A stretch of 44,261 nucleotides of DNA from Colwellia sp. (GTDB taxonomy: Bacteria; Pseudomonadota; Gammaproteobacteria; Enterobacterales; Alteromonadaceae). Shown here piece after piece: positions 1-44,261 of the stretch. Under the pieces are notes generated by a model that was not told the origin of the DNA, made no database searches, and was given only the letters and a program-made list of their open reading frames with translations. Each line of letters begins with the position of its first letter. The first letter of the stretch is position 1. The stretch lies in assembly GCA_013215655.1 (NCBI GenBank), contig JABSOX010000047.1, positions 1 through 44,261 of the forward strand. Direction: 5' to 3'. Made by a program: the position numbers and the translations under genes.

Positions 1-834
1 CAGAGCAAACAGATCATTGATCTCACCGTTAAAAACTCTGGCCCAAATCACTTCTTGGCTATCAACCTGAACCAGTTGCAGAAATACCCGAATGCTACTG
101 TCTTGTTTATGTATCCGGCCCTTTATAACGGCCTGGGTGCTAGGCGATGACGCTGTTTGGCTTAAGGACACAACACGCATCTGCTTAATTTGCATCAATT
201 GAGTGAGCAAAACATCGTTTAAAGCTTCTAGTTTTGCGGCCTGACCAAGATTTTCGGTGCTCAAACGCTGAAATGAGATGGAATTGATCTGCGCTATGCT
301 AAGCAGGCTTGGCCGCTGTTCAGACTCTTGCCATGGTTTAGAGAAACGCAGCACACTAATGACAATCACAACAAACATTGCAACAAGCCCAAAGCGCCAA
401 TTTACCAACCAATTCTTTCCGGGCTCACTGAGGCTACGCTGCGAAACGTGCAGAGCAGCGGTGCCCTGGGTATCAGACCCTGTTTTTGTTTGACTTGTTA
501 ATGTTGACAGCGCTTTTACTTGTGCAATAAGGCGATAGCCCTTGCCGGAAACTCGCTGAATATAAGTCGGCTCAGCTGCAGTATCTCCTAATGCTTTGCG
601 TAATTGCGCAATGGCCTGATAAACAGAGCTATCGCTTACCACTTGTTGCTGCCAAACGCTTGCCATCAGGGTTTCCAAATTGAGCGGCTCGCCCTCACCT
701 TCAACCAAAACAAGCAGTATCGCCATCACTTTAGGCACAAGAATAATTTGATTATCAGCATTGGAAATTTTATTCAGTTCGGGCTCAACCTTCCACTGCC
801 CGACCATAAAGGCCTTGTTGTTATCCAAAAACAT
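1..834 (-). CDS. CadC/ToxR-like winged-helix membrane regulator, C-terminus cut by window edge
   Basis: One-component transcription regulator. The frame is open from the window edge (codon at 1-3) up to the start, so at least 278 residues are present and the C-terminus is missing. Residues about 10-105 form an OmpR/CadC-type winged helix, with the typical opening (GQWKVEPELN, then VPKVMAILLVL) and the closing YIQRVSGKGYRL wing. A single hydrophobic helix lies at about 148-163. The part after it resembles the periplasmic TolB-N/FlgO-like regions of CadC relatives (KGRIHKQDSSIRVFLQLVQ). I chose ATG 834 because GGTGG lies a few bases upstream. ATG 879 and ATG 807 are in frame and possible. The stretch is visibly richer in G+C than the genes to its right. 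The inducer is not visible. Confidence 0.85.
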   Translation of the reverse strand, partial: MFLDNNKAFMVGQWKVEPELNKISNADNQIILVPKVMAILLVLVEGEGEPLNLETLMASVWQQQVVSDSSVYQAIAQLRKALGDTAAEPTYIQRVSGKGYRLIAQVKALSTLTSQTKTGSDTQGTAALHVSQRSLSEPGKNWLVNWRFGLVAMFVVIVISVLRFSKPWQESEQRPSLLSIAQINSISFQRLSTENLGQAAKLEALNDVLLTQLMQIKQMRVVSLSQTASSPSTQAVIKGRIHKQDSSIRVFLQLVQVDSQEVIWARVFNGEINDLFAL

Positions 835-857
835 GATCCACCGCGAAAACTTAACGT

Positions 858-895
858 ATTCTAACAGATATCGTGTCATTTCAAACTATTCTAAC
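858..895. repeat. Direct repeat ATTCTAAC upstream of the CadC-like gene
   Basis: Two identical copies of ATTCTAAC lie at 858-865 and 888-895, 30 bases (about three helical turns) apart, just upstream of the preferred start at 834. Winged-helix regulators of the OmpR/CadC class often bind direct repeats, so this may be an autoregulatory site. With only eight bases in an AT-rich region, chance is possible. Confidence 0.25.
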
Positions 896-1009
896 TAGTT
901 GTTTTTATTACATTCAAAAAAAAATTAGAAATATTTTAGCTAAGTTTTAAGCATCTTTTGTCCGTTAACGGCAATATCCCCTTAGCCAAATATAACGCAG
1001 AGAAAATTG

Positions 1010-1735
1010 ATGAGAATGATAAAAAATAAATCAGGTTTAAACCTACCCTTAGTAGCCATGAGTTGTATGCTATTCACCTATTGTAGCCAGGTATGGGCTG
1101 ATAAAGCAGAAATATTTACTACAGAAGAAAAGGGTTCTTGGGATAAAGCTTATAATAGCTCAACAAAAGAGAGATTCATTCCTGTTGAACTTTTTACGGG
1201 AATAAAATGGGATGGAAAACATGAATTAATACTGAAAGAGGCTGCTACCTCTGCCTCTGCTTGTGATCCTGTTACTGGAAGACGATGCGCTACTTTTAAC
1301 ATTACCGGTCCATTCAAAACAGAAAGGAATGACACCAAGATTGAATGGGCTGGTGATGAAATCTCCTACTATCGAAGAACATTTAGTACCAGACGTATGG
1401 GAGAGGTTGAATCTCTTTTTACCATTAATAATTCAAAAGATGGACTGGTGAGAATTTATGACAAGCGAAAACAGTGGGGTGCCAGAACTTATGATGGATT
1501 AGGGAGTAAATTTCCACTGGGTTACTGGAAGCAAGGGGAAGTGCGCACTTATCCCTCACGTAGACCAACAAGCATCGAAATCATAGAACTTGATGGACCG
1601 AATCATTGTCTTACCTTTCGATGGGTAATAGGCAAGGGTGAACGTAGAAATATGGATAATAATTACACTTTTTGTCCTGATAGGGGCTTTACACATTTTA
1701 GTCACAATAACGAAAGTGCTGATTCAAAAAAATGA
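1010..1735 (+). CDS. Small secreted protein of unknown function
   Basis: The 241-residue product has an N-terminal signal peptide (positively charged MRMIKNKSG, a hydrophobic stretch, and a likely cut after VWA near residue 31). The mature part is rich in charged and aromatic residues and has four cysteines. Two frame a short CDPVTGRRC loop and two lie near the C-terminus, consistent with periplasmic disulfides. I do not recognise the family. ATG 1010 is preferred because CAGAGA lies about six bases upstream. A TTG at 1007 and an ATG at 1016 are alternatives. The C-terminal motif DNNYTFCPDRGFTHF recurs in the decayed copy immediately downstream, so a tandem family once stood here. No operon partner is obvious. 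Confidence 0.75.
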   Translation: MRMIKNKSGLNLPLVAMSCMLFTYCSQVWADKAEIFTTEEKGSWDKAYNSSTKERFIPVELFTGIKWDGKHELILKEAATSASACDPVTGRRCATFNITGPFKTERNDTKIEWAGDEISYYRRTFSTRRMGEVESLFTINNSKDGLVRIYDKRKQWGARTYDGLGSKFPLGYWKQGEVRTYPSRRPTSIEIIELDGPNHCLTFRWVIGKGERRNMDNNYTFCPDRGFTHFSHNNESADSKK

Positions 1736-1867
1736 AAACCCGCACAAATTCTAACACTGGGGCATAGAGCGGCATGGCCAAATGGCGGGCGTTGGGAGTT
1801 TGTTGATGATAAACAAGATAACTGTGTGTTCTGGTGCCCTGAAAATAGGGGCATAACAAGACCTTGA
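1736..1867 (+). pseudogene. Decayed paralogue tail of the upstream secreted protein
   Basis: Directly after the TGA of the upstream gene the same frame stays open for 43 codons to a TGA at 1865-1867. The translation contains DDKQDNCVFWCPENRGITRP, which matches the C-terminus of the intact neighbour (DNNYTFCPDRGFTHF): the shared pattern is D-N, C-P, D/E, R-G, F/I, T. There is no start codon or ribosome site for a separate protein. I read it as the 3' end of a tandem paralogue whose 5' part was deleted. Stop-codon readthrough fusing both modules is possible but less likely. Confidence 0.6.
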
Positions 1868-2351
1868 AAAAGCGTCCTCAAAAAAAGTGGGTTGGACTCG
1901 CAAACAGCCCTCGCCTTTTATGGCGCCGTTATCGGGTTGTTAGTACTAAGGTCAGCTTTATGATCTTATAGCTGACATAACTATCCTATGCGTAATACGC
2001 AATGGGGCACAAACCGCCATGAAATTTCACACTCATTTAGACCGTTTCGTGGTGTTTAGATACCTTTTGAACAGATGATTTAATCGCTAATTATTTGCTT
2101 AGATGAAAAGATCACTTTGTGCGCATTGCTAAAGTAGCCAATTCACAAATATAATCGTCTGCTATATAGTAATAAGCGGTATTAATAAAAACGGACCGTA
2201 TAGTTTCGACTAGGAATAATGATATTAATATTCAAATATTTATAGCAAACCATTGCTAACAATTTTTCGCTTCGGTTACACTTTACAGGCTTAACTTTTT
2301 AGCTCATTATCCAAAGAATTTATAATTCTCTCAATTGTTGTTGTATTTCTG
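1868..2351. other. Intergenic stretch upstream of the LytTR gene
   Basis: No convincing gene is seen. It holds an imperfect hairpin at 1951-1976 (GTCAGCT arm and AGCTGAC arm, loop of 12, no following T-run) and an AT-rich leader with a TATAAT at 2321-2326 that could be a -10 element for the LytTR gene. The matching -35 is weak. Confidence 0.4.
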
Positions 2352-3149
2352 ATGAACAAACTAATTAGCAGATATAAAACCCCATTGTTTACCATCAGTT
2401 TTTGGTTTATCGCAAGCCTGGTATTACTTGCTGAACGCTATCAGATAGCTCAACATCATCTGAATGTTGCCTACACCCGACATGTTTACCTTTGGTTAAT
2501 AGGAACTCTGGTGAGTTTCGCCATGATAAGTGTTTTTAAAAGTGAATTATTAAAAGCTGCTTTTAACAGACCAATATGGCAGATTCTCGTCAGTTGCTTA
2601 GCAGCAATTATTACCGCACTGCTGTTAAACCCAATGCTTTATTTGATGGCAGGTCATGATCTTCAAAATGCACTTCTAGAAATACTATCTACAGGTACAT
2701 TACACTTTTTTCTTTTTTATTGGTTATGGTCTGTTTTTTTCCTTAAATGGTCGTCAGGTTCAAAATCGCTAACAGAAACCAAAAAACTATCGCAAGAAAA
2801 CACGCTTAAGTCACCCGACAATCAAGTCTTTAATGTTGAGAAAATGGGAGAAAAACGGCTGCTAAAAGATTTTGATATCTGTTATATCAAAGCCAGTGGT
2901 GATTATGTTGAGTTAATTACAGAAAACAACAATTATATCATCAAAAACACACTCAAGAAAATTGAGAATCAACTCAATAACACCCACTTTAAAAGAGTTC
3001 ATCGTTCCACTATTGTTAATTGTAATAAGATCAAAAGAGTTGTACCTAAGCAAGGAGGTGCCTTTGAAATAACCTTAAATGGCGATCATGTAATATTGTC
3101 CAGCCGTTCTTACAAAATAGTAGTTGAAGGTGTATACCCTACAGCTTGA
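2352..3149 (+). CDS. Membrane-anchored LytTR-family transcription regulator
   Basis: The 265-residue one-component regulator carries four hydrophobic helices at about 11-27, 43-60, 74-99 and 110-132. A linker follows, then a LytTR DNA-binding domain at about 165-262. The hallmark LytTR features are visible: the YIKASGDYVEL strand, LKKIENQL, and the FKRVHRSTIVNCNKI core. There is no receiver domain, so signalling probably passes from the membrane part to the DNA-binding part. It lies 152 bases upstream of an ABC exporter in the same direction. In many bacteria LytTR regulators control adjacent exporters, so the exporter is the likely target (inference). The start is the first ATG of the frame. 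It has no strong Shine-Dalgarno sequence. Confidence 0.85.
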   Translation: MNKLISRYKTPLFTISFWFIASLVLLAERYQIAQHHLNVAYTRHVYLWLIGTLVSFAMISVFKSELLKAAFNRPIWQILVSCLAAIITALLLNPMLYLMAGHDLQNALLEILSTGTLHFFLFYWLWSVFFLKWSSGSKSLTETKKLSQENTLKSPDNQVFNVEKMGEKRLLKDFDICYIKASGDYVELITENNNYIIKNTLKKIENQLNNTHFKRVHRSTIVNCNKIKRVVPKQGGAFEITLNGDHVILSSRSYKIVVEGVYPTA

Positions 3150-3301
3150 CCTTGACTTTCACATCATTTATTACTTCTCCTCATCGACGGCCAGTGTCAT
3201 TCGCCGATAAATACAGCTTGTAAACTAACACCTCTTGTACCTTTTAGTTGCCTTTGCCATTTTGTAATCTGACAAACACCTTCACTAACAAAGGCTCTAC
3301 A

Positions 3302-4048
3302 ATGACCACGAAAATTAGTTTTAATAATATTGAAAAGGTATATAGCACGGGTGCCGGAAAGTTTAGTGCACTATCCCCCTTGAGCTTAACTTTTAACGCG
3401 GGTGATTTCATTGGCCTGATCGGGCATTCGGGTAGTGGAAAATCAACGCTACTTAATTTACTCAGCGGTATTGATCATCCCACTAACGGCAAAGCGATAA
3501 TAGAAGGACAAGACATTGGAAAGTTATCCGAAGGAAAACTGGCTACTTTTCGCGGTATAAATATTGGTATTGTCTTTCAATTTTTTCAATTAGTACCAAC
3601 ATTAACTGTGCTAGAAAATGTTGTTTTAGCGATGGATCTGGTCAGTGTTATTCCCAAACGTTTGAGAAAAGACCGTGCGTTAATGTTACTAGAGCAGACC
3701 GGCGTAAGAAGGCATTATGACAAATATCCAGCTAAGTTATCTGGAGGCGAGCAGCAGCGAGTTGCCATCGCACGAGCACTTGCTAATGATCCAAAAATTC
3801 TAGTGGCTGACGAGCCAACGGGCAATTTAGATAGTGAGAACAGTGAACTCATTATGTCGATATTTGAAGAATGTGCCAATGCCGGCTGTTTGGTCATAAT
3901 TGCGACTCATGAACAGGAGCATCAATCTCGATTTTCTCGCGTATTGACCCTAGGAGACGGTATTTTACAAAACGACACCTTGAAACCAACGTTTAATACT
4001 AACGGTAGTGATAATTCTTTAAAAAAGAGGCTTGCTCATGTCTCTTAG
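3302..4048 (+). CDS. ABC transporter ATP-binding protein (MacB/LolD type)
   Basis: The 248-residue ATPase subunit of an export-type ABC system has Walker A GHSGSGKST at 41-49, a Q-loop in IVFQFFQLVPTLTV, signature LSGGEQQ at 147-153, Walker B ILVADE ending at D171-E172, a D-loop and an H-loop histidine at about 204. These all fit an active ATPase of the LolD/MacB family. I chose ATG 3302 rather than an upstream in-frame start at 3248, because AAAGG precedes 3302 by seven bases and family members begin close to this point. Its 3' end overlaps the start of the FtsX permease by 11 bases, so the two are translationally coupled and form one transporter. Substrate unknown. Confidence 0.93.
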   Translation: MTTKISFNNIEKVYSTGAGKFSALSPLSLTFNAGDFIGLIGHSGSGKSTLLNLLSGIDHPTNGKAIIEGQDIGKLSEGKLATFRGINIGIVFQFFQLVPTLTVLENVVLAMDLVSVIPKRLRKDRALMLLEQTGVRRHYDKYPAKLSGGEQQRVAIARALANDPKILVADEPTGNLDSENSELIMSIFEECANAGCLVIIATHEQEHQSRFSRVLTLGDGILQNDTLKPTFNTNGSDNSLKKRLAHVS

Positions 4049-6512
4049 TATACTTAAAAAGATATGGCGTGATTTAACTGAGCGAAAAGCTCGTACCATA
4101 CTCACCATTGTAGGTTTGCTCGTAGGTCTTTGGGGAGTTGGTAGTGTCGTGGTTGCCTGGCAGGTACTCGATAATGATTTATCTGAAAACTTCACCTCAA
4201 CGAATCCTCCAGCGATTATTTTAACACTGAAAAGTAAACCCATTCAGGACTCCGATGAGGTTTTACCTATTAAGAAACTTGCCACGGTACTAGGTATTGC
4301 TGCGATAGAAAATCGTCCTATACTTAGCGGTCGACTGGAGATTTATCAAGATTATTGGTTGCCTGTTGCATTTTGGGTTGTGGATGATTTTAGCCAGATG
4401 AAAGTTGGAAAAATATTCACTGAAAGCATGGTGAAAATACCGCCTAAAAATAGTTTTTTCATTGAACGTGATGGTTTGTTATTAGCAAACTGGCGATTAA
4501 AAATGCGAGTTACTGGTCCTGATCCTCATAAGATAGCGAGAGATCCCCATGGTGAACCAATAGTAATAGACCCCAATAATATGACTTACTTTGGTGGCAA
4601 GCCAATAAGTTTACGGCTAAAAGCTGGACAACAAGTCGAAGTGGAATTATCGGGTACAGTGCATGATCCTGCACAGGCTCCTTCACGCATGGAACAGTTG
4701 CTTTATGGCTATATAACACCAGATACAGCCAAGTTATGGACGGGTGGGAATTTAGTTGACCGGCTTATAGTGACTCCAGTGCATGGTTACAGTGATGCTG
4801 CCAGCGTTCGTCAAATATCAGTAAGACTCGAAGCACAGCTCAATGAACTCGGCTATCAGGTGACTAAAATTAGTTTTCCATCAACCACAGAACACAAGCA
4901 TCAATTCCAAATGAATTCGATCCTATTCCTGTTAACAGGGGTGGGACTATTAGCACTTTTGGTCAGCGTAGTATTAGTATTAAATTTGATCAACGGTATA
5001 TTAACCAGTCAAGTGAAGCAGATAGGGATCTTAAAAGCCATAGGTGCCACCAATATCCATATTGCTAGCATTTATTTGGGCTCGATGATGATTTTGGGAA
5101 TGATTGCCAGCCTTATTGCCATCCCTCTGGCAGTCTATAGTGGCTATGTGATCTCGGCAAAACTCGCAGCCTTTCTCAATTTTGATATCTTAACCACAGA
5201 GCTACCGCTATCATTTCTGTTTATACTTTTTCTCGTTGGAACACTCCTACCGATGATAGCTGCCCTTGGACCGATAAAACGCTGGACTCAGGTTTCTGTT
5301 ATCAACGCCCTTCAGCATGCAGAAGCTACCAGTAGCAAAAATAGAGTTAACTTACCGCTGCCATTGCCTATCAACTTAGTCATGGGTATAAAAAATGCCT
5401 TTAGAAAACCCAGGAGGTTGTTGTTTACTGCTGCAACAGTGGCTATTGGACTTATGACCTTTATGTTGGCAATGAATACCAGTACTTCATTACTGCATAC
5501 CGCTGAGCAGGAGGAATTACAAAAACGCTATGATCTCTTGGTCTTGTTTGAACAGCCAATCAAGGCCAACCGTGTTGGCTGGATGGACAAATTTGGCATG
5601 GTAGAACATGCTGAAACATGGAAAATCAAACCCGTAACACTAACCAATCTCAACGGCTTGGATAATGAGATAAGACCACTTAAACTCATTCCTACTGCAA
5701 GTAAAGTGATGCAGCCTTTTATGCTTTCAGGGAACTGGCTGAATCCAGAGCAAGCCGGTGGTGTGGTAATTAATCAACGGATCAGTTATGACCATTCTGA
5801 ATATAGAGTGGGTAATATACTGGATGTGCTGATTAATAATATTCCGATGAAATTACCTATCATTGGTATTATGAAAGAATTTGGTGGCGCAAGTATCTAC
5901 ATGCGAGAGATCGACTTTCGTCACCATTTTCCTGACACAGATCAGTTAATCAATTCAGCCTTTATTACCTTAAAAGAACCAAATGAAAAAACGTTGACGG
6001 AATTGAAAAAACTATTAGAGCAACATTTCACTTTAGCTGGCGTAGGCGTTGCAGATATGGCATCAGCTAAAAGAGCCAGTCGAGTGATACGCGGTCATTT
6101 GGATGTTATTGTTTCAGCTTTATTACTTCTCGCACTGCTAATGTTGTTTGTTTCAACACTGGGGATGGCCTCGGGTATATCAACGAGTATCGTCGAACGT
6201 ACTCGTGAAATAGGCATTTTGCGAGCGATTGGCGGAAAACCATCAGCCATAGCGAGCATATTGTTGACGGAATCCATGACCATGGCATTTATTGGCTGGC
6301 TGTTTGCCTTACTACTTTCGCAACCAACTAGTAAGTTGATGACCGAATACTTTGGTACGGCTTTGGTTGAATATCCATTTGATTACATGGGTTCTACTGA
6401 GGGCATTTATCTTAGTTTATTCGGTACTATTATCTTAGTTATTCTGGCAACGATTGGTCCAATATATAGTGCCAACAAGCATTCTGTTCAAGAAGCGATC
6501 AGCTACGAATGA
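4038..6512 (+). CDS. FtsX-like ABC transporter permease with two FtsX domains
   Basis: The 824-residue inner-membrane permease is the partner of the overlapping ATPase. One helix lies at about 19-42, followed by a large periplasmic domain. A first FtsX domain spans about 290-415 (with VKQIGILKAIGAT), another helix and periplasmic section begin near 460, and a second FtsX domain spans about 688-820 (with RTREIGILRAIGG). This duplicated layout is that of long MacB/LolC-like permeases of type VII ABC systems, which move peptides or lipoproteins by mechanotransmission rather than classical transport. ATG 4038 is preceded by AAGAGG at 4025-4030. A TTG at 4032 is the alternative. No outer-membrane factor or membrane-fusion protein is encoded nearby, so a complete tripartite pump cannot be claimed. 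Confidence 0.9.
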   Translation: MSLSILKKIWRDLTERKARTILTIVGLLVGLWGVGSVVVAWQVLDNDLSENFTSTNPPAIILTLKSKPIQDSDEVLPIKKLATVLGIAAIENRPILSGRLEIYQDYWLPVAFWVVDDFSQMKVGKIFTESMVKIPPKNSFFIERDGLLLANWRLKMRVTGPDPHKIARDPHGEPIVIDPNNMTYFGGKPISLRLKAGQQVEVELSGTVHDPAQAPSRMEQLLYGYITPDTAKLWTGGNLVDRLIVTPVHGYSDAASVRQISVRLEAQLNELGYQVTKISFPSTTEHKHQFQMNSILFLLTGVGLLALLVSVVLVLNLINGILTSQVKQIGILKAIGATNIHIASIYLGSMMILGMIASLIAIPLAVYSGYVISAKLAAFLNFDILTTELPLSFLFILFLVGTLLPMIAALGPIKRWTQVSVINALQHAEATSSKNRVNLPLPLPINLVMGIKNAFRKPRRLLFTAATVAIGLMTFMLAMNTSTSLLHTAEQEELQKRYDLLVLFEQPIKANRVGWMDKFGMVEHAETWKIKPVTLTNLNGLDNEIRPLKLIPTASKVMQPFMLSGNWLNPEQAGGVVINQRISYDHSEYRVGNILDVLINNIPMKLPIIGIMKEFGGASIYMREIDFRHHFPDTDQLINSAFITLKEPNEKTLTELKKLLEQHFTLAGVGVADMASAKRASRVIRGHLDVIVSALLLLALLMLFVSTLGMASGISTSIVERTREIGILRAIGGKPSAIASILLTESMTMAFIGWLFALLLSQPTSKLMTEYFGTALVEYPFDYMGSTEGIYLSLFGTIILVILATIGPIYSANKHSVQEAISYE

Positions 6513-6529
6513 TTATTTATTGCGGACAC

Positions 6530-6597
6530 TTTTATCTTAATCTTAGATAAAATTCTTGCTTTCATACCTTTGATTGAAATTTTAGGTATGAAAGCAA
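6530..6597. terminator. Two tandem hairpins after the ABC operon
   Basis: Hairpin 1 has arms TTTTATCT (6530-6537) and AGATAAAA (6545-6552). Hairpin 2 has perfect 14-base arms TTGCTTTCATACCT (6556-6569) and AGGTATGAAAGCAA (6584-6597). They lie between the convergent permease and immunity-like genes, and probably end transcription. Neither has a clean T-run. Confidence 0.5.
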
Positions 6598-6894
6598 TGT
6601 GTGATAGTCGCTTTACACATCAACAGCTGAATTAGAGTTTTATACAAAGCCGACCCTTTTCAATGGCAAAAACAGCCGATTTTAAGGGTTGCTTCGCCAC
6701 CAATGCCGTCGTTCATTATTTAACGTTAACAAAACCAATATTCCCTAATCAGGCTTACCCAACAATTAGGAAAATAAGTACACTGTATGGTGAATAAACC
6801 TAATTTCAAAAGCTAAATAAGAGCACTTTAACTTAATTAAAATTTTGCGGTGATAGTAAAGCTTTAATACTTACAGTTCACTTCAGAGTGTTCT
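6598..6894. other. Intergenic stretch, no gene seen
   Basis: Together with the hairpins to its left this gives about 380 bases without a gene between convergent operons. A short imperfect inverted repeat (ACCCTT near 6653 and AAGGGT near 6684) is the only other structure noticed. No open frame with a credible start was found. Confidence 0.4.
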
Positions 6895-7146
6895 CTAATT
6901 TTCAACGTCCTCTTTGGATCTATATTTAGCAACTGCTCTACCACTTATAGCCCATACCAAAACGCCTCCCCATGCTATGAAGGATAAACCTGCTGGAATA
7001 CAAGCCAATGCTATTAGTTTAAATTGTTTTCGATTAAATATTAGCGCAAGCATTGCAGGGAGAAACCAAAGAACAACTACTCCAACTAATACAAGCGCTA
7101 TAAAGGCATAGTTTTCACTTATTAATACTTTATCTATTAAGTCCAT
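6895..7146 (-). CDS. Small membrane protein, superinfection-immunity-like family
   Basis: The 83-residue protein has two to three hydrophobic segments. The stretch LWFLPAMLALIFNRKQFKLIA, then GLSFIAWGGVLVWAIS, follows the pattern of the Imm_superinfect family (phage T4 Imm-like: FLP, polar loop, hydrophobic helix with G-W, then LVWA). Such proteins are common in bacterial genomes far from phages, and their cellular role is mostly unknown. The ATG at 7144-7146 directly abuts the stop codon of the MerR gene, and AAGGA inside the end of that gene serves as ribosome site, so the two genes are co-translated. The family call rests on pattern memory only. Confidence 0.7.
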   Translation of the reverse strand: MDLIDKVLISENYAFIALVLVGVVVLWFLPAMLALIFNRKQFKLIALACIPAGLSFIAWGGVLVWAISGRAVAKYRSKEDVEN

Positions 7147-7932
7147 CTACTTATTCCTTCTTAAATTACGTTCAGCATAATAAATCATAGCTGCACGGGC
7201 ATGTTCGGCATACCCTTCTCCATAATGTTCACAAAGTTCTTTCATTTCTGACATATCGACACTGTTGGCCATTTGTATATAGCTGTCAAAACTAATACCA
7301 GTAAAATCTTCAACCAGGAGGCTCGACATATGATTGATACTTTTATAATGTTTGTCAGTTAATTCTTGCACTTCTTTACTATCTATTGGTTGACCAATTG
7401 TTTTTGCAAAGGCTTTTGTTATTTCAAGACTTTCTGCATGTAGTTCTTGTGTTTCCTGTTCACTTAATTTAGCAAAATTTTGTACACTCTCTTGAACCTT
7501 GTCTTCCCCTGCCCGAGAGCGAGTCATAGCATCCCATCGTTCTACTTTATCTTTAGGAATGTCTTGAAAGAAGATATCTAAATTTTTCTTCGCTTTTAAA
7601 TTATTCATAGTCGCCTCAATACTGTTAATCATTGATGAAATTGATTGTTGACGGTCTACTAACATCATTTTTTGTTCTAATAGGGCTTGATGTAAATCTT
7701 GGCTCTTAGCATTGAGCAAGTTCTTAATGGCTTCAATGCTAAAATCCAACGCACGATAGATTAATATTTGCTGTAAAATAACTAAGTGCTTTTGACTATA
7801 TGTTCGATAGCCATTATCAAGTTGACGCATTGGTACCAGCAATCCCTTATGATCATAATAATGTAAGGTTTTTACGCTAACACCTGCTAATTTGCTTAAC
7901 TGACTAACACTATATACTTTGGCATCAGCCAT
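7147..7932 (-). CDS. MerR-family regulator with TipAS-type ligand domain
   Basis: The 261-residue transcription activator begins with a MerR helix-turn-helix and wing at about 6-75 (YSVSQLSKLAGVSVKTLHYYDHKGLL, then NGYRTYS). A helical dimerisation arm follows, and a C-terminal TipAS-like domain at about 140-255 (KLSEQETQEL, then HYKSINHMSSLLVEDF, YAEHARAAMIYYAER). TipAS domains bind bulky hydrophobic drugs such as thiopeptides, so this may be a multidrug or stress sensor. A MerR-type operator lies upstream at 7994-8014, which suggests autoregulation. The only co-transcribed gene visible is the small membrane protein, so the output of the switch is unusual. Confidence 0.9.
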   Translation of the reverse strand: MADAKVYSVSQLSKLAGVSVKTLHYYDHKGLLVPMRQLDNGYRTYSQKHLVILQQILIYRALDFSIEAIKNLLNAKSQDLHQALLEQKMMLVDRQQSISSMINSIEATMNNLKAKKNLDIFFQDIPKDKVERWDAMTRSRAGEDKVQESVQNFAKLSEQETQELHAESLEITKAFAKTIGQPIDSKEVQELTDKHYKSINHMSSLLVEDFTGISFDSYIQMANSVDMSEMKELCEHYGEGYAEHARAAMIYYAERNLRRNK

Positions 7933-8480
7933 ATTATTACTACCTATTAAAGTTATGATGTGTTGTAACTTCGTCCTACATTGCCAATGTTCAACTATGA
8001 CCTAAGGTGAGAGTCAACCAGTATTTTTTATCTTCAATGTAACAATCCAAACGGCAGGCTATAATACGTACTTAAAAGTCAGCGGTAGTAAATAGATTAC
8101 TTAAGCCACCCAGACAAGCTTGAAGCAGAATCATTAACCATAAATAAAAAAGTAAGCTGTAATCTGACAATTAAGGTTATTTAGAATTAATATATCAAAT
8201 TTATTGTAATTAGGGCTATAAAAGCACACAGACTAACCCTAATACTGAATGTCACCGGCAGCAATGTAGCTTGAATCAGACCTTAGGTTTGACGGTTAGT
8301 TCATGTCATCAAAGTGCACAGAGTGAACCTACACAATAGAAAATACATTGCCTTTTTTCACTTCCTCAATCCACTTTTGGTGGCTCTCTCATTGCAGAAA
8401 GATTAGCTGAGAACAAATGATTTCATAGTCGATATTGGGTGATATCCTTCGTTTAAAACACTAGGTTATTATTGAATTTA
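7933..8480. other. Intergenic stretch between recQ and the MerR gene
   Basis: 548 bases without a credible gene. Apart from the MerR-type operator near 8000 it holds only short inverted repeats, for example ATTAGGG near 8210 and CCCTAAT near 8235. No terminator with a T-run is seen behind recQ. Confidence 0.4.
7994..8017 (-). promoter_or_regulatory. Predicted MerR-type promoter and operator
   Basis: Read on the minus strand, a -35 TTGACT (8012-8017) is followed by a dyad with half-sites ACTCTCACCT and AGGTCATAGT around one central base (7994-8014), 8 of 10 positions paired. A weak -10 (GAACAT or AACATT) follows after a 19-20 base spacer. A long spacer with the dyad between -35 and -10 is the hallmark of MerR-activated promoters. 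It lies 62 bases upstream of the MerR start codon. Confidence 0.55.
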
Positions 8481-10292
8481 TCATCCATTAAATTGTGCAA
8501 TAACCGCCAAAAACTGCTCACCATACTTATCTAACTTACTTAAACCTACACCACTGATAGTTAATAATTCCTGCTTATTGGTAGGATTAGCGCTGATCAT
8601 TGCCATCATGGTACTGTCATGAAAAACGGTAAAAGGGGGAATACCATGTTCAATTGCCAACTGCTTTCTTAACGCCCTTAACGCTTGCCATAAAGGTTGC
8701 GCCTCTTCAGGTAAAGCAGCCGTTGATTTCACTGATTTAGACGAGTTTTTCTTTTTCACTTTCTCAATATTGTCTTTACGCAATTCAATGCTTTCTTCGC
8801 CTCGTAACAAAGGGCGACATTTATCGGTAAGCTTAAGGGCTCCATAACTGTCCATGTCGGCATAAATATAACCGCGCGACACTAATTGCCTGAACACGGA
8901 ATGCCACTGCTGGATTTCTAGCTCAGTACCAATAGCAAAAGTACTCAGTTGTTGATGTTGAAACTGTTCTATTTTAGCGGTGCTTTTACCTAAAAGTACA
9001 TCAATGAGGTGACTAACCCCAAAGCGTTGCCCTGTTCGGTATACACAGCTAAGTGCTTTGCGAGCAGCATTAGTGCCATCCCACGTTTGCACTGGCGTAA
9101 TACAGGTATCACAATTACCGCAAGGTTGTGCTAAATGCTCATCAAAATACTGTAATAATGTTTGCCGACGACACGTTGTTATTTCACAAAGCCCTAACAT
9201 CGCATCTAAACGTTGACGCTCGATGCGCTTTTGCTGTTCACCGGCTTCAGACTTGTCCAACATCTGCTTAAGTTTAATGACGTCTTGCAAACCATAAACC
9301 ATCCAAGCATTCGCCGCTTGGCCATCTCGCCCTGCCCGTCCAGTTTCTTGATAGTAAGATTCAATACTTTTAGGTAAATCAAGATGGGCGACAAAACGCA
9401 CATCGGGTTTATCAATGCCCATACCAAAAGCAATCGTCGCAACGATAATAATACTGTCTTCTCGTAAGAAGCGATTTTGATGGCGCTCTTTTACATCGTT
9501 AGCTAACCCTGCATGGTAAGGCAAGGCTTGCAAACCTTGCTGGCATAACCACTTGGCTGTTTCTTCTGTTTTTTTGCGGGATAAACAATAAATAATGCCA
9601 GCATCATTTTCATGCTCATTGCGAATAAAACTGAGTAACTGCTGTCGCGCATTTTGTTTTTGACCAATACGATACTGAATATTAGGACGATCAAAACCTG
9701 CGACAAAATGTTTAGCATCATCAAGTTGCAGTTTTTCACTAATTTCTTTATGGGTACGGGGATCTGCTGTCGCCGTTAAAGCGATGCGCGGAACCGCGGG
9801 AAATTGTTGATGTAATAACGATAGCTTTAAATAATCGGCTCTAAAATCATGTCCCCATTGAGATACACAGTGTGCTTCATCAATAGCAAATAAAGCGATA
9901 GGACATTGCTGTAATAACGACAACATTCTAGCTTGTATTAAACGTTCGGGCGCAATATAGAGTAAATCTAATTGCCCTTGCCTTAGTGCTTGTTCAACAT
10001 CAAAAGCTTGATTTTGATCAAGGGAAGAATTCAAAAAACTGGCTTTAACACCTAACTGAGTTAGCGCATTAACCTGATCTTGCATTAAAGCGATCAAAGG
10101 AGAAATAACAATGGCACAACCCGAGCGAATAAGCGCTGGAATTTGATAACACAATGACTTACCACCACCGGTAGGCATTAACACCAAAGCATTTTCACCA
10201 TTAATGATGGTTTCAATCACTTCATCTTGAGGACTTCGAAATTCAGGATAACCAAAAACAGTATTCAGTACCGATAATGCTGTTTTATTCAT
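8481..10292 (-). CDS. recQ: ATP-dependent DNA helicase RecQ
   Basis: The 603-residue 3'-5' helicase acts in recombination and replication-fork repair. Motif [10 protein letters not shown] at 39-47 with K45, the DEAH box at 138-141 followed by the aromatic-rich loop [13 protein letters not shown], motif [16 protein letters not shown], and the zinc-binding RQC cysteines (LCEITTCRR, then CGNCDTC) are all present. A C-terminal HRDC domain spans about 525-600. Length and domain order match full RecQ of Escherichia coli (about 610 residues). ATG 10292 gives the normal N-terminus. It appears monocistronic. Confidence 0.97.
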
Positions 10293-10413
10293 GAGAGACC
10301 CACTTCTCTGACGCTAGCGTTTTAAGAAAATATAAAATGGGTGTTAATAGTTTTTCAGTCGTCAAAATTCAAACATCTCTTTGTAAATAAAAAACAGTTA
10401 GTTGATTTGACCA

Positions 10414-10459
10414 TATACCCGCTCCACTTGAAGGTGCATATTCAAGTGAAGCGGGTATA
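10414..10459. repeat. Palindromic intergenic repeat, copy 1
   Basis: 19-base arms (10414-10432 and 10441-10459) begin and end with TATACCC and GGGTATA, with one mismatch and an 8-base loop. It shares its frame with the copy at 25302-25367: TATACCC, then a variable stem, then ACTT and AAG.TGC. Where the stem sequence differs between the copies, both arms change together, which points to selection for the folded form or the palindrome. Confidence 0.65.
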
Positions 10460-10514
10460 AACTTACGTTTAACAACAAAAAAGTGCTCATAGCTCGAGCT
10501 CTACGCGAACCAAT

Positions 10515-12527
10515 CTAATCCGCCACAAACGGCTTGATTCCAATAGCTCTGTTAATTTCATTAGCATTAAATAATTGATTACCTTTTATAATAAGTGCCA
10601 CTTTTCTAATGGCATTAATATCTTCCAAAGGATTGCCATCAATTAGTATAAGGTCCGCCTGTTGACCGAGTTCTACCGTACCAACATTTTCCTGTCCGGC
10701 GATACGTGCGGCGTTAACCGTGGCAATTTTTAGTACGTCGTTATTTGGAATTCCGGCTAAAGTGTATAGCTCTAACTCTCGATGTAAAGTATATCCAGCG
10801 ATTGCATCAGTACCTGCAACAATTCTTACTCCGGCATCAAATAATTTTTTAGTCATCTTAAGTAGCGCTGCTGAAGACGCTGCATATTTATTTTCATTAT
10901 CTGAATTTATCTCTAGTTCAGAAGATAAAAACCCACGCGCCACATTCGCAGGTAAATGATCGACCACTTTCGTATAACCTGGGTCAACTTCACCGGCTTT
11001 GTTTATAAACATACTCTGAAAAATAGTTAACGTAGGATCAACGATGACGTCCTCTTGTTTTAATAGTTTTACGAAATCGTTAACTGCTTTTGAATTCAAG
11101 TCCAAATCGCCAGCTTTCTCTCCGACTAATGTAAATCGCACAGGCGTACGGGTATCATCATCCTTACTGGCAAGAAAATTGAGAAACAACATGTTGATAT
11201 GTTGTATTTCATCAAAACCATCCTTAATCGCCTGTTCTGCTGTCATGTAAGATGGAATATGACCACTCAATTTCATACCATGTTTATGAACGCGTTCCGC
11301 AATTGGTTTTACCCATGCAGGAGTAATTGAGCTATAAATTTTTATTTGCTGATAGCCCCGCTCGGCGTACCAATCAACAAATGTTAAAGCTTCTTCTAAA
11401 TTAATTGCCAGTTTACCTGTTGGTGCGGAGAACGGACTTTTCTTATCAATAAATCCTGCACGATAGATAGACGGTCCTATCGCCTCACCTGAATTGAATA
11501 ATTCAGTGGCATGCATCACATCTTCATGTTTGTTGGCTAAGTCTCGTATACTAGTGACGCCATTAACAATATTTAGAATGCCATCATCTATCGAAATATG
11601 AGTATGCATATCCCACAATCCTGGCATTAAGGTTTTGCCTTTACCATCAATAGTTTTGTTCACCTTAAGAGCATTCGCGCCTTGACCAATAGCGACTATT
11701 TTTCCATCTTTAAGTGCAACCTGAGTGTCTTTTAACAATCCTTGATTAGTAGCCGTATATACATTGATATTTTTAAGTAGAGTCACACCAGTCAATTTTT
11801 GAGTAAATTGAGTCGCTAGTTTTTTGTAATAGTCAGCGTTTGACTTGGTTTGTAATTCATACAGCTTATCTAAGTTGGTAGCCCATCCCTCTGGAACCAT
11901 TCCCATCCAGCCATAAGTTAACGCGAACAGGTTAAGTTCTTTATCAAACCAAACGTAAGATGGGCCAAACCCAAGACCCGTTATAGCAATTAAGGAGACT
12001 TCTTTTAGCTCACCTGTTTCACTCTCTATTTGTGTGGTTAAAAGGTTTTGATATTGAGCCGTACCAGAAGGGAGTAAGGAAAGCGTTTTTGAAGAGGTTT
12101 TATCAATTGCTTTAACCAAAAACTCAAGGTCTTGAGGTACACCATCGGCAGCTAAATAGAATTTATCCTGAGCATTACTGACAATTTTATTTTCTTGAGT
12201 ATTCTTCCAGCTCGCTTGACCTTTAACTAATGAAAAGACTTCATCGACTGGGGAGCCCATGTAGGAATTACCGCTGATCTTTTGTTTAGTGATCAATCCT
12301 CGCTCGTTTAACCATATAGATTCCTTCGTTTTTGGACCTCTACCACGGTCTGAGAAATAGAACTCAGAGTCCACTCGACCATATTTATAGTAAGTAACTT
12401 TTTGAGCACCTGATGGTTTACCCATCGTCAGCCACTGATAATTAACTGATTTGATGACTTCATTGGCGGTTGAAGCTAAGGAGATAAAATAGAACGAAAG
12501 TAAAAGTAAAACTATCTTCTTGATCAT
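10515..12527 (-). CDS. Secreted amidohydrolase-family metallo-hydrolase
   Basis: The 670-residue protein has a signal peptide (MIKKIVLLLLSFYFISLAST, cleavage near residue 20). A long N-terminal region of unknown fold reaches to about 240, and an amidohydrolase domain spans about 250-660. The metal motif is seen in MPGLWDMHTHI (H308 and H310), followed by a candidate bridging lysine in QQIKIYSS, later histidines in LSGHIPSY and DEIQHIN, and the catalytic Asp in VAGTDA. This is the imidazolonepropionase-like/prolidase branch common in marine Alteromonadales. It probably cleaves amide or cyclic amide bonds of peptides outside the cytoplasm. The substrate cannot be told. The CadC-like regulator gene lies 170 bases upstream in the same direction and may control it. 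Confidence 0.88.
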   Translation of the reverse strand: MIKKIVLLLLSFYFISLASTANEVIKSVNYQWLTMGKPSGAQKVTYYKYGRVDSEFYFSDRGRGPKTKESIWLNERGLITKQKISGNSYMGSPVDEVFSLVKGQASWKNTQENKIVSNAQDKFYLAADGVPQDLEFLVKAIDKTSSKTLSLLPSGTAQYQNLLTTQIESETGELKEVSLIAITGLGFGPSYVWFDKELNLFALTYGWMGMVPEGWATNLDKLYELQTKSNADYYKKLATQFTQKLTGVTLLKNINVYTATNQGLLKDTQVALKDGKIVAIGQGANALKVNKTIDGKGKTLMPGLWDMHTHISIDDGILNIVNGVTSIRDLANKHEDVMHATELFNSGEAIGPSIYRAGFIDKKSPFSAPTGKLAINLEEALTFVDWYAERGYQQIKIYSSITPAWVKPIAERVHKHGMKLSGHIPSYMTAEQAIKDGFDEIQHINMLFLNFLASKDDDTRTPVRFTLVGEKAGDLDLNSKAVNDFVKLLKQEDVIVDPTLTIFQSMFINKAGEVDPGYTKVVDHLPANVARGFLSSELEINSDNENKYAASSAALLKMTKKLFDAGVRIVAGTDAIAGYTLHRELELYTLAGIPNNDVLKIATVNAARIAGQENVGTVELGQQADLILIDGNPLEDINAIRKVALIIKGNQLFNANEINRAIGIKPFVAD

Positions 12528-12697
12528 GCTGAAACATCCCTGATTATTTTATTGCTAAAGACTATAACCTATTTTTAAAAACCATTAATAACTCATTAAA
12601 AGATAGATGGAGTAATTTTAGACTTCATGTTTTAAAAGCGCATGAGGGACACGCTGCAGCTAACGACAACCATGCAAGTTTCCAAACACTGGGAATA

Positions 12698-14818
12698 TTA
12701 GTGACCTAACAATACTCGCATAATATCCCCTTGTGCTTGGGCTCTATAAGTAAATATGGCTTTGGAGCCATCTATGTTAAAGTCGGTTACCGAAGATTTG
12801 TCCGGTAAATTCATCAAGAATTTACCGGAATGTTCACCATCAATATTTTCTAAGCTATATTGTTGTAATTCTCTGGTCGATCCATCTTTTTGTAGAGCGA
12901 AAATTGATTGCCCAACAACCTTTAATTGCCCCGGAATTAAAGACTCTAAACCCATTATTGAATTATTAAGTAACTTTGTATCTTCATCAATAAGGCTTTT
13001 ATTAACTAACCCACCAAGCTCATAATCAATTAAAACGAGGCTTTTACTATCGGTATTTTCCTCAGCAAAAAGGCCTGCTCTTTTTTGTATTAATGTAGGT
13101 TTTAAGGAATCCCAATCATACCGATAAATATTTACGTCTCCTCGGTGTTCACTGATATATAGACTTTTATCATTGGCACTCCAAGCTAAAGGGTATTTCA
13201 TATTTGGAATTTTTGTTTCATTAATTATCTCACCTGTTTCAACTGAAATAATAGCTAAGGTTAACCCTTCTTTTTCATAGACGACGGCCAAGTACTCTTC
13301 ATTATGAGACAATATGGGTTTCTGAATAAAGGATGCTTGTAGGTCGCTAATCTTGAGTACGTTTTTGGACTCAACGTCATATAGCCACAATTCATAATAG
13401 CCCGTGCGATTAGAGACAAAAAATATTGAGTTATTATCTTTTGAAAAAATCCCTGAATATTCATTTGCATCACTATTTAATTTTGGAAGCTCATCAAACG
13501 TTTTAGACTTAGTATCAGCAATCATTTGATTCGTCGAAGCTTTATAGGTGGAATAATATAGCTGTTCTTGCTTGATAATTGAACGAACAATTCGTTCTCC
13601 ACTTGAACTTGCTAACACACTTTTAATAGAGTGATCACTGATATTGAGCTGCCAAATACCTTTAGTTGCTGATAATACACCTGATATCAGCAAATGTTCT
13701 GAATCAAGTAATGCAATGTGCTCTACCCAAGCAAATTCTTTTGAGATTGTAGTATATTTGTTGCTGGTAAGATCTAAAGAAACGATTTGTTTTACTTTAT
13801 CGTCGTTATTAAAAAAATATAGACGTTGACCATCCAATGAATATACGACATTACGAATATCGCTAGGTAGCTTAAGAATTGAATCATGCAAATATTCTAC
13901 TTTATTATTGCTAATATTTAATGATTTAAGTTCGTATAATTTATTATGTTTATAGTTGTCGTATTCAGTAAAAATGACTTCTGAAAGTTCGTTTGATTTG
14001 ATGACTAAATTAAAAATACCATTAGTTGATTCATAATGAATTTCAATATCATTATTCATGTTCTGGCTAATAATTTGGTATTGAGTTGCTTTTTTTCGGA
14101 TATAAATAAGAGTTTGTTCGTTTAACCACAAAGGCGAATATTCAAGCCATTCATCATTAGTTATTTGTTGAGACTGACTATTTCCCAAGGTTTTCAAGTA
14201 AAGATCTGTCCCTTGTTTACCGGTACTTACATAAACCATCTGGTTATGGTTTTTATGAAAACTAAAATCGCCTTCAACACCATTAGTTTGCGTTACAGGT
14301 AATATATTCTTGATAGTTAATAGGTTCATACCTTTTGATGGAAACCCCGTATTTGCATACCAAGTAGTTAGAAACGTTAATAGTACAATGCTAAACAATA
14401 ACGATATGGTTTTTAGACTACTTTTTGGTTTATTTTTGAGTACATCTAAATCTACATCGGTAGCAAGGTTACTACTTTCATTAGATTCGATAAACTTTAC
14501 TTCAGGGATAAACCTATAGCCTTTTTTAGGAATAGTTTCGATATATTTAGGTTTTTTTGCGTCATCACCCAAAGCATTTCGTAAACCATAAACAAGCTGC
14601 GATATGACTTCGTCGCCAACCACTACGTTTGGCCATAACTCTTCAAGAATTTCGGCTCGGGTAATTACCTCTCTACCACGAGTTGCAAATAACACAAGTA
14701 AATACATAACTTTAGGTTCAAGACGTTTTTCCCGAGAATTTTTTATTATTAAATTTGCTTGTGGAACAACATCAACCCCTAGAAAGCTGAAATTATTTTT
14801 TGAAAATTGTTTTATCAC
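12698..14818 (-). CDS. CadC-like membrane regulator with TolB-like beta-propeller
   Basis: The 706-residue one-component regulator has an N-terminal OmpR/CadC-type winged helix at about 10-110 (RLEPKVMYLLVLFATRGREV, then YIETIPKKGYRF). One transmembrane helix lies at about 135-152. The long periplasmic part has WD40/PD40-like repeats of the TolB type (for example FFVSNRTGYYELWLYD and AWSANDKSLYISEHRGD). Such proteins sense periplasmic signals and act on DNA directly. The start is a GTG at 14816-14818; no ATG precedes the DNA-binding domain. It is divergent from the SnoaL-like lipoprotein and upstream of the amidohydrolase. A direct repeat at 14914-14940 in the shared promoter region is a candidate binding site. 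Confidence 0.9.
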   Translation of the reverse strand: MIKQFSKNNFSFLGVDVVPQANLIIKNSREKRLEPKVMYLLVLFATRGREVITRAEILEELWPNVVVGDEVISQLVYGLRNALGDDAKKPKYIETIPKKGYRFIPEVKFIESNESSNLATDVDLDVLKNKPKSSLKTISLLFSIVLLTFLTTWYANTGFPSKGMNLLTIKNILPVTQTNGVEGDFSFHKNHNQMVYVSTGKQGTDLYLKTLGNSQSQQITNDEWLEYSPLWLNEQTLIYIRKKATQYQIISQNMNNDIEIHYESTNGIFNLVIKSNELSEVIFTEYDNYKHNKLYELKSLNISNNKVEYLHDSILKLPSDIRNVVYSLDGQRLYFFNNDDKVKQIVSLDLTSNKYTTISKEFAWVEHIALLDSEHLLISGVLSATKGIWQLNISDHSIKSVLASSSGERIVRSIIKQEQLYYSTYKASTNQMIADTKSKTFDELPKLNSDANEYSGIFSKDNNSIFFVSNRTGYYELWLYDVESKNVLKISDLQASFIQKPILSHNEEYLAVVYEKEGLTLAIISVETGEIINETKIPNMKYPLAWSANDKSLYISEHRGDVNIYRYDWDSLKPTLIQKRAGLFAEENTDSKSLVLIDYELGGLVNKSLIDEDTKLLNNSIMGLESLIPGQLKVVGQSIFALQKDGSTRELQQYSLENIDGEHSGKFLMNLPDKSSVTDFNIDGSKAIFTYRAQAQGDIMRVLLGH

Positions 14819-14913
14819 TTAACTTAACCAATTGAATTTGTAGCCAATAAAAATAATATATTTTCATTAGAATTTAATTATTTATTTTGAAAACACATTA
14901 ACACAAAATCTTG

Positions 14914-14940
14914 TCGCAAATTTAGATTATCGCAAATTTA
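14914..14940. promoter_or_regulatory. Direct repeat TCGCAAATTTA, candidate regulator site
   Basis: Two exact copies of TCGCAAATTTA (14914-14924 and 14930-14940) with a 5-base spacer lie in the 230-base region between the divergent CadC-like gene and the lipoprotein gene. Winged-helix regulators of this class bind head-to-tail repeats, so the adjacent regulator is the natural candidate. This is inference from position and form. Confidence 0.5.
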
Positions 14941-15048
14941 ACAATAGAACGCTCAGTGTGCTTATGACTGTTAGTAATAAGCACACAATAAAAACAAAAA
15001 CTTTACTCATTATTTTTATACTAAGTAATTTTAAATAAAGGAATTCAT

Positions 15049-15930
15049 ATGAACGTAGCTAATATTTTTAGTCTCTTTTTTGTCGTGGGAATATCGGCCT
15101 GTGGTGGAGGAAATGAAAGTAAAAATAGCAGTGCACCATTAATACCCCTCCCCATCCCTGAAGAAATTTCATTGTGTCAAAGCGTTGGCTGTGAAGATAA
15201 TAACAAACTAGTCATAGTGCAAATATATACTGATATAATCAATGGTTTAAATACAGGTTTGTTTGCTAGCTTATATGATGAAAATTTTATACAACATAAT
15301 GCCGATATTTCTTCAGGCATTGATGGCCAAGAAGCATACTTCAAAAAGTTAGCAGAAGATAATCCAAACCATGTTGCGACCATTAAGCATATCGTTGCTG
15401 ATAGTGATTATGTTGCTGTACATTGGCACTTCTCGACAGACGCAGAAAACGAATTTACAGGTACTGCTCGTATAGATTTATTTAAACTTGTCGACAACAT
15501 GGTCATTGAACAGTGGAGTAGTATAATGATACCTAAAACCTTCACCGTCAGTGGAAATTCAGTTTTTAGTGATTTATATGACTACCAAGATACCCAACCA
15601 AATAATGATGTTGCCACCGAAGATGAAAATAAAGATAAAGTTACCTCATTCTATCTAGATTTATTCAATAACAAGAATATTGCTTTAATTGATGAGTTTG
15701 TTGATCCAAACTATATTCAACACAATTTTTGGGTCGACAATGGTTCCTCAGCGCTACGTGATTTTGTAGCAAATAGAGATGCAGCTAGTTTAACCATTTT
15801 TCTAAGTTTAGCTGAAGATGATCTTGTTTGGACATTCTCGGGAACAGGTAATGCAAATTTGAATACGGTAGATTTATGGCGCGTAGATAATAACAAAAAT
15901 AAAATTGTTGAGCACTGGGATGTCTTTTAA
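15049..15930 (+). CDS. Lipoprotein with two SnoaL-like (NTF2-fold) domains
   Basis: The 293-residue protein has a lipoprotein signal (IFSLFFVVGISAC, lipid cysteine at residue 18, then GGG). It carries two related SnoaL-like domains at about 52-165 and 198-293. Both repeat the pattern of an IYTDIIN/FYLDLFN helix, an F-DENFIQHN/VDPNYIQHN motif, and a final VIEQW/IVEHWDVF strand. SnoaL-like proteins serve as hydrolases, isomerases or binding proteins. The QHN residues are kept in both halves. AAAGGA stands before ATG 15049. Divergent from the CadC-like gene, which may regulate it. The ligand is unknown. Confidence 0.8.
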   Translation: MNVANIFSLFFVVGISACGGGNESKNSSAPLIPLPIPEEISLCQSVGCEDNNKLVIVQIYTDIINGLNTGLFASLYDENFIQHNADISSGIDGQEAYFKKLAEDNPNHVATIKHIVADSDYVAVHWHFSTDAENEFTGTARIDLFKLVDNMVIEQWSSIMIPKTFTVSGNSVFSDLYDYQDTQPNNDVATEDENKDKVTSFYLDLFNNKNIALIDEFVDPNYIQHNFWVDNGSSALRDFVANRDAASLTIFLSLAEDDLVWTFSGTGNANLNTVDLWRVDNNKNKIVEHWDVF

Positions 15931-15949
15931 TTAACTGATTTAAATTACG

Positions 15950-15977
15950 AGGAGTTGTTACGCAATTCCTTTTTATT
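15950..15977 (+). terminator. Rho-independent terminator after the SnoaL-like gene
   Basis: Stem AGGAGTTG (15950-15957) and CAATTCCT (15963-15970) pair fully with one G-U, with loop TTACG, followed by TTTTATT. Confidence 0.75.
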
Positions 15978-16116
15978 ACTTTATTCTAAATATATTTACT
16001 CCTGATATTTTATTTATTGGTCAAAAATCAATATGCACATTTTGACATGCAGTTCACGTATTAAGATGGCCAATCATGGTAATTGGTAGGTTTCACAGAA
16101 TAAATTTATAAATAGG

Positions 16117-17160
16117 TCACTTTTTAATTCGATTAAAATTTCTTATTTCATTATCAATAACATTTAGTAAACTTTTTTCACCATGACTATCTTGAGTGAT
16201 CTCCCATATCATCACCCCTGCACCATGCTGAAGTGCTAGTTTAGTTTTAACTGCAATAGTGATTGTACCGTTATACGTTATGTAATTACATTTAATACAG
16301 GCCGTGCCAACAGAATCATTTCTTATGTCATCATCAGCAAACTCAGTCACTATATCTTTGTAAGAATAGTTACTCGCATAACGACCAAAGCCATAACCGT
16401 AAAATGGTAATCCCAAAACCAATTTATCTTTTGTTAAACCACGTTTTTTCCATATTTCAATATCTTCGATGGCTTGCTGATAAGTGGAATGTTCAACTTC
16501 GCTTGTTCCCCAACTTGGTCCTATCGCGTCATAGGACATGATATTAACAAAATCAAAATACCTTAATGATGAGCTAGGAATCATTCCTCCTTCATAAGAT
16601 GCCGTTGCTGCTGTTAATAATTTATGTCGATTTTGAAATTCACTTGATAGAGCCTGAATGAAAGGAATATAGTTTCCGGCATTATCAATACGAGTCAGTA
16701 AACTGCCTTCAAGATCTATATCCAGACCATCAAGCTGCAAGTCATCAACTAACTTAAGTAAATTATCAACTAACTTGATACGGTTTTTTGGTGTCAATAA
16801 TGTTAACCAATCTCCCGAACACCCTGGCAGTAAAGCGCCAGCAACTGACATTAAAACTTTAACACCCGCCTGATGAGCTTTTGATATTACAGTTTCTAAT
16901 TCACTTCGTGAAACACGGTCACCTTTGTCATTAAATATACATGTCATGGTATCGTTTAACATTAAGTCGCCATTTTTATCGGGGTTAAGAAAGGCGATAT
17001 TAAGATGTGTAAGTTTATCTAAATCAATGTCATCAATATTATTTATCAATCCCTTATAACTAGGTAAATAACCTATTACTTTAGTTTGAGCAAAAACATT
17101 TTGATGATAACTAAATATGATGATCAACAATAAATAAAATTTTACGGACGAACGATGCAT
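16117..17160 (-). CDS. Secreted GH18 glycoside hydrolase (chitinase-like)
   Basis: The 347-residue protein has a signal peptide ending at VFA (residue 24) and a single GH18 barrel. The catalytic DGxDxDxE motif is complete: D144, G145, D147, D149 and E151 in LDGLDIDLE. The substrate-strand motif reads SVAGA near 105, a variant of SxGG. C-terminal GVMIWEITQDS closes the barrel as in GH18 chitinases. It lacks a chitin-binding module, so it may act on soluble oligomers in the periplasm. It could also be an endo-beta-N-acetylglucosaminidase. It is the last gene of the locus, 105 bases after the second halogenase. Confidence 0.88.
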   Translation of the reverse strand: MHRSSVKFYLLLIIIFSYHQNVFAQTKVIGYLPSYKGLINNIDDIDLDKLTHLNIAFLNPDKNGDLMLNDTMTCIFNDKGDRVSRSELETVISKAHQAGVKVLMSVAGALLPGCSGDWLTLLTPKNRIKLVDNLLKLVDDLQLDGLDIDLEGSLLTRIDNAGNYIPFIQALSSEFQNRHKLLTAATASYEGGMIPSSSLRYFDFVNIMSYDAIGPSWGTSEVEHSTYQQAIEDIEIWKKRGLTKDKLVLGLPFYGYGFGRYASNYSYKDIVTEFADDDIRNDSVGTACIKCNYITYNGTITIAVKTKLALQHGAGVMIWEITQDSHGEKSLLNVIDNEIRNFNRIKK

Positions 17161-17265
17161 TATAATTCACTTAAATTGGTAATTAAATTAATAGTAAAAA
17201 AAGCTTGGGTGTAAGGTTTATTGAACTTTCATCTACAGACCCTAGCGATTGAAGAGTCTAAATAA

Positions 17266-18771
17266 TCACAGTGTCAGAAGTTCTCTGTGGTTTTTAAAGT
17301 TTAATCCACACCGTCTAATAAAATCACTTAACCCATCGACTTCCTGTTGATGAGCAGAATAATCAATAGACTGATCCATGTTTTGTTTCGGCAAGACAAC
17401 ATATCCAGCAAGTAAACATGCCCATGATTTGGGTTTATAGCTACCCGTCAACTTGTATTTATACATATCACCAGCGAAGTCCTGACTGTTGTTCCAAAGG
17501 GTTAAAATTTTGTTTAAATTATCTGAAATATTGTTATTAGCCGCATTGTTTCGCCAATATTCGCTATCGTTACGTTGATTCACTTTGTAGTGACAGACAA
17601 TATAGTCTCTGATGCCATCAAATTTTGAATTAATATCGTTGTTAAAGGCATCTTCAAATTTGTTTGTACCCTTACTTTCCACAAAGCACTGCATAAATTG
17701 TGAAATGGTATTAAATGAAAGTCCTAGAGCAGTTGCCTCTAAAGGTTCAATAAATCCTTGAGATAAGCCAACGGCAAGACAGTTTTTGTGCCAGTGTTTT
17801 TCAATACGTCCCACTTTCATTTTCAAATGTCTTGCTTCAACATCACTATCCAACAAACCTAAATGCTGCCTAAGTTCAGTTTCAGCCTGATTTAAATCTA
17901 TATAGTCACGGCTATAAACATAGCCATTACCAAAACGATTTCTTAGTGGGATCTGCCAAGCCCAACCGTTAGATAGCGCAGTGGCTTTAGTTTCTACAGG
18001 TAATATTTGTGATAGTTCACTTGGTATTACGACTGCCGAATCATTAAATAAATTATCTTTAAAACTCTTATAGTTAACCTTTAATGTTTTTTTCATAAGT
18101 AAGGAGTTGAACCCCGAACAATCAATGAAAAAATCAGCCTCTAACAGGGTGCCATCCTTAAGTTTTACCGCACTTAAGTCACCATCATTTTTAATTAAAG
18201 CATCATCCACATTGCCATAAATTCTTTTCACTCCAAGGTTTTCTGCCTTTTCTGCTAAAAATTGTCCTAAGCGGGCTGAATCGAAGTGATATCCGTAAGC
18301 AACGCCAAAAGGGAAAGACTCAGCAGGCAATGGACCCAAATTGTTTCTTGATAAATAAGACTCTAAAAAGTAGTTATCTGGATGTGCATTAACGTTATAA
18401 CCTTGCATTCGAGCTTGAATATTCTTATAAAAAAGAGGAACAGTGAATATATCGTCTGTTTGCGCGGCGAAGGGATGAAAATAAGACTCAAACCCCGCAT
18501 TCGTTGACCATTTATCAAAGGTAATGCCATTTTTATAAGTCGCATTGCAACGTGGCATCCACTGAGAATCAGCGACATCAATAGCATCAAAAAACAATTT
18601 CAAATGTGGAGTACTACCTTCACCCACACCAATAATGCCTATTTCTTTAGACTCAACTAAGCAAATTTCAGTATTTCTCCATTTGCATGCTAATAAATTT
18701 GCAGCCATCCATCCGGCTGTTCCGCCACCAACAATCAATATCTTTTTGGGTGTTCCGTCGTTATTTAACAT
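17266..18771 (-). CDS. Flavin-dependent tryptophan halogenase-family protein (second copy in operon)
   Basis: The 501-residue protein of the PrnA/RebH family has the FAD motif VGGGTAGWMAANLLA at 14-28 and the tunnel lysine K80 in NATYKNGITF, equal to K79 of PrnA. It also has the halogenase signature WxWxIP as GWAWQIP, and the active-site EPLEAT segment. All residues known to be needed for halogenation by FAD plus chloride or bromide are therefore present. Members linked to TonB-dependent receptors are widespread in marine bacteria, but their true substrate is not established, and free tryptophan is doubtful. It lies 66 bases after the JmjC-like gene in the same operon. No flavin reductase is encoded in the window. 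Confidence 0.9.
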   Translation of the reverse strand: MLNNDGTPKKILIVGGGTAGWMAANLLACKWRNTEICLVESKEIGIIGVGEGSTPHLKLFFDAIDVADSQWMPRCNATYKNGITFDKWSTNAGFESYFHPFAAQTDDIFTVPLFYKNIQARMQGYNVNAHPDNYFLESYLSRNNLGPLPAESFPFGVAYGYHFDSARLGQFLAEKAENLGVKRIYGNVDDALIKNDGDLSAVKLKDGTLLEADFFIDCSGFNSLLMKKTLKVNYKSFKDNLFNDSAVVIPSELSQILPVETKATALSNGWAWQIPLRNRFGNGYVYSRDYIDLNQAETELRQHLGLLDSDVEARHLKMKVGRIEKHWHKNCLAVGLSQGFIEPLEATALGLSFNTISQFMQCFVESKGTNKFEDAFNNDINSKFDGIRDYIVCHYKVNQRNDSEYWRNNAANNNISDNLNKILTLWNNSQDFAGDMYKYKLTGSYKPKSWACLLAGYVVLPKQNMDQSIDYSAHQQEVDGLSDFIRRCGLNFKNHRELLTL

Positions 18772-18837
18772 GATTTTTGCTCATAATTGATAATCTAAAA
18801 GTTCTCTATTTTTTAATATCGTTTACTTTTGTAATTT

Positions 18838-19854
18838 CTACTTTTGTAATTTTGTGATGAAAAAATCTTTGATCATTCTGACATCTTCGGCTGATAAATC
18901 GCCAAGTATATGTAGCGGATGTTCTGGAATGTAAGACCTTGGGTCTAAGGCTTGATGAAATAAGTAATGGTCAAACATGCATCGCCACGCATCTCGTTGT
19001 TTTTGGGTTAAATCTCGCATAGCTAACATCGCTATGTTCAAACTATCAATGGCACTGGGTGATACTGCATTTGGCGCTGAAGAACCATTCCACCAGTAAT
19101 TCATTAATGCATTCACTTTGTCTAAAGATTCAACATGATGCCACCACAGCATAGGAATAAAAATGGCGTCACCAGGCGCTAACTCAACGCTGTAAGCCTC
19201 AGCCAATGCATGTTTAAACAGTGGATAACGTTCAAAATCTGGTTTATTAATATCGACTAAACTCGTCGGTGCACCTGCTGGCGTAAAGTTGAGTGAACCT
19301 GGGTATAAGTGACACGTTTGCTCAGGCGGGAAAAGTATAAAGCGTCGACGGCCCGCCACAACACAAGCCACATTATCAGAGCCATCATAATGTGTATTAA
19401 CTATTCCCTCATTGCCAATCCATAAGCGTGGCTCTACCTCGGGAAAAAAATCTGAACGATTTTCATTAGCCAAGTCCGGTAAAATCTCGCTAGTGAGTGT
19501 GCTTTGCATAGAAATAGCCGGGTAAACATCTCTATCAATCAGCTCTAAAAGGCGACCTAAAAACAGATCTAAGCGTTCTTCACCACTCAAGTAGTTTATA
19601 TCGGTCAACTCCTCATTGTAATAAAAGCGCTTGTTCGCAGCAGGAGGAGCAACAACCATTGTCGTTTTTTTACCGGTATAAAATTGACTTAGATAAGCGA
19701 CAAAATCACTAGGCGATTTCTTGGCAGACACAACAAATGGCCAGTTTTTAGCATATCCACGTATCACTATTGGCTTTTGACTAGGTACAATCTCCTCAAA
19801 AAATTGTTGAGCATTCATTGCTGAATATTCTGGAAGTGTTTTGTATACCGTCAT
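18838..19854 (-). CDS. JmjC-like cupin (Cupin_8), likely Fe(II)/2-oxoglutarate oxygenase
   Basis: The 338-residue protein of the Cupin_8/JmjC group has iron-ligand candidates H155 and D157 in NTHYDGSDN and H239 in MLWWHHVES, the HxD...H facial triad of factor-inhibiting-HIF-like hydroxylases. PIVIRGYAKNWP near 28-39 is the usual N-terminal landmark. The start is the ATG at 19854, whose ATGA overlaps the stop of the upstream halogenase (4-base overlap, translational coupling). A TTG at 19875 is less likely. Sandwiched between two halogenase genes, it probably modifies the same substrate or protein. The hydroxylation target is unknown. Confidence 0.88.
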   Translation of the reverse strand: MTVYKTLPEYSAMNAQQFFEEIVPSQKPIVIRGYAKNWPFVVSAKKSPSDFVAYLSQFYTGKKTTMVVAPPAANKRFYYNEELTDINYLSGEERLDLFLGRLLELIDRDVYPAISMQSTLTSEILPDLANENRSDFFPEVEPRLWIGNEGIVNTHYDGSDNVACVVAGRRRFILFPPEQTCHLYPGSLNFTPAGAPTSLVDINKPDFERYPLFKHALAEAYSVELAPGDAIFIPMLWWHHVESLDKVNALMNYWWNGSSAPNAVSPSAIDSLNIAMLAMRDLTQKQRDAWRCMFDHYLFHQALDPRSYIPEHPLHILGDLSAEDVRMIKDFFITKLQK

Positions 19855-21362
19855 AGCTTTATTTGCACCGGGCAATGAGTTTGAATATATTCATGGTGAT
19901 TGGGCATTTTTAGCACGGTGGCACGAATATCTTCAATATTTTTGGTTAATGTATTTGCTAAGTTTTGACTATGAAAGCCAGCGACCAAGGGATGATGCTT
20001 TCGTGGGCGTATTTTCATCCCCTCTAAAATTGAGCACCAACTATCACAGGTAAAGAATTGCCCGGGGATATGCTCTATCTGTCCTCTTTCTCGAAACACA
20101 CGTATTTTTTCAGCCAATGATTCAGGCACTGGCATCGTTTGGCACCATCGCCAAAAATCACTATCATCACGACCCGAAGTGCAATAATGTAAAATAATAA
20201 AATCGCGAATTTCTTCGTAATCCGTATCAATTTTTTGATTAAATATTTGTTCAGTATTAGCGTCAAAATCATTATCAGGGAAATGTTTTATAAAATGCAC
20301 TAAGGTTTTATAAACTAAATGAATAGCGGTAGACTCTAAGGGCTCTAAAAACCCACTGGCAAGTCCTAGCGCTAAACAGTTGTTATGCCAAATCTTTTTT
20401 CGTTTACCGGTTACAAACGGGATAATTCTGGGTTCATTAAGCATTTTGCCACGAATACTGTTAACCAAAGTATCGAGTGCTTTGTCGTCACTACAAAACT
20501 GGCTAGAAAAAACATAACCGTTACCAGTTCGGTGTTGCAAGGGTATCTTCCAAGACCAGCCGGCCTCTTGAGCAGTTGCTATGGTATATGGCACGGGATT
20601 ATTTACCTGTTCAGTTTGTACTGTAACGGCGCGATTACAGGGTAAAAAATGCGACCAATCCTCAAAACCTACCTTTAAAGATTTTTCTATCAGAAGCCCG
20701 GTAAAACCAGTACAGTCGATGAAAAAATCACTGCTGACAGTTGTACCGTTGTCTAACTCTAGGTTATGTATAAACTCATTATCATCAAGATTAACTTTTT
20801 TTACTGTCGCCTCTACTCTGGTTACTCCTCGCTTGTGGCAAAGCTCTCGACAATAACGAGCAACTTTAATCGCGTCTAAGTGGAGGGCATGAGCATAACT
20901 TGAAAACACCCAGTTTTGAGACTGCTGTGGAGGCAACATAAAACGCTCGTTTTCAGCCATAATGGCGTTTGGGGAATAATCCAGCCAACGTGTTGTCTGC
21001 CCGTCCGCAAGAGACTTTAGCCAAGCCTGATAAAAATCAAAACCATTGATATCCTTTCCAACTCGGCCAAATGGATGAAAATAACTTTCTCCTGCTGTTA
21101 GCCAATCGTCAAAGCGAATACCCAATTTAAAGCTGGCAGACGTTGCTTGAATAAATTCTTTGAGATCGATCTGGCAGGCTTGGATAAAATCCATGATTGA
21201 CGGTACTGTAGATTCACCCACACCAATGGTTTCAATATCGGGAGATTCAATAACAGTAATCTTAATATTACTACCCCTTAAAGAAGTTGATAGTAATGTC
21301 GCGGCCATCCAACCAGCGGTTCCGCCACCCACAATACAAATGGAGTTTAAAGAGTTTTGCAT
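19851..21362 (-). CDS. Flavin-dependent tryptophan halogenase-family protein (first copy in operon)
   Basis: The 503-residue protein has the FAD motif VGGGTAGWMAATLLS at 11-25, ETIGVGES near 44-51, the catalytic lysine K79 in SASFKLGIRFDDW, WxWxIP as GWSWKIP and the EPLEST active-site segment. It is a paralogue of the second halogenase three genes along, but clearly diverged. It follows the TonB-dependent receptor by 186 bases, with a terminator-like hairpin between, and its stop overlaps the start of the JmjC-like cupin. The residue set predicts an active halogenase. The acceptor is not known. A flavin reductase would have to come from elsewhere in the genome. Confidence 0.9.
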   Translation of the reverse strand: MQNSLNSICIVGGGTAGWMAATLLSTSLRGSNIKITVIESPDIETIGVGESTVPSIMDFIQACQIDLKEFIQATSASFKLGIRFDDWLTAGESYFHPFGRVGKDINGFDFYQAWLKSLADGQTTRWLDYSPNAIMAENERFMLPPQQSQNWVFSSYAHALHLDAIKVARYCRELCHKRGVTRVEATVKKVNLDDNEFIHNLELDNGTTVSSDFFIDCTGFTGLLIEKSLKVGFEDWSHFLPCNRAVTVQTEQVNNPVPYTIATAQEAGWSWKIPLQHRTGNGYVFSSQFCSDDKALDTLVNSIRGKMLNEPRIIPFVTGKRKKIWHNNCLALGLASGFLEPLESTAIHLVYKTLVHFIKHFPDNDFDANTEQIFNQKIDTDYEEIRDFIILHYCTSGRDDSDFWRWCQTMPVPESLAEKIRVFRERGQIEHIPGQFFTCDSWCSILEGMKIRPRKHHPLVAGFHSQNLANTLTKNIEDIRATVLKMPNHHEYIQTHCPVQIKL

Positions 21363-21477
21363 AGTAAAACCGTAATGATACCAATCACCCTAATTATTTG
21401 ATCACATAATTAATTCGAATAGTATTAGATTAATAATCATTCCACGTTATCACACGGAACTTTGTTTTTTCCGTCAA

Positions 21478-21517
21478 AAGAAAATAAACTGCGCAATGTT
21501 GCCACTACGCAGTTTAT
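21478..21517 (-). terminator. Intra-operon terminator or attenuator behind the TonB receptor
   Basis: Read on the minus strand, perfect 10-base arms ATAAACTGCG (21508-21517) and CGCAGTTTAT (21484-21493) are followed by TTTCTTTT. It lies between the receptor and the first halogenase. It may lower transcription of the downstream genes relative to the receptor. Confidence 0.7.
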
Positions 21518-21548
21518 ACCCATATTACATTTCTATTAGTGTTTGCTA

Positions 21549-24500
21549 TTAGAAAACAGCGCTAATATTCAACGAATAACGACGGTCTGATGTAAAGGTA
21601 AACGCATCGGTTAATGTCCCTTGCTGATCTTGTTGGTATTGAGTTTGTGTATCCGTACCAAGCACATTAATTATTTGTAAACCAACTTTAACATTTTCAT
21701 TAATGTTGTAAGAGAAACTTGCATCCATCATACCTTGATCCTTTGAGTATGCAGGAACAAACTCTTCAGACTCACGTAAAGTTAAAAGATATGCTGAACG
21801 CCAAGTATACGCCAAACGGATGGAAATATCGTACTTCTCATACATGCCAATAATGTTGAAATTTTGGTCAGAATAACCCTGTAACGACAAGCCGGTAAAC
21901 TGACGGAAAGAATTGCGATTGTCAGTGATCGGCACTCCTGCACCGTTGGTTGAAAGGATTTTAGTAGGATTAGTATTTGGATCTTCCAAACCGTCTTGGT
22001 CAATATAAGTATAGTTAAACTGTAGACCTAAACCACTCCATATTCCCGGCAACATATCGTAAAACTGGGAATACGCTACCTCGATACCACGAATAGTACC
22101 TGAGCCGGTGTTAGCTGGCCCATAGGCTGATACCGGATAGGTATTACCTGCTACTTCAGTCTCAATTGAGAATTGTTTATTTCGAATGATGTTAGACAAT
22201 TTTTTGTGAAACAAGCCAACAGTTACTGAACCGGCATCTGCAAAATACCACTCTGTTGTTAAGTCTAAATTAATAGATTCTTCTGGCTCTAAGAAAGCGT
22301 TACGTGCGTTAGCACTGATTTCTATATCTCTAAGAGCAACAGTAGGATTAGTGGTTTCATCCTTACCTTCAGACGGATCCAAAAGAACTTCTTGATAGTC
22401 CAAGCTAATGTTCATTTTGTTAGCTGAATCAACAAGACTTGGATAATAAAGGCCTTTAGAAGCGCCGAACCTCACTATTAGGTCATCATCCAGAATAAAA
22501 CTAAGGTTTAAACTAGGTAATACAGTAGTGTAATCTGTACCATCTATGGTGCTAGAGAAGCTTTCACCTGAAGCCAAAGCATAAATACTAGGGTAATCAT
22601 TTTGCATAACTTGATGAAGTGACGACTCAGGATCGGTACCGCGCCTAGACGTAGCAGGTGTATTGATACCACCCGTTGATTGCAGTTGATAATTAACATA
22701 ACGTAAACCAATGTTACCTTTAACAATTATATCAGACTGACCAAGGTCAAAGTCAAAGTCACCACGAACATAAACTTCAGTACGTTCTGTGCTACTTGAA
22801 CTAATATGACGCGGAGCAAAATGACTGTAAACACGATCATCTAAGTCAGCATATGGTAGCGCACAACCGCCGCTGCCATCCATTGCATTGCCCTCTGCAC
22901 TCCAAGTGCCGCAGCCTTCACGCAGGGTTTGTTCATAGTTCTCTGCAAGATCCATACGAGGAAACAAAAAACTGTTGTTAGCACCAATTAAAGTATCCCC
23001 ATTATAGTGGTCAGCAAAGCTAACGCGGTCGTAAAGCTCAGGAGTAACTTGCGGTGAAGCGTTGTAAGAGGCTTGTGCGTTCCAAGGAGTACCTAAGGCC
23101 TGCCAACCTTCATAGTCCGTATCACGAACTGTTAACTTTTTATCAGAATAATATAACCCTGCTTTTATCGCGGTGAAAGTACCTTCTAATTTGTACTCCA
23201 CGTCCAACTTAAAACTGTCAGATTTTGCTTCATTGTGCTCTTCTTGTTGCATACCGCTAGCTAAACGTAAAATGGGATCCGTGTCAGGATCAACGTTTGG
23301 AGGAGTAGACGTATTTGAATTCAAATATTCGAGTGTTGGGTTAGAACCTCTTAAATCTAAGAAGAATGGTGCATGTTCATCGGTTTGATTACCATTAATT
23401 CGAGATGTAAGTGAGTTGTTGTGAACAATTTGTTCAGAATCAACATGTTGATAATCTACTGCAATAGTTAGCAGATCTGTCGGTTTAAAAACTATATTCA
23501 ATGAGGTATCGTCAACCGTACTTTCGTTGAAGTTGTAACGAGAACGAAACTGAAGTGGTAGATTTGGATTATTTGCACGACCGACACCTGAAGTAAGATA
23601 GCCGTTAGCATCCACTGTTAAAGGATAATCTTGGTCATTTTCATTGTGTCCATCGAACCACTGAATTCCATTCGGCGCATACGACAGAAAACCACGGTCA
23701 CCAGAAGCAATAACGTTTTCTCGCCATACTAAAGACGCTTTAGAACTGATATGCTCTATCGTAGCGGTAATTCTTTCATCACTACTCTGCCACTGTAAGC
23801 TGGCAGTGAGACCTTGACGCTTACGATCGTTTTCTGCGCTCGTCATTGCATAGCTAGCCGGTGCATACCAAGTCGCACCTTCAGGCTGGCCTTCGAGTTC
23901 TTCAGCTTCATACTGGGGTGTATAAGCGGCAGCATCCTCAGCTGAATACTGAACAGTATCTGCAAAATTATCACCACAAGCCCGCCAATCTGCGGCACCC
24001 GGAATACAAGGATTAGAATATTGGCCTGCAAGAACGCCTGGACTCGGTGTTCCCCACGCATCGTACGAGAAAGTATCTGCAGGACCACGACTGTGAAAAT
24101 TTCCTAAACCAAAACCATCGCCACGCGTTTTAAATTCAGACTGAGACGCTGCAATCAATACACCAAACTTACCAGCATCAGTATCCCAACTATCAGAAAA
24201 AAGTGCACTGAATGACGGAGTGGTTTCTTCACGATAATCACCATGACTTGCCTCTGCGCTAATCGCAAATACCTGTTTGTCTGAATCAAAAGCTTTTCGA
24301 GTAACTAAGTTCACTGTACCTGCGATACCACCAGAAATGCGATCAGCTGTTTGGTTTTTATAAACTTCCACTGCGCTTAATAACTCAGCGGGAAAGTCCT
24401 CATAACTTAGTCCACCGTATGGGTTTGCGCTAAATGAATCTCGCCCATTAATTTCGCTGCGCACGCGGTCCAAACCGCGTACTAAAACCCCTGTACCTTC

Positions 24501-24830
24501 ATCGGCAAAGTGTTTTGGGTCACTAGAGGAAGCAAAACGCTCAATAGTTACGCCAGGTAAACGCTGAAGTGCTTCAGTAACAGATGCATCAGGCAACGAT
24601 CCAATATCTGACGCTGTAATCGCATCCAATATAGTGTCGGCATGTCGTTTCAAACTCTGCGCACTTTCGATGCTGCTGCGCATACCGCGTACTTCAATGA
24701 CTTCAATAGACTCTTCGCTAATTGTCTTTTCAGCTACAGCTACTGCTTCTTGTGCCATTACTGAAGCAGAACAACAAATCGCTGCAGATATTGCTAGCAC
24801 TAGATTTTTTTTCTGAAATTTAATTGACAT
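21549..24830 (-). CDS. TonB-dependent outer-membrane receptor (Caulobacter-type)
   Basis: The 1093-residue outer-membrane transporter has a signal peptide at 1-26 (to SVMA). A plug domain follows, opened by EVIEVRGMRSSIESAQSLKR with DASVTEALQRLPGVTIER. The long beta-barrel ends in the terminal aromatic SLNISAVF. Length and the RSSIESAQ box match the TIGR01782-type family of large carbohydrate receptors. ATG 24830 is chosen because GAGGG stands six bases upstream and the signal peptide starts there; the frame is open further up to 24878. It heads an operon with halogenases, a JmjC-like cupin and a GH18 enzyme. The cargo is probably an oligosaccharide such as a chitin product (inference). A LacI-type palindrome lies 111 bases upstream. 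Confidence 0.94.
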   Translation of the reverse strand: MSIKFQKKNLVLAISAAICCSASVMAQEAVAVAEKTISEESIEVIEVRGMRSSIESAQSLKRHADTILDAITASDIGSLPDASVTEALQRLPGVTIERFASSSDPKHFADEGTGVLVRGLDRVRSEINGRDSFSANPYGGLSYEDFPAELLSAVEVYKNQTADRISGGIAGTVNLVTRKAFDSDKQVFAISAEASHGDYREETTPSFSALFSDSWDTDAGKFGVLIAASQSEFKTRGDGFGLGNFHSRGPADTFSYDAWGTPSPGVLAGQYSNPCIPGAADWRACGDNFADTVQYSAEDAAAYTPQYEAEELEGQPEGATWYAPASYAMTSAENDRKRQGLTASLQWQSSDERITATIEHISSKASLVWRENVIASGDRGFLSYAPNGIQWFDGHNENDQDYPLTVDANGYLTSGVGRANNPNLPLQFRSRYNFNESTVDDTSLNIVFKPTDLLTIAVDYQHVDSEQIVHNNSLTSRINGNQTDEHAPFFLDLRGSNPTLEYLNSNTSTPPNVDPDTDPILRLASGMQQEEHNEAKSDSFKLDVEYKLEGTFTAIKAGLYYSDKKLTVRDTDYEGWQALGTPWNAQASYNASPQVTPELYDRVSFADHYNGDTLIGANNSFLFPRMDLAENYEQTLREGCGTWSAEGNAMDGSGGCALPYADLDDRVYSHFAPRHISSSSTERTEVYVRGDFDFDLGQSDIIVKGNIGLRYVNYQLQSTGGINTPATSRRGTDPESSLHQVMQNDYPSIYALASGESFSSTIDGTDYTTVLPSLNLSFILDDDLIVRFGASKGLYYPSLVDSANKMNISLDYQEVLLDPSEGKDETTNPTVALRDIEISANARNAFLEPEESINLDLTTEWYFADAGSVTVGLFHKKLSNIIRNKQFSIETEVAGNTYPVSAYGPANTGSGTIRGIEVAYSQFYDMLPGIWSGLGLQFNYTYIDQDGLEDPNTNPTKILSTNGAGVPITDNRNSFRQFTGLSLQGYSDQNFNIIGMYEKYDISIRLAYTWRSAYLLTLRESEEFVPAYSKDQGMMDASFSYNINENVKVGLQIINVLGTDTQTQYQQDQQGTLTDAFTFTSDRRYSLNISAVF

Positions 24831-24940
24831 GTTTACCCTCTGTATTTTTTTGAAGCCTTTTACTGTTGGCATAACCATAGTTTTGGCTTTCTATTAATGT
24901 TAATTCGTTGTTTCAATATTCTTAAGAACTTCCCTTCGCC

Positions 24941-24958
24941 TTTGACAGCGCTGTCAAA
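24941..24958. promoter_or_regulatory. LacI-family-type operator upstream of the TonB receptor
   Basis: TTTGACAGCGCTGTCAAA is an 18-base perfect palindrome with a central CG, the usual form of operators for LacI-family sugar regulators in gammaproteobacteria. It lies 111 bases before the receptor start. No LacI-family gene is in the window, so the regulator would be encoded elsewhere. Confidence 0.7.
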
Positions 24959-25639
24959 AAAAAGATAAAAAAATTTTATAAATTTAATCTTTTGTTAAAA
25001 ATTGAACTAAGCAACTGCTTTTACTGTAATTATGTTTATTAATAAAACGCCATAAGTTACTAATTAACAAATAAACACAAACCCACCGTTACTTTCTAAC
25101 ATTGATATGTATATAAAAGCAACAATTTTTTATATATGTGCTGCTTTTTATTTTAGTGATTACAAAACCTTTAATACAAATAAATGACTAAGTGATTCAA
25201 TGTTTGCTAATAGCAAAATTAATCTATAAATACTCCACCATAAATAGCAAAACTACTGCGGGCGGCAATTCAAAGTATCTTTTTCTCAAACTTGGTAGAT
25301 ATATACCCAAGCAACTTCAAGATGCTAATTTCAGTCAATTCCTGCACCTTTAGGTAGCTTGGGTATAGTAACAACACATCTACACTACCAAGCTAATTGC
25401 ATATGATATAGATACATTTAATTAACATATCACGAAATGAACAAAAACAAATACAATCTATTGATAAATAAGATTAAAATAAACCTTTGTAAATAAACAA
25501 ACTCACGAAGTGAACTTAAACTGAAGAAAAATGATGATATTTGATGATATAAACCGTCTGTTCTACAGGTAAATCAGACCACATAAAGTCAATTACTCCA
25601 CCGTAAGGAGCAAAAAATCAGACTCTATTAACACTAAAT
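24959..25639. other. Long intergenic stretch between the GH18-LytTR sensor and the TonB receptor
   Basis: Very AT-rich with no credible gene. It contains the palindromic repeat at 25302-25367 and two near-identical 12-base direct repeats, CACGAAATGAAC (25431-25442) and CACGAAGTGAAC (25504-25515). GTTACT occurs at 25056-25061 and 25088-25093. Its length suggests a regulated promoter region for the receptor operon. Confidence 0.5.
25302..25367. repeat. Palindromic intergenic repeat, copy 2
   Basis: The outer arms are TATACCCAAGC (25302-25312) and GCTTGGGTATA (25357-25367). The left half continues AACTTCAAGATGC, matching the ACTTGAAGGTGC of the copy at 10414-10459. Similar TATACCC elements are scattered in marine gammaproteobacterial genomes as far as I recall. 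It may act as an mRNA stabiliser or terminator behind the sensor gene. Confidence 0.6.
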
Positions 25640-28474
25640 TTAAAACCACTCAGGATGGATTTCTTTAAGAAGAGGGATATAGGTTCGACTCACTGGCAGC
25701 TTTTCAGCGCCGATCACAATTTTAAATTTCAGCTTAGAAATATGCTCAATATGACTCACCTTTTTAGGATTTACTAAATACGAGCGATGTACTTGAATCA
25801 AGGCAGAATCATCAAAATATAACTTTATTGTTCTCAGTCGCATTGATATATACCTTGGCTCTTTTATAGATTGTACATATATCCCCGTATATCCAGAATC
25901 TGCTTTTAAATACTTAATACGTTCTTTATATTGTGTTAACTCATGTAATTCAGCGAGGGTTGAAGGCTCCTTAACCAATGCTTTTAACGCGTTTTGAATC
26001 ATTTGTGTTTGGCTTATTAATACTTTAATTAATTGCTCATCGTCATAATCTAAAGCTGTTTTGGTAAATATTTCAATACTAAGTTCTTCAGTTTTAATTA
26101 TTTTTTTATGATTTTCTACTAAAGATGCATCCCCTAATTTAGTGATCAGTTGCTCATTTTGATAAATATTGATCTTAGAGTCGTTTTTAAGGTACTCAGC
26201 AAAAAAACGGCAGGCTTGCTCTAAGCCCTTAAAAATATCTTTGTTCGGTGTAGATGACAAATTAAACAAAGTAATATTATCAATAATACTGTTTGCATTA
26301 TTCTTATGTTCAAGGGTTTCAATAGAGGTATTTTTTTCTTCAATGCTACTGATTTCAGGAGATATATTTGCTAATGAACGTGATCCCTGTTCTTGATATG
26401 TAAAAAAAGATACCGTTGTCGGCTTAAATAAACCATGACTATATTTACTTGTTGGTATCTGCACTTGAAAAATATCAGTATCGCCCGATAGCGTTTTTAA
26501 TTGTATACCAAGTATATTTGCTTGGGCGAACAGCGGTTTAAGTTGTATATGATTAAGTACAATTTGATGGTTTTGTGTTAAATAACGGACAATCAAGTCA
26601 ACATAAGACTCATTCTCTATGATCTCAACCTCTAAATCACTTTTTTCCTGAGCACTATCACAACAAAAAATACACAAATTAAGTAAAAACTGTTGCACCT
26701 GACTATGGTCAATAAACAATTGACATGGGGTTGCATGGGACCACTTTATTCGACACTGTCGATTAATAAATATAAAGCGGTCTATGGTTACCAACAAGTC
26801 ATCTAAACTTACCACTTGTGCAACTTGTTGGCCCAAAGAACGATTCAGTTTAGTTTCAGTTAATACATGACTAATGGGCTTTAATAACTGAGAAGAGAGC
26901 ATCATCATTTGATCAATACTAGCGCTATCAAGTAAATTTTTCTTGAGTAACTCAGGTGATAACATCAATAAATTCAATAATGGCCATTCTAAATTTTGTA
27001 AATTCTTTTGCAGTAATAAAAGCTGTCTGCGTTCTTCTACATTAACCCTGTTACGTTTATTCATCAGATACAATGTACTGATAAAAATAATAATTAAAAT
27101 GATAATGAATTGAAAAACGGGTATTAATATATTTTTATGTTCTTGCCATAAAACTATACTCTTGTAATACATCCCTTGAAAAAAGTGATAGTGGAAAAAT
27201 GTACTGACTAAAACGAAATCACCATTATGAAGCTGACGTATCGCAACGCCTGCTAAATTTTGCTGTTTCGCATAGGCTACTTTATTAGCAACTGAACGAT
27301 CACTTTCAAAAGCAATAAAATGCCCACCAAATCGTTCGGGATTAAAGAGGTAACTGCTTTTACTAAAATCATCCCAATATTGTTGATAAGTACCTAAGGC
27401 TAAAATATAAGATAAACTTTTTCTTGTATATAAACCGGTAGCACCCGCAACTTCACTATCCCAACTGCCCCAACTTAATTTTTTTGCTGATTGATGCAAA
27501 CCTTGATTATCGGCATTTACCCCTTCCCAACCAATAGCATAAGAGGGTAAAGCAATAACAATTTTTTCATTATCAATTGAAAATTCATTTAACCTGGCAA
27601 TTAAACCACTGATAGACTCATCATCACTTTGTAAAAATAATGGTGATAAATGACTGGTTTTTGAACTTTCATCTCCAGCTATTTGACTAACATCTAAAAT
27701 AACTAAATCAACACTTTCACTTAACAAGCTTGTTTGCCAATCATCCTCCAAAGAATACGGAGCTATAGAAACTTGTAACCAGTATGCCTTTGATAAAAAA
27801 GATAACTGTTGTTTAATTTCTGCTAATAACAAGGCTAAATTTACGGGGTCAGTTTCTTGATTTGCAATTAAATTTTCTTTTAGCGATTGAGGTTTATGGA
27901 TTGGAAACTGCCAGTCAATTTCAATACCATCAAATTGATATTTCAGCATAAAATCAATTGCTGATTTAGCAATGATTTCACGACCTTTTGTTGTTGATGA
28001 TACCGAAGAAAAATACTCTGAACGTCCCCAACCACCAATACTGATAATGTTTGCCAATTGGGGATGTTGATGTTTTATTTTTATTAATTGTCCAAAACTA
28101 CCTAATATTACCTCTTGCTCAAGATTAGTATTTGGATATAAATGTTCTATATCGGCAAAAGCGTCACCCACTTCTATTTCACCCTTTTTATTTAGATAGG
28201 CACTTTGATAGACAAGATGAGTCATTAATTGTAATGGTAAATCAAGGATATGAACGTTGGGGCTATAAATAGACCATTGAGAGTAGTAGCCCATTACTAT
28301 AGGAGGCTGAGTGGTAGCACTTAGGTTTACTTGTTCATCCTTAGCATGAATATTTGAAGAATAAAAAATAACCAGAAAAAAAATAAAGAAGATAAATTTA
28401 ACAATAGGAACTGTAAATAACCTTTGCCTACTTTCCTCCATAACACTATAGTTATTATTGTTTATATGATTCAT
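25640..28474 (-). CDS. Transmembrane GH18-pseudoenzyme / LytTR one-component regulator
   Basis: The 944-residue chimera has a hydrophobic segment at about 25-43, a periplasmic GH18 domain at about 58-415 and a second transmembrane helix at about 450-471. A histidine-kinase-like core at about 480-680, a GAF-like stretch at about 735-832 and a LytTR DNA-binding domain at about 848-944 (with VHRSYLVNPKKV) follow. The GH18 barrel keeps SIGGWG (145-150), but its catalytic motif reads DGIEIDWQ (182-189). The second Asp is Glu and the acid Glu is Gln, so hydrolysis is not expected while sugar binding may remain. The kinase core lacks the phospho-accepting His box (LEWPLL replaces it) and has only a remnant N-box (QQFLLNL), so it too looks dead. 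I infer a ligand sensor that controls DNA binding directly, probably for the adjacent receptor operon. ATG 28441 is an alternative start. Confidence 0.88.
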   Translation of the reverse strand: MNHINNNNYSVMEESRQRLFTVPIVKFIFFIFFLVIFYSSNIHAKDEQVNLSATTQPPIVMGYYSQWSIYSPNVHILDLPLQLMTHLVYQSAYLNKKGEIEVGDAFADIEHLYPNTNLEQEVILGSFGQLIKIKHQHPQLANIISIGGWGRSEYFSSVSSTTKGREIIAKSAIDFMLKYQFDGIEIDWQFPIHKPQSLKENLIANQETDPVNLALLLAEIKQQLSFLSKAYWLQVSIAPYSLEDDWQTSLLSESVDLVILDVSQIAGDESSKTSHLSPLFLQSDDESISGLIARLNEFSIDNEKIVIALPSYAIGWEGVNADNQGLHQSAKKLSWGSWDSEVAGATGLYTRKSLSYILALGTYQQYWDDFSKSSYLFNPERFGGHFIAFESDRSVANKVAYAKQQNLAGVAIRQLHNGDFVLVSTFFHYHFFQGMYYKSIVLWQEHKNILIPVFQFIIILIIIFISTLYLMNKRNRVNVEERRQLLLLQKNLQNLEWPLLNLLMLSPELLKKNLLDSASIDQMMMLSSQLLKPISHVLTETKLNRSLGQQVAQVVSLDDLLVTIDRFIFINRQCRIKWSHATPCQLFIDHSQVQQFLLNLCIFCCDSAQEKSDLEVEIIENESYVDLIVRYLTQNHQIVLNHIQLKPLFAQANILGIQLKTLSGDTDIFQVQIPTSKYSHGLFKPTTVSFFTYQEQGSRSLANISPEISSIEEKNTSIETLEHKNNANSIIDNITLFNLSSTPNKDIFKGLEQACRFFAEYLKNDSKINIYQNEQLITKLGDASLVENHKKIIKTEELSIEIFTKTALDYDDEQLIKVLISQTQMIQNALKALVKEPSTLAELHELTQYKERIKYLKADSGYTGIYVQSIKEPRYISMRLRTIKLYFDDSALIQVHRSYLVNPKKVSHIEHISKLKFKIVIGAEKLPVSRTYIPLLKEIHPEWF

Positions 28475-28647
28475 GCTAATTCAATCAAGCAAAGATATAA
28501 TAAGCATATCAGTTTTATTCTTTATTTATCTGAATATTACATATGCCTTTATCAAAGGTAACAAGAGAGAATTAGTCCGTCTTTTACTCTGTTTTGTTGA
28601 AAGACTTCCTGAGATAATAAATAAATATTAATAATAGAGCCTTCAAC

Positions 28648-28935
28648 ATGACGCTTAAAGAAAGTAAAGCCACCAAAAAGCTTATGAGTAAACATGATAA
28701 GTTAATCCATAGTGAAGGTCTTACCGTTGATTCACATATTCAACGAGAACAAGAAGAATGGATAATGAATACCGTCATGGTTAAAGATATAGATGTACCC
28801 TTTAAATATAAACGAAAAAAAAAGTACAAGTCATTGGCCAAAAACCAAGTGAGTATCACCTATTACCCCGGTATTGAATCTATCGCGGGTTTTGAAATGG
28901 AAGTGATGAACGTTGTTAGAATTAAACTTTGCTAA
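28648..28935 (+). CDS. Small conserved-looking hypothetical protein
   Basis: The 95-residue, lysine-rich, soluble protein has no signal or membrane segment. The N-terminal third is charged and probably flexible. From about residue 40 there is a compact part with VKDIDVPFKYKRKKKYKSL and ITYYPGIESIAGFEMEVMNVVRIKL. This part resembles small uncharacterised proteins I associate with Alteromonadales, but I cannot name the family. The ribosome site is weak, and an internal ATG at codon 40 could be the real start. It is divergent from the GH18-LytTR sensor with 173 bases between. No function is offered. Confidence 0.6.
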   Translation: MTLKESKATKKLMSKHDKLIHSEGLTVDSHIQREQEEWIMNTVMVKDIDVPFKYKRKKKYKSLAKNQVSITYYPGIESIAGFEMEVMNVVRIKLC

Positions 28936-29156
28936 CACTATTTTTATAACTATTTAATATAAAAAACATCATTAATATTCAATACCTTTATAAAAACAAT
29001 GGTTTTCCCATTTATTTCGTTTATTTTCCAATCGTCTATTGACGAATCACTCGCCATCTTACATAAATAAGTTGTACACGATAAAAAAACTAGTTGATCT
29101 GAGTCAGCACATTCATAACCGTTAAGTACTTTTCGGTGCAGTAGGAGGAAGTAATT

Positions 29157-29753
29157 ATGATCTTAAACCATATCTGGGGACTATATACTCATCCCAAAGA
29201 GGAATGGCAAACGATTGAAAAACGCCATGAAAGTTTGACTTACAGTATGGTGCATATCTTGGTCATGGCACTCATTCCAGCAATTTGTGGCTATTATGCT
29301 GCCGCACATATTGGTTGGTCAATAGGAACCACCGAGCCATTAATGTTATCAGAATCAAGTGCTTTAGTGATGTCTCTAGTAATGTATTCAGCCTTGGTTG
29401 TTGGAGTTATTGCTTTAGCATACTTAATTCATTGGATGGCAAAAACCTTTGATTCCACACCGGACTTTACACAATCATTGGAGTTAGCTGCCTATACTGC
29501 GACACCATTATTAATGGTCGGTATCACTGCACTATTTCCAGTATTATGGTTTGTTGTAATGGCTTGTTTAGGGGCAATGTCATATTCGGTATATCTATTA
29601 TACTCCGGTGTACCCATTATGATGAATATCCCAGAAGGAAAAGGCTTCATTTACGCAAGCTCAGTAGTAACCTGTGGTTTGGTATTATTGGTAGGCTTAT
29701 TGACTGCAAGTGTCATCTTGTTTGGTGTAGGTTTGGGTCCTGAATATCTATAG
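29157..29753 (+). CDS. yohC: Yip1-family inner-membrane protein, YohC-like
   Basis: The 198-residue protein with five predicted helices resembles Escherichia coli YohC along its whole length. The opening HIWGLYTHPKEEWQTIEKR, then MALIPAICGYY, IGWSIG, a YTATPLLMVGITALFPVLW helix pair and a YSGVPIMMNI segment all follow the Yip1 pattern. The role of bacterial Yip1 proteins is unknown. A very strong Shine-Dalgarno TAGGAGG stands at 29142-29148, nine bases before ATG. It appears monocistronic and ends in a strong bidirectional terminator shared with purF. Confidence 0.88.
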   Translation: MILNHIWGLYTHPKEEWQTIEKRHESLTYSMVHILVMALIPAICGYYAAAHIGWSIGTTEPLMLSESSALVMSLVMYSALVVGVIALAYLIHWMAKTFDSTPDFTQSLELAAYTATPLLMVGITALFPVLWFVVMACLGAMSYSVYLLYSGVPIMMNIPEGKGFIYASSVVTCGLVLLVGLLTASVILFGVGLGPEYL

Positions 29754-29800
29754 TTAAATAACAAATATACGAGGCTCTTTTACGTCAATAGCCTCTACAT

Positions 29801-29834
29801 AAAAAAGCACTTTATTAAAATAAAGTGCTTTTTT
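29801..29834. terminator. Bidirectional rho-independent terminator between yohC and purF
   Basis: Perfect 14-base stem AAAAAAGCACTTTA (29801-29814) and TAAAGTGCTTTTTT (29821-29834) with a 6-base loop. The A/T ends give a T-run in both directions and serve the convergent yohC-like and purF genes. A GAGGCT/AGCCTC hairpin (29771-29795) precedes it. Confidence 0.9.
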
Positions 29835-29921
29835 AATATGTTCTTTTTAGATTTTCATTAATTTTTATTTTAGCTTAACTTTATTTTAAATAATGAAAAT
29901 TCATAAACCTTAATTTTACTT

Positions 29922-31439
29922 TTATTCATCACCTTCATTGTACATATCAATGATAGAATCAGCATTTTTATCAGAATCTTCTTTTGTTGCGTTGTTTCTC
30001 ATCGCATCCAGTTTGTCTAAATAAGCTTGATTGATGTCATTAGTAATATATTGGCCATTAAATACTGAAGTATCAAATGTCGTTATTTCAGGATTTGCAG
30101 AGCCAACAGCTGCAACTAAATCTTCCAATGTTTGATAGATAAGTTTATCCGCACCAATTAACTGGCAAATGTCATCAAGTTCACGACCATGGGCAATTAA
30201 CTCATTTGCACTTGGCATATCGATTCCGTATACATTTGGAAAACGAACTTCTGGAGCTGCCGAAGCAAAATAAACTTTTTTAGCTCCTGCGGCACGAGCC
30301 ATTTCTATTATTTGCCCTGATGTAGTACCACGAACAATAGAGTCATCAACCAATAAAACATTTTTACCGGTGAATTCAGCTGCGATTGCATTGAGCTTTT
30401 GACGTACAGATTTTTTACGTTGCTCTTGCCCCGGCATGATGAACGTTCGACCAATGTAGCGATTTTTAACAAAGCCCTGACGATAAGGAAGGTTTAATTG
30501 CTGTGCAATTTCTAAAGCCGTATCACACGATGTTTCAGGAATTGGAATAACCACATCAATATCTAGATCTTCCCACTCGGTCGATATTTTTGCTCCTAAT
30601 TTTTTACCCATTTCAATTCGCGAACCATAGACAGAAATTTTATCCATGGTTGAGTCTGGGCGAGCAAAATATACATATTCAAAAATACATGGGTTAAACG
30701 CCGGGTTTTCAGCACATTGTTGGCTATGTATTTGACCATCTTCAGAAAAGAAAATGGTTTCACCCGGAGCTATATCACGAACAAAATCAAAACCACAAGC
30801 ATCAAGAGCTACTGACTCAGAAGCAACCATGTACTCAACGCCGCTACCATTACTACGTTTACCAAAAACCAATGGACGAATACCATTAGGGTCACGAAAA
30901 GCAATTAAGCCATGACCTATAATCAACGCAACCGTTGCATAAGCACCACGAACACGTTTATGGACATTGCCTACAGCCGAAAAAATATCTGTTGGTGTTA
31001 AATCTAAGTTACTGTTTAATTGCAGCTCATGACCAAGAATATTGAGTAATAACTCTGAATCTGATGTTGTATTAACATGTCGACGAGCTTCGGTATTTAG
31101 CCAGATTTTTAACTCTTCTGCATTGGTCAAATTACCGTTATGTGCCAACGAGATACCAAAAGGTGAATTAGCATAAAAGGGTTGCGCTTCGGATGAACTT
31201 GATGTGCCAGCAGTAGGATAACGGATATGACCGATACCGATATTACCCTGCAACCGCATCATATGACGCGTATGGAATACATCTTTTACTAATCCATTCG
31301 CTTTACGCATTCTAAACATATTATCACTAATCGTAACAATACCTGCTGCGTCTTGCCCCCGGTGTTGAAGTACCGTTAAGCCATCATATAATAATTGACT
31401 AACGGGCGTTTTACCGACAATACCAACAATACCACACAT
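29922..31439 (-). CDS. purF: Amidophosphoribosyltransferase, first step of purine synthesis
   Basis: The 505-residue cytoplasmic enzyme makes 5-phosphoribosylamine from PRPP and glutamine. After Met removal, Cys2 of [10 protein letters not shown] is the glutaminase nucleophile. An N-terminal Ntn glutaminase domain spans to about 235. The phosphoribosyltransferase domain carries the PRPP loop [19 protein letters not shown] before ATG 31439 marks the start. cvpA lies 18 bases upstream, the usual cvpA-purF pair. The length is that of the E. coli enzyme (505). No PurR-like operator was recognised in front of the operon. Confidence 0.97.
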
Positions 31440-31457
31440 GAATTTATCTCCGCCGAA

Positions 31458-31946
31458 CTATGTTTGAATTAGAAAACTTGATGATTGTTTGAGGTACTCA
31501 AAAAACCACACAACAATTAATTTGAACTCAGGAATAAGTACTGAACTTTGCCACCATGGGCTTGATGATGCAGGTGTAAAAGCATCCATAAAAAACAGTA
31601 TGGCACTGACCACCAATACACCTCTTAAAGCACCAAATGCTAAACCTAAAACTCTATCTGTACCTGATAAACCCGTTTTACTGACCAATTGCCCAATAAT
31701 GTAATTAATTAAAGCACCAAGAACTAATGTTGCAATAAAAAGAATTGCAATGGATGCGGCATTACGAAGGAATGGATCAGAAATATTTGTTAAGAAACTT
31801 GCAAGGTTTACGTAGAAACTACTGGCAATAAAAAAAGCACCGATCCAAATAACTAAAGAAATTGCTTCTTTAACAAAACCGCGAGCTAAACTGATTAATG
31901 TTGAAATGCCAACAACTGCCAAAATGGCATAATCTACCCAAATCAT
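31458..31946 (-). CDS. cvpA: CvpA family inner-membrane protein
   Basis: The 162-residue protein has four hydrophobic helices, opening MIWVDYAILAVVGISTLISLARGFVKEAISLVIWIG and closing with SPWWQSS, both typical of CvpA. In E. coli it is needed for colicin V production and contributes to envelope homeostasis. Its position directly upstream of purF is conserved across gammaproteobacteria and supports the call. It is probably co-transcribed with dedD (71 bases upstream) and purF. Confidence 0.94.
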   Translation of the reverse strand: MIWVDYAILAVVGISTLISLARGFVKEAISLVIWIGAFFIASSFYVNLASFLTNISDPFLRNAASIAILFIATLVLGALINYIIGQLVSKTGLSGTDRVLGLAFGALRGVLVVSAILFFMDAFTPASSSPWWQSSVLIPEFKLIVVWFFEYLKQSSSFLIQT

Positions 31947-32017
31947 ATTTTGAATGTTCTCATTGATTAGAGGCGCGCATTCTAACAGAACCCCATCAGG
32001 TTTAGCTAACTTTTTTA

Positions 32018-32668
32018 TTATTTTGTTGGATAAAAACGAGCAACTTTTCCTTGCACGTTAGTTAACTTTTTAAGTAAAGGCAGTTTTTTATCCAATGTTT
32101 GCTTTCTAAGCTCAGGACCAATAAAGACTTTTGTTAAAGTACCATTTTTAGTTTTGATCGGTTTAGTAAAAGCGGTATAACCATTCTTTTTTAATTTACT
32201 CAGCAACTCATTGACGTTATTTTTATGACGAAAACTGCCTAACTGTATTACCCATGCCTGTTTACCACTCAATTTAGTTGGGATCGTTTTTTTAGCTTTA
32301 GGACGTTTTTCTGAAGGCTTAAATTGCGTTTTTTTCTCAAGAACAACGACCTTAAGGGTTTCAGTGCTTTGCGTTTTATTTACATTGCTTTTATCTGGTT
32401 TATTTTCATTGAGGGAGTCGTCAATAAAATTAAGGGTATTATCTTGAGCAACTTCTTCAGATAACTGTTCTGTCGCTGTATTTTGCAAATCTCTTTTTGG
32501 AAAGCGCTTTTTCTCTAAAACTACATTCATATTAGGTGCGGTGGGAATATTATCGAAATCGACTTGATAAGTTTTTTTATCGCCGTCAAGAAGATCGGGT
32601 AAAAATATAATCGCAACGGCAGCCACAATCACGGTTCCCACTAAACGGTTTTGAAAAGGTGTAGACAA
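32018..32668 (-). CDS. dedD: DedD-like SPOR-domain cell division protein
   Basis: The 216-residue protein has a short cytoplasmic N-terminus, one transmembrane helix (LVGTVIVAAVAIIFLPDLL, about 9-27) and a long Lys/Asn-rich periplasmic linker. A C-terminal SPOR domain lies at about 142-214 (WVIQLGSFRHKNNVNELLSKL, then VFIGPELRK). SPOR domains bind denuded septal peptidoglycan, and DedD promotes constriction. The start codon is TTG at 32668, with AGGAG six bases upstream. No ATG fits, so a low-efficiency start is probably real. It follows folC as in E. coli. Confidence 0.92.
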   Translation of the reverse strand: MSTPFQNRLVGTVIVAAVAIIFLPDLLDGDKKTYQVDFDNIPTAPNMNVVLEKKRFPKRDLQNTATEQLSEEVAQDNTLNFIDDSLNENKPDKSNVNKTQSTETLKVVVLEKKTQFKPSEKRPKAKKTIPTKLSGKQAWVIQLGSFRHKNNVNELLSKLKKNGYTAFTKPIKTKNGTLTKVFIGPELRKQTLDKKLPLLKKLTNVQGKVARFYPTK

Positions 32669-32693
32669 GTTAATCTCCTAAATAAATTGATCA

Positions 32694-33953
32694 CTAAATC
32701 AATAAACGTCTGACTTCAGCAACGGTAAAAAAGGAACCAAAAACAAGCACCAAATCACCTGTTGTTGCATTTTCTGATGCTATATTAAATGCCTGAGTGA
32801 CATTGTCAAAACAAATAAGTTCTTTACTGAATTCATTGAGCTTTTCTGCAATTTCGCTAGCCGCTGCCGCTCGTGGAGCTTGTAAGGTGCCTAAATACCA
32901 AGTATCAACATACTCGATTAAAGGTTTAAGAACATTGCTAATATCTTTATCTGCTAACATGCCAACAACAGCATATATTTTACTGTATTTCATTTGACTG
33001 AGTTGCGAAGCAAGATAACGCGCTGCTTGTGGGTTGTGACCAACATCTAACATCACATCACAATGTTGTTTAAAAATTTCACTACGACCAGCAACACGTG
33101 TTTTATCGATAATATTATTAATGATGTCACGGTCTAACGATACATTTAACAATGACAATACTGATAATGCGGTGGCAACATTATCCATAGGTATGTGCGG
33201 TAAGTGCAGCTCACTAAAAACTTGTTCACCTAACTGCCATTGCCAATAAGCATGACTTTTCTCTACAGAAAAATGTTGGTTTCGACAAACTAATTTAGCA
33301 TCAAGTTTTTTTATGTAGGCAAGCAGAGATTTAGGCGGGTCAATATCACCAACAACCACATTGCCATTAGCGCGTATAATACCTGCTTTTTCAATGGCAA
33401 TGGTTTCTCTGTTATTACCTAAAAAAGATTGGTGGTCAAGGTCAATGGTGGTAATAACGGCTACATCGCAGTCAATAATATTTGTTGCATCTAGGCGCCC
33501 ACCAAGACCTACTTCAAGTAGAATAACGCTAGGCTTTTGTGCCATTAAAATAAGAAAAGCAGCTAAGGTGGTATATTCATAATAACTCAAGGTGATATCA
33601 CCGCGAGTTCTTTCTATCAACTCAAATGCTTGAATAAGACTATTATCATCAATGTCTTGACTATTTATGCGTAGACGTTCGTTAAAATGCTCAAGATGAG
33701 GAGATGAATAAACAGCAACAGACTTTCCTTCCGTAATAAATGCGTTTTCAAGAAATGCACAGGTTGTTCCTTTACCATTTGTACCCGCAACGGTAATGAC
33801 TGTGGCAAAATCAAAATTGATAGTAAGTAAGACCGCAACTTTCTGCATTCTTACTAAACCTAGGTCTATTTCAATATGATGTAAATTTTCTAAATAAGAA
33901 AGCCACTCAGTAAGGTTATTCCTTGATGAGTGGCTTAAATTGTTATCTACCAT
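32694..33953 (-). CDS. folC: Dihydrofolate synthase / folylpolyglutamate synthase
   Basis: The 419-residue Mur-ligase-family enzyme adds glutamate to dihydropteroate and to folates. The ATP loop VAGTNGKGTTCAFLE lies near 55-69, LLEVGLGGRLDATN near 144-157 carries the conserved Mg site, and the C-terminal domain has DVGHNPQAARYLA. Length matches E. coli FolC (422). It lies 53 bases after accD, in the conserved accD-folC-dedD order. The call is secure. Confidence 0.96.
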   Translation of the reverse strand: MVDNNLSHSSRNNLTEWLSYLENLHHIEIDLGLVRMQKVAVLLTINFDFATVITVAGTNGKGTTCAFLENAFITEGKSVAVYSSPHLEHFNERLRINSQDIDDNSLIQAFELIERTRGDITLSYYEYTTLAAFLILMAQKPSVILLEVGLGGRLDATNIIDCDVAVITTIDLDHQSFLGNNRETIAIEKAGIIRANGNVVVGDIDPPKSLLAYIKKLDAKLVCRNQHFSVEKSHAYWQWQLGEQVFSELHLPHIPMDNVATALSVLSLLNVSLDRDIINNIIDKTRVAGRSEIFKQHCDVMLDVGHNPQAARYLASQLSQMKYSKIYAVVGMLADKDISNVLKPLIEYVDTWYLGTLQAPRAAAASEIAEKLNEFSKELICFDNVTQAFNIASENATTGDLVLVFGSFFTVAEVRRLLI

Positions 33954-34006
33954 TTTTCGCTTAATACTCGTTGAGTTAACGTTCTTAAGAGGATTGACTA
34001 AAAAAA

Positions 34007-34876
34007 TTAACTATTAGCTTTTGGGCTTGGCTGCCCCATAAATTTAGCCAACATGCGTGCTAAGGTATCACGCATGTTTCGACGATCAACAATTATATCT
34101 ATCGCGCCTTTTTCTAGTAAAAATTCACTGCGTTGAAAACCTTCTGGAAGTTTTTCACGAACGGTTTGCTCAATCACTCGAGGCCCAGCAAAACCAATTA
34201 ATGCTTTAGGCTCTGCAACATTAATATCGCCTAACATCGCTAAACTTGCAGAAACACCGCCCATGGTGGGGTCAGTAAGTACTGAAACATAAGGTAAACC
34301 TTGCTCACTCATTTTTGCTAAAGCGGCACTGGTTTTAGCCATTTGCATTAATGAAAATAAGGCTTCTTGCATACGTGCGCCGCCACTGGCAGAAAAACAC
34401 ACTAAAGGAACTCTATGCTCAAGACAATACTCAACACCTTTAACAAAACGAGCACCAACTACTGATGCCATTGAACCACCCAAAAAGCCAAATTCAAATG
34501 CTGCAGCAACAATTGGCATGCCTTGTAGTTCACCTCTCATGACAATTAAAGCATCTTTTTCACCAGTATTTTTTCGAGCGGCACTCAAGCGGTCTTTATA
34601 TTTTTTAGAATCTTTAAATTTTAGAATATCTTGAGCTTCAAATTCTTCACCAAGTTCAATTCTTTCACCTTGATCTAAAAAGCTATCAATGCGCTTTCTA
34701 GCACTAATGCGCATATGATGATCACATTTAGGACACACCGACATTTGTCGTTCTAATTCAACTTTATAAAGAACAGCACTACAAGAAGTACACTTACACC
34801 ATACTCCTTCAGGAACACCACGCTTTTGTGCTGCCATTGATTTAGCTTTTGGGAGAATTTTTTCTATCCAGCTCAT
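34007..34876 (-). CDS. accD: Acetyl-CoA carboxylase carboxyltransferase subunit beta
   Basis: The 289-residue subunit, with AccA, transfers the carboxyl group from biotin to acetyl-CoA in the first step of fatty acid synthesis. The N-terminal zinc finger is visible (C29, C32, C48, C51 in CKCTSC and VCPKC). The carboxyltransferase core includes [21 protein letters not shown] and [16 protein letters not shown]. Length is close to the E. coli protein (304). The dedA gene often found between truA and accD is absent here. Confidence 0.97.
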
Positions 34877-35037
34877 AATTAAATTTTTGCCTATTGCACG
34901 AGAAAATTTGAAATTTAGCGTTTAAGTTAGCCGACTAAACACCAAATATAGAGTATTAACAAATATAACCGTGGATTAAACCACAGTTTAGCCCCTGTTT
35001 AATATAAAAAACTGGTCTGTTGTGTTGTTTTTTTTAC

Positions 35038-35820
35038 TTAAGTAAGGAATAACGGCCCTAAATGGCGTTTTGGTAGCTCAAATTGCTCAGGGTAATCAAC
35101 ACCGACAAAATATAGACCGGCCGCTGCTGCTGTCATTCCAGCCATACAACGGTTCTTTGCATCAAGCACTTCTTTGATCCATTCAACAGACTCCAAACCT
35201 TCACCAACTCTCATCAAAGACCCTGCAAAGTTTCGGATCATATGATGTAAAAAAGCATTGCCTTTAACATCAATAATAATATAGTCACCTTGGCGTGTCA
35301 CATTACAATGAAGCATAGTTCGAACCGGAGAATGCGATTGACAATGCACCGTTCTAAATGAAGTAAAATCATGTTTACCAATAAAATATTGCGCCGCTTG
35401 ATGCATCAATTTCTCATCGAGTGCTTGGTGGTAAAAACTGATCCCTTTACTTAAAATAGCTGAACGTAAACGGCTATTATAAATAATATAGCGATACCTT
35501 CTAGCGGTTGCACTAAAGCGAGCATGAAACGCTTCATCAACCTGCTTTACCCAAGCAACGGCAATATCATAGGGTAAATGTGTATTTACTCCTAAAGTCC
35601 AAGCAACGTCTTTTCTCACTTGCTCGGTATCAAAGTGAATAATTTGATTAGTTGCACTAACGCCAGTGTCTGTACGACCAGCACATACAACAGTTATTGG
35701 TTCATTGGCAATTACAGACAGTGCTTTTTCTAATTTCTCTTGCACACTAATTACATTGTTTTGGCGCTGCCAACCATGATATTTAGCGCCATCATATTCT
35801 ACACCTAAAGCATATCGCAT
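35038..35820 (-). CDS. truA: tRNA pseudouridine(38-40) synthase TruA
   Basis: The 260-residue enzyme modifies uridines 38-40 of the tRNA anticodon arm. The catalytic Asp is D51 in [11 protein letters not shown]. Other landmarks are [12 protein letters not shown] near the N-terminus and [18 protein letters not shown] near 200. I chose ATG 35820 because GGAG stands six bases upstream and family members begin [11 protein letters not shown]. An in-frame extension up to 35877 has no support. It is the first gene of the truA-accD-folC-dedD-cvpA-purF run, though 161 bases separate it from accD. Confidence 0.96.
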
Positions 35821-35914
35821 TATTTTCTCCGCGGTTGCGTGGCGCGCATTATCCAATATTTTGATCAGTAATATCAATATTATTTATGGTGATGGAAACC
35901 GCTCTAAGTTTTCT

Positions 35915-36544
35915 CTAGTCATTCAGACCTTTCTTATACCAACGAATTAGCTCTTTTTGATCTGCAGGTGGCTCTTGACCTTCTTTGATCATTTGCATTG
36001 CTTGTTCTGCCAGCAAAGATTCAGTTTTTCTCTCTATTTTTTCTAGCATCTCATAAAATTGCACTCTTTCTTGCTCTGACAAGACACTTTCAAGCTCCTC
36101 TGAACGAGGTTTCAATGCGGAAGTTAATTTATTATAAAGAGATATACCCGCTTTATTAAGCACCAAATTTTTAATATTTTTACTAAATTCATCAGGTTTT
36201 ATGTCAATTAAACCTTGAATGTGCAGCTTTTTCACTGCCCGACTAACCGTGTATGAATCAAGTCGTGATTGATAAGCAATATCTGCTGCCTTAATTGGCA
36301 TATATGAGCCTATATTCAATAAGACACGCATTTCTCTTGGTTCAAGATCGCATAACCCCCTTACTTTCCAGTCCCTATTTAGCGCTAATAAATTGCTGAC
36401 CACAGCGACTCGAAACGGTAAATGAGCGGTTAAATCTAAAGGATTGTCAATTTTATTAGATAACGTAAAGGCTTTTTTTCTGGCTGAGGAAGAAATGTTG
36501 ATAATCTCAATAAAAACGAATGATGTGACTGTAGCATTTATCAT
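35915..36544 (-). CDS. MarR-family transcription regulator
   Basis: The 209-residue regulator has a MarR winged helix at about 65-140: LEPREMRVLLNIGSYMPIKAADIA, the recognition helix DSYTVSRAVKKLHIQGLI, and wing KPDEFSKNIKNLVLNKAG. The flanking helices form the dimer interface. The first 35 residues are unusual for the family, and the start at 36544 has no good ribosome site, so the true N-terminus is uncertain. It is divergent from an AhpD-like gene, with a perfect palindrome at 36589-36616 between them. Autoregulation and control of the neighbour are likely, perhaps in response to oxidants. Confidence 0.87.
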   Translation of the reverse strand: MINATVTSFVFIEIINISSSARKKAFTLSNKIDNPLDLTAHLPFRVAVVSNLLALNRDWKVRGLCDLEPREMRVLLNIGSYMPIKAADIAYQSRLDSYTVSRAVKKLHIQGLIDIKPDEFSKNIKNLVLNKAGISLYNKLTSALKPRSEELESVLSEQERVQFYEMLEKIERKTESLLAEQAMQMIKEGQEPPADQKELIRWYKKGLND

Positions 36545-36588
36545 CTTGAAGTTGTAGCCATCTCGACGTGTTGAGACTTAAACTCCAA

Positions 36589-36616
36589 GCATTTGCAATA
36601 AAGTTATTGCAAATGC
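36589..36616. promoter_or_regulatory. Palindromic operator, probably for the adjacent MarR regulator
   Basis: Perfect 13-base arms GCATTTGCAATAA (36589-36601) and TTATTGCAAATGC (36604-36616) are separated by AG. They lie 44 bases upstream of the MarR start and 66 upstream of the AhpD-like start. Size, symmetry and place are those of a MarR-family operator. Confidence 0.75.
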
Positions 36617-36681
36617 AATATCGTTTATTTATGCTAACAACTGTTTTTATCATAAAACCTAGTTCAAATTGGAGATAATAT

Positions 36682-37272
36682 ATGCCTTTAGTTAAACCTC
36701 TTGCTGCAGATGATAATGAAGAAGTTGCAGAACTTGCTCGATTCTTTAATGAAACGTTAGGATTTTGTCCTAACAGTGTCTTAACCATGCAACGCCGCCC
36801 AGCAATTGCCAAAGCTTTTATCAATTTAAATATGGCTGTTATGGCAAACGACGGTCGCGTAACCGCAGAGCAAAAACGCTTAATCGGTTATATAACCAGT
36901 GCTAACACAGGTTGTCGTTATTGTGAAGCTCACACCATTCTTGCTGCAGAGCGTTATGGCGGAACAGAAGAACGTTTGGCTAACATTTGGTCTTTCCGTG
37001 AAAGTGAGTTATATACTGCCGGCGAAAAAGCAGCGTTTGAATTTGCCCTTGCAGCATCAAGTGTGCCCAATGCTGTTGATGATCAAATTTCAGCTGAACT
37101 AAACAAGCACTGGGATGAAGGTGAAATCGTTGAGATTTTAGGTGTTGTCGCTTTATTTGGTTATTTAAACCGTTGGAATGACTCTATGGGTACAACCATG
37201 GAAACAGGTGCTGTGGATGCTGGCGAACGTTTATTGTCTGAGTCACCTTGGACTCGTGGTAAACACGTTTAG
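36682..37272 (+). CDS. AhpD-like / carboxymuconolactone-decarboxylase-family peroxidase-related protein
   Basis: The 196-residue cytoplasmic protein has the AhpD active-site pattern CRYCEAHT with C78, C81 and H84 in the NTGCRYCEAH stretch, and the following all-helical fold. AhpD-like proteins reduce peroxides or act as thiol-disulfide partners. Others of the family are decarboxylases, but the CxxC favours redox function. GGAGA precedes ATG 36682. The MarR operator in front suggests induction by an oxidant or organic compound. It ends in a hairpin at 37318-37352. Confidence 0.85.
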   Translation: MPLVKPLAADDNEEVAELARFFNETLGFCPNSVLTMQRRPAIAKAFINLNMAVMANDGRVTAEQKRLIGYITSANTGCRYCEAHTILAAERYGGTEERLANIWSFRESELYTAGEKAAFEFALAASSVPNAVDDQISAELNKHWDEGEIVEILGVVALFGYLNRWNDSMGTTMETGAVDAGERLLSESPWTRGKHV

Positions 37273-37317
37273 TGCTAAAATAGCAATTAATTTAGTAAAG
37301 AAAACACGCGTGTAACT

Positions 37318-37352
37318 AAAAGCTTACGTGAAATTATTTTCTGTAAGCTTTT
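37318..37352 (+). terminator. Terminator-like hairpin after the AhpD-like gene
   Basis: Arms AAAAGCTTAC (37318-37327) and GTAAGCTTTT (37343-37352) pair perfectly over 10 bases with a 15-base loop, ending in TTTT. The remaining roughly 200 bases to the permease gene show nothing further. Confidence 0.65.
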
Positions 37353-37563
37353 AAATTACAAGGATATTTTAGAATAACAATTAAAAGTAAAACTATAAAC
37401 AGCTCAAATCAAAGGCTCAAACCACCACGACTCAACGTTTAAATGTAAATCTTATGCTACAGTTTCGTTTTAGTCATTTACCACAAAAAATTCCAATTCT
37501 TTCGATATGCTCTTATTTTAACAGCCCATTAACTTTCGAACCTTATAACAAAGGCATTATGTT

Positions 37564-38772
37564 TTGATAACAAATAAAACAATCGGCAGTATGTTAATTA
37601 TTGCGGGAACAACCATAGGTGCTGGCATGTTAGCGCTGCCTATCGCTTCAGCAGGCCTCGGCTTTTCAACAGCCATTATTGTATTACTCTTTGCTTGGTT
37701 ACTTATGGCTTATACCGCATTATTGATGCTTGAAGTTCACCAACATGCATGTACTGAAGCAACATTAAACACTCTGGCAAAATCAATTTTAGGTAAAAAA
37801 GGGCAAATAATAGCCAATACATCAATGATCTTTCTCTTTTACGCTCTCTGCGCTGCTTATATAGCCGGAGGAGGATCACAATTACAGGTAAATATTAGTG
37901 ATTCACTTGGCATCGATGTAGCCCCTCAAGTAGGCTCTATCGCTTTTGCAATAATATTTGGTTCAATTATCACTTTAGGTACCGCGACTGTAGATAAAGT
38001 TAATAGAGTATTGTTTTCCATAAAAATAATTGTGTTAGCCATTATGTTTTATATGTTAACGCCACACGTACAAACTCGCCATTTGCTTGAAATGCCCCTT
38101 GAGCAAGGCTTAATTATTTCAGCTATTCCGGTTATTTTCACTTCGTTTGGTTTCCACGGTTCAATTCCTTCTGTGGTTAAATATATCGGCGTTGATATTA
38201 AATCATTAAGAAAAGTCATGATCATCGGCTCAGCCCTGCCCTTGTGTATTTATTTATTTTGGCAAGTAGTAAGTCAAGGGATCATGAGCCAAAGTAACTT
38301 ACTTGACAGCGAAGGGTTAACAGGCTTTATCGCTAGTGTATCTACGATATTAAATACTCCAAGTATTGGTAGTGCAATAACAATCTTTGCTGACTTAGCA
38401 CTAGCGACATCTTTCTTAGGTGTGAGTTTAGGTTTGTTTGATTTTTTCAGTGATACCTTAAAGCGCACTGATTCAAAACGAGATCGATTAATAACGGCAA
38501 GTGTTACTTTTATACCGCCATTAGGTTTTGCTTTATTTTATCCACAAGGTTTTATTGCCGCTTTAGGTTATGCTGCTATTGCACTGGTGGTATTAGCTGT
38601 TTTCCTACCTGTTGCTATGGTTTGGGTACAACGAAAGCAACGTAGTAGCAATGAAGGTGACTATCAAGTGAAAGGCGGAGTTCCTGCGCTCGCTATTGCC
38701 GCAACATGTGGTGTTGCTATTATAGGCGCACAACTTATGCAAATGTTTAATTTAGTCCCTTCACTAAGTTAA
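37564..38772 (+). CDS. tyrP: Aromatic amino acid permease, TyrP/Mtr type (HAAAP family)
   Basis: The 402-residue inner-membrane symporter has about eleven helices. The start GSMLIIAGTTIGAGMLALPIA matches the TyrP/Mtr signature, and SIPSVVKYIGVD and the DFFSDTLK segment later also fit. It takes up tyrosine or tryptophan with protons. TyrP fits slightly better than Mtr, but specificity cannot be settled from sequence. The start is TTG 37564, because the E. coli TyrP N-terminus aligns there residue for residue. An ATG at 37559 is out of frame and meets a stop after two codons, so it could be a tiny leader. AAAGG stands about ten bases upstream of the TTG. Confidence 0.88.
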   Translation: MITNKTIGSMLIIAGTTIGAGMLALPIASAGLGFSTAIIVLLFAWLLMAYTALLMLEVHQHACTEATLNTLAKSILGKKGQIIANTSMIFLFYALCAAYIAGGGSQLQVNISDSLGIDVAPQVGSIAFAIIFGSIITLGTATVDKVNRVLFSIKIIVLAIMFYMLTPHVQTRHLLEMPLEQGLIISAIPVIFTSFGFHGSIPSVVKYIGVDIKSLRKVMIIGSALPLCIYLFWQVVSQGIMSQSNLLDSEGLTGFIASVSTILNTPSIGSAITIFADLALATSFLGVSLGLFDFFSDTLKRTDSKRDRLITASVTFIPPLGFALFYPQGFIAALGYAAIALVVLAVFLPVAMVWVQRKQRSSNEGDYQVKGGVPALAIAATCGVAIIGAQLMQMFNLVPSLS

Positions 38773-38817
38773 TTTTCTTGCCTTAAGTTACTACTGAGTT
38801 TCTTATTTTTCATCTGT

Positions 38818-38851
38818 AACCAAGTAACGTCAAAATAAATGTTACTTGGTT
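38818..38851. terminator. Hairpin between convergent permease and small basic gene
   Basis: Perfect 11-base arms AACCAAGTAAC (38818-38828) and GTTACTTGGTT (38841-38851). It overlaps the stop codon of the 43-aa gene and lacks a T-run, so termination is likely but not strong. Confidence 0.45.
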
Positions 38852-38973
38852 AAACTTGAACTGACTTCCTGTAAAAACAAAAATTGACGACGGTTAATTA
38901 CTTTAGCTTTTTGTCGATTAATTTGTCGTCTGCGTTGCGCAGCAGTTAAACGTTTACGTAAATTTATAGCCAT
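38842..38973 (-). CDS. 43-residue highly basic small protein
   Basis: A short frame of 43 codons: MAINLRKRLTAAQRRRQINR, then QKAKVINRRQFLFLQEVSSS, then LTK. The N-terminal half carries many Arg and Lys and should be helical and nucleic-acid binding. There is no membrane segment. An excellent ribosome site, AAGGAG, lies seven bases before ATG, so translation is likely. It lies 107 bases downstream of mltF's end region on the opposite side from the permease, read in the same direction as mltF. I do not recognise a family. The high charge and good start make it more than a chance frame. Confidence 0.6.
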   Translation of the reverse strand: MAINLRKRLTAAQRRRQINRQKAKVINRRQFLFLQEVSSSLTK

Positions 38974-39079
38974 ATAAAACTCCTTAATAAAGAATAAACA
39001 AGCACATATTATCCCTTAAGCTTATTACCAATTTATGACAAGATAATTTATTCAGAAAGTGTCTTATATAGAATAGAAC

Positions 39080-40510
39080 TTATTCAGAACTTACCTTGTC
39101 ACTACTTTCAGCTCGTAGTTGAATTTCCTTAGCTTTAGACTGATTGTCCATCCACTCTAAGGTGTCGTAATAGCGGCGAATGTTTTCAACATAATTAACC
39201 GATTCATCACCACGAGCATAACCGTACTTAGTCTTTTTATAATATTTTTTCTGCTTAAGTAACGGCAAACGAGATTTCACCTCAACCCAACGATCTGGGT
39301 CTCCACCTTGTGCACGAGTAATCTTTCGTGCGTCATTTAAATGCCCTAAACCCACATTATATGATGCAAGAGCAAACCACAAACGATCAGGTGAAGGTAC
39401 TCTGTCAGGCATACGATCAATCATTTGTTTAAAATATTTTGCACCACCACGAATACTTTGCTCTGCATCTAATCTACTTTTGATACCCATTTGCTTAGCC
39501 GTAGGCAGGGTTAACATCATCATGCCACGTACGCCGGTGTGTGAACGCGCATGTGGATTCCAGTGTGACTCTTGATAACTAATTGCCGCCAGTAAACGCC
39601 AATCAACTTCTTGACCATGTTTTTCAAAAATAGCTTGGTATTTAGGCAGTTTATTTTCAACGGCCTTAATAAACATCCGAGTATCAACATAGTTGAACTG
39701 TTCAATATGACCGTAATATTTATCATCAAGCGCTAATAAAGTACCGTTATGATGAACTTGACCAAAAAACTCAACCAAACTGGCAAGTATTGAGTTGTCT
39801 TGTTGTTTTGTCACCACCCAAGCTAAAGGTTCAGGTTTTTTAATGGTAAAACCGATACTGATCTCAGGATAATAGCGTCGACTAATTGCTAAGGCATTGC
39901 TATCAATAACGGTATAGTCAATTTCACCAGACAATACTTTTATTAATAATTCTTCACTATCTAAATCAATGGTTTCTTGCCAAGTTAAATCAGCATGTAT
40001 TTGTTTTAAACTTTCAAGGTTTTCGGCATGGCTGGTACCTGTTGTTACCATTAACTTACCCGTTAAATCTTTTAATTTACGTGGCCGTTTATTACCCTGT
40101 TTAAAGACCAGCTTTTGACTGACATGATCATAACTAGGTGCAAATAAATAATTTTCAAGACGTTTAGGTGTAATTGATAAATTAGCCGCTAAAAAGTCAA
40201 CTTCACCAGAATCAAGCTTGGGAAATAAATCTTCGATGTTATAGCTCGGTACAATCACCAACTTAACACCTAATGAGTCTGCGTATTTTTTTGCTAAATC
40301 ATATTCAAACCCCGTCGGCCCGTTGGCTTCCAAATAATAACTGGTTGCACCATAGAGAGTGCCAACACTGACATAGCCACGTTCAAGTATACGCTGCAAG
40401 CTTGCATGATTATCTCTTGGCTGACAGCCTAGTAATAAAATACTAAACACCAAGAGGAAACTTGCAAAGACACTGAATTTTTTGATAATTTTAACACTTG
40501 TATGCTTCAT
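39080..40510 (-). CDS. mltF: Membrane-bound lytic murein transglycosylase F
   Basis: The 476-residue outer-membrane lipoprotein cleaves peptidoglycan to 1,6-anhydromuropeptides. A lipobox LLLGC places the lipid cysteine at 29. A solute-binding-protein-like regulatory domain spans about 40-265 ([11 protein letters not shown], then [15 protein letters not shown]). The SLT domain follows, with catalytic E314 in [13 protein letters not shown] and GVRGMMMLT. This two-domain layout defines MltF. Its neighbour across a divergent promoter region is purL, an order also seen in E. coli relatives. Confidence 0.96.
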
Positions 40511-40703
40511 AGTTATTTATTGTGGCGCTATTTCAATTTTTAATCAAAGAACTTTTTTAATCATTGTTACATTAACTAGCATTGAAGCACTTTTATTACT
40601 TATCAAAGCTAGATATTTCAATTATAATACGCGCGATTTTTTCTTCTATTATTGCAAGTAGCTAATAAGCACTTATGATAAAACTAAACTGGTGAATACG
40701 TTT

Positions 40704-43700
40704 ATGACGATGGCAAATACGACGTTAATGAAAACCCTTCGCGGCGCCCCTGCACTTTCAGACTTTCGAGTTAAAAAATTATTAGCTCAATGTACTGAAT
40801 TGCAACTTCCTGTGACAGACATTTATGCTGAATTCACCCACTTTGCACACATTTCAGCCGAACTTAGCGATGAAGAGTTTCAAGTTTTACAACAACTTCT
40901 TAAATATGGACCAAGCATTGAAGAACATGAACCTGTTGGTCAATTTCTATTAGTAACGCCTCGTCCGGGTACTATTTCTCCTTGGTCATCAAAATCTACT
41001 GATATTGCCCATAACTGTGGTTTGGCTAAAATTACTCGTTTAGAACGTGGCATTGCTTATTATGTTACTGGCTCTGAACTTAATGCCGAACAACAAACTC
41101 AGCTTAATCACTTAATTTCAGACCGCATGATGGAAGCAGTATTCACGACGATGAGTCAAGCAACCTCACTTTTTGCCACAGCTGAGCCAGGTGAATTAAC
41201 GGCGATTGATATTGAAAATGGTGGTAAAGACGCATTAGTAAAAGCCAATGTTGAATTAGGTTTAGCGTTAGCGGAAGACGAAGTAAATTATTTATTCGAA
41301 AATTTCACCAAATTAGGTCGCAATCCTCACGACATCGAATTATATATGTTTGCCCAAGCAAACTCAGAGCATTGTCGTCATAAAATATTCAACGCTGACT
41401 GGACCATTGATGGCGTAAAGCAGCCAAAATCATTATTTAAAATGATCCGTAATACCCATGAAATTAATGGTGATTACGTATTAAGTGCCTATAAAGATAA
41501 CGCCGCAGTGATGGTCGGCAATAAAGGTGGTCGTTTTTTCCCAAATCCTGAAACCAATGTTTATGGTTATCACCATGAAGACATTCAAATTTTAATGAAA
41601 GTTGAAACGCACAATCACCCGACGGCTATTTCTCCTTACCCTGGTGCTGCAACAGGTAGTGGCGGCGAAATTCGTGATGAAGGCGCAACCGGTATTGGTT
41701 CTAAACCCAAGGCGGGTTTAGTGGGTTTTTCTGTTTCAAACTTACGTATTCCAAACTTTGAACAACCTTGGGAAACTGATTTTGGCAAACCAAGCCGTAT
41801 CGTTTCAGCCCTTGATATTATGATGGAAGGCCCATTAGGCGGCGCGGCATTTAACAATGAATTTGGTCGTCCGGCTATTTTAGGTTATTTCCGTACTTAC
41901 GAAGAGCAAGTTAACTCGTTTAACGGCGTGGAAGTCCGCGGTTACCACAAGCCCATTATGCTGGCGGGTGGTTTAGGTAATATTCGTGATGAACACGTAC
42001 AAAAACGCGAAATTATCGTTGGTGCTCACTTAATCGCCCTTGGTGGCCCTGCCATGAACATTGGTTTAGGTGGTGGTGCAGCCTCAAGTATGGCTTCAGG
42101 CCAGTCAGCGGAAAGTTTAGATTTCGCTTCCGTGCAACGTGAAAACCCAGAAATGGAACGTCGTTGCCAAGAAGTTATCGATAAATGTTGGCAGCTAGGT
42201 GAGCAAAACCCTATAGCCTTTATCCACGATGTTGGCGCTGGTGGTTTATCAAACGCTTTCCCTGAATTAGTTTCAGACGGTGGCCGTGGCGGTGTATTTG
42301 AACTTCGTAATGTACCAAACGACGAACGTAGCATGGCACCACACGAAATTTGGTGTAACGAATCGCAAGAGCGTTATGTTATTGCGGTATCAGATGAAAA
42401 CTTAGCGACCTTTAAACAAATATGTGCCCGTGAACGTGCGCCATATGCTGTGGTTGGTCGTGCGACTGAAGAATTACAATTAACCGTTACTGATGCTCAT
42501 TTTGCAGGCAACGATAAATTGAATACACCAATTGATTTACCCCTTGATGTATTGTTAGGTAAAACGCCTAAGATTTTCAAAGATGTTAAAACAGCTACCG
42601 CACAAGGTGATGAGTTTAGCGTAGCAGATATTACCTTGGCAGATGCCGCACAGCGTATTTTATCACTACCAACAGTTGCTGAAAAAACCTTCTTAATTAC
42701 CATTGGAGATCGCTCGGTAACGGGTATGGTTAATCGCGACCAAATGGTTGGTCCTTGGCAAGTACCAGTAGCTGATTGTGGTGTTACCGCATCTGCCCTT
42801 GATTCTTACCACGGTGAAGCCATGTCGTTAGGTGAACGTACACCTGTTGCCTTATTAAATTTTGGTGCTTCTGCTCGTTTGGCCGTGGCTGAATCGTTAA
42901 CCAATATAGCGGGTACGGATATTGGCGATTTAAATCGCATTAAGCTTTCTGCTAACTGGATGTCACCAGCAGGTCATCCGGGTGAAGATGCAGGTTTATA
43001 CGAAGCAGTAAAAGCCATTGGTGAAGAACTTTGTCCAGCACTTGGTTTAACGATTCCGGTTGGTAAAGACTCTATGTCAATGAAAACCAAATGGGAAGAA
43101 GGTGACGAGCATAAAGCTGTTACCTCACCTATGTCGTTAATCATCACCGCTTTTGGTGTTGTTGAAGATATTCGTAAAACAGTAACGCCAGAGCTTCGTA
43201 CTGATTTAGGTGAAACAAGATTAGTTGCTATTGATTTATCAAAAGGTAAACAACGTTTAGGTGGCTCATGTTTAGCGCAAGTTTACAAACAGCTTGGTAA
43301 TGAAACGCCAGATGTTGACAGCCCTGAAACGTTAAAAGGCTTCTTCAACGCCATGCAAACCTTGGTTCGTGATGAAAAATTAGTGGCTTATCACGATATT
43401 TCAGACGGTGGTTTATTCACAACAGTTGTTGAAATGGCGTTTGCTGGTCACACCGGTGTTGATATCGACTTAACTAAATTAAATTCTACATCAGGTAATG
43501 ATGTTGATGTATTGTTTAACGAAGAGCTTGGCGCTGTGATGCAAATTCGTGAAAGCGATGTCGATGCTGTTCATGCGATATTAGCTGAGTATGGTATTGA
43601 GGATTGTTGTACTGATATTGGCCGCATTAATAACGAAGATACACTTCGCTTTAGCCGTGACGGTAGCGTAGTACTTGAAAACTCTCGTACTTATTATCGT

Positions 43701-44261
43701 ACGATGTGGGCACAAACCACCTTTAAAATGCAGTCAATGCGTGATAATCCTGAATGTGCTCAACAAGAGCATGACGTTAAATTTGATACTGAAGATCCGG
43801 GCTTAAATACCGAGCTTACTTTTGATATCAACGAAGATATTGTTGCTAAGTTAATTGCACAAGATGCACAGAATCAAACCAACCCGAAAATTGCTATTTT
43901 ACGTGAGCAAGGTGTTAACTCTCATGTTGAAATGGCGGCGGCTTTTGACCGTGCAGGTTTTATCGCCATTGACGTACATATGTCTGATATTTTATCAGGT
44001 CGTACTGATTTAGCTGATTTTAACGGTTTAGTTGCCTGTGGTGGTTTCTCTTACGGGGATGTTTTAGGCGCTGGTGAAGGTTGGGCAAAATCAATTTTAT
44101 TCAACAAAGATGCTAAAGCGATGTTCAAAGCCTTCTTTGAACGGACAGATACTTTCTCGCTAGGTGTGTGTAACGGTTGTCAGATGTTATCGAACTTAAA
44201 AGAAATTATCCCCGGCTCTGATGCTTGGCCGCACTTTGTACAAAACAAATCAGAACGTTTT
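40704..44261 (+). CDS. purL: Phosphoribosylformylglycinamidine synthase, 3' end cut by window edge
   Basis: The first 1186 codons of the large single-chain enzyme (about 1295 residues in E. coli) are present and the frame is open to the window end. It converts FGAR to FGAM with glutamine and ATP, the fourth step of purine synthesis. The N-terminal [11 protein letters not shown], the [29 protein letters not shown] core and the PVGKDSMSM motif of the second synthase half are present. The glutaminase part has the nucleophile Cys in [10 protein letters not shown]. The catalytic His and Glu lie beyond the window. ATG 40704 is preferred (GGTG upstream). ATG 40710 and 40728 are alternatives. Confidence 0.97.

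Follow-up and report, generated by a model that had tools for sequence, protein, structure and literature searches.

The polymer chitin is very abundant in the sea, and its sensing by bacteria is known in detail mainly from Vibrio. The Vibrio regulators ChiS and TfoS are described as membrane-embedded, chitin-responsive proteins that bind promoters themselves, with ChiS activated through CBP (PMC11856585). CoxC, presented as prototypic for membrane one-component LytTR regulators, has a membrane sensor fused directly to LytTR and direct repeats before its target; its sensor is an MHYT gas sensor, the protein is a repressor, and its three repeats lie 12-13 bp apart (PMC11347149). YpdB, a LytTR regulator of E. 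coli, has a partner kinase and binds a direct repeat of GGCATTTCAT, its sites being 11-13 nucleotides apart (PMC4847170). As for receptors made from glycosidases, tobacco CHRK1 is reported to combine a GH18-type outer domain without the catalytic Glu, a membrane anchor, and an inner signaling domain, here a plant kinase (PMC10573068). The anti-σ factor RsgI6 of Clostridium thermocellum is reported to have a GH10 outer domain of very low activity that serves as a sensor by binding polysaccharide, while its cytosolic part controls transcription (PMC4711584). Both proteins set a precedent for sensors of glycosidase-like build. In Andreprevotia ripae, a GH18 protein with a LytTR domain is named in the legend to Fig. 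1 of one report, with no role proposed there, and 4 of 25 secreted GH18 proteins of this species are given as lacking the Glu (PMC8802321). Passages of a review of transmembrane regulators mention LytTR and not GH18 (PMC10269533). Within the literature searched, which mostly left out subscription journals, a GH18-LytTR regulator is described nowhere; the statement of a preliminary description of the locus studied here, that no such system had been described, was nonetheless too strong given the A. ripae protein (PMC8802321), CHRK1 (PMC10573068), and CoxC (PMC11347149).

The locus lies in a window of 44,261 nucleotides, the whole stretch of Colwellia sp. DNA that was analyzed. We read its sensor-regulator gene, at a probability of roughly 0.7, as encoding a chitin regulator of the one-component type that is anchored in the membrane, works without phosphorylation, and uses a retired chitinase as its receptor. 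Compared to CoxC, the GH18-LytTR sensor has a predicted periplasmic pseudo-GH18 domain, a putative dead-kinase linker, and repeats ~75 bp apart. The domain layout of ChiS differs from it as well. CHRK1 and the GH18-LytTR sensor are in all likelihood independent inventions. The A. ripae protein is probably a member of the same family, since its genus supplies two members, L053 and L110, from the same genome. The gene and its motif codons are as follows.

25640..28474, minus strand: sensor-regulator frame of 944 codons (ORF, Pfam, hydropathy, AlphaFold/Foldseek, alignment), with a signal segment (~19-37), a GH18 pseudo-barrel (59-411), a TM helix (449-467), an eroded kinase core (~480-675), a low-confidence linker (~678-727), a GAF-like part (~726-834), and LytTR (851-938)
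27908..27931, minus strand: DGIEIDWQ codons, residues 182-189 (alignment; coordinates computed from the frame start)

Pfam places Glyco_hydro_18 (PF00704) at residues 59-411 (E value, 7e-52) and LytTR at residues 851-938 (E value, 3.8e-14). No kinase, ATPase, REC, or GAF match was found with the Pfam models at E values up to 1, and by the REC model, at the same limit, the receiver domain of two-component LytTR response regulators is missing. Hydropathy reveals an N-terminal segment at 19-37 and a single helix at 449-467 between GH18 and LytTR, with four Lys or Arg residues in the 15 positions after this helix and two in the 15 before it. Because of the signal-like start and the greater positive charge after the TM helix, the GH18 barrel should be periplasmic and the LytTR domain cytosolic. 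The frame of 944 codons with its GH18, TM, and LytTR layout, and the membrane tether of LytTR, both put forward in the preliminary description, were recovered by ORF, Pfam, and hydropathy analyses; LytTR and a TM sensor share one chain, as in CoxC. AlphaFold gave a mean pLDDT of 70.6 and a pTM of 0.47 for the whole protein. The barrel has a GH18 fold, its best Foldseek match being chitinase A1 (1itx; E value, 1.4e-23). The model of the cytosolic half is weak because its mean pLDDT is 72.2 and its pTM is 0.35; this low-confidence model matches histidine kinase structures and the LytTR structure 3d6w, with TM-scores to many kinase cores mostly of 0.4-0.56. The GAF-like part is a putative assignment drawn only from predicted helices and strands.

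The family has 33 members with the GH18-LytTR layout, found in Colwelliaceae, Motilimonas, Psychromonas, and Chitinibacteraceae. They are the window protein, L004, L008, and 30 matches kept after 20 of their genomes had been searched with the GAF-LytTR part, which returned 33 matches in 19 of the 20. Left out were a contig-end fragment (G769:C70) and two distant LytTR matches of Colwellia (L101 and L102), dropped since by eye they look multi-TM and without the GH18 motif. A scan of named genomes for DGIEIDW or YY[KSN]QW[GAS][IT]Y, which relatives with neither pattern could escape, yielded 34 loci. Nineteen of them were GH18-LytTR, found in Colwellia, Thalassotalea, a Colwelliaceae MAG, Motilimonas, and Psychromonas and in the betaproteobacteria Chitiniphilus, Andreprevotia, Jeongeupia, and Chitinibacter. 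The whole-protein and GAF-LytTR-part searches are independent of the catalytic motif. Of 394 genomes of the order, the former brought up GH18-LytTR proteins in 9, own genome included, and nothing but ordinary GH18 matches in 9 others; the latter found GH18-LytTR proteins in 1 of 369 genomes of a class sample, the own genome only.

What has become of the glycosidase in these proteins? In the window motif DGIEIDWQ, Gln replaces the proton-donor Glu of GH18 and Glu replaces the middle Asp, while SIGGWG is intact, and alignment bore out this earlier reading. The proton-donor Glu is missing in all 33 sensors (Arg in 14, Gln in 11, Asn in 3, Pro in 3, and Ile and Thr in 1 each) and kept in 17/17 ordinary GH18 controls, drawn from sensor neighbors, the own genome, and the whole-protein search of the order and placed in the same alignment. 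The candidate of an active GH18 enzyme was dropped on this absence. A dead GH18 domain had been expected as the rule among homologs, which holds (intact Glu in 0/33). A fixed Glu-to-Gln change holds in part: Gln is found in the 10 Colwelliaceae members and L053, but R, N, P, I, or T elsewhere. All of the 33 but L104, which has Asn, retain the final Asp of the motif (32/33). At the -1 Trp position, which we take to be W403 of ChiB, 12/33 sensors keep the Trp, all of them short or Chitinibacteraceae forms, versus 17/17 controls; it is lost in Colwelliaceae and long Motilimonas forms, in which canonical GlcNAc binding at -1 is therefore doubtful. The catalytic Tyr, Y214 in ChiB (PMC8802321), survives in only 2 of 33 sensors versus 17/17 controls. 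The window protein has Ser263 in place of the catalytic Tyr and Arg413 in place of the -1 Trp, so its cleft is remodeled. The argument that Glu-to-Gln keeps ligand binding does not carry over, because other residues occupy the position elsewhere and both the Tyr and the -1 Trp are gone in the window. Among the 15 other loci of the pattern scan (L057 and L059-L072), 14 keep the Glu and L057, a GH18 protein without LytTR in an Anaerolinea MAG, has Arg.

In a GH18 tree, all 33 sensors fall on one side of a branch with support of 98/96, and the sensor state takes one change in all 200 bootstrap trees (100%), the tree being midpoint rooted and built after omission of 4 of the 17 controls, with long branches and uneven composition flagged. 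The simplest reading of the tree is a single loss of GH18 catalysis in this family.

The genes that follow the sensor in the window are given below.

21549..24878, minus strand: TonB-dependent receptor, which opens the proposed target operon (Pfam, neighbor comparison); by alignment with relatives, its true start is probably 48 bp inside this frame
19851..21362, minus strand: Trp_halogenase-family flavoprotein (Pfam, neighbor comparison)
18838..19875, minus strand: Cupin_8 protein (Pfam, neighbor comparison)
17266..18771, minus strand: second Trp_halogenase-family flavoprotein (Pfam, neighbor comparison)
16117..17160, minus strand: GH18 protein with DGLDIDLE, Tyr-Asp, and Trp intact, last gene of the proposed operon (Pfam, alignment)

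Across the family, a GH18 enzyme or a polysaccharide deacetylase lies downstream on the same strand in 22 of the 33 cases (several genes on in Colwelliaceae), a genetic link to chitin genes that bears out the chitin context proposed earlier; none was found for 7/33, and 4 are partial or cut by the contig. Colwelliaceae have a TonB receptor directly after the sensor in 9/9 cases where the contig reaches (L041 ends first), followed by a Trp_halogenase gene, in some cases also by a cupin and a second Trp_halogenase gene, and then by GH18, which has an intact motif in 8/8 long-enough regions (L042 ends first). Motilimonas shows three arrangements: two GH18 genes downstream of the long form (4/4), a deacetylase relative downstream of the short form (4/4 by homology), and a GH18 gene with CBM5/12 downstream of a third type (L104 and L107). 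The one short-form deacetylase scanned with Pfam had Polysacc_deac_1, ChitinaseA_N, and, below the cut-off, CBM5/12. In Chitinibacteraceae, a deacetylase with CBM5/12 lies downstream of L052, L054, L055, and L110, a protein with ChitinaseA_N only follows L053, and the deacetylase relatives near L058 are on the opposite strand. BLAST against the families in hand detected no GH18 relative adjoining three Psychromonas sensors and no GH18 or deacetylase neighbor of L105, L106, L111, or L112. The expectation that homologs always sit beside TonB receptors thus failed: adjoining receptors were found in Colwelliaceae only, and the neighbors elsewhere are GH18 enzymes, deacetylases, or nothing of the kind.

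These data bear on what the pseudo-GH18 domain would recognize. It might bind a protein (a chitin-loaded binding protein, a receptor, or a chitinase) rather than a sugar, in the way proposed for ChiS and CBP, and both the loss of the -1 Trp and Tyr in the lineage of the window and the activation of ChiS by chitin-bound CBP, likely directly (PMC11856585), speak for it. However, 12/33 sensors retain the -1 Trp, and no one partner gene is common to all sensor neighborhoods. We regard protein binding as somewhat unlikely.

The region before the receptor gene contains two repeats.

25503..25515, minus strand: distal repeat GTTCACTTCGTGA, proposed LytTR site
25430..25442, minus strand: proximal repeat GTTCATTTCGTGA, lying 73 bp away from the distal copy; proposed LytTR site

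The interval 24831-25639 had been named as the place to look for DNA binding, and conserved repeats are indeed present within it. Two GTWCAnTTCRTGA-like copies, 73-76 bp apart, precede the receptor in 9/9 readable Colwelliaceae regions, and the strict core TTSRTGA occurs at both copies in 5/9 (shuffle mean, 0.002). In the window, 10 motif matches with up to two mismatches were found versus 7.8 expected, and the perfect copies are the distal and proximal repeats. In the short Motilimonas regions, TTGGTG sites are spaced at 75-77 bp; three regions hold two such pairs and L036 holds one, and a strict-core pair is present in 2/4. The core, derived from the Colwelliaceae and short Motilimonas regions, also occurs on the sense strand in 5 of 7 regions of other groups (five Chitinibacteraceae and two third-type Motilimonas), versus a shuffle mean of 0.31 regions, none of 1,000 shuffles reaching five, and one match on the opposite strand; a looser pattern had been run earlier on the same regions, so this test was not wholly blind, and two of the five positive regions are from one genus. 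YpdB, whose repeat is close to some of the sensor-linked repeats, binds GGCATTTCAT (PMC4847170), and CATTTCAT is present in the sites of L027, L040, and L046. From these likenesses we infer that the repeats are candidate LytTR sites of the sensor.

The repeats may instead belong to another regulator, with the sensor acting elsewhere. Their spacing is unusual, the gap between LytTR sites commonly being 10-13 bp (PMC11347149, PMC4847170), as in the direct repeats of CoxC, versus 73-76 bp in 9/9 Colwelliaceae regions. In addition, the core was found in 0/4 long Motilimonas regions, with no consistent repeat there despite the two GH18 genes downstream, and perfect single sites are no more common in the own genome than matches to a reversed control pattern (6 versus 8). 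Against this, two bacterial groups have the core downstream of the sensor gene, and nowhere in the own genome except next to the sensor do two perfect sites lie close together. Another owner of the repeats is unlikely.

A third element lies closer to the receptor.

24943..24956, no strand assigned: palindrome TGACAGCGCTGTCA, proposed NagR (LacI-type) operator, its owner being inferred

The exact palindrome is present in 7 of 9 Colwelliaceae receptor regions, and TGACARCGYTGTCA occurs at nine places in the own genome versus none for the reversed control. Four copies lie ~55-145 bp before genes of one cluster that includes nagA, nagB-II, and nagK (each over its NCBIfam cut-off), a TonB receptor, a Trp_halogenase protein, and a LacI-family gene. 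The others are one before the receptor of the window, one inside a GH18 frame as called (C121:18501, not counted as a promoter site), and three elsewhere (C64:3880, C81:70644, and C152:18407, not counted as nag linked). A LacI-family NagR is reported to control GlcNAc genes and, in Xanthomonas, TonB receptors (PMC5343134). The palindrome may be a NagR site and would probably add GlcNAc control to the receptor operon.

How would a signal reach the LytTR domain through an eroded kinase? The His of an H-box precedes its Pro by five residues, and the His position was taken accordingly. Gln replaces it in the window protein, which thus has no phospho-acceptor there; across the 16 long forms, the position holds Gln in 13 and Lys, Arg, and His in one each. 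HisKA was weakly detected in two of three homologs scanned, both below the gathering score of 26.9 bits (L008, 26.0; L005, 15.2). A working kinase was dropped, with no Pfam kinase match and Gln at the His position in the window protein. The preliminary description of the core as lacking its H-box applies to the window, where the His is missing, but not to its relative L045, where it is present. Of the four parts, the kinase region is the least identical in 7/8 pairs (the exception is the Psychromonas pair, where GH18 comes out slightly lower), and going by protein length and visual inspection, the short Motilimonas forms (711-743 aa) lack most of it. Since the His is mostly lost, identity is low, and the region is largely missing in short forms, the eroded core fits a linker rather than a phosphotransfer device. 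The low-confidence stretch at ~678-727 would leave room for regulated proteolysis, releasing the LytTR part as a soluble regulator. Nothing else specific favors such release, and CoxC is reported to bind DNA from membrane fractions while membrane bound (PMC11347149), which makes proteolysis decidedly unlikely.

An enzyme-regulator whose GH18 part still acts on sugar by altered catalysis is very improbable. The last motif Asp is nearly always kept and the fold matches chitinases, but the proton donor is gone throughout, with six different replacements, and the catalytic Tyr is nearly always lost. The sequences also point to purifying selection on the sensor. The dN/dS is 0.03-0.20 for GH18 in the 5/8 pairs with usable dS, 0.01-0.05 for LytTR in 8/8 pairs, and 0.04-0.27 for the kinase core in 4/8 pairs, above GH18 in each of those four, values that are rough because dS is high, near or past saturation in most pairs. 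A pseudogene was dropped on the low dN/dS, and a decaying fusion without function, to which the one copy broken by stops (L010/L051) might point, is hardly credible given the low dN/dS of the GH18 and LytTR parts where computable and the operon conserved in Colwelliaceae.

We therefore return to a one-component chitin regulator, a reading that builds on the architecture, the loss of catalytic residues, the purifying selection, the neighbors, and the conserved DNA elements found in the sequences and adds to them a ligand, a linker mechanism, and activation rather than repression as proposals. The periplasmic pseudo-GH18 domain would recognize a product of chitin breakdown, or a protein that carries such a product, and the signal would pass via the single TM helix and the helical linker of the dead kinase. 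This linker, probably by dimerizing, would alter the hold of paired LytTR domains on DNA. The paired domains would activate the next operon by binding the TTSRTGA-type repeats in front of it; in the window, this would be the operon of the TonB receptor, the flavoproteins, the cupin protein, and the GH18 protein with an intact motif; NagR would be a second gate on it. A broader claim, to which we give even odds, is that of a family spanning two proteobacterial groups that lost catalysis once and converges on CHRK1. In it, a dead kinase would serve as a mechanical linker, largely dropped in the short forms, and the operator would pair two single LytTR sites at a distance of about seven helical turns, together making a phosphorylation-free circuit from chitin to DNA.

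If true, this would be another route of chitin sensing, with the sensor made from the enzyme itself and one protein both sensing chitin and switching on the genes for its use. It would also be a clear example of a pseudoenzyme recruited as a receptor alongside a pseudokinase recruited as a linker. The analysis names a DNA element and candidate chitin-responsive modules in cultured Thalassotalea, Motilimonas, and Chitiniphilus.

Further features in the Colwellia genome lie beyond the sensor gene itself:

L122:62-17870 (contig C64), nag cluster with nagA, nagB-II, nagK, a TonB receptor, a Trp_halogenase protein and a LacI gene
G000:C121:9000-24000 (L126), GH18 and LPMO cluster, including LPMO_10 with GbpA_2 and CBM5/12
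Window 12698-14818, CadC-type winged helix and PD40 beta-propeller repeats in one fused protein

Four copies of the palindrome, the proposed NagR operator, are found within the nag cluster, and another lies inside a GH18 frame of the GH18/LPMO cluster. The pairing of a TonB receptor with an adjoining Trp_halogenase gene is seen in the window and again in the nag cluster.

In four Motilimonas genomes, the short sensor is neighbored by a deacetylase gene, followed by a periplasmic-binding-protein-like gene (L035:12581-13681 and equivalents in L036 to L038), which belongs to the Peripla_BP_4 family in L035 and which we presume to be LuxP-like. The sensor copy of Psychromonas sp. Urea-02u-13 (L051:9905-12685; L010) is interrupted mid-frame by stops. 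Outside the sensor family, a GH18 protein without LytTR from an Anaerolinea MAG (L057:3441-4811) has Arg at the Glu position, and two Colwellia LytTR proteins (L108:7206-8915 and L109:7516-9177), apparently multi-TM, are distantly related to the LytTR part of the sensor only.

The CadC-type/PD40 fusion is possibly a second membrane regulator in the same window.
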